Under the pieces are notes generated by a model. That model made no database searches. It was given only the letters and a program-made list of their open reading frames with translations, and was not told where the DNA came from. The position numbers were made by a program, and so were the translations under genes. Below, piece after piece: positions 1 through 64,000 of a stretch of DNA of 64,000 bases (the first letter of the stretch is position 1; each line of letters starts with the position of its first letter). The DNA comes from Sparassis latifolia (lineage: Eukaryota > Basidiomycota > Agaricomycetes > Polyporales > Sparassidaceae), in the NCBI GenBank assembly GCA_018466975.1, contig CM031560.1, positions 2,815,087 to 2,879,086 on the forward strand, written 5' to 3'.

Positions 1-915
1 TAGAAGATGACTCCATGCCAGAAACAATAGTAGGCGATAAAGACAATCGGAGAGAACGCAGAGAACGCCACGAGAAACCAAAGAAGTAACGCAGAAGCAA
101 GCTGACCAGCGTGTTGAAAAGCATCACAGATACATAAGAGCACAAAGAAAGGTGGGAATCCTGCATTCGACTACTCAGAAGTTTACACACGCGCGAAGAA
201 CTTTACATGAGCCCACCCGTGAATACACAGGTTTACACACGCCGACAGTTCCTGCATGGCATGCGCCACTTAGCATGAGCAAAATCGAGAAAGAAACGGC
301 AAACGATTTCGACAGCGCCAAAGTTCGAACCGTGTGCGCGATTCGGACTCGATCTCGGTTACACTACTATCACGTGGGGCGTTGCGAAATCCAAAAATCG
401 GCAACACTGCCGTCAGGGCTTCCACATGCTACAAAGAAATCCGAGAAAATCACAGTACGGTAATATACACTAGACTATGTGTTCCACCAAGCCAAAAGTT
501 GAAGGGTTGAGGGAGTGCTGAATGCGAAGGTAAATACTGATTTTGCCACCACTGTATGCGCTCAGAATTCGGTAACTCCACCCCTACGATAGTAGCAGCA
601 CTATGGTAGGGTAGGCCGGAAATTAAATAAATCGAATGGAACGCCTGCGCGCGGATACTGTATGTCCCTTTCGACCTTGTCTGCGGGTATGTCCGCAACT
701 TACTCGGCGGATTCCTGTCTAATAAATATTCACTCATGATGAACGGATGTTACTATGCAGAAAGCACCGGCTACAGGAGAGTATTACGCTACTACCCCCA
801 AGACGAGACTCAGCGGAGACTAAGTATGAACACGGGAACTAAGAACTAGGTTCCGCAGATGGCTCTCCTGTAGTCTTTCTAACATTGCGTCCGATCGCGC
901 CATGTACAATCGCAT

Positions 916-1853
916 TAGGCTCGTTAACCAGCCTCTAGTATATAGGAAGAAAGAGTCGTTCCTCTATATAGAGGCTTGAGGCTGGATCCTCGTGTGAGGG
1001 GCTTCTGAGAGGTCCCCCGTGGGAACTGCGGAGTTTGAACATGCCGACGGCAAAAACGCGCACAGAACTTTCAGGGCAAGCGAGACGCGTCGCGTATCTG
1101 AGCGTGCCCACGACATCCATATATTCATATATCCGTGATTATGCAACCCTCGTCTGTTCGACAAAGTCCAGTAACAGACACCGAAACCACTGAGGAGCAT
1201 CCTGAGGCCCCGACGGTGAGCCAACCACTTGAACACGGCGAAAACGTTACAAACGACACGCACAACAACGAGTTGTCGACAGATATACAAAGCGAACCGG
1301 TAAGATACACATGATGCGGCTATACAATTTTCGAGTGTCTGCAGACTGACCGCGAATGAACAGGACACCGAGGACCAGCCGCGAGATGTATTCGGTCCTC
1401 TCCTCGCACCGCAGCTCCAGCCATATGCTGCTAGTTCTCGCGGTGCATTATTAGCACATTCTACCCCTCCCGTATATACGTTTTTGTTGAGCTCTTTACA
1501 CCCGGCCACAATACACATCAAGAAGTGTATCAAGCAATAGCTGCATTCTTGCGGAAGAGGAGCAGGCCTGGTGAGTATGTGGTCCAACTGCCAGGGCCAT
1601 ACATGCGACAGGCCGCATTTTTCTTGAACGAGAGTAGCCAGCCATTCCCGCGAGTCTGGTGGGTCATCATTCATAGCCAGGAGGGATAAGTTACAGGTCA
1701 AGAGGTGTCTACTTGCCAGGACAGACGCGTCATCGCGCTGCTCATCACACCGCGGTCACATGACCATGCTATGCCGTTGGGCCGATGTCAATATTCAAAC
1801 TCAATGATTCCCACGGGGGACCTCTCAGAGGCCTCTCACACGAGGTTCGAGAC
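916..1853. mobile_element. 938-bp insertion, MULE-like non-autonomous element with 11-bp target duplication
   Basis: The 11-mer TACAATCGCAT stands on both sides (905-915 and 1854-1864). The other copy of the inverted repeat, near 46136, has the uninterrupted site with one 11-mer, so the empty site is in the same window. Inside, inverted segments of about 58 bp (988-1046 and 1787-1845, roughly 80-85% alike, starting CCTCGTGTGAG) act as subterminal inverted repeats. An imperfect hairpin occupies about 933-975. A 9-11 bp duplication is typical of Mutator-like elements, whereas hAT elements give 8 bp. No transposase is present, so it would depend on an enzyme supplied elsewhere. Confidence 0.75.
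1141..1540 (+). CDS. Possible two-exon ORF carried inside the insertion
   Basis: An ATG at 1141 opens a frame to 1299. A GTAAG donor at 1300 and an AACAG acceptor at 1363 define a 64-nt intron, and exon 2 (1364-1540) continues in phase to TAG. The product would be 111 aa, hydrophilic and rich in Thr, Glu, Ser and Pro, with no domain I recognise. Two exons joining in phase within a short element give modest support for a captured gene fragment, as in Pack-MULEs. A longer uninterrupted frame on the other strand (964-1701) shows no such structure and I treat it as chance. Confidence 0.35.
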
Positions 1854-2143
1854 TACAATCGCATATGTGCCGCCAATAAGCCTGAAGGCACATTGCCCGA
1901 CCCCGTCCGAACACTATCAGCCAAGTTTAATGCGGCCCTCCACCTTTCCTGCAGTGCAGCTTGTGCCTCGGTCAAGGTCGCAAACCCGTCACTCGCAAAC
2001 ATTTTGCTGGCATGGACACTCAGCAAAACCGAGTGGCAGTATTGAAGGTCATCGGATGTCCACAGAAAAATATTCTCTCTGCCAGAAGTGATGGAGAGCC
2101 GCTCCCTGCAGTCCCTATTGGCAGCATCCTCTAACGCTGACAA
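1853..2143 (-). pseudogene. Gene fragment in left repeat copy, paralogous to 45110-46211
   Basis: An open 96-codon minus-strand frame reads through the shared repeat sequence and encodes an alpha-helical stretch that includes the motif FATLTEAQAALQERW. The same sequence in the right copy has lost one G in a run (GCAGGGAGCGG here, GCAGGAGCGG there), which breaks the frame. The segment has the look of the C-terminal half of the membrane-anchored helical family at 3333-4438. Only this fragment is present, with the new insertion abutting its 3' side, so it is a relic. Confidence 0.5.
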
Positions 2144-2357
2144 ATGCTTGGCGAGGAAGGGGAGAGATGAAACGGCAGAGTCGATGTCGATTAAGAGCTG
2201 TAGCTACTCTGTGTCCATGAAATCTTGGAATAGGGTCAAGACAACCGGACAGCATAGATCAGTGCACAATGAACTATCTTCCTGCGACAGCATACTCAGT
2301 TGCGTAGTCAGCGTACTATTCCTAGTACTCCAAGGAGTGTGCGCGCGATCACTGCAC

Positions 2358-2438
2358 GACACTCCTCCATCGTCGCCTCGCCGCTGGGGGCTGGGGCTTT
2401 CAAAGCCCCCAGCGGCGAGGCGACGATGGAGGAGTGTC
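2358..2438. repeat. Perfect 35-bp hairpin
   Basis: Bases 2358-2392 and 2404-2438 are perfect reverse complements, separated by 11 nt. The arms are GC-rich and begin GACACTCCTCC. As RNA this would form a 35-bp uninterrupted stem. It lies outside any gene I can support and is free of the mismatches expected for an old duplication, so it is recent or maintained. Confidence 0.95.
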
Positions 2439-2698
2439 CCGGGCAGGAGAACGCCGTACGTCCGATTGTTCTCAGTCTCACGATCTTGTCTGTTAGCTGA
2501 CGACACACCGCCTCTTATCTACCACCCTCGGGTTTACTTCCGGTGGTTATTATGGCGATAGCACTGCGCGGACGGGAACGCGCTGCTGGAGTCGTTCGTC
2601 GCCAGAGATATTAGTTAACGACACTAAAAGTTCCAGGCAACCCTCCACACATTAAATCATATCCTTGACTGCCTGGCAAACTTATCTTCTCGGCGAGA

Positions 2699-3175
2699 AT
2701 GTCTGTGACCGCCGACACCGTGCGAGCTAGTATGGGTGTTCAAGAATGCGGTGAGTCGCGGTTCTCCAGCGGTGCTACGGTCGAGGACGTGAGCATGGAA
2801 GTGCCGCATCATTTACTGAGTCTCGAGCCATTCGTAGTAATCATTCCCTGGGAGCAGCCACAGGCTCTCGGTAGTAAGTCAACCTTGCCCCGACCTGTCT
2901 GCCGCAGCGTCTGCTTGTTTACAGTTAAATTTTCGCTATCCTTGTCTAATCGAGGTCGAGCCGATTCCTTTAAAGACAGTTACCTCCCTGCAATCCGCCC
3001 GAGAGGACCGGCTACCAGCGCCCATTGTCCGTCGTGTTACTCCGAAGCTGGATCCAGCTGCAGCTGCCCCGGCGAAGTATTCCTCTCTGCATTTTACCGA
3101 TCATCAATCAACACGCAATCTTTCTACGCGCTTCGCCAACTCGTCGCCCAGCATCCATCAAAAGGTATCGGTTGA
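2699..3175 (+). CDS. Hypothetical protein, weakly supported
   Basis: The frame starts at ATG 2699 and can encode 158 aa. A GTAAGT donor near 2874 and a TTTACAG acceptor near 2924 outline a 51-nt in-frame intron, the usual size in this window, so a spliced form of 141 aa is possible. The first 58 residues contain a short hydrophobic patch (FVVIIPWEQP); the rest is Ser, Arg and Cys rich. I recognise no domain. It sits between the repeat and a convergent membrane-protein gene. Confidence 0.3.
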   Translation: MSVTADTVRASMGVQECGESRFSSGATVEDVSMEVPHHLLSLEPFVVIIPWEQPQALGSKSTLPRPVCRSVCLFTVKFSLSLSNRGRADSFKDSYLPAIRPRGPATSAHCPSCYSEAGSSCSCPGEVFLSAFYRSSINTQSFYALRQLVAQHPSKGIG

Positions 3176-3332
3176 ATATTTGGAGATTCTCTTGAACAGT
3201 TGCACGTGCTGGAGACGGGGAGGTACATTTTATTTAATCATGGCGAAGCAACATGCAGAGTAGGAAAATGTAGAATTACACGGCTGCTACGCAGAAGAAT
3301 TGGTTTAGAGAGCAATTATACGAGAGAAAGGT

Positions 3333-4438
3333 TCAATTGATTCCCTGAAAATCATAACGAGCTTCCTTCAAATACGGCCCATCTGGAGACGGACGCATCC
3401 TCAGCGCGCCAAGGCGGTCAACACCTCGGGCGAGTACTTCAAGAAGCATCTCGCGAGAGATAAACCCGGAGGACGGCGATCTCAAAGCGACCGCACGCAA
3501 CTCCTCCACATCTATCTGCATGCCTTCCAGAACGGCCTGAACCATGCGGAGATACCGCAACGAACCCTCCGTATACAGACCAACACGCTTTAGAACGTGC
3601 TCGCTGTTGACGAACGTTGCCAACTGCCTCTTATTACCTCCCACCGCCGTCCACAATCGACCCAAAAGCTCGTCTTTACCCACCCTCACGCCATGCTTCT
3701 CGCTGGAAATAATTCCATCCATCGAAATCAGATCAGTGTCCAGGGTGATCACCTTGCTGAGGGAAGAGCTGCAAGCGATAATGAGGTCACGAAGGGCAAT
3801 TTCGTACGTCTGCAGGGCGTATTCAAAGGCTTCGGATATATCAGGCAGAGAAAGCGTGGGGCATTCTTCGGTGCGACCAAGGACAGCATTTCTACCCTGG
3901 CACAACCTGTCTGCACCTGGAAGGGTGCGGGAAGCGTCACGGAGAAGTCGGTAGAAATACGTAAGCGAGGTCATGATACTGTCGTAATGGTGAGCTGAGG
4001 AAGTTCATTCGTGGATAACACTCACTGATCATAGGCCATGTCGCGCTTTGCTCCGAGTTGCTGCAAATCACGGTGTACAGCGAGTGCGTGGTCGGCAAAT
4101 CTATCAATCTTGTTCGCCAGTTCGAAGCTATATGCCAGTTCGCTGGTCCGGACAGAGTTGGCCAATTCGACAGAAATGACCCGCGCTTCCGTCAGATCAA
4201 CCATCGAACGGGGATCACCAACTGTGTCATTGGCTATAAACTCCAAACCCCTTATTTGACTCTCCAGAAAGTGAGGTAGCACCGCCCAAACGGTATTGTT
4301 TGGCTTCATGGACGAACACAGAGATGTCCACGAAAGTAGGGGCTTTTGGCAGAGTATGTCAATTGCTGTGATAAACTGATAAATGCCACCGAGAATGACT
4401 AGAATGTGGAGCAAGGTGCCGAATGATATGAACGCCAT
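3333..4438 (-). CDS. Membrane-anchored helical protein of unknown function (two exons)
   Basis: The exons are complement(4026-4438) and complement(3333-3978), split by a 47-nt intron (donor GTGAGT, acceptor ACGACAG). The join keeps phase and gives 352 aa. The N-terminus (MAFISFGTLLHILVILGG) is a signal anchor or single transmembrane helix. The rest is predicted alpha-helical, with a likely coiled coil around residues 90-135 (LANKIDRFADHALAVHRDLQ). Proteins of this plan (one N-terminal helix and a long helical cytoplasmic part) form families without known function in Agaricomycetes. The relic at 45110-46211 has a similar layout. Frame and splice sites are clean, so the gene looks intact. Confidence 0.75.
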
Positions 4439-4439
4439 T

Positions 4440-5998
4440 GTTAGCGTGTCGTCAAATTGCGAGGACGGGGGGTCTGGGGGAAGTCGTGGATGGACTACAG
4501 GTACGGAGGATCACGAAATATATGACAGTCTCTCAACAATAGAATCAGGAGTGCTCACCGAGGACCAAGGAAGCCTTTTGAGCAGTCTCTCGAATGTATC
4601 CGAAGCGCACATCGCGAACCAAGCGAGCTTCATTAATCACAATTCCTTGTGAACTTGGATGATCACAGGGTCAACGAAGGCTCGCCTGCCGTGCGGGGGG
4701 CCACTCAAAAAGTAAATATTTGGAGGACAAAGCAAGATAAAACCCTTGCGTCGTGTCACTTTCTATTGTCAGTTGCGACTCGATAGTCAGGATGAATAGC
4801 CCTGTAGTGTAGAATGAAGAGTGAGCGGCACCCACGTTGCAAACGTCATAGAATTTGAGCGGCGTGGCATGCTTGTGGGTTATCTTGCCACAGTGACATC
4901 ATTGAGAACAAGACTGGACGATTTTAATCAATAAAGAAGAGAAACGATGATAGCGCATGGCGCCGGGCGAAACCCCCTACTCCGAAGTCATGCAACACCT
5001 CCGCGCAAAAGGCAGGATCAGTTTTTGCCTAGCAAGCGCACGCTCATGAGTAAAACGGTATAAAGGAAAGGGAAATGACAACTCGAAAGGCCGCCAGGTG
5101 CCGGCAGAACTTGCTCGGAGAGAGTCTGAGAGCGGACAGAATTACCACAAAACAAATAGCGCACAACGAACGTGCAAAAGGTCGGATTCTGCGGCAAGTA
5201 CCGGTAACTTACTATGCCTTGCCACTCAGTCGGCACACCCTTACCCCAATTTTGTCTACACCTCTTGGCGACTTCGCAGGAGGCCTCCGTAGTATATCTA
5301 CCTTCGCTTCGAGCTTGAACGACCCCGAACGGACGAGTAGTGGGCAAGCTCTTTGTTTTCGCGAAGGTCACGCCGTGATGACACTTGGCGTGGCGAGGTG
5401 TTGATCGCGCGGGTGGCGGGTATGTACTAAAGTTCTTCGCAGAGCATGTGTAAACTTCTGAGCGGCTGCATGGCGTCTTTCATCTCCTTTTCTCCTTTAT
5501 GCTGTTTATATGTGATCAGCTGTACGTCCATATCCGATCTCACATTCGGCTTTCCTCTATCTCGACGATGAGGTCATCATACAAAGCAGTTTAACCTCTC
5601 AGGAGAAGAGAGCGCGAACTGTTTTGTTGTCACACGGTTCCGTCGATAGAGTATCCGTCGACGAATAACAGAAGGCTTCGACGGTCCCGAACAGTATTGC
5701 CGCCAATATTCCAGCAAACTTGGGAAGTGAGTACCCGCTGTTTTTGCTTTCATCGTCAGCCCCACCAAATAATGCGTTTGAAGACAATGGATAGGCTCGA
5801 TACTGAACAGCATGCTAAGGACATGGAGCGGTGTCGTCAACAGCTACTGACCATTGCATTCTCGCTCATGATGGGAATAGCTAGCGCGGCCGCATGTCAC
5901 TTTGCCGACGAATTGATAGTCCGAGTCTCCGTTTGAAATTGGTCCTACTAATCTTCTGACGAACGCCTGAGTTCTGAAGACTGTTGCTGATTACCCCA
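4440..5998. other. Intergenic stretch, no gene supported
   Basis: Short frames exist on both strands (for example 5018-5371 minus and 5599-5840 minus, the latter with a hydrophobic patch), but none has intron structure or a recognisable motif. About 80 bases at 5085-5165 (ACTCGAAAGGCCGCCA, later CCACAAAACAAA) recur with indels at 16345-16420. The piece at 5425-5465 resembles part of the large inverted repeat near 46850. The region looks like debris of dispersed repeats. Confidence 0.5.
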
Positions 5999-6895
5999 AT
6001 GTGTCTACAACGCAATTTGAGTGCCGTAAGGTACGTTCTGCCAGTGTCTGTAAGTAAGGAGCTAACTCGATTAGCAGGGATTCAACCAAGTACGACAGTG
6101 ACGGAGAGACTTTTCTGTCGGCCGACTCTCCCACGCAGGTTACAGGCATTCCTGGCGTTCCTAAAGTTTTTTTTTACCGACGGCGCTTCAGAGAGCGGAA
6201 GATATTCTATGTGGTTTTTCGTGGAATAGTGCCAGGCATCTACACTGACCGGTGCGTCTGTCAAGCTTACCAAGTGCACGTCCAGGATCATTGAACGATA
6301 TACGTGTAGTGACTTGGTTTTGAGATTCGTCCATGACATACCCTATGCCTTTTTCAATACGTTCGATTCCGAGAAAGAAGCGCTTCAGCACTTCCGTGAT
6401 GCCTTCTGGCGTGGCCATGTTGTCTGTCTCAGTGCGCCCCGTGACACCTTTCAAGGACCAGGGTATTATTCAGTTGGATTGCCTGCGGTTGTTGCTCGTA
6501 AAGTCAGTATTCAATCTTATCTTCTGTTCTGATTGCTTAACATGTCCATGTTTCATCCATGGCACCCATTTTGCTACCTGTAAATGCAGTCTGATTACCT
6601 CGATATTCCTACGTCAATGGTCTCGGACTTTTGCAATACAGAGAGTAAGGAATCCTACCATGTGGTGTATCGAGGCCTAGCTCCAGGAATTTACACAGAT
6701 CGGTATGCCGGGGTATATTCTCACCTTGGATTATTGGCTTGACGATCATCTAGTGAGCAGGTTTTGTCCTACATCACTGATATACCGGATTCGTTCTCCG
6801 AAGAATTTGACACCGAGGAGGAGGCCGTTGCTTACTACTGTGTAGCCTTTCGCTTTGGACGTGTCAAGATGCTGAATACGGTGTCGGTTCTGTGA
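5999..6895 (+). CDS. Protein with two viroplasmin / RNase H1 N-terminal-type domains (five exons)
   Basis: Exons 5999-6030, 6078-6251, 6310-6502, 6590-6702 and 6754-6895 join in phase to 217 aa. Introns are 47, 58, 87 and 51 nt with GT-AG ends; three donors are good, while GTCAGT at 6503 is weaker. Two copies of the caulimovirus viroplasmin fold are visible: KIFYVVFRGIVPGIYTD at residues 52-68 and YHVVYRGLAPGIYTD from about 156. Each is followed by an aromatic/acidic helix ending in an E-E-A motif (SEKEALQHF, TEEEAVAYY). In RNase H1 this domain binds RNA:DNA hybrids. No RNase H catalytic domain follows, so this is a stand-alone binding protein. Each copy is interrupted by an intron at the same codon, after IYTD, which indicates duplication of an exon pair. 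Confidence 0.8.
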
Positions 6896-7283
6896 TATCT
6901 CCACAACGTTATCCTGCTATAGTACACTTTATCTCTGCTGTTTCATAGGTGCTGCTTTCATCATTTTGCTATCATTTTGCTATGTTTTATGCTGTTGGCC
7001 TGTATTTGCTTGGTCCACCATGATGTCGAATGAAATTTGCATTGCTGGTGTAGCTCGTGCCAGTTGTGGAATCGGGCCCAATGGGACGAGTAAATTCATC
7101 CTCAAGCCTTAAAAAAACTTGATTTTATAATTTCTATACGATCTGGGGGTTTGCGAAGACTTATCAGATTCCTAGTCGCAGGGCAACCGGAAGCAGGTGG
7201 TAGATTATCTTGAGATTATCTGACCAGATTCGTCACAGTGGGCGCCTAGTGAGCGGCGTCGTGCACAGCCACATCTAACTTCA

Positions 7284-9899
7284 ATGGAAGCCCACATCGG
7301 ACCTTCCGCAACGTCATGCTGGGGAGGAAGTTACGCTCCATTGTTTCTCAATGGAGGTGATGTGTGGCTGGTGTGCCGCTGCACCACTTTCCTCTCTTTC
7401 TTATAAACGGTTTAATTGACATAGACACTCAGCTATCCCACATCCACAAGCCCATCCTCGATAACATGTTTCCCTACGCAAAGCGCGACCGAGGAGATTC
7501 GGTTGATGTTGAATATCAGCCCAGTAAGGTGATGATATTGGATGAGGAGGGTGGAACGCAGGTGCGTGTTCCCTCGGTTTTCTATCCTGCGATTTAGTCG
7601 CTCATTTTACGAAACCAATACCGATTTCGTGCTCGGGATACAAATTGTCAGGTACGCCTTGTCTTCGGTGAGTACGCAGGGTCAATACTGATATTTAATA
7701 CAGCGTTTTGGCAGGAGGCCCCCCTTTCGTTTCAGACGTGTTATAACTGAATTTGTGAGATCACCTCAAAATTCCTTGCAATGGGTTGTTGAACTCATCA
7801 CCCAGATTTTCAACTTTCAAGCTACTACTGCTGGTGTAATTGCTGGTTTGAGAAGGCCTCTTCCTTCCGCGGGCTCTATTTTTTCAAGCCATCTTCCAGC
7901 CGCCATTTCTCGTTTTGCAGGACCTGTGGATAATAGACGTATGCTCCAGTATCACACTCTCGTTCCTTCGCCCTATTCCCAGGAGCGCATGGATGTTGAC
8001 CATCCCATGCCTAGCGGAAGTCATAGTTCATCCGTTCCACAAAGCGGTGATAGGCAGATGGTCCCATATTACCCCCTCGTTTCTTCGCCTCATTTCCAGG
8101 GGAGCATGGATGTTGAACCCGGACGTCTTAGAGGTTCCAGTCGATCCATTCCACAAAGCGATGATAGGCAGGCGGTCCCATATTACCCTCTCGTTCCTGC
8201 GCCTCATTTCCAGGAGAGCATGGATGTTGAACCCGGACATCTTAGAGGTTCCAGTCGATCCATTCCGCAAATGGATGAAGGCGCGGTATTGGGTCAACCT
8301 ATTTCACAGAGCCATGCAGGTGTGGCCCCTGGGCCATCTATTCCGGAGTCAGATCCAGCTGGGGCACGGAGCTCTAGTGACGTAGTGTGCGAGCTCACAT
8401 TCCCTCGACCGATCCGGGTTCTGCCATCCTCCCGCAAGGGTAAGGAAAAGGCCACCACTGGGACCACCGCTGGCTCGCCTTACCAAGGTGTTCCTACAGG
8501 CGGAGCATCCGTAAGCCAGTTTCTTTTACTTCTAGGCAAATATTCTGATTCTACATCACGCAAGCACGCCTCTGCTGCAAATAAAGCTTCGGGCCCCTCG
8601 TTAAGCTCTCACAATTCGCATCTCCCGCGGGACGGTGGTGCCACGGTCAGTTACTTCTGTGTATGACCTTGAACCGCGCCAATCGAAATATATTCAGGAT
8701 ACGCTAACCCCGGTGACTCGCCGTGATTTCAGCTTGTGGAAAGAGGATATATTGCATTCTGTACAGTCGGCGGTTCAAGATGCCGTAAGGTCAGTCATCG
8801 GTCAGCGTGATCAGATGCAACCTGGGAAGTCATCGGGCCTTCATACTGCTGATCCCGGTTTCGACGGCGACGACGAAGAGGAAGAGGAAGGTGTCGAAGC
8901 AGAGCGCTTGCCGATCAGGAAGCGTTCGATGAAGCACCGTGACGCCAATATCCTCAGCCTGCAGGTGCGTCGCAACCTCATGATGGTTGAGATTTATGTC
9001 TCATCCCTCGAATCCATGATAGAACGCGATTCGAGAACACGGAAATCGCCTTCTCAATCGCCCCCACTCGAAGTCTCCATTCACAGATATTCCATCTTCT
9101 CGAGAGATAGAGGACTTCGACCCTAACAAAGGGCATTGCTGCACCGCCGATCGGTTCCGTTTGGATATGGAGGGCAAGGTCAAGTCTACGTGGAACAAAT
9201 CTGCCGCAACCGTGTTCGTGGACGACTTTCTGGCCAAGTATCCCGGATATCGTGCGGACGCTGCGGATACCAAACGCCGGTGGTTCGTCTGTACTGAGCG
9301 TTTCCACGAGATCTACGCAGAATTACGAGAGTCCAAGGACGAAATCCAGAAAGGAAAAGTGAAGCATCGCCGTGCAACCCGCAAGGACACTGTGCGTCGC
9401 CACATGCCTATCGATCAGGTGTGATACTGATGGTATAGGATAGCTCTTTGCCAGGCGGTTGGAGGCTGCCAAGAGATTTTTCAATTCCACAAATCCCGAC
9501 GTCGAACAGTTACTTATGGCACTGGGAGTTCATGGTATGAGTTCGGATGAGTCCGATCACGAGAACGGGCGGGGCGCTCCGCGGTATTACACCACTAACA
9601 AGGCATGGCGCTCGGCCGAAGCTCAGCAGGTTTTACGCGCCCTGGACTCGTTGCACCTGTACGGACGATACAGCGGGATCTTCGAGAAAACAGGGGGGAA
9701 TTGGCCCCATTTCCGTATGACGTCCTTGAAGCAGAGTACGCGGCCAGTTATTTCAAAGCTCCCCGCCAATTGCTATGCGCCCTGGTGGCTGCAACAACGC
9801 AGTACGTTCCAACGAGAGCAACTCCAGGTCAAGAAGAACATTGATCTCAGCATATCAGAAGAGATCTTACGGTTCGCCTTCCTTACTACGTGCCTTTGA
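7284..9899 (+). CDS. Multi-exon member of the basidiomycete MSSDES family, function unknown
   Basis: ATG 7284 opens exon 1 (7284-7356). Phase-consistent exons follow at 7425-7561, 7704-8645, 8698-8964 and 9023 to about 9422, with a last exon from about 9456 to 9899. A small exon at 7598-7651 is optional. The C-terminal third carries the landmark GVHGMSSDESDHENG, followed by a W-R-S helix and an N-C-Y-A-P-W-W motif. The middle has NKSAATVFVDDFLAKYP. I recall this order (NKSA block, then MSSDES, then W-rich tail) from many Agaricomycete hypothetical proteins in multi-copy families; no function is established to my knowledge. The Pro/Ser-rich centre holds a 38-aa tandem repeat, and an acidic run (DDEEEEEG) is followed by a basic one, which suggests a nuclear protein. 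The last intron would be only 34-36 nt, so that junction is uncertain. Confidence 0.65.
7927..8277 (+). repeat. Tandem 114-bp repeat in coding sequence (three units, third-to-first divergent)
   Basis: Units begin at about 7927, 8050 and 8164. The last two are nearly identical over 114 bp and encode 38 residues each (DRQxVPYYPLV...MDVEPG...GSSRSIPQ). The first is clearly related but diverged and slightly longer. The period is a multiple of three, so the reading frame is kept. Such repeats usually vary in copy number between strains. Confidence 0.85.
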
Positions 9900-11030
9900 A
9901 CCGTCTCAATCCTTTCCCACAGGATTACCTGCAGATACGACCTTTCGTCGAATCCCATTGTTTCGGGATTCCAAGACCCTGGAGCTGACGACAGCTCGAC
10001 GTCCACTCTGTGAATCGAACTTCATATTTCTCGCATTTCCCGCGTTCATGCTCTATCTATCCTGCTCTTTTTTCCTGATTACTTCAATTATCGCCCACCG
10101 TGTGTACCTCTACCAGTCGATTGCTCCCTCGTCGTACAAAACAGATCCTCAAGGACATTTTGTGGACAGGCTGGCGGAGTTTGCATGCCCGTGTATCGAT
10201 GTTTCTTATATTCACATCCTCGCTTTACCGTCATTCGTTCACCTGCCATAACAACAATTGTCACTCCTTTTTTCACACGCGGCTCGAGAATGTGCGATCT
10301 AAGTTAAGATCATCCTATCCAGCAACGTAAGGCCAAGGGGAGATCGACGCACGCCATGTGCATACACTTACCCTCCGAAGGTGGAAGATCGCCGATGATA
10401 GGCGGTGTGTGCATCGGAAATAAGCAAGGTAAACATGAGATAGTCGCACAATGCCTCCACAGTACAACGCCAGAGATTTTGGACGTGGGAAAGCTAGGGT
10501 CCGCCCTTAAGCTGCAGGTAGCTGCAGAATGAGATCAGTTATACGCAGCATACGATAGAATGGCACACCGACCTTGACATAGAGTACATAGAGATAAGCG
10601 TTGAAGCTATTGGCCGCTGTAGAGTGGATAAGGTATAAGTGGAAGGAGAAGGGGAGAAGAAGCAGCGCCCGCGGGCATAATTTCGAAGGCGTCAACATCT
10701 TGAAATACCTTTGAGCACGATCGAGGACATTGAAGGAGAAGGGACTTATCTATCAGTGCACGAACCGGGTAGGACGCAATGAATTTGCTGTGGATTTGTG
10801 CACACGCAGCAGGCAACTGCATCGGCCCCGTCCCCACTAGTAGCTCTGGAGCATGCGGGCGCGGGCTTTCTATGCATCGTCATCAGGGTCAGCAGAAAGG
10901 AGGCGCATGTGGCCAGAGTATTGGTGCTAGAGTGTAGTACCCGCGTCAGGCTCGACTCTCGTGCGAGGATTAGGGCCTTCTTCCAGCACGCCATCCTCAA
11001 CGTCCGCGACGGCCTCTAACCGCTCTCTCA
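9900..11030. other. Intergenic stretch, no gene supported
   Basis: Only short overlapping frames are present on both strands, with no splice structure and no family resemblance. A run of hydrophobic residues in the frame continuing past the MSSDES gene (to 10251) is probably 3' untranslated sequence. Confidence 0.5.
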
Positions 11031-11039
11031 TCGACCTTC

Positions 11040-11575
11040 GTCCTTGATGGCCCAAACCGGCCTTCGCAAGGGAGTGTCAGTGGGGAGGAAGGGCGGGGCT
11101 GCACGCCGGCTTACCGCCAAAGGCATAGCGGTGCCGCTGGAGGCCTGTGCAACACAACATGGGCTCCCTGCCCAGGCCACATGAGAGGTGAGAGCCAATG
11201 GCTGACAGCAGGCAGCACGAGCGATAGAGGGCTCCTTCAAGCTCGTGCTGCCTGCCGCCCGTGAGGGCTCTGTAGACGTGGCGGGTGCGAGAGGTAGGAA
11301 GCGCGCCGCCCACTGGACGATATGGGTCTCCTTCAAACCCAAAGGATAGCGCTGTTCCTGAGAGGGGTGGTCGTACCAAGTGGGAGTCAAGACGAGCTCA
11401 GAGAAGTCCAGCGGCGGGGAAGTGGGAGGTTTTGGGGGTTGGGGGCGTGAAGGCGGGCGAATTTAAGGTGGGCCGGCTGCAAAAAGAGCTGTTGACGCGT
11501 CCGCTTTGTTGACGCGTTTTGTTTACGCGTTACCTCGACGCGTCGCGCGTCCACGTAAGCGCCCATATGATGTTC
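11040..11575 (-). repeat. Dispersed repeat copy A with ACGCGT cluster (inverted relative to 19505-20120)
   Basis: Read on the minus strand, this segment matches 19505-20120 in order: a CATATGG block, then ACGCGT-rich DNA, then the GTTTGAAGGAGACCCATATC block, and finally CTCTTGCGAAGGG. Four ACGCGT sites lie within about 65 bp at 11494-11557. The short ORFs here (for example 11028-11390 minus) have a partner of similar sequence in the other copy, so they come from the repeat and need not be genes. No terminal repeats are resolved. Confidence 0.7.
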
Positions 11576-11899
11576 AGGAGACTAGTAGCAGATGGGTATT
11601 GAATACGGCCGCACCGCAGCATGGTATATTCCACATATAATTTTTCATAACAACCCGCATAGACCTAATACCCTACCTCCGAAAGTACCCCCATAAGTTC
11701 CGCGCCAGTTCAATCACCGAGTGGCAGTGTCACTACGGGACGCATTCTTTGGAACTACGCTCTCCGGTTCGAGTTCCTGCTCTTCCTCCGCAGACCCATC
11801 TTCTTTTCCGCATCGCCGCTTGCTCATATTTCCTTCATATAAATCAACATGATTCAGAGGATATCGACCATACCCACGTCCGATTCTAGCAATTCATCT

Positions 11900-14800
11900 T
11901 CATCCGCAGGAATATACATCTCCTATGGCACTGATAAATCTGAAGACTCTGGAAGGAGACAGTGTCTTTGAATGACTTACGGCCATGATGGGCAGGACGT
12001 GGATCAATGGCTCTGGAATGGCCTGCGCATCGTTGCGATAGGGTGTCTTGGCAAACTGACAGACAAGATCATCTACGGGAAGGACCTCCACAGTGTCGCA
12101 TCGTTCCCAGAAGAGGCTACCTGCGATGGCGAATCCATACTGTCGATATGGGTCGAGACTAACGAACCTTGCATCCAGTTCCGAGTGGCGCTCAACTATG
12201 AGGAATACGCGGGGCGGTTCCCCCTTCGTGTGAATTGTTTCCTTCTTCAAAATGATTGCCAAGAGTTTTGCTGGGCAAAGTTCGGAATTTGGCGATGTAA
12301 GTTGGGCCGAGCGGATAAGCACATTGCCGTCCTTAGGTGACCTAGAGATTGGTTGATAAAATGCACCTGCCAGACGTAGTCTTGAACAGTATACGAGCCC
12401 TGGTTGTATAGGCGAGATGAATGTGCTTGGGGGCGGAGGAGTAGGACTAGATAACATACCATGAATCACTGTTGACCTTGTCAAGCCCAGGTGAGAGCCC
12501 AGCAACTGAAGATGGTACGGAGTTATTTTTCCCGAGTTTCCAGACATTTCCTCCACCTGAAGTTTTCCCGATTGGCCCAATCCCAAGATATCATTCAACC
12601 TCGACCCTCGATAGTCTGATGAGAACGTCTTGTGGAAAATCGGTTTGAATTCTGCCAGCGCTTCAGGAAGGCTGCCATTCGACAGTAGGGACCGAAGATT
12701 TGCAGCACGGCTTGCGTTACGCATGAATGTCAGCTCTACCTCGCCTGTTGCACGTCAGCCAAACGTGATTAATGATAACGCTTCTGCTCACCGGATTTCA
12801 TGTTGGTAGGAATGTTCTGAAGCGTCAGATTCATCCGCTCAAAGGCAAAGGTTCGAACGGAATGAGACGGCCCAAAATCCTTCAGGAAACTGGAGATATG
12901 TAACCCCATGTGGTGAGTAGGATGGATAGAAGCATCCTTATAGAGCTCGACAAAGCCTTTGAGATACTCCTTGAAATGAAATTGATACAGAGCGATGTTC
13001 GCCTCCGATGTGGTATGCATGCGAGCCAGTTGTACTGCTGTAACGAGATGCATGAAATTGTTCAACATGGCACGCTTCCGACCAGAACCATGTCCCCAAA
13101 GACGTATCAGGGTGACGACGAGGTGAATAGTTCCGACAACCCGCCACTGGTCTGCCTTGAGTTTGGTCTTCTTGGATCCAAACTTCGTGGGACCGGGGGC
13201 GATGGAGGAGGGAAGGAGTAGCTCCTCTTGGTCCTTCCAAATCTCCGCCAAGGTATTAGCGCCTAAGACTGCGGTACGATTATGTTCCTGAATTAGCTCT
13301 CCCTGATCGTCCAGGACACCGTTCGCTTTTCGCTGAAAGTTTCCAGACACATAAGAACGTCGACAAGAGGATAGAAAGAATTCGTACCCAATCATTCAAC
13401 AACGCACACAGAGCACTCTTCGTGAGCAGTCCTCTGGTCAATGAGTTCACGACATCCAAGTTTCTTGCTTGGCAGAGTCGAACCAACACGGCATGTCGGA
13501 GGTTTGAAATGCTTTTGTTATGAAGCACTCGCAACTCAGCAGCCTCAAGCACCTCCGCAGTAACATCCTCTGGTCGTTCTTTCGGTTTCTTCTGAAGGAT
13601 AGCACCCTCACCTGCGGTAGTTTGACCCGTAACCGAAGTCCCTGCAGCATTCACAGTACTAGTACTTGCAGTGTTTGCGGTGGCAGTACGTGTAGTATTC
13701 GCGGTGTTCACTGGGCCAGTCAGTTTCTCCGGCAAGAAATCGATCTTAGCGTTGTTAGTCATTCGCTGAGGATTGGACTGTCAGAATACCTGTGATAATA
13801 ATTGACATGGGCCGACTCACCCATTCTAAGAGATGGTTCGCCAACATTTCCCTCGTTCCAGCGCGTCGTAGGTCCCTGTCGAAGCACATCTGCCATAAAA
13901 CGGGCCACGGTAGATTCTGTAATTGCTTCGATGTTCCTCTTTCGAGAATACGAAGGTGTTGGTTCCACTTCGACGGATTCTGCTTGTCGGAACAAATGGG
14001 AGGTTTGAAGGTAAAGGGAAGACTGCCATTTCCATCTAACTGTTCAGAATCCATGCCCCAGACGTCGGAAAAATGATTGTTGAGAATAACCAGATAATGC
14101 GCATGAACTGTGTCCACCACAGTGTGGCGAATGACGTCGTAATAAGGCAGTCGATTCAACTCCGAATATCGAACACCACTGGTTTTGAAGATTTTAGCCC
14201 TTTCTGCCTCATTCTCTGCTTGGCGCCATGTCTCAGCTGTGGCACGATGTTTTTCGATCGTTCTCGAAGGCCAGGTATTCTCGTCAAAGTTCTCGATATC
14301 AACCGACCTCAGATAACAAACTGAGCAAAACAATATTGCACCCGGGAACGGAAATCCTGCCATTTGTCTGGCTCCTAGGAGGTCACAAACTAAAGGAATT
14401 ATCGCACCAAGTGAGAATCGGCCCGCCGGATACAGAGCAGTCCGAGAAAAATAGACTCCAGGGTCCCAGAATTCGAGAAGGTCATCCACCACGAGCGCGA
14501 CGAAGTGGTTGATTTGCTCTAGTGAGGGCTTTCCTGGTCCTGGGATGGCGCCGATCAAGCATATGTTCTCCTCCAGATACCGCATGTCTGGAGGCAGGTT
14601 GAGGAGCACCATGTAGATGCCCGTCGTGGATGTGCTGGATTTACCGGGCTTCATGTGGAAGGGGTTAAACCCGTCTGAGTTAAGGGACCATACGAGGCGC
14701 AGCTCGCCATCAGGCACATCAACGAATAGACTCCCATGCGCATCTCGAAACTCTCGTATGCATGCACCATCCCAGAAGTCTCGCATCTCCGTATCGCTAT

Positions 14801-16246
14801 CCCAAGCGTCGCTACGGGCGATTGCTGCAGTCTTGTCGATAGCCAACTCTATGTCGCGCCTGGATAGAAGCCTTGCCATCCAACTTTTGAGGTCTTGATG
14901 TAGATACTTGCGGATCGGCGTGATAATAGTCTTGCCACGGACCTTGTGCCTGCGCAATAGGGCGGCGCCGCATTGATTAGATTCTTGCGTCGCTTTGTGC
15001 CTGCAAGTATCAAGATATGGCATCGCATCGTTGTAGAGGCAATAACACCTTGGGCAGCAAATGTATGAGCGAACAGTTGGATCGAGGTTGAATTGGCGCA
15101 ACAGGGTACGGGAGTCACTGGGAATTTCTTGGACATGAGAATTCTCGATTCTTGACCCCGTTGACCCTGCCTCTTTTTCACCAAGATGTCGCATGATGAA
15201 CTGGAGCACGTAGAGGACAAAGTTGCACCTTTCTCGGGACACGTGACAAATCAGAGAGAGTACGAGCACGAGAAACTTGCAAGCAGCCACAGCCGGACTG
15301 AGCTGCTTGGTAGACGAATCAAAAAACCGATCTGACGAATCAAAATTTGAGCATCATAGAGAATAAGAAGCTTGAGATGGCTTACTACACTGCACATAAT
15401 GTGTCGAATTACCGTTGTGCATGAACGTCCCCGGCCTCATGCTCAGCTGTGCCCTCTCTAGAGGGTCCATGAGTCGCTGTCGATTCCACTCCTTTGCTTT
15501 GATAACTATCAGACGCTTTATCTCCTCCAAAATTAGATCTTCGGCTCTGCAGCACAACGACATCACCACATCTTTTCCAGGAAGCTGCATTCCGCGGATG
15601 AGAAGGAGATGATGGTACATAAATTCTTCATGCCGCAGAAATGATTCATTTTCCGGGCACTGAAGCGAAAGCTCCGGGGATGTGGTGTTGGGAGACTCCG
15701 GGATAGAGTCTATGGATAACGATTCTTCAGGTGAGTTCGGGTCTGGAGTGGGAGAAAAGACTAATGGGCCTGAGATACTGAAGGATAAAATGGCTTGGAT
15801 GACGATGTCGTAAACAGCTCGAATTTGCTGTACGATGCTGCCAACATCTATGCCATCTACCATCGCTCCCCCATCCTTTCGATCGTCCACATCATTCTTG
15901 GCCTCCTCATGCTCTGATGCGACCCTGCAACCAACCGTAAGAGACGATACTGTTGGATACAAATGGCTTCTGACGCAGACATTGACTCATCTGTTTGGGA
16001 TCCTGACAGGGCGTGAACGATCAATGCCTGTTCCGCGGTTTGAGCAAGTTTCATGCGCGACTCGAGGGCGCGTGCGCTCCGGTCACTGGCTTGATGCCGT
16101 GTGTAGGTAGGGGGGGACACCCAAGCCCCAGCTAGCTCTCTCTGTGAACGTTCATCCCAGACAGTCTTGCCTGCACAATCTGAAGTGGCGCATTGACAAA
16201 GGACCAACTTCTGTTTATTGATATACATGGTAAGTGAATGGGCCAT
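11900..16246 (-). CDS. tnp2-type (CACTA/Plavaka-like) transposase, multi-exon
   Basis: The minus-strand gene runs from about 16246 to 11900. Coding blocks lie at 16246-15857 (N-terminal C-x-C...C motif), 15962-15354 (acidic linker), about 15310-13810 (core), 13770-13400, 13346-12790 and 12745-11900. Phase-keeping introns are visible after LLEW (donor GTGAGT), after LLNDW and at MKSG. The core matches the Transposase_21/tnp2 pattern: SDGFNPF, then GPGKPSLEQINHFV, ARQMAGFPFPGA, F-C-S-V-C, and HTVVDTVHAHYLV. DDE enzymes of this class cut and paste CACTA-like elements. The core frame of over 500 codons is open, so the enzyme may be intact, though two N-terminal junctions are unresolved. I could not identify the element's terminal inverted repeats, so its borders are unknown. 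Confidence 0.8.
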
Positions 16247-16344
16247 TGTGCCCTATAGCGATGGACCACCGCGACCTCCGAACCTATCCCAAAAGACACG
16301 TTGGCGCCTGTGCGTGAAGGATATCCGCACGGAGTAGACAACTT

Positions 16345-16425
16345 GAATGAACTCGAAAGGCCGCCAGTGATGGCGGAAGTTTGCGATAGAATTGCCACAA
16401 AACAAACAGTGCATGACAATTGTGT
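16345..16425. repeat. Short dispersed repeat shared with 5085-5165
   Basis: The string ACTCGAAAGGCCGCCA, followed after a gap by CCACAAAACAAA, is common to both places in the same order and orientation, with an indel of about 25 bp between them. It lies just upstream of the transposase gene and might be part of that element's end sequence. If so, the 5.1-kb copy would be the footprint of a related element. Confidence 0.5.
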
Positions 16426-16603
16426 ACAGTAGAAATTTTTATTGTCCGCTGTACGTTTCGACCAGAGGCCTTATCGATAATTTGCAACTGGCTGTAAGCT
16501 CCGCCGCCGAGCTTCCCCAAATTAACTTTGACGGTGTTTCAATAAATGTTCACTTTTGGTGTCCTTTGTTTGACTCGTAGGTTTGTTGAAACGACGTAAT
16601 TAC

Positions 16604-17001
16604 TGGATGCCTTCCCGTAGCCGTTTAGAGACGTTCTAAAGCTAAATTCGTCTCTAAATCACTCCAGCACGTCAGCCAATTGATCTCCGACGAGCCTGTG
16701 AACAAAGTGAGACCTTTCTAAACCTTGTATCTGGAAGGGGGTCGACCCCCCCTTCCAGATTCTAAACGTCTCCCTAAACTATATTTTCGACCTCCGCACC
16801 CTCACAACCCCCATCATCGCCTATATTTGGTGTTATGCATCACTTACATCATCTTGCCGTTCATCCTCCGACCGTCTAGAACTTGATTTAGTGATCATGG
16901 TCTCACGTCGTTATGGTCTCGCAAATCTTGCTGTTCCGACACAGTGGGGCATTTCCGCTTTATGATTTAGAAATGCTCTAAATCCTACGGGAAGGCATCC
17001 A
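16604..17001. mobile_element. 398-bp MITE with terminal inverted repeats and a central palindrome
   Basis: The ends are inverted: TGGATGCCTTCCCGTAG on the left is complementary to CTACGGGAAGGCATCCA on the right, with weaker pairing of the following TTTAGAG. In the middle, near 16731-16761, sits a palindrome (TCTGGAAGGGGG, TCGA, then the complement with one extra C). There is no coding capacity. I do not see a convincing target duplication, so the superfamily is left open. Confidence 0.75.
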
Positions 17002-17179
17002 CTTAGGGCAGTTTCGAAGGATTCTTGACGGATTCGCTATCTAATCATCACGTGGGGACACGGTGCACGTGCTTACACGACGTGCAATCGGACAATCTTA
17101 TTAAATGGAGTTGGGGCCTCCACATACCTCAGCACCAGCCAGCTGTGGGATACGTATGGCGGCCCGTTCTGGTGTGTTC

Positions 17180-17320
17180 CCCCTTCATCTGCACTCATCC
17201 GCTTTCATCGATGATCATCGATGATCACCTGTGTTCCTCCTCCGCATTCATCCGCATTCACCGGTGCAGCCGAATGCAGATGAATGCTGATGCATGCACC
17301 TGCACCGGTGAACGTAGACA
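17180..17320. repeat. Degenerate CATCCGCATT-type repeats with small inverted repeat
   Basis: Short motifs such as CATTCATCCG, CATCGATGATCATCGATG and CACCGGTGCAG recur here. A 13-bp inverted pair (TTCACCGGTGCAG against CTGCACCGGTGAA) spans about 17258-17312. It sits in the presumed upstream region of the CxCG-motif gene. I see no protein-coding signal. Confidence 0.6.
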
Positions 17321-17487
17321 TGCAACTGGTTCGTCGGGAGCCCAGGATACGCCTTGTGAGACATGTCAATTGACATGCTGCGCGGGTGCATCCTCACGCA
17401 CCCCGATGCATTCTGCTGCATCTGAGTGCATCACCGCCGGAGATGATTTCATACACGTGGTGCGTTCTTCTACCCGCATTTCCCATC

Positions 17488-18192
17488 ATGCTACACAGCA
17501 TGGAATCACTGGTCTTACTTGCCAAGCGCGATGACTGCGTCCTGGCAGATTGCCAAGGATGCGGGGCCTTTGTTATAATGGTGCCCGGGGAGCCTCCGCG
17601 GTATGTCCGCACAGCCCCTTATTGCCATTCATGCCACTGACGGAACACTCTCTAGGAAGCCGATGGTGCGCAGGAGCCGTGCTCTGGTTGTGGACACCCA
17701 TGGATCATGCACACAATTCGAGCTCAATCCGGCACATTGGTTGCAATGGCCAAGGGGGGATATATCGCCACTGATTTTGGCGGATTCTACTCAGTACGTG
17801 CCCTTTAATTCTCGGATGACTGTTCTGCTTGAGGCTAAACAATTTTAGACTACCAACAACTGGTCGCCCGAGACCCTCTGTGAGTGTGGGGCACCTTGGC
17901 GTCTGCACCAAAGTTTGAGTACCCCAAGGCCAAGGTCAAGAGGCATCAATCTTGCCATTCCATTGCCAGGCTGACACTTACCCTGTTCTGCAGCGCTCGA
18001 ACTCGATTTCAGCCTAATTCAAGAGGTATCGCCTCGGTGCCGGTTCCAACGCGGAGCATCGCTCAAATATCATCTCTCCCGGCTCTGTCTGTTGCACCGT
18101 TTGCCCCTGTCTCGACGTTGTCCCCAATTGGCGCCTATGCCGGTCTTCGTCAGATGCAATTCCGTGCTAATGAAGCCCGATCTGGTGCCTAG
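17488..18192 (+). CDS. Protein with repeated CxxCG/CxCG-x-P-W-x-x-H motifs, unknown function
   Basis: Exons start at ATG 17488 (17488-17604), then 17656-17793, 17849-17934 and 17994-18192. Three related cysteine motifs are seen in order: DCQGCGAFVIM, PCSGCGHPWIMH and LCECGAPWRLH. The last two share C-G-x-P-W-x-x-H and resemble small zinc-binding knuckles; a Pro/Ser-rich tail follows. Introns 2 and 3 (55 and 59 nt) keep phase. Intron 1 is ambiguous: the best donor (GTATGT, 17601) shifts the frame, while a weak one (GTCCGC, 17605) keeps it, so a frameshift is possible. I recall multi-copy Agaricomycete proteins with such repeated CG-W-H motifs but no known role. The 3' end may extend further, since coding-like sequence continues to about 18290. 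Confidence 0.5.
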
Positions 18193-19504
18193 CACATCCA
18201 GGACATCCTCTACACGGCCGTATGGGTGTTCTAATCTTACGAACTGCTTTCCTGGTTCGATCCGCTGTATTCTTGCTGTCACTTTTCACGCACCATCGAC
18301 GAAGTTCCTAGTCCATAGCCCCCTTCCGTTCTCCTTGTACTTTTCTAGCACGACATATGTAGCAGTACGTTGTCTGGGTGGTCTCCTGCAAGACAGTTTC
18401 AATACTATTCGAGTAACTTATTGTGGTAGATATATATTGATTGTCGAGCGGGAACGTGATCGCGACGACAACATAAGCCGCTCTCCTGCGTTACATGATG
18501 CCTCGATAGCTTCGGGCGGTGTTTCTGTCACGACTTCTCACGAAACATCTGCGGCCCGGCGGCGCATCAACGCACTTTTCGACACGGCTCAAGAGAAGTC
18601 CTCCGGGGAGCCAATGAAGGCCCCCGATCCCCTTGGCGAGCTCCCAGTTTCAAGGCTCATGCTCCCACTTCTTTTGCCCTCAGATCCGCAAAGGTTAGGT
18701 GCGCTGCCTGTGAAGAGAACGAATCCGGACGAGGAAAAGCGTAATGATGCGCGTCTTCGCGGGTGACGCCGGGGCCCTGGTAGCATGAGGCGGTCGTCCC
18801 TAAAGCAGATATTTGTCTGAGTACGGATGCAGAATTTCCGCGTGCTTGGACAAACTCTGCACGCAGGTCTTGTGAGAAGTGATTTTGGCGTACAAATTGA
18901 ATGAGCTCACCGTCTACAGAACCCAAATGCGAGAACTTGCGGGCCTTCTTTTCCTCCGAGGGCATAAAACGCCCGCACGAAACACGAATAAACGCGCACA
19001 TACCTTCGTGCGGAATTCACGGACGCAGATGCGGGCGGTGTGTTGCGAGGTCCTGCCCGCATACCTACACATCCGCACTCGATCACCGGCCTCCGCTCGA
19101 CGTCCTCCCCCTCGACCTTCGTCCCTCAACGCAACAATGCTCGCCTCCCCCGCCACCTCCGCGCATCCTCGAGGAGCACCTAGCAAACGCAAGTGCGCCG
19201 CCAGGGACTCCCTGGAAGGCGCGAATCTGCGACACGGACAAGGCGGGATTCGCGTCAGTCTCTGACCGGTGACACATCTCGTACGCTCGTACGTTCGTAC
19301 GTTGCCACCCCATCCCTGCACTGCGCCCGCGCCCACGCTTCTTGCGTCGAGAAGAGAAGCCACACCGGGGAGACGTATTCGCCGCCGTTTTGATGCAGTG
19401 CTCGCGTTCTGGATCGATTCCTCCCTCAAGACGAAGGGGCGTGAAGCTGGGAGCAGCAGTCCCAGCAGCCGCGAAGAGTCCTTCGAGCCCGAGAAGCCCA
19501 GAGG
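18193..19504. other. Stretch with open frames but no supported gene
   Basis: A frame on the plus strand (18092-18766) may hold the C-terminal part of the preceding gene, but I find no clear junction. From 18900 to 19500 the DNA is GC-rich, giving long overlapping frames on both strands. These look compositional, with Arg and Pro runs and no motif. Near 19278-19304 there is a small CGTACG-type repeat. Confidence 0.4.
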
Positions 19505-20120
19505 GCGAAGGACAGCACCTGCCGCATATGGACGTACACGTGGAGGCGCGACGCGTCAACAACAAAACACGTCAACAAAACACGTCAACAAAGGAGACGC
19601 GTCAACAAAACGCGTCAACAAAGGAGACGCGTCAACAGCGCACAACAAAAATTTTTGGCGGCTTACCATAAATTCACCCGCCGACCCTTTCCCACCCCCG
19701 CCTCCCAACCGTCCACTGCGCGAGCTGTCTCATCACTCCGCCGCTGCACTTCCTCTGTGCTAGTCTTGGGATCTCCTCGTCGTTCGGTACGCTGCTCTCT
19801 TATCTCAGGCCGAGCACCATCCCATGGGTTTGAAGGAGACCCATATCGCCCATGGGGTGGTGCTCCGCCTACCTTTCCTATCCGCCGCATGTACACAGGC
19901 CTTGCGGGCGGTAGGTAGCGCGAGCTCGAAGGAGACCTCTATCGCTCGCGCTGCCTGCGGCCTGCTATCTGTCGTCGGCTTTTGCCTCAGGATTGGCCAG
20001 CATGATGGGCTCACCCAGTGTTACACAGGCTCCAGCAACGCCGCCATGCCTTTGACGGTACGCCTGCTCACTCGCCCGCTTCTTTCGTCACGCCGATGCT
20101 CTTGCGAAGGGTGGTTTGGA
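19505..20120 (+). repeat. Dispersed repeat copy B with ACGCGTCAACA minisatellite
   Basis: This is the plus-strand counterpart of 11040-11575. Between 19553 and 19640 a GACGCGTCAACA-type unit is repeated about six times, giving four perfect ACGCGT sites plus two ACACGT variants. The remainder matches copy A through the GTTTGAAGGAGACCCATATC block to the CTCTTGCGAAGGG end. The two copies have diverged by indels. The TET/JBP-like gene starts 200 bp downstream. Confidence 0.75.
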
Positions 20121-20318
20121 CTATCGAGGGGAGGTGTCCATGAGAGAGCGTTTGGAGGCGGTCTGGAAGGCGGAAGAGGGCAGGACCGAGGGGCCGGACC
20201 ACGCTACTCCTGTTATTGTTGTGCAGGGCCCAAACAGGTACGCCCCTTCTTTTTTTGAACATAACGTAGCTCTGCTGATCTTGGTTGCAGCCCGAGCGAC
20301 GGCTCTTGTGCACGGGAT

Positions 20319-21555
20319 ATGTCCAACACAACCCCTGCTGCTCGTGAATGCGCAGATTCAGAAACCAACCTCGATGCCACCCTCGGGGGAGTCGGCCCTC
20401 GCCGCACTACACGCCGACGAGATTACGTTGGGAAGAGGGATGTTACTCGCGCTGTGGCTCGTGCCAACAAGAAGAAGGAAAGCGGCACGCGCGTGCAGAG
20501 TACGACCTCCCTGGCTCAGAGGAAGATGCCCGGAGGTTACATCGGGAGCCGCGTCAAATCAGAGCGCCCACTCCGGCGAGAAGTCATCGAGTGCGCCAAT
20601 GGGTAAGGGCCAATTCCAGTGCATTTCATACAACCGAGCTCAAATTGGAGGTAGCATGGCTGCATACATCTGTGACTCTGAAGGGCGGCTCGTCATCTAC
20701 TGCTCCTTCACAGGGCCGGCCACCTTCCGCGCCAACTCTGTGGCAATAGCCGCTGTAGAGTACTTGCGACAGAGTGGCATCAAGCCGACGTATTCGGGTT
20801 CCAGTCGGGGAAACTTCCTCCAGTATTATTTCACCTTGCACCGGGACAATCAGGTGGTGAGCGCTCTCCGTTCCGAATGTGAGCCTCCAGAGGTTGACCA
20901 TAGCGAGACAGAGGCCTCGCATGTCTCTTTACTACCTCAAGCACATCGACGTGGTGCACGAGCTTGGGAAACTCCTGCAGCCAGTGGTCGCACTCGTAAA
21001 CGGTGGGTTTAAACCATACATCTGTACACATAACCTCACATAGAAGCCGACATAGGTATATTCAAGTCTCAATTTCCTGCTCTATATGCGCATTACGCGG
21101 CCACTCTCGACTACGTTCTGCGACAGGATGCGGGCTTGGAGGCCCTGTTCTACCCTTTTACTTCATTTGCCTTCAACGTCGGCGTTGTGGTCACTTTGCC
21201 TCACCTCGACTCCACCAACTATGGCCCTGGCTTGTGCTGTATTGTGCCATACGGAACCTTCGATCCTTCGCAAGATTGCCGAATTGGCATTGCAGAACTT
21301 GGTTATGAGATCGAGGTGGGCCCCGGCGTGCCTGTGTTCATCCCATCGGCCTTGTTTACCCACTACAATACCGTTCTCATCTCCAAGGGGATGCGAGGCT
21401 CTCTTGTGTTTTGGACCGGTGGCTCGATTTTTCAGTGGGTTGAACTGGGTGGTCGGATGGTCTCTGACCTTTCAGAAGCTGAGCGCGAGGCGTACGTCAA
21501 TGGTGTAGCCGCTCGAATCTCAGCTGCTCTTGCGAGGTTCCCTATGCATATGTAG
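20319..21555 (+). CDS. TET/JBP-like 2OG-Fe(II) dioxygenase family protein (four exons)
   Basis: Exons 20319-20602, 20655-20856, 20912-21002 and 21044-21555 join in phase to 362 aa. Introns are 52, 55 and 41 nt with GT-AG ends. The C-terminal domain shows the double-stranded beta-helix signature: P-H-L-D (H246 and D248, iron ligands), the distal iron ligand in S-A-L-F-T-H-Y-N (H299), and R310 in GMRGSLVFW as the likely 2-oxoglutarate anchor. FKSQFPALYAHYAATLD precedes it, as in the large family of basidiomycete TET/JBP proteins that travel with KDZ-type transposons. The N-terminus is basic (TTRRRDYVGKRD), suiting DNA binding. Known relatives oxidise 5-methylcytosine; activity here is inferred. 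All ligands are present and the frame is unbroken, so it could be functional. Confidence 0.8.
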
Positions 21556-22036
21556 GGACATGGTGTCTATTAAAAAGGCTTTAATACGCTTTCGACACAG
21601 CCAGAATTAATTATGAGACCTCTGCCTACTCATAATGGCCCCACTGTACGCCATGTGTACTTGCAAACAGATCAAGACGTAGCAAGATTGGTTCCCAGCG
21701 GAGCGCTGTCACCTGTTTCTCCGCCCTCGCAATATGGCATTTTTACTGAGTACTCAGGACGGGTACTTGGAGTAACGCAGAGAAACAGTAAATATCATTA
21801 CACCACCGCAACGGAGCGCGCTACGTCCTGCACGATTATTATAATCTAAGCAAGTGTTGCACGCAGAAATTCCCTGGGTCGATCTATGGCATTCAGTGCG
21901 TCGCTTCGCCGTGCCCGCACCCATGCGGTGCTCGTCCCACGCGCGGTTCCGTCGACCAACGACATAGCGGCGGCCACGCGCCCGCAGTCCACGAAAGGAT
22001 GCGAGGTCCGGACGTAGTTGTGGACGTCCGTATACG

Positions 22037-22075
22037 GTAGAGGAGGGGTGATCGTCGGAGATCACCCCTCCTCTA
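22037..22075. repeat. Perfect 17-bp hairpin
   Basis: GTAGAGGAGGGGTGATC pairs perfectly with GATCACCCCTCCTCTAC across a loop of about 6 nt (GTCGGA). It lies just past the 3' end of the minus-strand gene relic at 22094-22640 and downstream of the dioxygenase gene. A role in transcript ends is possible but not established for fungal genes. Confidence 0.9.
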
Positions 22076-22093
22076 CTGTGTACGTACGTCCCG

Positions 22094-22640
22094 CTACAAC
22101 GAGGTCTTCATCATGGCACTCGTTGCAGCGGAATGGCATGCACGAGCCTGGATAGCTGCGAGGTCGCGGACGTTCTGGGACTGCTCGCAAAGATGATCTT
22201 GCTTCAGCATCGTAGCGAGGTCGTGGTGGGCGTGCAATTGATATTGTGAGCATGCCAACATGAACTGAGCTTGCCAGATCAGCAAAATAGCCCCGTTCTA
22301 GGAATGGTGCTAATTTACCGATCCCGGGCGCTACATCACGCTTGCTCAAGTCTGCAAGGTTCGGCATGGGCTTGCACCTCCCCTTGTCGATCATCGCGTC
22401 CAGTCATGCAGCGTAATGGGCGCAGATCTTTCCGCAGTGCTCAGCCATCTTGCGTTTGAAGGGGATACCCACACACTCGGCCTTCTCCTGCTGGATCATC
22501 GCCACAAGATTCGCACGCAGGTCATTCCAGACTGGATGTATGTCAATCAGCTATCAAAATCCGGGAGGCTGAACACTTACTGTGCATGGCGAGCTCTCTG
22601 GGCTGATTCAGGGCCTTCGTCCAATCCCCGTCCCGTGATA
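22094..22640 (-). pseudogene. Broken gene of unknown function with in-frame TGA
   Basis: On the minus strand three coding blocks join cleanly. The first holds DWTKALNQPRELAMH (about 22632-22577). Past a 47-nt intron (GTAAGT donor), the second holds WNDLRANLVAMIQQEK and FKRKMAEHCGKICAHYAA. An in-frame TGA near 22404 then interrupts an otherwise continuous frame, which resumes with LDAMIDKGRC and LSKRDVAPGIG. After an intron (GTAAAT donor) the last block holds YQLHAHHDLATMLKQ and ends at 22094. The protein looks soluble and helical, with several Cys and His residues. I do not recognise the family. Because splicing and codon pattern are kept around one stop, it is a young pseudogene or a gene with a single nonsense change. 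Confidence 0.5.
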
Positions 22641-24960
22641 GTAGAAGTACAGGATTAAACCGATTGGCAAAGATGGGCTGGCAAGGATGAAAACAATCTT
22701 CAAATATGATTCGGCAGCATAGAGGGAGAGATGGTGAGCGATAGGTTGAGGTGCAAGACTGGGCTATAGATGTTATGCCCGCAGCCCAATGTCGACCTAC
22801 TAAAAGAAAGATCTACACAGGTAGCATATTAGTATGGTGTCACTATTGTTGACGCGGAATGATACCTTTGCGGACTTCTCAAATTTCTTTGCCGCTACCA
22901 GCAAGGCCTTTCCCATCGCAGGAGTGCATCGGCTCCCACAGAGTGCTCAGTCGATCTAATGCCACCGTCGAGGTCACTATCCGCAGTGGGAAGGACTCAG
23001 AAACCGGCTGAGGGAGAGGGGAAATACACCAATGTACCTCGTGTAGATGTAACCTGGAACGTCAGCCTTGGATATCCATTTCTCACTGATTTCTTCAAGC
23101 GTAGGCCGGCCCGCATTGTGCTGCTGCCCTGATCCGCCTCCCCTGAAGGTGAAGACACACAAGATCCTGCACGACGCCTTTGCACTGGAACCAGCGGCGG
23201 TGAAAGCTGAGAAGGACCGCGTAAAGAAAGAGGTTTAGAAGGCGAGTACGATGACCAGCCATGCGGCGTACGGAGGGTGAGGCGCGGATATTGGTTCTAT
23301 CCTCCAGCAGAGCAAAAGGCGTCAAACTTGTGGTCAGGATAACGGACGATATTCTTAATCGCCCTGCGACGAATTTTGAAGACTGCCATACGCTGCCTTT
23401 AGTATAATCTATTGTCAGAGGGTATACGGTGCAGACCGGCGTTATCCATGAGCTGACTCGTCGTCAGTTTCCATCTCAGCGTAGACATATGCGCTACGAC
23501 GGAAAGCGGAAGTCAGTGGAACTCCCAGAAATACGAGCAACGGAGGATGTTGCGCTCATAAATCACCACAAACGTACCTTTTCGAGAGAGCCCGAACACG
23601 TCTACAAAGATCTGCATTCTCCGGCGAGTGCTGTGTGCTATATATCAATCCTGTGCAGGTGAGTAATATTTATAGTTTCCTACCGAACTGACGCCCCCTC
23701 CCGCTGCAGGTTTGGTGTTCTCATTGTAGTACACTGTCCAGGTAACATACCTCAAAACAAGCTCAGTACAGTTTGCGATAATCTAATCCGTCATCACTCA
23801 CTACGAGTTGCTGGCTTGGGTGTCCTTGACGTCGGCTTCGGAGTCCTCGACAATATGTCAAGGACTCCCAAGCCGGCGCCTCGTGTACGAATTATCACCG
23901 AGAACAGTTCGGTTAGCATCGGTGAAAAGAAGATTCTGAACAAATGCCGAAGTGGACACACAGAGGGTGGAAGCGGATAGACAAATGCATGTACTGGCTG
24001 GCTTTTATGTCGAGGACAGCACATGAATGGCGTGGAAATTGAGAGACAGAATAAACAATAGAAGGAATCGAGCGAAGTTCACTTAGTGAGAAATATTGAG
24101 CCGAGGAGTTGCTTTGTTCTATGGGGGTTCCTTTGTCATTCCAAGACAAAGCACTCTACAACAAAGTAGGATGAGTTGCACACCGTGATTTGCACAACGA
24201 GCGTGGAACAAACGACGTTTCGCTCTGTACTCTCAGGCGGGGCCGCGGGCACCACCCTATTTGCGATTAGCGTTGGCTTCTCCAGGCCAAGCGCGAGAGT
24301 GCTCCAAACACCGTTGCGCGCTAATTTCCGCAGGAGCTTGAATCCAAGACGCCGTTAGTAGCCTTAACCTCCGTGACAATAGCGACTGAAGAAGACTATC
24401 CCCCCCGGCCCTGATGTAGGTTCTTTGGCTTGTGTATAACATGAAGGAATGACTCGTGCACTGTTGATCACAAGGGTTGACCCGCCGCTTACTTTCTCGT
24501 GTTCACTGCATTCTTGTCCACTGTCCACTGCCACCGGATCCTATAGGACAATTTGAAAGCTAAAGCTAGGAAGGGACAAAAGCTCCATGTCAATCGGATT
24601 TAACCCCATCGGCATACCTTCGCATGTGTTGGAGGATAGATCATGACGTGACGATTTAGCGTTCAGTATGCAATATTGTTCTGGTTCGCGTGCACCCCGG
24701 CCACACGACGCTCTTTGTTCCTGTACATACTTTGTGCATTGGCGCTAGAGCCGAGTCGCGTCACGAAAACGCGCCTATGCATACAAAGACCACGTGTCAT
24801 GAAAACCTCGTAGAGCTTAACGAACATCGCCCGAAAATCAGGGAGAGATCCAGGTCTATCGTGACGGTGAGGAAGCGGGCATCTAACTGTCAGAGGATAA
24901 GTACTCTGGTGTGTAAGCCTGACGGAGGTCGCCGCCGCTTCTCAAAACGTCATCCTTTGT
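22641..24960. other. Intergenic stretch with possible relics
   Basis: Minus-strand frames at 22977-23325 contain a plausible exon (TLEEISEKWISKADVPGY) and may be an upstream piece of the broken gene, but no junction could be shown. At about 23815-23875 an imperfect hairpin has 18-bp arms (GGCTTGGGTGTCCTTGAC against GTCAAGGACTCCCAAGCC, one mismatch). The rest shows only short frames. Confidence 0.45.
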
Positions 24961-24967
24961 GTCTAAG

Positions 24968-24982
24968 GTCTTATATATAATT
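24968..24982 (+). promoter_or_regulatory. Likely TATA region of the WD40 gene
   Basis: The AT-rich string CTTATATATAATTAA lies about 90 bp upstream of the WD40 start codon at 25067 and is followed by a pyrimidine-rich leader. Distance and sequence fit a core promoter; nothing else supports it. Confidence 0.4.
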
Positions 24983-25066
24983 AACGCGCCCATTCCAAAG
25001 CCCTTACCATATCGCCGCCATCGTATCCTCCTACTGCGTGCTCAATTCGTTCCTGACTTCGATCCC

Positions 25067-26941
25067 ATGTCCACTGCCTTCGTTCATCTCCATACCCTGC
25101 GCGGAGGCCATAGTGATAGCGTCAACTGTCTCTCGTTCTCTCCCGATGGTAACTACTTGGCAACCGGGGGGGACGACTACACACTCATTATCTGGAATAT
25201 CACAAATGGGCGTTTGCTTTTCCGTGTCGTATTTGAGAGCAGCATTGATTGCATCATATGGCACCCTATTCACCACGAAACGCTGATTGTTGCGTGCGAA
25301 AGCGGTCACTTATATCAGTTGCAGCACTTCGACTTGGTATGATTTATTAGACGTCCTGGCTGCCAGTCCCACTAAATGGTTCACAGAAACAGGTCGAAAG
25401 GCATAATATCCACGTCGGCGTGAGAGGTCCGATTTACTGCCTTGATTATGATGCAATTAACGGTCAACTTGCAATTGGAATGGGGTCGGATGTCCACGTC
25501 ACGCGTGAAGGCCATAAAGGTCATATCTCTGAAGCTCCAGGATAGTGGTATGGTTTCGTCTGACAGAGTACCGCGATAGATCATTATTTTGGAAGTGTGA
25601 AGTTTCCCTCTCCTCCGCTCGTCGACTCTACTGGTGGACATGATAATGACACGCGTGTTCGGCCCGTGGGACTTCATTTTGCTAAGAGGGGCCGGATTCT
25701 CATCGCATCATACACGGCCCACGGTGTAATGTGAGCTGACCATATTTGACCTTCGTCCGAGCCTCAACCATTGTTTCGCTAGTTGTTGGGAGGCCAGTAG
25801 TAGAAATAAGCTGTGGCATATAACTACGAATTCTCCTGCAGCTAGGATGTAGGTGGCTTATTCGCTCATATGATGGTGCCCTGATACAAGTAAACTTTAC
25901 AGCGGATCATCTGCCCTGAGCCCTGATGGCCGGGACCTCATGATTTACTATCTGAAGGGCGATATGCAGCTGCATTCAGTTGGATCATTTGGTCAACATC
26001 AACCACGGCAACGGTACAAGTTTGATAAGCCTGCTGTGTCCAACCATTCCCTCCAGATTGTCTTCCTTCATCGAGGTCGTGCGGTGGCCTGTGGTACGAC
26101 CACGGGAAATGTGTGTATATGGGAAACATCCACCGGAGAGTTCTTTCAACATCTACCCCATCAAGGTGCGCGATTGCGGACTGATTCTAGTCGGTCTGTG
26201 ACTTAATTTACATATTTATGCAGATGACATCGTCCCGGCGCTTGCGGTTAGCTGAACACTACGGCATGATGGACTGCTGCTTATCCTGAAGTTTTAGGCG
26301 CGTCAGCGTGGGGGGTTCAGTTTCATTGCAACTGGATCTGCAGGCAGAGGTCAAGGCACCTACATCAATATTTGGCGCGCAAAGATCAGTGAGTGCGATT
26401 CCTGCAATCCTGCTTGTACTTCATCCACACCACTCATTTGTTCCGAAGGCCAGGATGAGCCCGAAGAGCTAGACGGTGCTTTGGCAGAGGTGGTTGATGC
26501 GTTGACGGTACGTCACCCGTGCCTGAATGTGATCCGTAGGCCAGATGAATCTAAACTTGGAAAGGTAGTCAAATAAGCTCTTCAATCTGCGAGACGATGC
26601 CAAACGAGGTTTGGTCATATCGTTCGTAATCATCCTGTCGGCTGCCTCATTATGGGTGGCATACCAGGCTAGTTCTTCCATACCGTGGAGGACACTCCCC
26701 GTGGTTGTTTGGCGCTTCGTACGTGACGCTTCTTCATAGCAAGGTGTATCTGACCGCCTGAATCTAGGTGTACGATATTTGGAATTATGCGTCGCTGGGT
26801 GTGGGCTTTGTGGTGAAAACATGTCTGTCAATTATGCATCGGGTGAAGCAAGAGGTACGAGGGCAAGTTCGCGATTTCATCCTTGATGGGGATCTCGGCG
26901 TTGTTCCCCACAATATCCCACCACATCCTGCAGAGCTGTAG
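25067..26941 (+). CDS. WD40-repeat protein with C-terminal hydrophobic segment (about 8-10 exons)
   Basis: Exon 1 is 25067-25336 and contains a textbook WD40 blade (HSDSVNCLSFSPDGNYLATG, then LIIWN). A 51-nt intron follows and exon 2 starts at 25388 (GPIYCLDYDAINGQLAIG). Later blocks include RILIASYTAHGV, then SALSPDGRDLMIY with ACGTTTGNVCIWE and FSFIATGSAGRGQGTYINIW. The last exon ends in NYASLGVGFVVKTCLS and PHNIPPHPAEL before TAG 26941. WD40 propellers act as protein-interaction scaffolds. The order of blades plus a single hydrophobic helix near the C-terminus matches a repeated Agaricomycete family without assigned role. Several middle junctions (25520-25610, 26400-26560) are unresolved, so minor damage cannot be excluded. 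Confidence 0.7.
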
Positions 26942-27167
26942 ACGTGGCGGCGATTGCAGGTTGATCTGCTGTTTGACTATCATTTGTATATCTCAGCGTT
27001 TGTCCTAATGCGAACCTCGTTATCCAAGTATGTCGACTATGGTCTTCTTAAATACTCTATAGGTTCGCCACAAATCCCTCTGGTAATATGGCACTAGTTA
27101 TTGGTGGCGCGCCTTCTCGCCACCGCGTTCAATTAATGATCGACAAGAAATCCATTAACTCCTTTAG

Positions 27168-27671
27168 GTCATCAACTCGCATACGAGGCTGGCGTCTTAC
27201 AGCGGGACGTCAGCTATGGTAATGTGATGATTGCGGAAGGTAAACCCAACCCTTGGGGTTGTCAAGCGGGCTCGCGAGAATTGGGGGGACGTTTTTTTCG
27301 AGGAAGGAGATCCAGCGAGAACAGTAAAGCCCAGGGTTGCTGAAGCTGTGATGCGTGAATTGAAAGATAGAACGGTGTGTTACTACCACCTCTCGCTGAG
27401 ATGCTCCTCCACTGACTCCAACATGTAGGGCACGCCGGCTTTCATGCCCGTAGAATTTCTCGATAACAAAACGCCGATCGTCCATGAAGTTCACCACGAC
27501 CTCGAGTCATTCCATTGGCTTTTGATCTGGATTGTTCTCCGGCATAAGAAACATGATCATCGCTATCGCGAGGGTGCTTGCGACATGGTCTTCCATGGGG
27601 ACAATGAGTTCGATCGGAGAAGTCGAAAGAGAGCGATGTCTCTTCCGATTACCATCAGGTGGGTGCTGTGA
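27168..27671 (+). pseudogene. FunK1-type protein kinase remnant
   Basis: Only the C-terminal kinase lobe is found. GHQLAYEAGVLQRDVSYGN is the catalytic loop (H-R-D is Q-R-D here, D kept). After a short gap RARENWGDVFFEEGDPA is followed by an intron (about 27376-27428), then GTPAFMPVEFLD and HHDLESFHWLLIWIVL, both characteristic of fungal FunK1 kinases. Between the catalytic loop and the RARENWG block the frame shifts by one base just after N-P-W-G, where the metal-binding DFG-like segment should be. The ATP-binding lobe is missing. It lies between the WD40 and F-box genes, all on the plus strand. Confidence 0.7.
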
Positions 27672-27717
27672 GTGTGTCATACGAGGTGATAAGCTAACCT
27701 GGTCGCTGGGAGATAAT

Positions 27718-29399
27718 ATGAGCTGCAGCCAGCCCCAGCAAGACGAGATCAAAGTGATCATACCGGAACTGAGGCGTCAGGCGGCGGACTTGAAGAAGTT
27801 ACGCGAACTGCTCGTTCGCCTGATATGGTCCTCCCGTGGTTTTACGGTGAGTAGCCTATGCATTCCGATGATGGAATTATCTTTGAGCGCCCTGTGTAGG
27901 ACGTCATTCGTAAAGCCGTGGAGTCCTGCGCAGAACGAGTCAATTGCGATGATGGGCATATCAACGCTGTGTACGAGTTGCTCTACAAATTACACCATAC
28001 CGATGAGGGTCTGCGACATCTGGATTGGAAGATCATGCAGCTAGAAGCCCTCCTCGCACCTATGCAGTATCTCCCCGACACGCTTCTACTGGCCATCTTC
28101 AAGGCGGGTTGCAGGCAGCCACGTCCAGAGCCTGACGTATGGTTGCCTTTTCCTATGCTCGTCGCGTCCGTGTCACGTCGCTGGAGAAATCTTACTCTTA
28201 CCACGCCCACCCTTTGGACGAACCTGCATATTTCCATGGAGAGATCCGGTTCTTGGGCGAGTCTTGCACTCACACGATCTGCAACGCACCTGCTGAACAT
28301 CACTATCGACGGTCGCGTAGAGTCCACCAGTCGACTAGAGGAGAATGCGACACATGGACACGCAGAGGCTCCTCGCCGCACGCCGACAATAGTTTCGCGC
28401 TTGAATCTGCTCGTCCCGCACAGCAATCGCTGGCGCAAATTCACGGTCATAACCCATCATTCCATCGACATCAAAGTAGTAGGCGAAATCATAAAGAACG
28501 TGCAATCTCCTTTCCTCGAGCATCTCCGACTGTCTCTCACTGGCAGCGGTCCCGCGGGTAACCAGGAGGTTCCCCTTCCTGCTATCCTCGGAGGGGGCGC
28601 GCCCATGCTGTCTTCTGTGCGCTTGGACAGTGTCTCCCTCCCGTGGAGATCTATGCCCCTCTCTGGTCTGTCAGCGATTGACATTCGCTGGATGTGGGAT
28701 CAAACCAAGCTGATGTATACCCAGTTCCGCGACCTCTTGGCAGATTTGCCTTCGCTGGAGAGGCTCATCCTGCAAGGCAGGCACGTCGAGCTCCACCCCA
28801 ACTTGACGTACGAGGCTATCCACGTACCCTCCCTCCGCTACTTGGAATTGTCGGGCGATAACGTCTGCCGCCTGTCCTCGATCCTCATCACACCTGAACT
28901 CAATACACTGGTGCTTGTGAATGTGGATGAGAGCGAATTCCGCGAGTTCGTAGGCTGCTTGTCGTCAGTCGAGGTCCGCTACTCTGCATTGCGCTTCCTC
29001 GTCTTCGCCAACGTTACGACCTGTGACCTGTCGTCAGGGTTCACAGAGGCATTCCCCAACATCGTACAGCTCACAATCATTAATTCGCATGCTAATCATT
29101 TTATTGAACTCATGCTGACGAAGCATGATAGCATGGTCCCTGGCCCAGGCAAGGGCATCTGGCCATTGCTGAACACAATTGCGCTGATAGCTGACGATGT
29201 AAATTATGACGGACTCCGTCAGATGCTCCTCAAGCGGACCGCACAGCATCTGCGGGTGCAGCGTTTGATTTTGAATGGGATTTACACGCACAACCACCAA
29301 AATGTGTCATCGCTGATGGATTTGGTAAACGTTGACGGTATCTCTGTACATGAGGGAGATATATGTAGCCGCCTAATTGGACTGTTGTGTAATTCTTGA
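27718..29399 (+). CDS. F-box protein (two exons)
   Basis: ATG 27718 starts exon 1 (to 27846). A 53-nt intron with donor GTGAGT and acceptor TGTGTAG follows, and exon 2 (27900-29399) stays in phase to TGA, giving 542 aa. Residues 1-95 form a helical leader with the usual LDWKIMQLEALLAPM approach. The F-box begins at about residue 101 (LPDTLLLAIFKAGC) and continues through FPMLVASVSRRWRNL and TLWTNLHIS. The remainder is leucine-rich with beta/alpha periodicity, as in F-box proteins that use a leucine-rich surface for substrates. Such proteins link substrates to SCF ubiquitin ligase; the large families in mushrooms are mostly uncharacterised. The frame is clean. An alternative start inside the FunK1 remnant would make a kinase-F-box fusion, but the ATG fits better. 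Confidence 0.8.
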
Positions 29400-29782
29400 G
29401 TACCCTGTTTACAGTAAAGGCCTAATTCTAAACAGAAAATTCATGTCTATTTATCCCTGCCAGGGTATGCGATTCGGAGATCGATTCCCCAGTGTGACAT
29501 AGTGGCTCCGTCTTGCGGGCAATCTCTTCCAATATGCTCAACAGCCGCAAAAAATTCATGAACACTTGGATAACATTTCTACAGATGCTACAGAATACAC
29601 GCGCAAAATTGCGAGGAAGAGAATCAGGCAGCGAGCATGCAAAAGTCTGCGTATCGGGGTCACCGACAGTACTGAACCCTCAGCGCGGAACCAGCTGAAG
29701 TGGACGAGAGGCAGACAAGGACAACTGTCGCGATATGCTTAGCATTTCCGGGAGAAGAAGCATAATCACTTATAACTCACAA

Positions 29783-30045
29783 TCAAGAACCGACGTTGTC
29801 CGGAACGTCATCTTGCGACTCGTTCAGGCTCGGGGCTGAACATTCCGAGGTGTCCTCAACGGGTCGGCCTTGCTCATGAGTGTATGACTCGACATAAAAT
29901 CCGAAGGACTTCCTGATACTGTCGAGGCGTTTGTCGAGTACAAAAGAGCCACCGTGCACCAGAGAACACGCATTGGCGATATGCCTCACGAAGGTCCAGA
30001 ACATGGAAACGTCCGAGAACTTCAGTTGTTTCCACAGGCTGTAGG
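29783..30045 (-). pseudogene. Fragment of a small helical protein (FWTFV motif)
   Basis: A minus-strand block encodes YSLWKQLKFSDVSMFWTFV followed by a helix (LDKRLDSIRKSFGFYVE) and an acidic tail ending at 29783. The gene at 43827-44152 has the same F-W-T-F-V motif followed by a helix of the same spacing. I saw no upstream exon that joins cleanly. Function unknown. Confidence 0.4.
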
Positions 30046-30515
30046 CTAGTACGTCACCCTCGCCCTTAGTTCACGATGAGGTGGATCTGTGAAACACGGT
30101 CTAAGGGATGAATCTGCAGATAGGAGTGGAAGTTGCTCACTTCATCGATGGTGAAATGCTAGTCGTCTACGCAGATGCAGAAGTACCGAGAACAATGACT
30201 GGTTAGCAAGTCAATTTCACCAGGTGGAAAGTCGAAGGAAGGACTGGTACATCGTATTCTTCATCCATGGTAGCTCAGAGAGGGAAGAGTGTAAAGGTGA
30301 AGCAGGTGGTGACAGACTCGCTATGGAGAACCTAAACCTTGCCGTCGCGGTGTATTCAATACAGTACAAATTTCATGCGAAGGTAGCCATCTACTACTCT
30401 GGATATCGACGGCAGACACGCCTAAATTCACATACAGACCTTCCGTCCATATCACCAATCTAGTCGTACAGAGAAAACACCTCGACTTGAAAGCCTCACC
30501 TCACCGTGAATGTAT
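30046..30515. other. Short intergenic stretch
   Basis: No gene is supported. A few frames on both strands are under 80 codons. The region ends at the 3' side of the Myb/SANT-like gene. Confidence 0.4.
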
Positions 30516-32511
30516 TCACTCCAGTTCTGTTTTCAGACGCTTTTCAATAGCCTCCACAGATGCAGAAGTCGATGCTCTCCTTTTCCGTGAGTAGATAGCA
30601 CTGGGGGACACCTCCTGTATCTCAGGTGTTTGCTTGGATGGACCCGGCTGAGAAGTGAGACCAGCCTTTGCCTTCTTCGCCCCACGCCTGAACTTGCGCA
30701 CCCAGCGGTCGATTTCTGGTTTTAACTGGTTGATTCCGGAAGTTAGGCAGGATAATATGAACTGTGCGAACCTGTCTTGAATCTCACATAAGCTTGCGCA
30801 TAAGCCTCCAGAGATCTTCGTGAATGCTGACATAGAGGAGTGAGCAACCGAGAATATTATTGCAAGAGAGAAAGCTTGCGCACCTTAGCCGCGAACGGCT
30901 TCCACTGCTCGGTGCGAGTCATGGATTCCCAATTCGGGTGGGATGCTACGTGCCTGGCGAGAACACGCAGATCGGCTGAGAGGAATTGATCACCTGAATG
31001 CCCCATGTTACGCAGATCGTCATCGGTATCGTAGTCCGACTCTGTGGGTCGTTTGGTACCAGTGATGCCTTGGTGAACGTCAGACTCGCCTCCAGATAAT
31101 AACCCAGAGTCAGCGCCACACTCGTTGTTGCCGCTGGATGAGTGCTCGGGAAGGCCTTTGTTTTGGGCCACTGCTTTCTTCCTAGCCGCAGCGAGTATCT
31201 TATCCGGTAAATCAGGGCGCCGGGTCCAGTAGCTCGACCACGAAGCCGCAGAATGATACGGAGCCTGAGGTCGGGCCACTGAGTGAAGATAATATCAGTA
31301 TATGGGGCACGTACCTTCTCGGCGAGTAAAGCACACAGCTTCGCTTGCTTCAGGTACGGATTCTTACTGAGCTTCCGTTGAATGAACTTGATGAAAAAGT
31401 TCATATCCTCCTCCACGAACCTTCTCCCTTTTATTGGCGCATGCGCAGAAAGAGGTGGGGACGGCGTGCGTGATGGTAGTTCGGAGATCCGGAGGTTATT
31501 AGGAGTTGGGCGCGGGCTCACAACGTCTTCTACATGATGCTGAACGGTAGTAGCTGGCTTATCCGAAGATCGCTTCGACTTTATAACGTGGCGGTCATGA
31601 CGCTCACCGTGCGCCCGGTAAGTGTTGGTTTCACGAGTCGGTGCAGAAGTGTACGGATGGCTTTTGTGATGCTCGTCCCGGTCTGTTAACCAGGGGAGAG
31701 ACGCAGAGACTTGTGTTTCAATTTGCCGTCCAGTATTGCTCGAGGATGACTGAGAAGTAGAAGACTTCTCAACCGTCGCAGGCTTTACAGGATGCTGCAG
31801 ATTTGCCGCGGCCTGGTCCAGTCTATCAATATGTTCGAGGTAGTAATCCTTCCATGCCATCGCTGGATGGTTATTGACCTATATTAATAACCTGTCAGCA
31901 AATCGCCGTGAATCCTAACAGGAACGTACACCATGCAGCGCTTCTAGGGCTAAGCGTTTCGTCTGTTTCTTTATGCTTCCCTCATGCAGTGCCTGGATGA
32001 GGCATTGTTCGTCGTCTGGAACGGTCCCCACCGCAACATTCATTTGCAGTGCACTCTGCACAAGGTGCATCAATGTGAGGTTAATCGCATACGCTTGCTG
32101 GCCCAAGCCCGCTCGGCCTATATTCGACGCGAAGAATGGCTGGTTCAACAGGTGCTGAAGGTCAGCATGACTGAGGAACTGCGCAATGTTCTGGTTAGCA
32201 ACCTGGGGCGCTCTGGTTAGGCAGGCGGCATTGCCGGGAACTGTTGGGGAGGTATTCTGTGGACCAGTTTGATTGGTCTGTGGCAAGGAGAAGCTTTGGT
32301 TAGGTTGCTGCAGTAAATTCTGGTTGTATTGGGGGAAACCCTGGTAAGGGTTGTTGGAGAGCTGAGTGTGAGGGAGAAAAGGGTTCTGTGGCGCAGCCGC
32401 GAAGGGGTTGTTGGTGCCAGCTAACTGGGCATACATGGAGAGCAGATCGGAAAGTCGAGCATGATCGGCGGTGTTACCGCCTGTGTTCTGCGGCGCGAAA
32501 TTCGGGTTCAT
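30516..32511 (-). CDS. Asn/Gln-rich nuclear protein with three Myb/SANT-like modules (five exons)
   Basis: Exons are complement(31930-32511), (31315-31878), (30884-31264), (30788-30826) and (30516-30725). Introns of 51, 50, 57 and 62 nt all have good GT-AG sites, and the joined frame is 591 aa. The first 170 residues are Asn, Gln and Pro rich. Three related helical modules follow: LEALHGV joined to NNHPAMAWKDYYLEH (about 188-210), RRFVEEDMNFFIKFIQ to APYHSAASWSSYW (346-396), and LRVLARHVASHPNWES to HSRRSLEAYAQAYV (about 470-522). Each ends in H-x-x-x-S/A-W/Y-x-x-Y, like Rap1-type Myb domains. The C-terminus is basic with likely nuclear localisation signals (KFRRGAKKAK, SRKRRAS). I recall a conserved single-copy Agaricomycete protein of this layout, unnamed. 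DNA or chromatin binding is inferred. Confidence 0.75.
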
Positions 32512-32689
32512 CGCGACTGAAAGGATCAGATAGTCGAGCGAAGGGGAGTGCTGGATGTTGTAGGTGCCCCGTGCTTTCGCGTAAATCCCGTGACTGGACG
32601 CGTTCCACGATTGTAAGAACTGCTTCAAGTCCTACTACTGTATGCCCGTCTGAGCCGCGTCGTATACTCTCCCAGAAGGGTTCTCTGCC

Positions 32690-33118
32690 ATGTCGCAGTC
32701 CATCTTGGTTGGCTGTCTTGGCAACATTTGTCGTTCTCCCATTCGGGAGGCCGTCTTGAGGTATGTCGCAAAGGAGCGAGGCGTCGACCTCACCGTGGAT
32801 TCCGCAGGTACTGCACGGTATCGCATCGGCGAGGATCCAGATGACCGGTGAGTGGATCTACACTATAGTTATGACTATAACTCACTTATCGCGTGTCGGA
32901 TGGTCGAGTGCCGTAGCTGTATACACGCTCTGCTAGCTCCGGGTTGCTGGGCGTGTGTAAAATCTACGAGTGGGCGCATGCGATGCAACCTAGAGTGCGG
33001 TCGGACGCACGACGCGCCTGTTTCCGCGAGGTCGCTCACTACCTCCGCGTCCCCGTTCGATCTGCTGTATGCCGACGTCGTGCTCTTCTTCCAGAACTGG
33101 AGATATCTCCCGGAATAG
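32690..33118 (+). CDS. Low-molecular-weight protein tyrosine phosphatase, C-terminally truncated
   Basis: ATG 32690 opens exon 1 (32690-32847). Splicing from GTGAGT to the acceptor ending at 32916 joins 32917-33118 in phase, for 119 aa. The active-site loop is intact: V-G-C-L-G-N-I-C-R-S has the C-x5-R signature with nucleophile C9 and R15, followed by an SP helix and VDSAGTA as in the family. Exon 2 contains THDAPVSARSLTTS, which fits the usual RQV/arginine-loop region. Family members have about 150-160 aa and end with a D-P general acid that I cannot find, so this copy is probably truncated. It starts 178 bp from the divergent Myb/SANT-like gene, so the two may share a promoter. Confidence 0.6.
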
Positions 33119-33223
33119 TCCTCCAGCTCACACCAACGCCTTCTGGCCCACTCGACGAGTCGTATCCTTCAGTGGCGAATCTGTGGGCTATCTCCATCCA
33201 TGTTATCCTGATCGTCATACAAG

Positions 33224-34360
33224 GTGTTTACATCTTGTCTATTCCTCTTATCGCCGTTCTTCGTCACTGCAGCTTTCATCGCGTATTCGGGCACGGTCCT
33301 GATCATCGTGTATATGACCTGTTTCCTTCTGAACAAGGGTGTAAGTGGGGAGTTCGTGTATAGCGATGAACGTTCACTGGAAGGGTACGAGAGGAGGGAC
33401 GGGGAAGTCTGGGTGTTTGTAAATGGTGTCGCCGTTGGGTAAGCGCAGCGCCTAACACTTGCTCGGATCGAGCTATACTGATCCGGCGCTAGAAAGCACT
33501 GGTTGAAGAGCAACATGAACAGACTCTCGGAAACATTCCGCCGACGCATCATCGGGGTCCACAATCCTACGTGAGTGTTAGTCTCGAGGGAAGGATTGAA
33601 CTGATACTAATAACAGCGTGATCACAGCGACGGGATCATTTTTGAAGTCATCCAGTGCCCCATCCAGCGCGACTTCTCCTATGACACGCAACAGAGCTAT
33701 GCCTATCCGAAAACTGCGCTGCTCGACCAGTCCATGCACAAAGTTGTGTTCCTCAGAGCGGCATCATTGCATCCATGGCGCTCGGCTGGCTGTACGCCGA
33801 GCTCCCCGCGGCGGCCCTTTCCAAGCTCGAAGTGTACGCCTTCGGCTGCGCGGCGAACCACTTCAACAACCCGGCGCGGCTCGCGTCCCATGTCCACCCC
33901 CACGGCCGCCAAATCAACGGCACATCGCATCCCGCTACCACGAACGGGCACACTCCCGCACGCCTGCCCTCACTCCCATGGAGAACGCCGCCCGCGCCCG
34001 CACGGCGAGCCCCCCCCCGCATCGTCCCGCACATCGAGCACTACGCGAACGGGCGCGACTTCGTGTCGCGCTCGGCCGTGCTACTTCGCCGCCTCCGCGA
34101 ACCACTTCGCGGGGCACGTGTTCGAGCAGCGCGGCGGGCACCAGCTGGACCAGCACTACCTCGACACGATGTTCCCGCTCGATGTCGCTCGCCGCGTGCG
34201 CGAGGAGAACGCGTTCATGGAGAGGTCGATGCGGAGCTGGTGGTCGCGCGGGAGCGGCCTGCGGCGGACGCGATTGGCCGGGCCCGGCTCGTCGGCGATC
34301 GCAAGGTGTGCAGCGCGGAGCTGCGCCGCAGGTAGGTTGACGCTGCGCGGGCGCAGATAG
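33224..34360 (+). pseudogene. Membrane-anchored alpha/beta-hydrolase-like family, two frameshifts
   Basis: A hydrophobic start (FFVTAAFIAYSGTVLIIVY) leads to VWVFVNGVAVG. Introns at 33439-33492 and 33571-33627 join KHWLKSNMNRL and DGIIFEVIQCPIQRDFSY in phase. This order is that of a common Agaricomycete family whose next block is a strand plus H-S-Q-G-G nucleophile elbow. Here the strand (HKVVFL) is followed directly by QSGIIASMALGW in another frame. That fits loss of about 7 nt that would have encoded His-Ser, removing the putative nucleophile. KLEVYAFGCAANHFNNP and RIVPHIEHYANGRDFVSR follow. A second one-base shift near 34080 moves the end (NHFAGHVFEQRGGHQLDQHY) back to the earlier frame. 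From 33800 to 34340 the DNA is far more GC-rich than its surroundings. Confidence 0.7.
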
Positions 34361-34782
34361 CTGCTGCGAGGACGATGCGGGTGAAGGAGCTAAGCCGGCT
34401 TCGGCTCTACCGAAACGGAGAAGTGCCTGAGCATATCCCGGCGTCCCCTCTTGCGAGCTAGGCTGGAATTGTCCTTGATACGCCGCTCGATGGATACATC
34501 TACATTCCCATGTTGTGCTCAATCTCTCAGGATCTGTTGGCCAACAATCTAACTTACACATGCACGTTCGCAAAATTATTATGCATCTGCGGGAGTTCGA
34601 ATGCACGATATTTCGCAGACTGCGAGGAAGGGACCTTGTTGACAACTCTACCGAAAACATCCATTGCGTAACGTACATCCTCTAAATTACAGTTGCCGAG
34701 CGAAATACATACGGGCGGGCAAAATACCAGAGCAATACGATACGGTACTGTAATACGAACCCAAAGTCGAAAGCCATCCCAC

Positions 34783-35095
34783 CTAATTCCCACAAACCTT
34801 CACAATATGCTGCCTAATCCTCGGCCACACCATCCTCACCGCGCGCTCGCCCATCCCACAGTCCAGATGCCTAAACCCATCAAACACGTCGCGTTCATAC
34901 CCGCCCCCGACAAACGCGTTCCACAGCCTTGAGCTCGTCGATCTTGCCTTCCTTGTTGTTCTTGAACTCATCCATGTCCTTCTCAAGCTTGTCAATCTCA
35001 GCAGTTGCATCCTTCTGCTTCTGCTGTGCCGTCTCGAGAGCAGTGGTAACTAGACACTGGGGATCTGAATAATGTACGTCGTACATCAACCGCAA
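34783..35095 (-). pseudogene. SMC2 coiled-coil shard fused to unrelated coding sequence
   Basis: About 35 minus-strand codons (KQKDATAEIDKLEKDMDEF and the following KNNKEGKIDEL) match the coiled coil of the condensin subunit SMC2 as I remember it from fungi. The match stops abruptly at the K after DEL (about 34930). A different frame then carries NAFVGGGYERDVFDGFRHL and VWPRIRQHIVKV, which does not belong to SMC2 and which I do not recognise. No SMC head domain is near. The junction looks like non-homologous joining of two gene pieces. Confidence 0.6.
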
Positions 35096-38000
35096 ATCTC
35101 TTCCTCGCTTATTGGCCTCTGCAACCTTTCTTCATATAGCATCACCTCAATCTGTCTAGTATATCGACTCTGCTCACAATGTTGTCAAACAGTTGATATA
35201 CCTTGTGCCGTAGTCAGGTTCGGACCCATTGAATATTTGATCTACGACCTTCTCATCGTTGTCCTCCAGCTTCTGAACTATCTCCTTTACCTAGTGACCT
35301 GTCAATCATGCTGTGCAATCTTAGCAAATGACCACAGCACACCTTTGGGATAGCTCTGCCCAACCTTCTTCATCTGGTCTATTACCTCTATCGCCGGTTG
35401 AGGGGCTCGCCAGGAAGTAGGATGTCGTATTCTGCGTATGTGTTCTTGCATTTCGCTCATGAACATCTTCAATCGGCGATTCTCGTCAAAGACCTGTATC
35501 AAGGTGACACAGCAATCACCATACACTGAAGAAGACTCGTACTCGTTTTACAGCGCTGGCCCTTTTCTTTGCTCGAGCCTTCGCACCGCATTCAAATTTT
35601 CTGGAGACATGAGTGAACAATGTCCTCTAGGAATACAAGATGATACCTGACCTTTCGATGCCGCGCGGTGTAAAGGTAACGACTCTAGTTCCTTTGTTGT
35701 ATTCAACGTTACCGCATTTCCGCTAGAGAGAGGCTGTCAATCGTACCTAAAGCCCCTTAGTGTGTGTTCTCACCTGGTACGTGACGGCCTTTCTAACGGA
35801 TGAGTCAAAGACTCTGCTGCGACTTCCGTTGTCTCGAGGTTCCACTGGGCTGTTGGTGTTAAATTGACCATTCGTCCCGAAATTGTCACACCCACCTGTG
35901 TCTAAGATCTCCTGGAAGGATGCGGTCTTAGCCCCCTTCTTCGCCAAAGTAGAAAGCGCAATTGCTGTCCCTGTACGGGAAAACATCAATGATGAACTTT
36001 CTTGGCACTGTAGATTGATCTGTATACGCGATAGGTATGTCGTACGAGCCATAGGAGCTGCCGGAGCGTTATAGAGAGATAGTACGTCAACTTTGGATTA
36101 AGGCGGGTGGGCTGGGCTCTCCAGCTTGTGCACCTGCTTTTTGTGTCATGGTGTAGATGGGTGGCACAAAGGAAGGGTTCACTTGATGGGTGGGGCGTCC
36201 CATTGTCTATACAACTTCATTCACGCTGTGAGCATGAGGCTCTGGAGCGGCGGCAAGCCGTGTTGGATCGCTCCTTGAATCTGATTGTTCTCAAAATTTT
36301 GAGTGAGGACATTGTCCTTGGCGAGAGAGAACAAGATGAGCTGCAAAGGTATCGAATCGCAGATGCAGGATCCTAGTGTAATGTCCAAGTTATGTTGTCT
36401 TGGACCGAGGGAAGGGAGTTCACGATGTCGAACACCATTCCCTCCAACAGGGAACACTACAGTCCACCCAAGACTGGACATATTGCTTGGAAGTGGCTTC
36501 GGGCGCGATGGGTCTCAGGCTCAAGCCTCAACTTGAAGGGCGTTGCACATCGATTTATGTGCAGCTCTGGCGACAAAGGGATGATACCCTAACAAAGGAA
36601 ACGGCGTCATGATTAAAGCGCCACACAATCCGGGCGCGAGTCAAAATTTGGCTCGCTGATGGCCATGGGGGATTTCCAGATCTCCACTTTTGGCTCAGTA
36701 TACTTAACGCTCCCGCGACAAGAACGTTGGTCGCCTCGCCCTACGCCATTTGAAACCAATGTGACATTTTTAAAGTACGTCTAAGTGACTCACACTTAAG
36801 GGGAAGTCAAAAGGTCGGCAGACAAACCCTCACGTTCAATTTCCACTAAATCAAAGTGGCGGAGCAGACTGATATCGTACGGAAGCATTCTACCCTTCGA
36901 TGCATGGAGGTTGAATGCGATGCCATAAATTTCGAGACTAGAAGCCGTGCTAGTAAGGGTTGGAGACGACAGGGTGCCAGCTAACGGCATGCGGGATCAG
37001 CCTTGCCAAGTAGCAGATAGATGCGGTCGAGTCAACAAAGACGATCAACAAAGACTGTAATTAAACTAGAACGAAAAATGCAGCTCGTAGTCTTGTTCAA
37101 GCGGACGGCGGCTGCCTGCGAAGACCAGGAGACAAAGGCGCCACGGGATATGCACGGGGAAGGGAGTCAGACGACAGTTGACCCTGCGGTGTCAATACCG
37201 TGTCTGTGCAACAAAAATCAATCAAGCACTCGCACAGGAAAGAGAGATACTCAACCTTTCTCGAACATGTTGTTCTATGTCGCTCAAGGACACCCCAACT
37301 ATAAGCTTAATCGTTGTCTCTGGGAAAATGACACCGCAGACATGTCCAGCGAGACGACGCCTCAAATTGCTGCCACGACAGAGCCCTACCGAGTTATTCG
37401 AGTTCTCTTGCTCGAGCAGCTACGGCAGCAGACACCGCCGCCGTGGACTGATCGTGATGCGCTAGGGCACGCACTGATCTAAAGAGATTGAAAAGGTCAG
37501 CAGAGACCCCACGTGCCGGTGATGAGAACACACAGCTGAACACCATCCCATTACTGGCAATGACCTTCCAGCCTCGCTGCACAGATCGCAAGAAATTCGC
37601 CGTTGGATTTATCGAGTCCGGAAAATGTTGTCAGGGCAGGATTTCGTCCACATGCCTGAATAACTCTGCTTGCCACACTGAGACATGGACGGACGCTGTC
37701 ACAGGTCCAAGGTGCGCATCCGCGGTAATGGACAAGGGGCGCACTGTCATAGATATCGCCATTGATAACAGGCAAATACCCGTCCAAGAAGGGAGTATTG
37801 CTGACAGCAGCCTCCCATTCTCCGTAAACACGTTAGCAGCAGGGGTGTGTCAATATAGTCACAGGGGTCTGCAACTCACCCCATTTGATGCACTGGAACA
37901 TCACCCTTGCACACGTGAGAGGAACCGGATGGACGAGACGCGAGGTCCTGGGAGATCTACAGAGGCCCGCAGACACGTCACCAGAAGAAGGTTGCACGAT

Positions 38001-38510
38001 GTCACTGTCGGGATCCAACAACGCCAATGTTCGTGCTGTCGGTCAGAATAGTTCCTAACACACTCTATACATAGAAACAAGAAATACTTTTATTTTCCTT
38101 GATCTGCTGGTAGAAGTTTGTTCGTAGTGACTTGCCCGGAATGGTAGGCGGAAGTTACCGGGAGCCAAACAGCCGAGGAATTACGGCCGGCCTGCGCTGG
38201 TGACCTCTGCCATTGCCACATTGCCACCTCTTTCTCACCCACGACTGGTCGTGGCCGCGCGTGTGTAAACTCGTCTTCAGTGACGAATGGGCGCATGTAA
38301 AGCCCGACTATTAGTGGCTTCAGACATACATTCAACCCATGTTGGCCGAACTCGACAAAACTGCATCTCGGGAAGCTGGACACTCCGACGAGGCCACGTC
38401 TCCACTAGTGGCAGCACCATCCGATTCAAGCCCACTATCGCGACGCCGAACCTCCACTCTACATGCTCGATCTGCTCGCCACCGAGGACGCCATTAAAGA
38501 CCAAACCAGC
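35096..38510. other. Long stretch without a supported gene
   Basis: Several minus-strand frames look partly coding, for example 35302-35526 (coiled-coil-like ENRRLKMFMSEMQEH), 35747-36052 and 36221-36481 (SLAKDNVLTQNFENNQIQG). None links to a neighbour by splice sites or shows a domain. Plus-strand frames at 37021-37482 and 37488-38051 are hydrophilic and featureless. The region is best read as gene debris. Confidence 0.4.
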
Positions 38511-38884
38511 TCTGCCGGTCAAGTAGTTATTTTTCCTACGTAGACTAAGTCTGTACTTACATGACACACCAGGACGTTGACAACGAAGGAAGGCATAAAG
38601 TCACATTTCGGAAACGCATTCCACCTGTGTCGCAAGATCCTGCATCTTACCAAGCTCGTGGTCGACGCACATGACGGGCATGTTCAGATATAAGTAAAGG
38701 TAGGTTTCGAATTGTTGTTGCAGAAGCCTTTTGCTTATCTGGTTTGGCAGTTGATGCTTCAAGTGTGAATTACGAAACCTCTATTATCGTCTCAACACCG
38801 GTACAGTCAGTAAGGGTCCTGGCTGTGGTTTCTGTGCGCCAGGGTGGCACGTCTATCTTTTGGTATGCCACCACTACCCGTGGT
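38511..38884 (+). pseudogene. Duplicated PRP8 middle fragment
   Basis: This segment aligns with 41105-41580 of the neighbouring PRP8 relic. It shares the CCGGTCAAG intron border, the GACAACGAAGGAAGG stretch, and the coding block [19 protein letters not shown]. It ends with GTAAGGGTCCTGGCTGTGG, which runs into the N-terminal start of the main copy at about 38885. It lacks about 90 bp present in the other copy and has several frameshifts. The two copies share the same order and strand, so this is a small duplication next to the main relic. Confidence 0.75.
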
Positions 38885-43290
<4,406 letters not shown>

Positions 43291-43826
43291 CGATCGATTA
43301 AAAGACCTGCGCGCCAGTCATCATTTTCGCTTGTACGGGCGCCTCGCTCACATCGATCTGGCTCGTGTTACACTATATACGGCGGCACGGCGCCGACCTC
43401 CTTTCCATTTACTGAGATCTTGTTCCATGAACCGTGTCATCGAACGCGGGTTGTGTCGATTTCGCGAGATCTCGCATAATCCTTTGTCGGTCTGGTATTT
43501 CTTCGAGAGCGTTCTTGAATGAAACGCGGTGCTTTAGGCCCAGCGCGCAGTGTGAATTTTGGTTTCAGTAGGTGGGTTAGCTAGATATATTTACTTTCTT
43601 GCACGCTGACAGATAGGCTTTATAACGACCACAGGGACACAAGTGCAGGGGTATGGCTCTCCTCGAGCTACAGGCGATGAGACCGTGAAAAGACATATGC
43701 ATTCCTCATAACACTTATCCTACGTTATATAGCAGGTTCAGAACACAGTGCTGAAGAGGAAAAATTCCATGAACATATAAACAACCCCATAACGGAGATG
43801 CTCACCTCATCGCTCACGGCCGCTCG

Positions 43827-44152
43827 CTATCCATGGGTCAGGCATAAGTACAGCGTTTCAACGGACTCTCTGATTGACTCGAGCTGTTTCAGAAGATGTT
43901 CTTTCTCTTCCAGGACCGACGCGCGTGCCTTTCTATAATATCCGACGAAGGTCCAGAAGTCTTTGTGTTCCTTGAACCGGATATTGAAGTTGCTCTCATC
44001 AGTTTGCCACATAACTGTGAGCGAATTCTGGGGGGAAGCCAATTAAAGTACAAAGAGCGTTAACGAGTGAAAAAAAAAACTTACATCGTCACACATGAAT
44101 TTCCAATCCAGTGAGACTTCGCGTGCGAACATAGGCTCTTTCCCCACAAAGA
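43827..44152 (-). CDS. Small helical protein, FWTFV family (3' part of gene)
   Basis: Two exons, complement(44085-44152) and complement(43827-44027), are joined in phase by a 57-nt intron (donor GTAAGT, acceptor CCCCCCAG). The product part contains REVSLDWKFMCDD, then FKEHKDFWTFVGYYRKAR and a long charged helix (VLEEKEHLLKQLESIRES). The 5' exon with the start codon was not found. A related fragment is at 29783-30045. Function unknown; a coiled-coil protein is likely. Confidence 0.45.
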
Positions 44153-44258
44153 CTGAAATTGTACCTAAATAAAATAGCAAGAATCAATAAGTACTCAAGG
44201 CTTAATAGTACTGAATCATACTGGAATCCGGGGATATATCAGCTAGCGCCAGACAGGC

Positions 44259-44293
44259 AGGCGACCAGCGGAGTTCGGTTCCGCTGGTCGCCT
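44259..44293. repeat. Perfect 14-bp hairpin
   Basis: AGGCGACCAGCGGA pairs with TCCGCTGGTCGCCT over a 7-nt loop. It is isolated in non-coding DNA between two relics. The loop and stem have the look of a small structured transcript or foldback remnant. Confidence 0.85.
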
Positions 44294-45109
44294 CATTGTG
44301 CGAAGCAAACTCAACGCGGTTAGTCACAAATTGTAAAGAGCTGCAAGGAGGGTATCAATTATCAACGCCAACACGATATCTGAATCAACGACAACACCCA
44401 CTATGATACCATGGAGTCGCAATGATTAGGTGAGGAGGGAACGAACATGAGAAGGAGCATACAATAAACCGCCATATATATAACGCCATGAGACAAAGGA
44501 CAGAAGATCAAGGGAGTAGACAGACAAGGGATCGAGGATCCGTGAAGTTGACACAATGGGCGATTCTATACACTAGAATGGAGACTAGCGCAATCCCGCA
44601 CGCTGCAGAACACAAAGGAGAACTTGCTATACATCGCCTTTCCTCAAGGTGGGCAGACGTAAGCTACATGCTGAAGAAAAGACTATATTCACATACGATA
44701 CGGTCGGCAGCCCTGATCAATCTGCCGAGATAGTCCTCCATTTGGTTCAAAGAATAACTGGATACTCCGATTTGCACCAGGAAGAATCCCGCACAAAGGT
44801 TCCACGGAGTCTTCATTTCTCCTTTCTTCGACTCGTGTTCTCACGACGTCCACGGGCAGATTTCTGGCTCGCATTGACCGCCCTTAGCCTAATGTACCCG
44901 AGGGGCTGGGGAGGGGCTAATTCACAATGCAGGCTCGTCGAGGACGCCGCCAAAGTCTCCAACCTTCATCACTGAAATTGACCCGCCGCATAGATTCTTA
45001 TCAGATGCATTGTCCGACCTCGGTTACGCACTTATCATCAGGGCCCACTTAAGCAACTGCCCCGGGGCCTTTTATCTCTACCTCGACGCTCTCACAAATT
45101 CACTGAATC

Positions 45110-46211
45110 ATGCACTTCGAGACCACCGTTCACCTCGCCCTTCTTGCGGCTTTCCTAGCGAACTCAGTAATGCCCTTGGTCTTTATTCGTGTCGGCATAT
45201 ACAACCTCCCACCCGAGGAACCCTTCTCAGCGACATTTCGCTCTGTGCTGGTTCATGCTGGAAAGCAAATACTCTGCATGAATCCTCATTCCGCTTCTTT
45301 GATTGTGGCCCGCCTGTCGCGCTTACGGACTGGAGGAGCTGCTGGATCTACTCGCCGTGCAAAGCGAGTGGCTGGAGGAACTCGTGGTTCCAACTGACGA
45401 TTGGTATTTAGCTTCCCTGGGGATATACCGCGTCGCTTCAGAGCTGCATATGGCCGCAGATCTCTCGTTGGCTGTAGGGTGCAATGGAACAGACAATATG
45501 TCCAGCATCGCTCCAGCGGTCATTGACCTTAGTAAGGAGGCTGCGCCGCGCTCGCCCAGATAAATTTTGACGCTCAAAACGTGGCCGAATCGTAAGATTT
45601 CTCCATGCACCCATCCAGAGTATGGCTTCAGATTTTCTCCAGGTTGCAGGCAGTCCAACGTGTCGCTGTCAAGCTCATGGAGGCTGCAGCACCAGATGCA
45701 GGCGTTCTATCCACTTTGCTTCGCTGGTTGCCGTGGAATTTGGAGGCAGCCACTGTCGCCTCGCTCTCCTCCTCGAAAATTCCATCGTGTTTTCTACACG
45801 CCAGCTCTTAATCGACATCGACTCTGCCGCTTCATCTCTCTCCTTCCTCGCCAAGCATTTGTCAGCGTTAGAGGATGCTGCCAATAGGGACTGCAGGAGC
45901 GGCTCTCCATCACTTCTGGCAGAGAGAATATTTTTCTGTGGACATCCGATGACCTTCAATACTGCCACTCGGTTTTGCTGAGTGTCCATGCCAGCAAAAT
46001 GTTTGCGAGTGACGGGTTTGCGACCTTGACCGAGGCACAAGCTGCACTGCAGGAAAGGTGGAGGGCCGCATTAAACTTGGCTGATAGTGTTCGGACGGGT
46101 CGGGCAATGTGCCTTCAGGCTTATTGGCGCACATATGCGATTGTACATGGCGCGATCGGACGCAATGTTAGAAAGACTACAGGAGAGCCATCTGCGGAAC
46201 CTAGTTCTTAG
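45110..46211 (+). pseudogene. Relic of a membrane-anchored helical protein
   Basis: The frame starts with a hydrophobic segment (MHFETTVHLALLAAFLANS). Coding-like blocks follow in changing frames: DLLAVQSEWLEELVVPTDDW, QRVAVKLMEAAAPDAGVL, IDIDSAASSLSFLAKHLSAL and FATLTEAQAALQERW. The transitions at about 45300 and 45600 show no convincing introns, and a base is missing near 45897 relative to the left repeat copy. The layout (one N-terminal helix, helical remainder) resembles the gene at 3333-4438. The 3' third lies within the inverted repeat. It is most probably a dead gene. Confidence 0.55.
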
Positions 46212-47056
46212 TTCCCGTGTTCATACTTAGTCTCCGCTGAGTCTCGCCTTGGGGTAGTAGCGTAATACTCTCCTGTAGCCGGTGCTTTCTGCATAGTAAC
46301 ATCCGCTCATCATGAGTGAATATTTATTAGACAGGAATCGCCGAGTAAGTTGCGGACATACCCGCAGACAAGGTCGAAAGGGACATACAGTATCCGCGCG
46401 CAGGCTGCCCATTCGATTTATTTAATTTCCGGCCTACCCTACCATAGTGCTGCTACTATCGTAGGGGTGGAGTTACCGAATTCTGAGCGCATACAGTGGT
46501 GGCAAAATCAGTATTTACCTTCGCATTCAGCACTCCTCAACCCTTCAACTTTTGGCTTGGTGGAACACATAGTCTAGTGTATATTACCGTACTGTGATTT
46601 TCTCGGATTTCTTTGTAGCATGTGGAAGCCCTGACGGCAGTGTTGCCGATTTTTTGGATTTCGCAACGCCCCCCACGTGATAGTAGTGTAACCGAGATCG
46701 AGTCCGAATCGCGCACTACGGTTCGAACTTTGGCGCTGTCGAAATCGCTTGCCGCTTCTTTCTACGATTTTGCTCATGCTAAGTGGGCGCATGCCATGCA
46801 GGAACTGTCGGCGCGTGTAAACCTGTGTATTCACGGGTGGGCTCATGTAAAGTTCTTCGCGGCACGTGTGTAAACTTCTGAGTAGTCGAATGCAGGATTC
46901 CCCACCTTTCTTTGTGCTCTTATGTATCTGTGATGCTTTTCAACACGCTGGTCAGCTTGCTTCTGCGTTACTTCTTTGGTTTCTCGTGGCGTTCTCTGCG
47001 TTCTCTCCGATTGTCTTTATCGCCTACTATTGTTTCTGGCATGGAGTCATCTTCTA
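45807..47056. repeat. Right copy of the large inverted repeat (partner 1-2201)
   Basis: This copy lacks the 938-bp insertion and therefore keeps the empty target site (around 46136). The inner breakpoint at 45807 lies within the relic gene, after AGCTCTTAATC. The outer limit is unknown because the partner runs off the window at base 1. Confidence 0.9.
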
Positions 47057-47381
47057 CGCCAAGTTGGATTATGGATGTGTCGAACGGAGCCGCCTTCCTC
47101 CCTTTGCTCGTGCAGGTTGGTATCTGAAGAGGTTGACAAACCCAAACATGCGATATACTTTCCGCCCACAAACATGCACGAAGAGGCATGATGTAGTGAT
47201 GCCGAGGGGCCGATTCAAACAGCTGGTTGTAGAAGCGCTCGGTACGTGGTTATCTAGTTTTGTCATCGAGCGCGGGCTTACCTTGACTTTGTTCCATCGC
47301 AGATCTCAGTTCCTGGAAATGCCCCCGATTCTGTCGCCCTACTACAAATCACAATTTCCACCGGGGATACCTGAGACATGA
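46866..47381 (+). CDS. Hypothetical membrane protein, partly in the inverted repeat
   Basis: A 171-codon frame begins just after the TGTAAACTTCTGAG motif and has two hydrophobic stretches near its N-terminus (LASALLLWFLVAFSAFSP, VFIAYYCFWHGVIFYA), then a basic, featureless tail. An overlapping frame (46912-47127) is also hydrophobic, so coding is uncertain. The 5' part is duplicated at the left window edge. Confidence 0.3.
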   Translation: MCKLLSSRMQDSPPFFVLLCICDAFQHAGQLASALLLWFLVAFSAFSPIVFIAYYCFWHGVIFYAKLDYGCVERSRLPPFARAGWYLKRLTNPNMRYTFRPQTCTKRHDVVMPRGRFKQLVVEALGTWLSSFVIERGLTLTLFHRRSQFLEMPPILSPYYKSQFPPGIPET

Positions 47382-47614
47382 TCGGTGTTCGTATAACGGC
47401 ATGGGGCAGGGACGACGTGCTCACCTGCAAAGGATTATGACCAAAGGACGAACTATATTTCGTTCTGTGGGATCGTGAGTTCACCACGCTAGCAAACGGT
47501 CTCGGACTCTGCTGCAGGCGCCTTGGCGAGCTTGGAAGAGCAACGCGACGTCAGGGCCAACCTGCACTTGGCCACTGTCAGACTAGGAGAACCACTAAAG
47601 TTAAAATAAACAAA

Positions 47615-47830
47615 GGTATCTATGATTTTGAACATGCTCGGCGCTCCACTTGAGCCACTGCCTATCCGAGTCCTCCTCAAAGGTACACCTCCGATACAGA
47701 ATCTTCTCCCGCACGCCAATCTTGCCTTTCTTGAGGTCATCCTATTTCTCCAGAAGGTTCTCAAGGCCCATGCACGTTCCCAGCGCACCTGATCCCGACG
47801 GCACCATCCGTACAGTCGAGCAGTCGAGCG
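47615..47830 (-). pseudogene. Gene shard with in-frame stop
   Basis: Read on the minus strand, about 60 codons look coding (GALGTCMGLENLLEK, a TAG, then DDLKKGKIGVREKILYRRC and FEEDSDRQWLKWSAEH). The TAG at about 47742 sits in the middle of an otherwise continuous frame. I do not recognise the protein. Neighbouring GC-rich DNA (47760-48010) gives only compositional frames. Confidence 0.4.
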
Positions 47831-48240
47831 CATGCTCCGCGCCGTCCGCTCCCAACGCTCGCTATTAGTACCGCCGGCCGCTACAGCAGCAGCGGCGGTC
47901 GACGCCTCCTCGAAATCAACGCCCCAATCCTCCTCCGCGCAACCGCACGCGCGATGGCAGTCATCGAGGAAAGTTGCCCCTGCATAAGTGTACCGCAGGT
48001 AGCTGAGCTGAGACTCGCGCGCCGACTTTGACTCTGGCCGCTCACGCCACCGAACGCACGGTGTCCGCTATTCTCTATCCTCTACCTGTTTCTTCTTACC
48101 TGCTGCTCGATTCTTCTCTCTCTTCTTTTCTCTCTCCTCTGCCCATCGGTCATGAATCGGACGATCGCATTGAGCGGTCGGCATTATAAGGTGAGTTGAA
48201 GATCTATTGAGTCAGCACGCCTTAATTCGCTGTGCAGACA

Positions 48241-48648
48241 ATGTCGAACGCCATGAATCCCAAGGCCCACGGATCCGTCCCTTGGCGCGGCTTTACAGAG
48301 GTATATCTGTTTTTGAGCGCTGTGTGTTGCGTCTAGCCTGATGATTTCGCAGGCGATGAAAAATATCGGATTTAAAATGACAGCTACTAAAGGATCCGTG
48401 ATTAACTTCTGCCTCCGAAGACGATGCGATGGCGCGCCTTCTGTTGGCACAAGGTAATGTTTCTTAGTATCCAGAATGGCTTGAGATTGCTAACATAGTA
48501 CAGCCACACTCTTCGCACCTCAGGCCGGACCATGTTCGGATGTGAGTTTTCTCCTGACCTCGCCAGAGCTAGCTAACGTGTTTTCAGTTTACGAGGCGAC
48601 CTCTCGATGCTGTACGGTTGGAGGCTCGAGACGCTTGTGAGGAAGTAA
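48241..48648 (+). pseudogene. Remnant of a small conserved Agaricomycete ORF family
   Basis: Block one reads NPKAHGSVPWRGFTE, and a 52-nt intron (GTATAT...TTTCGCAG) leads in phase to MKNIGFKMTATKGSVINF. After two further intron-like gaps SSHLRPDHVR and LRGDLSMLYGWRLETLVR follow. I recall the order VPW-R-F, G-S-x-x-x-F, P-H-P, then Y-G-W-x-x-E-T-F-V from many small Agaricomycete hypothetical proteins. Here the P-H-P segment is out of phase with its neighbours, so the copy is probably dead. Confidence 0.45.
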
Positions 48649-49794
48649 GTAGAGCGCCACGCTTATAGAAAACTTCGCGAATTGAAAATAGCCATGCGCG
48701 CATGATTGAGAATAAATTGACTGTGTAGATCTCCGTAATTCTTTCACAGATGGGCTACCTACTATCGTCGACCCTGTAAGTGCAAAGTGGCCTAGTAGTG
48801 CAAGATGCCATCTCCCGAGAATTCTACTCTACCAAAATTCACGAAAAAAATATGTAGTAGCTACAATTATCCCTAGAATTTTAGGCATACAACTTGAGTG
48901 CAAACTCCCTTGAGGAATAGTATGTGCTCTGCGACTTGCAAGAGGGACGTGCTTTAGGCGTGACAATGAAGCGCTGGAGTTTGAACTCCGACTAGGGGAC
49001 AGACAAGGCAATGGCATGTCGGCACAGGTGACGATCTGTGACCGATTGGGCGCTCTTCCTTGCAAATGACTCTCTTCGTCGCTCGCTCTCAAGATGATAC
49101 AACATGAAGAAAAAAATGCAACAGGTGTTGAAGACATACTTTATATGTTAGAGATTATGTAGGAAAAATTTTGGGGTGAAACGGGCTCGGTCTGAATGCA
49201 TGGTGACAGAAGTGCAAGACACCTTGCACTACCGGTCAATGATAGTAGTGGCTACCTTTGTAGATTAAGCCGCTGTATCTAGATTACGAGATCCGATCAC
49301 TGTACGCGAATCGCGGCGGCACACCTCGACGCGCCACTGCAGGCTCTGCTGAGTTTCCTCCATCACAGGCAACGGTGGCTCAGGGGCCATTTGTGGTCGC
49401 CGGACATATGCCTGAGGGCGGATAATGTCGTCCGCTTCCTGCATGCGCAGCATTCGCGCCTCGCACACCTCCTTGTGCTGCCGTTGCACGACAACGTGGC
49501 GCGATGTGCTCAACGCTCTGCGACGCCTCCCCGTCTTGGCGGACGCGAAGAACAGCTTTGGGCGGTGCTCTCGCGTGGAGGTGGCACGCACGACGTGGGT
49601 GGGGGCCAGAGAGAGGCGTTGTTGGGCACTCGCGAATATATACACAGACTGTCAACATTATTCGCGATTCGCGATCGCGGGCTTTTCAGATTCACGTGGT
49701 CCTCGTTATCGTGTGTTCCTGTCACGACGCCGCATGAGTTGCGCTCGAATGTGATTCGCGCTGCACATTAATTAATGAGATTTGCGCCCGCTTC
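48649..49794. other. Stretch without a supported gene
   Basis: Frames on both strands of 49265-49771 are GC-biased mirror pairs with no motif. No repeats of note until the minisatellite at 49795. Confidence 0.45.
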
Positions 49795-50020
49795 GCAGCA
49801 GCGATTCGAGGTGCGATTCCTGTCACGCGGATTTGTGCGATTCCTGTCACGCGGATTCAAATGTGATTCCCGTTATGCGGATTCAGGAAAAATTCCTGTT
49901 ACGCGGATTCAGGAAAAGATTCTCGCCACGCAATTCGGGAAAAGATTCCTGTGAGACGATTCGCCAGGCGATTCCTGTCACGCGATTCGCAACGCGATTC
50001 TGGTCACGCATGTCACGGAG
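49795..50020. repeat. Degenerate minisatellite, GATTCCTGTCACGCG core
   Basis: Units of about 18-30 bp, each carrying a variant of CGATTCCTGTCACGCGGATT, repeat roughly ten times with substitutions (GTTACGCGG, GCCACGCAA, GAGACGATT). Spacer length varies and spacers are not unique, so this is not a CRISPR-type array. It marks the left border of the retroelement zone. Confidence 0.8.
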
Positions 50021-50264
50021 CAGAACATGTTTCATTTCCTCCAATGGATGACGATGTTCGAGCGGCATGCCTTTAGTATGTATCATACATGTACTGCAGA
50101 TGTTCTTGGTGCACAGGACATCTTGTACGCTTGGAGTAGGAGCACTTAACATCTCCTCACAATGTTCTGAAGATTAACGGCGCCAGAAATGTAACGTGTT
50201 TGGCCGTGGGAAATCCTCATTATATGGAGCATATCCTGCCGAGAGACAAGCCCAGAATATAGGA

Positions 50265-50420
50265 GCGAAATGATAAATGTTCCAGAATGAAAATGCAGCA
50301 AGTCTGCAGGATGTTCTCCAACGAGACATTGCGTAAGACATATTATATGTTCCAGAACGATATATGCAACGTGTCTCCAGCGTGCTCTCCCATGGAACAT
50401 TGTGCGAGACATATTGGATG
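50265..50420. repeat. Two tandem ~75-bp units with GTTCC/GGAAC motifs
   Basis: A unit beginning ATGTTCCAGAA and ending AGACATATTATATG at about 50275-50347 is followed by a diverged copy to about 50420. Both contain GCA-A-GTCT and an inverted GTTC...GAAC arrangement. No coding signal is present. Confidence 0.6.
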
Positions 50421-50818
50421 TTCCTTACCATGTTCGGAAAATGTGACATATCCAAAAACGTAATCTGTTCCTTGGATGTTCAGACACTGTTCCGCGTCAG
50501 AACATCCGCTTTTGCCCCCAGTGTTCGTTCGTCGTCGGCTAACAAGCCCGTAGAGTGTCTTCTGTCTTCAAACTGATACACCTATTTGCTGATTGCTCGA
50601 GTGATTACCTCAGCCTCCTCGGCCTATTGGTCTCTCGGACAGACCCTCTCCGAAGATGAGTGATCAGTCTATCCTTCAGCTACCTCGATTACAGAGTAAT
50701 CTCAAACGGTGCTTTAGCAATCGAATCGGTGTATCGCTCAGTCTTCAAGGTTCGGTCCGGTCGGTAGTTCGTTGTTAGACTCTAGGAAGTCACAGAGAGT
50801 AATAAGATCTCGACCTAA

Positions 50819-51458
50819 TGTTACGCGCAGCGAAACACGAGCGCCTAGTCGAGTCGTTACGAGACAAGGTCTTAGTCTAAGACACAAGTCCGCTCAAGTG
50901 ACACTTCTGGCGATGTCTTCGCACTGAAGGTCGATCAGAGTTCGTTCTTATGACTCGTAGTAGCTGTCTGCTACTGGCGGTCGATCTCAGTCAAAGGCAA
51001 GTGAAAAGCTGGTTTAATGGTAACCAGGTCGAGATGGGGATCCAGCTCGACAAGGTCGTCTATTTGTACAAAAGGTATCCGCAGTACTACGCAGTAATGC
51101 GAGATCGCTCATTGGCTAGATAAGGTGAAACGATATCTGGGCAAGGTAACAGCGAGGAAGTAATATGTATGAGAAAGCTGAGTAAGGTCGTGAGAGATAA
51201 TCAGTACTAATGGGGATAACGAGTCGTGTATCAGAACGAGGTAAAGATGAGGCGTACATGCACGTCTTGCATGCGCGATAAGAAAAAGGTCCGGAGTTGG
51301 ATCCGGTGTAACCCTAGACTAGGGGTTCTGGACATCTGGGTAAAGAATCGGAGGTTGCGCTCCAATGAGTCACGTGTTGTATCACGTGGTCTGGTAACAT
51401 AACAAGAACAAGGAAAAGAAAAAGAAAAGACGCGCCACAAGTGGGGAGCGTTGTAACA
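50819..51458 (-). mobile_element. Second LTR (640 bp, minus orientation) with truncated 5' leader
   Basis: Read on the minus strand it begins TGTTACAACG and ends GCGTAACA, the same termini as the 440-bp LTR of the complete element. Inside, the two LTRs are different. Next to its 3' end (plus 50818 leftwards), the sequence TTAGGTCGAGAT resembles TAAGATCGAGAC just after the other element's 5' LTR, so a primer-binding region is present and this is a 5' LTR and not a solo LTR. The internal region fades after about 250 bp. On the other side LINE ORF2 begins at 51459, so this element also inserted into, or truncates, the LINE. Confidence 0.7.
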
Positions 51459-52583
51459 GTCTGTAGGGACTGCTGCGCGGGTACCTGCAGATGGGAAGAA
51501 TGCATCATACAGTATTTGGCTCTTGCCTTGGTTGTCTGCTACGGCGTCCCTGTACTGTTCTGCCGGTTTCAAAGGGGGAACTCGAGTCTTTCCCCGCCTG
51601 TTGGCCCTGACTTGGTGAAACGGTTAACACTCCAGACGGACTCACTGTCAGCTGACTCCAGCCATGCTTCCCAGTGTTCACACTTTGCTTCACGGATCTG
51701 GTCAGTGTAGCGGTTTCTTTCTGCACGATACTCTGCATGTAGTGGATGCTGTGGAGAGGAACGGTTTGAAAGAACACTTGCTGAGATGACGCACCTTTTT
51801 CGAGTCTCGCCAAGTTCTTTTGACCACCAGCGCTTGGTGTAAGGAGACGGACGGGATACTGGTACATGTTCCTGTACTGTGGATTCCAGTGCCTGCATGA
51901 CAGATGCTAGCAGGGAATTGAACTCAGCTTCTGACTTTAGCTCCCCCTTGGGAACAGCTAGTGGTGTTAGGTACGCTTGCAGGGTGTTTCAGAAAGCCCT
52001 CCAGTCAACGCTCCGGAAGTTACGCTGGTGTTCTTCTTCTCTAAAGTGGACTGTGAGGTCAAGAATTGTGCTGATTGGAAAATGGTCAGTCATAGGAGGG
52101 CATAGGTCAGCAGCTACGTCACAGGAGATAAGCCTGTCTTCTAGTCCGCTAGATCTGAACACATTGTCTGGATGCGTAAAATTTTTAGAGTTAGAAGCCT
52201 GGAGAGTGGGAATAGCTGGGGGCAGTAGCATGTCGAGGTCAAAAAAAGTGATTGCATCGAGTAGGGGTTATGCTGAAGATAAAGCTTGTTCTGTGAATAA
52301 ATGTGCATTGCACTCCTCATCCCACATGGGGTGATGGTGGTTGAAGTCACCTGCCCACAAGATAAAACCCTCGTCAGTCAATAAATCTAGGCTGCGGGTG
52401 CTGCGACATAGCTGGTGAATTGAGTTCTGGTGCTGTTGGTCATTGTAGACATTGAAAACGTGAATGAGACCAGAGCTAGTCTTAACCGAAATCGCCGTGA
52501 TGTCAGGGGAATCAACCTTGAGGTCATTCCATGAACTCATAGGAAGGCGCATGCTGACTAGAATAATGGACTGAGTGCGTGAG
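51459..52583 (-). pseudogene. LINE ORF2, endonuclease and linker, part 2 (downstream of the Ty3 insertion)
   Basis: Minus-strand blocks in order are SSWNDLKVDSPDITAISV, an endonuclease motif FILWAGDFNHHHPMWDE, LPPAIPTLQASNSK with NVFRSSGLEDRLISCD, DHFPISTILDL, KRWWSKELGETRKR and SGTRAAVPTD. They match an APE-type endonuclease followed by the pre-RT linker of fungal non-LTR elements. Reverse transcriptase is not reached: the second LTR cuts in at 51458. Frameshifts and stops are frequent. Joined across the Ty3 insertion, this block continues the frame at 60361-60577 exactly. Confidence 0.8.
52579..52583. repeat. 5-bp target duplication GTGAG (left)
   Basis: GTGAG stands directly before the 5' LTR and again at 60361-60365 directly after the 3' LTR. 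Five-bp duplications are usual for Ty3-type integrases. Confidence 0.95.
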
Positions 52584-52728
52584 TGTTACAATGGTACGTT
52601 GAGTACCTATCTTTTTTCTTTCGATTACGTTGTACGATTACGCGTTGACCCGAGACTTCGAGTCTCGATATCTCTCGACTCGATCTGGACTCTCTCTAGA
52701 CCATGACACCATAGTCTAGAACCTGTAC

Positions 52729-52795
52729 TGACTCATCCCTCACTGTGAGGGTACTCACTGACTCATCCCTCACCGCGAGGGTACTCACTGACTCA
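52729..52795 (+). promoter_or_regulatory. Three TGACTCA (Gcn4/AP-1-type) boxes, 30-bp period, in U3
   Basis: Perfect TGACTCA heptamers lie at 52729, 52759 and 52789, each within a 30-bp direct repeat that also forms a small CCTCAC/GTGAGG stem. TGACTCA is the consensus for bZIP factors of the Gcn4/AP-1 class. The last box is about 40 bp upstream of the TATA box. The identical array is in the 3' LTR at 60066, 60096 and 60126. Confidence 0.75.
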
Positions 52796-52833
52796 GCCAT
52801 TACTGGCATGTATTACTCAACATGTACTATTAG

Positions 52834-52841
52834 TATATAAG
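52834..52841 (+). promoter_or_regulatory. LTR TATA box
   Basis: TATATAAG lies downstream of the TGACTCA array and 59 bp upstream of AATAAA, a compact arrangement typical of an LTR promoter with a short R region. Confidence 0.7.
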
Positions 52842-52892
52842 GCTGAGATCATCGACTGGAACCCCAGTCTTGATCTGGTTACTTTACCTCTC

Positions 52893-52898
52893 AATAAA
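52893..52898 (+). terminator. LTR polyadenylation signal AATAAA
   Basis: AATAAA occurs once in each LTR (also 60230-60235), downstream of the TATA box. In the 3' LTR it would direct the 3' end of the element's RNA. Confidence 0.55.
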
Positions 52899-53149
52899 CG
52901 GGATTATCACTAGTCTTGTGTGATCTTCTTGACTCTCGATTCTTGACTCGCATTTACTTAGTCGTCAAACGACTTAGTACTTGCTTGATGAACCTCGGAC
53001 AAGTGGTACACCCCAGCGTAACATAAGATCGAGACTATCCGATACCGCTCAACCTTTTCAGGTTTAGAGCAGAACTACATTTACAGAAACCCGACGAACC
53101 TTAGCCGATAAACACCTAGCAGGGCGAGTTACCCAGGGTGCGGAAAGAT

Positions 53150-54564
53150 TAGGAAAACATTGACACACTGGATTTTCGAGGACTAGAAGAATTTTCGTGC
53201 CCTCAACCTTCATCGATAAGGTGGGACGAAAACCTAGGACATCCAATCCACCGAGGCTCATCATTGAGAGAATTCAGAGCCCTCCCAACTATCAGAGAAG
53301 GGAGACCGGGTTGGAGGCTTGCATCAGACGAAGCAACCTACCGAAGAATTCTTGAAGAATTCACCAGAGACTATCTGAACGAAGCAGAACACTTCGCGAT
53401 ATATACTGCAGCAAGGCAAAACATCGACCGACTAATCGACCCAGCAGAAATACAATGAGAAGTTGATGAAATAACCCCGGGACATCCACTAGCAGAAGCA
53501 GCAGCAGAAGCAGAATCGGAAGCAGAATCAGAAGCAGAAGCAATGGCCCCAGCACCGATCCCCGCACAGCTTATACCTGCAGCAGCCTTTTCTGCAATCC
53601 CAGTCCACAGACACATCGCTTCAAACCCGACTCCCACGATGCAGACGCCAAAGCCAACCGAGCTCAAACTCTCCCAACCCGAACCCTTCTCGGGAGATAT
53701 GAGCAAAACAAAAATATTCCTACAAAGGGTTCAGATGTATGTTGATATCAATGATGAAATTTACAATAGCAACAAGAAGAAGATCACGTTCACGATGTCC
53801 TTCATGAGAGGAGGAACGCTGAAGCATGGGCTGAGACGTGGTATGATGACCACACCAACGACCTAGGAAAGCTGAAGGACTATGGAACCTTCGACGCATG
53901 GGTCATCGACTTCAACAAAGCATTCCAAGAGACCTACCCCATGGGATCGGCGATGAAAGACCTTGAATCTCTCCACAAATGGGAGAAGTACAGGATTACG
54001 TTAATTCATTCCTGGTACTTATGAAAAGGCCAAAATCACGGAATACACAGCACGCCTCCATTACTTTAAAATTGGACTATCCCGATGACTTCTTGAGCGA
54101 ATCATGAACGCCAACCCACTCCCACCGATATGGAAGGGTGGTACAAGAAGGCAGTTGAAATTGACAACCAGACCAAGTCGATGCAGATGTATACGAAATT
54201 CCAGAACAGTCGTCCTAGCGGACAGCAGCAGAAGCAGGGACAACAACAGAGGAAGGGACCTGTTTACACACGAGACCCTAATGCCATGGATGTCGACCGC
54301 ATGTCGCAAAAAGAATGCGACAGGCACATCAAAGGAGGACTCTGCTTTGAATGTCACCAACAAGGACATCGCTCGCGTGATTGTCCTAAGAGGAAGCCAA
54401 AGAACCCCAGAAACACTTCTGGAACGTGCAAGGAGATACAGGTCGAGGAATCCAAAGGGGAACCCTCAACCTCAAAGATAGAAGACGTTGAAGAAGACAC
54501 CACATCGGTCAAAAGAACGACCATTTCTGACAGTGATGTCTCCGAATTACTCCAGGAGTTATGA
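53150..54564 (+). pseudogene. gag: Ty3 gag: capsid and CCHC nucleocapsid (broken)
   Basis: Coding is recognisable from about 53150. An Ala/Glu repeat (AEAAAEAESEAESEAEA) precedes the capsid part (LSQPEPFSGDMSKTKIFLQ, VQMYVDINDE). After a one-base loss near 53820 it continues WAETWYDD and TFDAWVIDFNKAFQ. A further shift near 53985 and a TGA near 54087 follow. The C-terminal frame (54130-54564) holds the zinc knuckle CFECHQQGHRSRDC (C-x2-C-x4-H-x4-C) and an acidic tail. A first TGA interrupts the N-terminal part at 53456. Gag would package the element's RNA into particles; this copy cannot produce it whole. Confidence 0.85.
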
Positions 54565-54659
54565 AAGATGCAGAAAGAACGAATCGACTAGATCAGAAAA
54601 TTAGAAGGATCGGATTTTGGATTTGACAGGCTGTAACAGCATCAGTACCGTCATTACCA

Positions 54660-57600
54660 ACTCGTCACCCCAATGTAATTGTATGTGAATTCCTGGGAAA
54701 ATCGATACACGCTCCTATTACCTTGGGTGTGCCGAGTGAAAGTGCTGATATCTCCGCTCTATTGGACTCAGGAGCTGGAGGAATGTTTATGGACAAAGTG
54801 TTCATCGAATAAATGAAGTACCACCAGGAGAGACTCCCAAAACCGATTAGGATTCTCAATGCTGATGGTACTCCAAACAAGTTAGGATATGCAACGCACT
54901 GTGTATGGAAACGTACAAGGGCTGGAAGAAAACAAAAGGTATTCCAGTACTATGTTATCAACCTAGGAAAGGATGAGGTTATCCTAGGGTTACCATGGCT
55001 TCAGGCGATGAACCCTCAGATTAACTGGGAAACTGGTGAACTGGATTACGATTGAGAAAACCCACTGTCGAAACAGTCTGAGATAACGAACCAAAGGTCA
55101 AAAAGGCGACGAACGCTCCCTATATCGGACCGATTGATAATAATGGACGATCCTGGGAAAATAAAAATCCAAAACATCCGGAAAATCGAGTTAAACCAGG
55201 AGACCCAGAACTAGGAATTCACGATTACAGGATCGAATTGGAGGACAGCAAATTGCTTATCTCATATATCCAAGGCAAACTGATGCTGGCAATCTTTGAC
55301 CCGCAAGGTGATGCAGCACCTTCTGAATGCCCAACTCGAGGTGGTAACAAACCCACCTCAGGACCCTGTATAGGTCAGATAACGAGGATACTGCGATCGG
55401 GGCAATTTAGTATCGCACAAAACACTTGGCTATGTAACACCGGCACGGACACACTGCTCTATAAAGCTAGCGGAAAATCGCAAGAATTGGTACAAGAAGC
55501 AATCCAAAAGGCAGGAGGAGCGAAGAAGAAGCTTAAAGAGCTCATCCCCTCCTACCTGATGGGGTACAAAGACGTCTTCGAAAAGAAAGCAGCAGAACGG
55601 TTCCCGAGCTCACGGGCATGGGACCATGCTATCGATTTAAAACCAGAATTCGTACCAAAAGACTGCAAGATTTACCCCCTATTCCCTAAAGAGCAGATGG
55701 CACTCGATGAATTCCTAGACGAGAATACACGAAAAGGCTATATTCGACCATCGATATCGCCAATGGCATCCCCTTTCTTCTTCATAGGAAAAAAGGATGA
55801 GAGCCTTAGGCCTTGCCAAGATTATCGATACTTGAATGAAGGAACGGTCAAGAATGCCTACCCACTTCCTCTGATCACAGAACTCCTTGACAAACTCAAA
55901 GGAGCACGCTATTTTACAAAAATGGACCTTCGATCCGGATATAACAATGTACAAATCAAAGATGGTGATCAGTGGAAAGCAGCATTCAAGACAAATCGAG
56001 GACTATACGAACCAACGGTGATGTTTTTCAGACTTTGCAACTCCCCGGCGATGTTTCAGAAAATGATGAATGAAATCTTTAAGGACCTGATCGATGAAGG
56101 ATGGATGATCATCTACATGGACGACATCCTCATCTTCTCGAATAACATGGAGGAACATCGACAGCGTACACTTCAAGTCCTAGAACGACTCAAGCAAAAT
56201 GATCTGTTCGTCAAACCGGAGAAATGCACGTTTGACTCCCAAAAAGTAGAATACCTTGGGATGATCATACATCCGGACCATATTGGAATGGACCCGATCA
56301 AGTTGAAAGGAATCCAGGACTGGTCAGAACCAACAACGGTGAAAGCCGTCCGCGCATTCATTGGTTTTGCGAACTTCTACAGGAAGTTCATCGATCATTA
56401 TTCTGAGATAGTATGACCGCTCACTGATCTCACGATGACGACAAAGAAACCGATATGGGAATGAACCCCCAACTGCCAACAAGCGTTCAATATGCTCAAA
56501 GCAAAGTTTGTCTCAGCCCCCGTGCTCCTCATGCCAGATAAGACGAAACCCTTTATCATCGAGTCCGATGCCTCGCTCATGGCTACAAGAGCAGTATTAA
56601 GACAAACTGACGTCAACGGAGACCTCCACCCATGCGACTATTTGTCAAAATCGTTTAACCCAGCCGAATGAAACTACGAAATCTATGACAGAGAACTATT
56701 AGGGATCGTTCGGGCCCTCGAAGAGTGGTGTCACTACCTTGATGGCTCTCCCCACCCGATAACAATATGCAGCGATCACAAGAACCTGACCTACTATCGG
56801 ACAGCCCAGAAGCTGAACAGACGCCAAGCACGATGGAGTCTCTTCTTATCACAACCAACTCCAGTTGGTGCACGCCCCAGGAACGCAAATGATACAGTCA
56901 GACACCCTATCTCGGTTGCTTGGAAAGGGTGACCGAGATCATGATAACGAAGATCGTATCCTTCTCCCAGAAGCATTGTTTGTGCACTCGATATCAATGC
57001 AATTATACCAAGATATAGGCGCACATTCGATTAAAGATCAAATTGTTCACGATGCGCTTCTGCCTTGCAGCGCAAAGCGACCACCACCAATGAAATCTGC
57101 CCTCGATGATTGGAAAATCACTGACGGGCTTGTCCAATATCGAGGACGCGTATATGTACCCCCAGTACAACCTCTCCGACGTGATATTATCAAGTTGTAC
57201 CATGACACACCGGCCATAGGACACCCGAGTTCTTACAAAACCCTTGAACTCATCCGACATGATTTCTGGTGGCCAGGACTTTACTCTGCAGTATGCACCT
57301 ATGTGGAAGGATGCGCAGGGTGCCAACAGATGAAGATTAATATGCACCCCACTAAATCTCTTCCAATGCCTATACCAGCAACCCCAAATGCATTACCATT
57401 TTCCTGTTCATCAGTCGACTTCATCACAGACCTACCAGTATGACATGGTTTTGACTCTCTCATGGTCATGGTAGACCATGACCTTACAAAAGGGGTAATT
57501 CTTTGCCCTTGCTTGAAGACGGTCATGGCGGATCAAATGGCAAAACCTTTCCACGAAAAAGTTTACTCCCGATTCGGACTTCCAGACAAACTGATTTCCG

Positions 57601-58477
57601 ATAGAGGAACACAATTCGCATTCCAAGAACTATGCAGAATACTAGGAATCAGGTCCTCGATGAGTACAGCCTACCACCCCCAGTCAGATGGAGAAATGGA
57701 GCGCGTTAACCAAGAACTAGAAGTGTACCTCTGACTCTACTGTGGTAATAACCCCGAGTTATGGGTAGACCGACTACCGGACCTCGAATTCTGCCATAAC
57801 ACATGCAAACACTCAGCGCGGAAGATGTCGCCATTCCGCATGATGATGGGATACAAACCACGCGGAATCCCATCGGTACTCTCTAGGACAAATGTACCCT
57901 CAGTGGAAACTCGGTTATCTGAACTCCAGAAGATTCAAGATGAGGCCCTAGCCATGCATGAGCTAGCAAGACAGCATATGGCAGAACAGATCAGAAAGGG
58001 CTCACCACACTTCGCAAAGGGTCAGAAGGTCTGGCTCGATACAAAGAACCTGAACATCGGGTACCCGACATGGAAGATGGCTCCGAAATGTGAAGGCCCT
58101 TTATTATTAAAGAATGAATAGGCCCCGTGGACTACCGCCTGACCCTACCACAAGGGTGAAGAATCCACCCCGTATTCCATGCCAGCCTTCTATCACCTTA
58201 CAAAGAAATGGAGATCCACGGCCCGAATGATACGAGACCACCGCCTGATCTTATCGAAAAGCATGAGGAATACGAAGTCGAAGCAATCCTAAACCACCGA
58301 CAAAGATACGGTCGGACCCAATACCTGGTCAAGTGGAAAGGATACACTTCTGCTGAGAACTCATGGGAACCCAAAGCAAATCTGACAAATGCCGAGGGAC
58401 TACTAGGGGAATATAAAAGGCGACGACACCTGCATCGTATCTCAGCAATCACCCGCATAGGCCTTCACCACTTCTGA
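54660..58477 (+). pseudogene. pol: Ty3 pol: protease, RT, RNase H, integrase, chromodomain (broken)
   Basis: Protease has ISALLDSGAGG near 54755. Reverse transcriptase lies in the frame 55238-56416, with [14 protein letters not shown] and the catalytic I-Y-M-D-D. RNase H has [11 protein letters not shown] and NYEIYDREL. Integrase has the HHCC zinc module (H...C-A-G-C) near 57220-57330 and the DDE core with S-D-R-G-T-Q-F and D-G-E-M-E-R-V-N. The chromodomain ([20 protein letters not shown], then VKWKGY) at about 58268-58430 places it among chromoviruses, whose integration is steered to modified chromatin. In-frame stops include TGA at 56414, 56462, 56669, 57441, 57732 and 58157, plus at least one frameshift near 56855. 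The pol stop is at 58475. Confidence 0.9.
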
Positions 58478-58486
58478 ACCTCCACT

Positions 58487-59080
58487 ATGCCATCATCTGG
58501 AGCGCAGTCTGTTGTCGATGACTACTTTTCTGAAACTTCTCCGACTCCCTCGCCACACCCTAGGAACTTTAGGGGAGTACCAGCGCACGACATACGAGAT
58601 AACCTTAGGGCCCATCTCCGATTCTCACAACGAATTGGAACTATCGGTGACCTAGAAGACTTCGTCGTTGGCATAGTTGACTCGATCAATCCCATACATT
58701 CTAGAGCCACCACGCCATCCTTACCCGACATGCCCTGGATGAATCGTGAGCTCCACGAGTCAAGGGCAGTCCGTGTACTTGCAGAATACGAGGAGTTATA
58801 TCTCCAAGCCCTAACCACGTTGGATGATTCTCACGCGCAGTATGCGCTTAGGATCATCCATTCACAACAAGCTGCCAAATCTGAAATTATTTCCATGCAG
58901 CATGCAATAGCAGGGACATGACGATACACGGAGAGGATGGAAGCATTAGCGTTAAGCATGGGGGATAGAATCCAGCGACAGGAGGAAACACTAGCCCTAA
59001 TGTTTGCCCAGACGAACTCGTACCAACGACTCGTCGAGCTTGATGCAGACGCCACGCAGCCGCTCCTCCTCACCTTTTAA
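58487..59080 (+). pseudogene. Extra ORF3 after pol (197 codons, one TGA)
   Basis: The ATG comes only 9 nt after the pol stop. The frame runs to TAA at 59078, interrupted once by TGA at 58919. The product starts with a Ser/Pro-rich part, then a strongly helical, probably coiled-coil part (MNRELHESRAVRVLAEYEEL; MEALALSMGDRIQRQEETLA). Single-strand decay by TGA and the clean frame on both sides show it once coded. Chromoviruses normally end pol at the chromodomain, so an ORF here is unusual. It does not look like an envelope protein, because there is no signal peptide or membrane helix. Confidence 0.7.
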
Positions 59081-59085
59081 CAGAC

Positions 59086-59880
59086 ATGCCACCGGAGACC
59101 CCACGAGAGGGGACACCCCCCGTACCTCCACCGTGACCATCACATCTCGCCTTTGACCCCATAACAGTTCCTACCCTGAACCCGTTCGATTTGTTTGAAG
59201 GTGCTTCAACGTCTTCCACTCCAGCAGCGACTCATAAAGGTGTTTCCATCGCACAACCTCTACGCCCAATCCCCCCTCCAGATTACGTGTCGGAGTGGAA
59301 CTTTAGCGACAATCCCAACCATCATGCTGAAGGATTATCCCCGATGACCACGGAAAATGCGGTGCAGACCGAAACATCTGAACACTCGGACCAATCAACT
59401 CAGACCCTCGTAGATCCAGGAGAAAGTGAGCCTGGAAGGAACACCTCCCCGTTTCCTCCCGCCTTCTCCACAGCACTCATCGGGCCACACCGAACCATCC
59501 CAGCATACATCGCGTATCAACGACCACATCCCCAGTGCGTATTCTGCGGACAGTATATCCATCCGAAGTATACCTGCCCATTTTCCATTTGCGTAATCTG
59601 TCAATCTGTCCCCGCATCCCACGACCCGAACGCATGCCCTGCGTTGCTATCCAACAGGATGCGTTGCTACTACTGTGGAAAACAAGCACCTGGCCACATG
59701 ATAGAAGGTTGTTCCCACTCTCATGACTTCTACGCAAATTACGATGCGCGCGAGATAGTGTTCTCCTACCCTGACCCTCAAACGGACCTGCGATTCTCTG
59801 ACTTCGATGGAACGGGTTCGTTGTATACTGAAGGGTTTCCGATGAACAGCGTAACACCGTCGGAAGCAGGAGATACATAG
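59086..59880 (+). pseudogene. Extra ORF4 after pol: three zinc knuckles (264 codons, one TGA)
   Basis: The ATG lies 5 nt after the ORF3 stop. After a Pro-rich start there is a TGA at 59134, and the frame then stays open to TAG at 59880, 40 bp before the 3' LTR. Residues about 145-215 carry three knuckles in a row: CVFCGQYIHPKYTC (C-x2-C-x4-H-x4-C), CVICQSVPASHDPNAC and CYYCGKQAPGHMIEGC (both C-x2-C-x6-H-x4-C). A Tyr/Asp/Phe-rich tail follows. Triple knuckles point to nucleic-acid binding, as in Gag nucleocapsid, yet gag already has its own. Function is unknown; a second nucleocapsid-like or RNA chaperone role is inferred. Confidence 0.75.
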
Positions 59881-59920
59881 AAATGCCTTTGAGGGCAAAG
59901 GCAGCATAGGAAGGGGCTTA

Positions 59921-60360
59921 TGTTACAACGGTACGTTGAGTACCTATCTTTTTTCTTTCGATTACGTTGTACGATTACGCGTTGACCCGAGACTTCGAGT
60001 CTCGATATCTCTCGACTCGATCTGGACTCTCTCTAGACCATGACACCATAGTCTAGAACCTGTACTGACTCATCCCTCACTGTGAGGGTACTCACTGACT
60101 CATCCCTCACCGCGAGGGTACTCACTGACTCAGCCATTACTGGCATGTATTACTCAACATGTACTATTAGTATATAAGGCTGAGATCATCGACTGGAACC
60201 CCAGTCTTGATCTGGTTACTTTACCTCTCAATAAACGGGATTATCACTAGTCTTGTGTGATCTTCTTGACTCTCGATTCTTGACTCGCATTTACTTAGTC
60301 ATCAAACGACTTAGTACTTGCTCGACGAACCTCGGACAAGTGGTATGCCCCAGCGTAACA
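59921..60360 (+). repeat. 3' LTR, 440 bp
   Basis: Same length as the 5' LTR with six substitutions and no indel. It contains the TGACTCA array (60066, 60096, 60126), TATATAAG at 60171 and AATAAA at 60230. Confidence 0.97.
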
Positions 60361-60577
60361 GTGAGTCGGGTTTAGGATGATGTGGTGGATAAATAGCATG
60401 CCAGTGGTGAGTGGTGCGGCTCATGTTGTTGAAGTCTAAATAAGGTTCCTGCAGGAGAAGGAGGTCAAAATCGTTCGTAGTGACAGTGTTAAGGAATGCG
60501 GATTGCGCATTTAGCGACTTGTTAAGATTCAGTTGACAGATACGCAGTCGAGAGAGTGGTACTTGTCCATCAGACAT
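60361..60577 (-). pseudogene. LINE ORF2 start, part 1 (upstream of the Ty3 insertion)
   Basis: The minus-strand frame starts at ATG 60577 and encodes the beginning of an APE-type endonuclease: LRICQLNLNKSLNAQSAFL and DLLLLQEPYLDFNNMS, with N and E catalytic positions in the usual places. At 60361 it meets the GTGAG duplication and continues without loss of frame at 52578 (P-K-P-D-S joined to R-T-Q-S-I-I-L-V). Confidence 0.85.
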
Positions 60578-60677
60578 AATCTAGGGGAGAAGTGGAGCAT
60601 CTGTTGATAGGAGCTTGCAGCACTTGTTGTCTCACGCAGCGAGGGAAGTCCAATATTTGCGTCTGGGATTGGGAGGA

Positions 60678-62413
60678 CTAGCGTCGTTGTGCATCTTGCT
60701 GTTCTTGCGCCCTCCGAGCCTGTGACGGACGAGGCGGCTTGTTGCTAGGAGGTGGCGTTGAAGCATCTACGTCATCTGCCCAGTTGAAAGAGAAGGTTCG
60801 GGGGTTCTGTGTGTTGTCATGCGGCACTGCCTGATGGGGAGGGGCCACGACGGTGTTGGGCAGGGCAGAGGTCACTTCCGTTAGCTGTTCCCATGTGGCG
60901 GGATCAGCTGTCAGGAAGTAGTGGTACTTACTCTCGGGTTGTCTGTCTGCCATCTTCCTGCGATGTTCCTGGAACACTGGGCACATGCGATCCCAGGCTG
61001 CATGCCCCGCCAGTCTGTACGGCCGGAGGCCTGGCAGTTAGCACACTGATAGTCATCCGGGTCAACCTCGCAGTCCGCAGTCTTGTGTCCTATTGATGCA
61101 CATGACCCACAGGTATCGTGGATGGACTTGCATTCTGAACTGATGTGCAGGATGCCGATCTTCTGACACTTGAGGCATCTATGTGGCTCGGAGATCAGTT
61201 TGTGTGCATTTACTCTCTTACCTGCAATGATTATTCCTTTGCGAATGGCATTGTTCACCGGCACAGGTGCATTGAAGCGGACAATGAGGTGTGCGACTCT
61301 CTGATTTGGATGACGTCCCTCCGGTGCCTTGATCCAGCGAGCACTCTCGATGTCCCCGGGGTCATAGTTATTAAAATGTTCTATTCCATGAAGGTAGTGG
61401 TCATCGTCTGCGCGGCAAGCAGTGGGGACAAACTCAGCTAAAATAGCATAGGAGTGGGTCTTAAGCTGGCAATTGTGTCCTCCGAAGTGTTCGAGGAAGA
61501 CTTTCATGACATCCGGGGTGTGGAGCCAAAGGGCTGATGTTGGGCTGTCCAGGTCGTAAAGCACTCCTCCGTTCTTTAGTCTCTTGCAGGATTTGATGGT
61601 GAAGGATGTAGGAGCATCCGCAGCCTTGACGCCCATCATCGTGCAAGCCATATTGGCTTTGGCGAGGAGCTCTTCTTCCGTCAGGAGGTTACTGGAGGAG
61701 TTCGCAGCAAAGACGCCATCGACGAGAACCTGACACATGCAGATGCCTTTGCGAGCCAGGGTGGACGCATGGGAGGTGGGAAGTACTTGTGTGACTGCCA
61801 CAGCATATGTCAGTCCAGTGTTCTGAGGTATAGAACTTGCCTGTGTGGTGGCGTGTATCTTTGCCGATTCCTCCTATGCCTGCAGCATCTTCTTGGCTGC
61901 CTCTTCCAACTGCACGGTTCTCTCTCCAAGCTTCTTATGCTCTTCGGCTAGTTTCTTCAGGAGGTGACCTGTCGTGTCTGCATGGACCTTGTATTGAGTT
62001 TCTATCTGATCCAATTGCGTGGCTGTCTCTTCTAGCCGATCAAAGGCTTGGTAGGTCCTGTGAACTACTTGCTCGACAATTCTGCTGGCAGCTTCTTCTA
62101 CAGTGAGCATGCTGGCATAGTGAGCAAAAGCGGTGATTATGTCGACCATCACTGAAGCTTTAGTAGCAATCTGTGCGAGTTTACCCAGGCCGGTGACCAG
62201 GCTCTGCAGCTCTGGGGAGCCCTCGTCGACTAATTTATGTTTCTGGAGTACCTTTACTGCATCATCAATCATCTTTACCTTGACTGTCATTGGTATTATA
62301 AGATCAGGCTTAGGGTTAGTGGGGATGGTAGGTGTCGCCGGAGTGGCCGATCTCAGCGCGCATTTGCCCGTACTGCTGGCTGCCTCCGCAGCTCCTACTG
62401 GCTGGGGTGGCAT
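60678..62413 (-). pseudogene. LINE ORF1 (coiled coil plus CCHC zinc fingers), two breaks
   Basis: ATG 62413 opens a 179-codon coiled-coil part (RTYQAFDRLEETATQLDQI, EEHKKLGERTVQLEEAAKK) ending at a TAG near 61874. The same frame resumes to about 61020 with an RNA-binding domain and the knuckles CLKCQKIGILHISSEC and CGSCASIGHKTADC. A one-base shift near 61030 moves the C-terminus (CPVFQEHRRKMADRQPESKY) to another frame that ends at 60678, 100 bp before ORF2. This is the ORF1 of a Tad1/I-like fungal LINE. ORF1p binds element RNA. Together with ORF2 it shows the LINE was inserted on the minus strand. Confidence 0.8.
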
Positions 62414-62687
62414 GTATACAGTAGCTTTCCTGGTACTGTACTAGTAGACTGTGCCTCGGCCTGCTGAAGGTACGACTACGAGTAGTGGCCCACGGAAATG
62501 CAGCCTGCTCCTATTGGCTGGGACCGTGGGAAAACTGCCTTGAGATGGAAGTGCGAAGCAAAGAGGAGCCCCGGTAGGATCCCTTACGGAAGCTGGTTGG
62601 GTGAATTTTGGGTGAATTTGCAATGTTTGAATGAATCAGAGGTTGCGGGTGACTAAGGCAAAAAAGGACAAAAAGTCGAAATAAGTC

Positions 62688-63593
62688 TCACAAGTAAAAG
62701 TTGGATTTTCCTGATGCAGCTTTAATGCATTTCACGACATTGGCCTCTGAGATTAGTGTGTAGGTCGTAGCATTGGGGAAGCCATTCGGGCAAGAGGCAG
62801 ACATGTGGTCTTGTTCGGGTAGGTGATACTTGTAGCATCCTTGGTATTTCTGGAGGATGTTACATTTGTCCTGAGTGATCTTCTGCAATTTGTTGAAGAC
62901 ACCTGCAGCGGTCTCAGTGGCAGAGCGCTTGTTTCCACTGATAGAGACCTTATTGGCGAGGGGGCATATATTGATATGCTTGGCATGCTCCTTCATGATT
63001 GCATCAGTGATGGCACTACTCACAAGGTCGTCTTTCTCTTGAAGCTCCTCATCGAGATCCTTGACAGCCAAGAGCCAATAGGAGAAGAGGATGATGTTAT
63101 TACACTCTCGCTCATGGTGCGGGGAGTTCATTTTCTTCTTGAGATGGGTGTTGACACCTGCATGAAGCTGCTGATGGAGTTTGGTATCATTGAGTGCCTG
63201 GATCGTACAAGAGATGACAGCCGCCTTAGATTGAATCTTATTGGCTCAGTCCCAAAAGGGGCATTCATTCTGACATGCACCCATGACCTCATCGTGGATA
63301 GAGCTGTCCCAGTCATGGGGGAGGTAGGTGGTGCAAACCTCAGTTGTGAAGTTCTCAAATGCGAAAGCATCAAGGCGGCCTTGGTAAACATTGTACCATA
63401 CTGCAAGATGCAGATCTTCTATGCGGGATGCGATGGTAGAAACCTGAATCTCATCAGCAAGTTGTGTCTTGCGGAAATGGCACTCATAGGCCATCTGCCA
63501 GGAATTGATGATGGCAGGGGTGAGGTCTCCGAGGAGTAGCTTTAGAGCCTGGCTCTCCTTCAGAAACTCAATGGTAGTGAGTTTCTTTGTCAT
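62688..63593 (-). pseudogene. Gag of another LTR retrotransposon (frameshifted)
   Basis: The minus-strand frame from ATG 63593 (LTTIEFLKESQALKLLLGDL, MAYECHFRKTQLADEIQ) ends near 63250. It then shifts frame and continues from 63131 with SYWLLAVKDLDEELQEKDDL and a finger-like end, K-Y-H-L-P-E-Q-D-H-M then SASCPNGFPNATTYTL. The C...H...C-P-N-G-F-P ending is the form I recall for gag in a large group of Agaricomycete Ty3 elements. No LTR is identified in the window; pol would lie to the left but is absent, so the copy is partial. Confidence 0.6.
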
Positions 63594-63742
63594 TTCAGAT
63601 GGATATATGCACTCTGATTCAGCATCTGCGGTCTCGACTAAGGGGAATTCAGAATCGAAAGGGGACGGAGATATGCTGGGTGAATCTGAGATTGAAGAGA
63701 CCGAGGACAGTGATGGGGAGATTACGGTAATAGTGTCATCGA

Positions 63743-63957
63743 TTATCAGGAAAACCCAACTTTCTCTTATAGACTTATTTAGACTTTGGGGTCTGAGAAC
63801 CCTTATTTAAGGCCATAAGTGTTCAAATAAGTCGAATTCCAGACACTCAGAGAATATGCCTTAGGCCCTCTTTGTCCTTATGCCCTTAAATAAGGACCAT
63901 AAGTCCATTTAAGTTATTTAAGTGTCCTTTTAAGGAAAAGTGGGGTTTTCCTGATGA
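63743..63957. mobile_element. About 215-bp palindromic element, ATCAGGAAAACCC ends
   Basis: The left end ATCAGGAAAACCCAACTTT and the right end (reverse complement ATCAGGAAAACCCCACTTTT) are inverted. The inside holds many TTTAAG/CTTAAA and TAAGG/CCTTA motifs able to fold back on themselves. A third related stretch, about 70 bp, lies inverted at 62646-62720, at the 3' end of the gag relic. No coding capacity; the target duplication is unclear. Confidence 0.55.
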
Positions 63958-64000
63958 TGGCAGTCGACAATGGGGTCTGTTGTTCTAAATGTGCCGGGCT

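Follow-up and report, generated by a model that had tools for sequence, protein, structure and literature searches.

The window, the 64,000-nt stretch of Sparassis latifolia DNA analysed here, is the end of contig C9 in a 41.4-Mb genome of 22 contigs. A search of the window against Rfam gave no match at gathering thresholds. The feature under study, an LTR element at 52584-60360, is organized as follows.

52579..52583, no strand: target-site duplication GTGAG, left copy (from the sequence; the same 12-nt flank is found in both duplicates on contig C8)
52584..53023, forward strand: 5' LTR, 440 bp, TG...CA (LTR-LTR alignment; genome search for LTRs)
54340..54390, forward strand: Gag-like CCHC zinc knuckle, PF00098 (marginal, 20.4 bits, just below the 20.8 cut-off)
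55784..56269, forward strand: reverse transcriptase, RVT_1 (E 8.8e-33; within the open frame 55082-56413)
57171..57338, forward strand: integrase H2C2 zinc-binding domain (E 2.6e-18)
58271..58423, forward strand: chromodomain, PF00385 (E 6.3e-18; lies 3' of the integrase zinc domain)
59137-59880: additional open frame between the chromodomain and the 3' LTR, with no Pfam match
59921..60360, forward strand: 3' LTR, 440 bp, differing from the 5' LTR at six bases (LTR-LTR alignment)
60361..60365, no strand: target-site duplication GTGAG, right copy (from the sequence; empty-site paralog on contig C11)

The reverse transcriptase, the integrase zinc domain (the only part of the integrase matched in the pieces scanned), the chromodomain and the marginal CCHC knuckle together lead us to assign the element, from its predicted domains, as a Ty3-type chromodomain LTR retrotransposon. 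It shares with the chromoviruses, the Ty3/gypsy chromodomain retrotransposons, its LTRs, 5-bp target duplication, reverse transcriptase, integrase zinc domain and chromodomain, but differs in that the reading frames of the window copy are interrupted and in the extra, unmatched open frame. The TG...CA termini, the 5-bp duplication and an unoccupied paralogous target on C11 establish a genuine insertion. The host sequence is itself another repeat, whose C11 paralog (94.8% identity to the flanks over 3342 aligned columns) crosses the insertion point uninterrupted, with the target in single copy.

Gap-free alignment of the 440 bases of the two LTRs gave six differences, which fall on five CpG sites at exactly the coordinates, and with exactly the states, that the original prediction had listed: four sites are CG in one LTR and TG or CA in the other, and the fifth is CA in one and TG in the other.

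52592..52593, forward strand: CpG site 1, TG in the 5' LTR, CG in the 3' LTR (59929, T/C); LTR position 9
52963..52964, forward strand: CpG site 2, CG in the 5' LTR, CA in the 3' LTR (60300-60301; 52964/60301, G/A)
52986..52987, forward strand: CpG site 3, TG in the 5' LTR, CG in the 3' LTR (60323, T/C)
52989..52990, forward strand: CpG site 4, TG in the 5' LTR, CG in the 3' LTR (60326, T/C)
53009..53010, forward strand: CpG site 5, CA in the 5' LTR, TG in the 3' LTR (60346-60347); CG in 12 of 25 aligned LTRs

No difference lies outside a CpG, again as predicted, and the raw divergence of 1.4% is zero at all other positions. The CA/TG site had been ascribed to an ancestral CG that decayed on both strands, and this view gains from the fact that the 12 LTRs with CG at that site all belong to other insertions. 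Indeed, LTRs of other insertions have CG at every one of the five sites (at sites 1-5, CG stands in 9, 14, 17, 13 and 12 of the 25 aligned LTRs), which indicates that CG was the ancestral state at all five. Within the window pair, 6 of 50 CpG C/G sites changed compared with none of 151 other C/G sites (Fisher p = 1.9e-4 under the null that any C/G site is mutable). Given how changes are distributed in the family's other seven insertions, six changes would all fall in CpG with probability 0.22, so the perfection of the pattern is partly luck; it reflects the ordinary family spectrum and some good fortune rather than anything peculiar to the window element.

That spectrum was obtained from a genome search for the LTR, which returned at least 32 matches at at least 31 places, the window pair counted. 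All 31 places were retrieved and 25 aligned, six partial or more diverged ones (L032-L037) being excluded. Both LTRs are retained in ten elements; as one insertion is represented by three of them, the number of independent insertions is eight. Target duplications are perfect at six of the eight, carry a single mismatch at one (on C11, at a locus other than the empty site) and are not visible at one (on C5). Per-site counts were taken from 21 LTRs after removal of the four LTRs of the two C8 duplicates, whose own LTR pairs were not pooled because their automatic alignment was poor around position 40-70. Comparison of 5' and 3' LTRs within the eight insertions gave 92 events: 68 of CG against TG or CA, 4 of CA against TG, 18 other transitions and 2 transversions. 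Per site, transitions affected 76 of 416 CpG C/G positions and 18 of 1136 other C/G positions, a ratio of 11.5 (Fisher p = 1.3e-29). Comparison of copies by dinucleotide context thus extends to the family the CpG excess seen in the window, with CpG accounting for 72 of the 92 events. The CpA preference of classical RIP is absent from the same eight LTR pairs, as the original prediction had held for the window pair.

Decayed sites carry both TG and CA products, and the split between CpG and non-CpG changes is homogeneous across insertions (p = 0.90), as expected of gradual decay. CpG loss does not differ significantly between 5' LTRs (39) and 3' LTRs (29) over the eight insertions (p = 0.27). 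The observed/expected CpG ratio in young LTRs, defined as copies no more than 5% from the window 5' LTR, is still about 1 (0.88-1.16), so decay has been slight.

Two near-identical duplicates of the window element lie on C8, at 2106938-2114706 on the minus strand and 2332272-2340051 on the plus strand. Both carry the same 12 bases beyond each LTR as the window element, target duplication included, and identical CG, TG or CA states at all five sites with the same LTR assignment. Four 3.4-kb loci spanning parts of these duplicates are 98.7-99.5% identical to the window; the right flank of one duplicate matches it at 100% over 3366 bases, and that of the other is broken about 290 bases in, its continuation lying some 15.5 kb beyond. 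The shared target site and the shared five differences are most simply explained if the five changes arose once, before recent duplications. The decay reading of the original prediction is therefore upheld in kind, but not as recent decay confined to this one locus. Gene conversion among the three copies is possible but unneeded. Four further changes in the duplicates are from CG to CA or TG, with all the other copies compared keeping the CG base at three of these positions and being mixed at the fourth, so CpG decay may have continued after duplication.

The remaining differences between the duplicates and the window copy are mostly single-base indels and transitions that adjoin, rather than fall within, a CG; one duplicate bears, in addition, an insertion of 16 bases and a garbled stretch. 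Where the window reads CGC and the duplicates CGT, other copies have T at eight of nine checkable sites and C at the ninth. Reading these differences as errors in the duplicates was thus reversed by the outgroup check for most of them, the window copy being the odd one at eight of nine. The same change occurs on the other strand at two sites in one duplicate. T-to-C changes clustered beside CG match no mutation pattern known to us, and the likeliest account is that bases were miscalled next to methylated CG, in a repeat difficult to polish. Such miscalls would be an indirect sign of methylation, which we take as a lead only; a literature search, which included part of the text of PMC9997738, found no description of this exact error. 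The main finding is untouched by these apparent miscalls, which do not explain the five LTR differences: the latter lie within the CpG and recur in all three copies, and a shared CG adjoins none of the 18 non-CpG transitions counted over the eight insertions.

A similar excess is seen beyond the LTRs. Between the flanking repeat and its empty-site paralog on C11, CpG positions changed at 118 of 392 and non-CpG positions at 36 of 1398, a ratio of 11.7. Reverse transcriptase sequences were compared, on one strand, at the loci of the 30 best among 151 matches. Qualifying alignments numbered 35 and came from 18 of these loci; since loci recur among the pairs, the pairs are not independent. Loci in the opposite orientation, 90-94% identical to the window element, were left unpaired, which split the window family into two sets. 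The nine alignments at 97% identity or above gave a pooled CpG/non-CpG ratio of 7.9. Eight of them come from two further groups, distinct from the window family; the ninth is the window element against a duplicate (L069/L070), whose low ratio of 2.7 is ascribed to miscalls. The 26 alignments at 90-97%, which mix the two other groups with the window family, gave 4.35. The two other retroelement groups and the flanking repeat thus agree with the CpG excess of the family, all the sequences compared being repeats. In-frame stops among the reverse transcriptase matches listed (45 rows, transcribed by hand) comprise 41 TGA, 12 TAA and 5 TAG, and an excess of TGA is what CpG decay would give.

The changes are not uniform with respect to context or position. 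In every one of the four sets, ACG is the context hit hardest: it changed at 39 of 110 sites in the LTRs, at 40 of 95 in the flank and at 957 of 2648 in the reverse transcriptase set at 90-97%, where TCG is the least affected (757 of 3974); in the set at 97% or above, CCG (43/755), TCG (66/1078) and GCG (61/918) are near one another. ACG is also the top context of 5-methylcytosine decay in humans. A preference for TCG of the Microbotryum type is absent from the LTRs, the flank and the reverse transcriptase sets. Along the LTR, decay is spread very unevenly over the 28 CpG sites (simulation never gave so extreme a pattern in 20000 runs), and pair comparisons showed CpG decay in 38 of 73 cases near the two LTR ends against 26 of 128 in the body, about 2.5-fold with an end/body boundary set post hoc. 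The CpG at LTR position 9 differs between LTRs in all seven informative insertions; the 5' LTR is the decayed one in six, a 6 to 1 bias that is not significant (p = 0.125), and no asymmetry is claimed. ACG preference, uneven decay along the LTR and the behaviour of position 9 are the less expected points of this study. Context-free plain deamination does not account for the unequal decay of sites. Uneven CpG loss could, rather speculatively, be a fossil map of where methylation lay on the LTR, in which case methylation, or the degree to which methylated DNA is exposed, would have preferred places along the LTR and might not be the same in 5' and 3' LTRs.

An exon-wise, six-frame search of the genome with the PF00145 profile gave five pieces, apparently from four genes. 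Four of these pieces were searched against the PDB, and their best matches were Dnmt5, DNMT1 (twice) and DNMT2. The DNMT5 gene matches PDB 7r76 (E 5.6e-79), deposited under the name Rad8, which we take to be the Cryptococcus Dnmt5; about 2.7 kb downstream of this gene piece, and on that strand too, lies an SNF2 domain. Each of the two DNMT1 genes has an RFD domain 2.4-2.7 kb upstream. The remaining gene encodes a predicted DNMT2, a tRNA enzyme. No RID/Masc1 or DIM-2 was recognised among the PF00145 matches of this exon-wise search, which a weakly matching gene may escape. The predicted enzymes fit CG methylation and not ascomycete RIP. The same 2/0/0/1/1 set is tabulated for Coprinopsis, Laccaria and Agaricus in the relevant part of PMC7862722. 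Basidiomycete methylation is described as mainly CG and mainly in transposable elements in the sections seen of PMC7862722, PMC13297926 and PMC6627472, the last of which gives bisulfite data for two Pleurotus species with CG methylation mainly in transposable elements (about 0.5, versus less than 0.03 in genes).

A pathway is proposed where a Ty3-type chromodomain element inserted once with two identical LTRs, and would then have been silenced through CG methylation. Methylated CpGs would have mutated singly to TG or CA on either strand, through 5-methylcytosine deamination or related replication errors at methylated CpG, and the decayed locus, flanks included, would later have been copied to two or more other places. 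Silencing by CG methylation, decay of the methylated CpGs and later duplication is very probably the correct explanation; the 11.5-fold CpG excess, the scarcity of transversions and the CG-type methyltransferase set all speak for the methylation-decay reading first put forward from the two LTRs. These CpGs would accordingly be methylated, now or formerly, and we infer that the chemistry was deamination and not an active process of mutation. Mutation at methylated CpG usually comes from 5-methylcytosine deamination. Errors of polymerase epsilon at methylated CpG, measured for the human enzyme in the material seen from PMC11549043, are an alternative that is still methylation-dependent. The two are inseparable from sequence.

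An alternative to passive decay is an active, repeat-directed mutation of CpG in bursts at meiosis. CpG-biased change between basidiomycete repeats has been termed RIP-like, with TpCpG reported in Microbotryum (excerpts of PMC4352252 and PMC4014442), and sequences drawn wholly from repeats are compatible with a repeat-only process. Such a process is nevertheless improbable here, because TCG is not preferred (24 of 213 in the LTRs and 16 of 91 in the flank, the lowest of the four contexts in both), no RID-type gene was recognised among the PF00145 matches, and non-CpG changes climb in step with CpG changes across insertions; the changes are also of low density and on mixed strands. Four of the five sites lie within LTR positions 380-427 and the same states are present in other copies, which could reflect exchange of part of one LTR with a diverged copy by gene conversion or recombination between elements. 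The window LTRs are, however, identical at every non-CpG position, whereas all 19 LTRs compared from other insertions differ from both of them at eight or more places. For all 19, some of these differences fall in positions 383-388, a stretch that separates site 2 from sites 3-5, and they are in part at another CpG. A single tract spanning sites 2-5 and drawn from any of these copies would have imported them as well, which disfavours such an exchange, several short tracts remaining compatible. With the same sites also hot in other insertions, exchange is very unlikely. Sequencing or assembly error at methylated CpG is the least credible source of the LTR differences. Unusual transitions beside CG and indels of one base, both reminiscent of long-read miscalls, are indeed present in the window element and its duplicates, but the five differences recur in all three duplicate copies with identical 5'/3' assignment. 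Each is a C/T or G/A change within the CpG and not adjoining it, a position taken by none of the 18 non-CpG transitions, and the local sequence is common to both LTRs, so that a context-driven error should affect both.

Methylation followed by decay, as favoured here, makes the family a clean within-insertion measure of methylation-type decay in a fungus with DNMT1-RFD and DNMT5, with a rate at CpG about 11 times that at other C/G sites. Dating by LTR divergence gives ages that are too great in such genomes unless CpG sites are masked, and duplicated insertions need collapsing before copies are counted.

Classical ascomycete RIP is CpA-targeted and RID-dependent. The present family resembles it in showing C-to-T changes in repeats, but the target here is CpG, no RID was recognised, and the changes are gradual and sparse. 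CpG-only mutation signatures in transposable elements, with deamination after methylation proposed as their cause, are described for three basidiomycetes, Microbotryum, Melampsora and Puccinia, in the available text of Amselem et al. 2015 (PMC4352252); Microbotryum shows the signature strongly, the two rusts only very weakly. The likeness extends to C-to-T change in transposable element copies with a CpG signature only, and to a Masc2/DNMT1-type enzyme, with RID and DIM-2 not found according to the same excerpt. S. latifolia differs in its preference for ACG, where TpCpG is reported for Microbotryum, and its genome adds a second DNMT1 and a DNMT5 to the set given for the three species (PMC4352252, in part). 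Rhizoctonia solani AG8, also an agaricomycete, shows CpG-biased C-to-T change, but between nuclei, in genes as well as repeats, and with about 40-50% of C/T changes at CpG, as set out in the portion seen of PMC4014442; our comparison was between LTRs within one insertion, and 76 of 94 transitions were at CpG. CpG-biased decay of transposable elements has thus already been reported for basidiomycetes, and the S. latifolia family is a clean new instance of it.

The window element (52584-60360) and its two near-identical segmental duplicates on contig C8 lie within a larger segment with nested elements that occurs three times in the genome, the right flank being split by ~15.5 kb in one of the C8 copies. 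The features concerned are:

window 50523-63765; C8 2103536-2116768; C8 2330189-2359212: the three copies of the segment
window 50523-51459: repeat of ~940 bp
window 59137-59880: open frame (247 codons) that follows the chromodomain and precedes the 3' LTR
C8:1308228-1308673: apparent solo LTR of the window element's family (L029), with target duplication TCTTC

When window 51086-60000 was compared with four loci fetched from the same genome (L003, L004, L008 and L070), the main differences between the window element and its duplicates were single-base indels and transitions directly adjoining CG, which are probably long-read miscalls beside methylated CpG.

Among the family's insertions, the CpG at LTR position 9 (window 52592) is unlike between the 5' and 3' LTRs in all seven that are informative, and the decayed copy is that of the 5' LTR in six. 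The flanking repeat (window 60361-64000) is CpG-depleted, with an o/e of 0.59, computed over 60001-64000, versus 0.77-1.18 in the remaining 4-kb bins of the window.

The open frame contains a number of cysteine/histidine clusters and matches no Pfam family. The 40 listed matches to the ~940-bp repeat place it at 33 or more other sites, at 96-98% identity, and it could possibly be an LTR belonging to a young family of retroelements.
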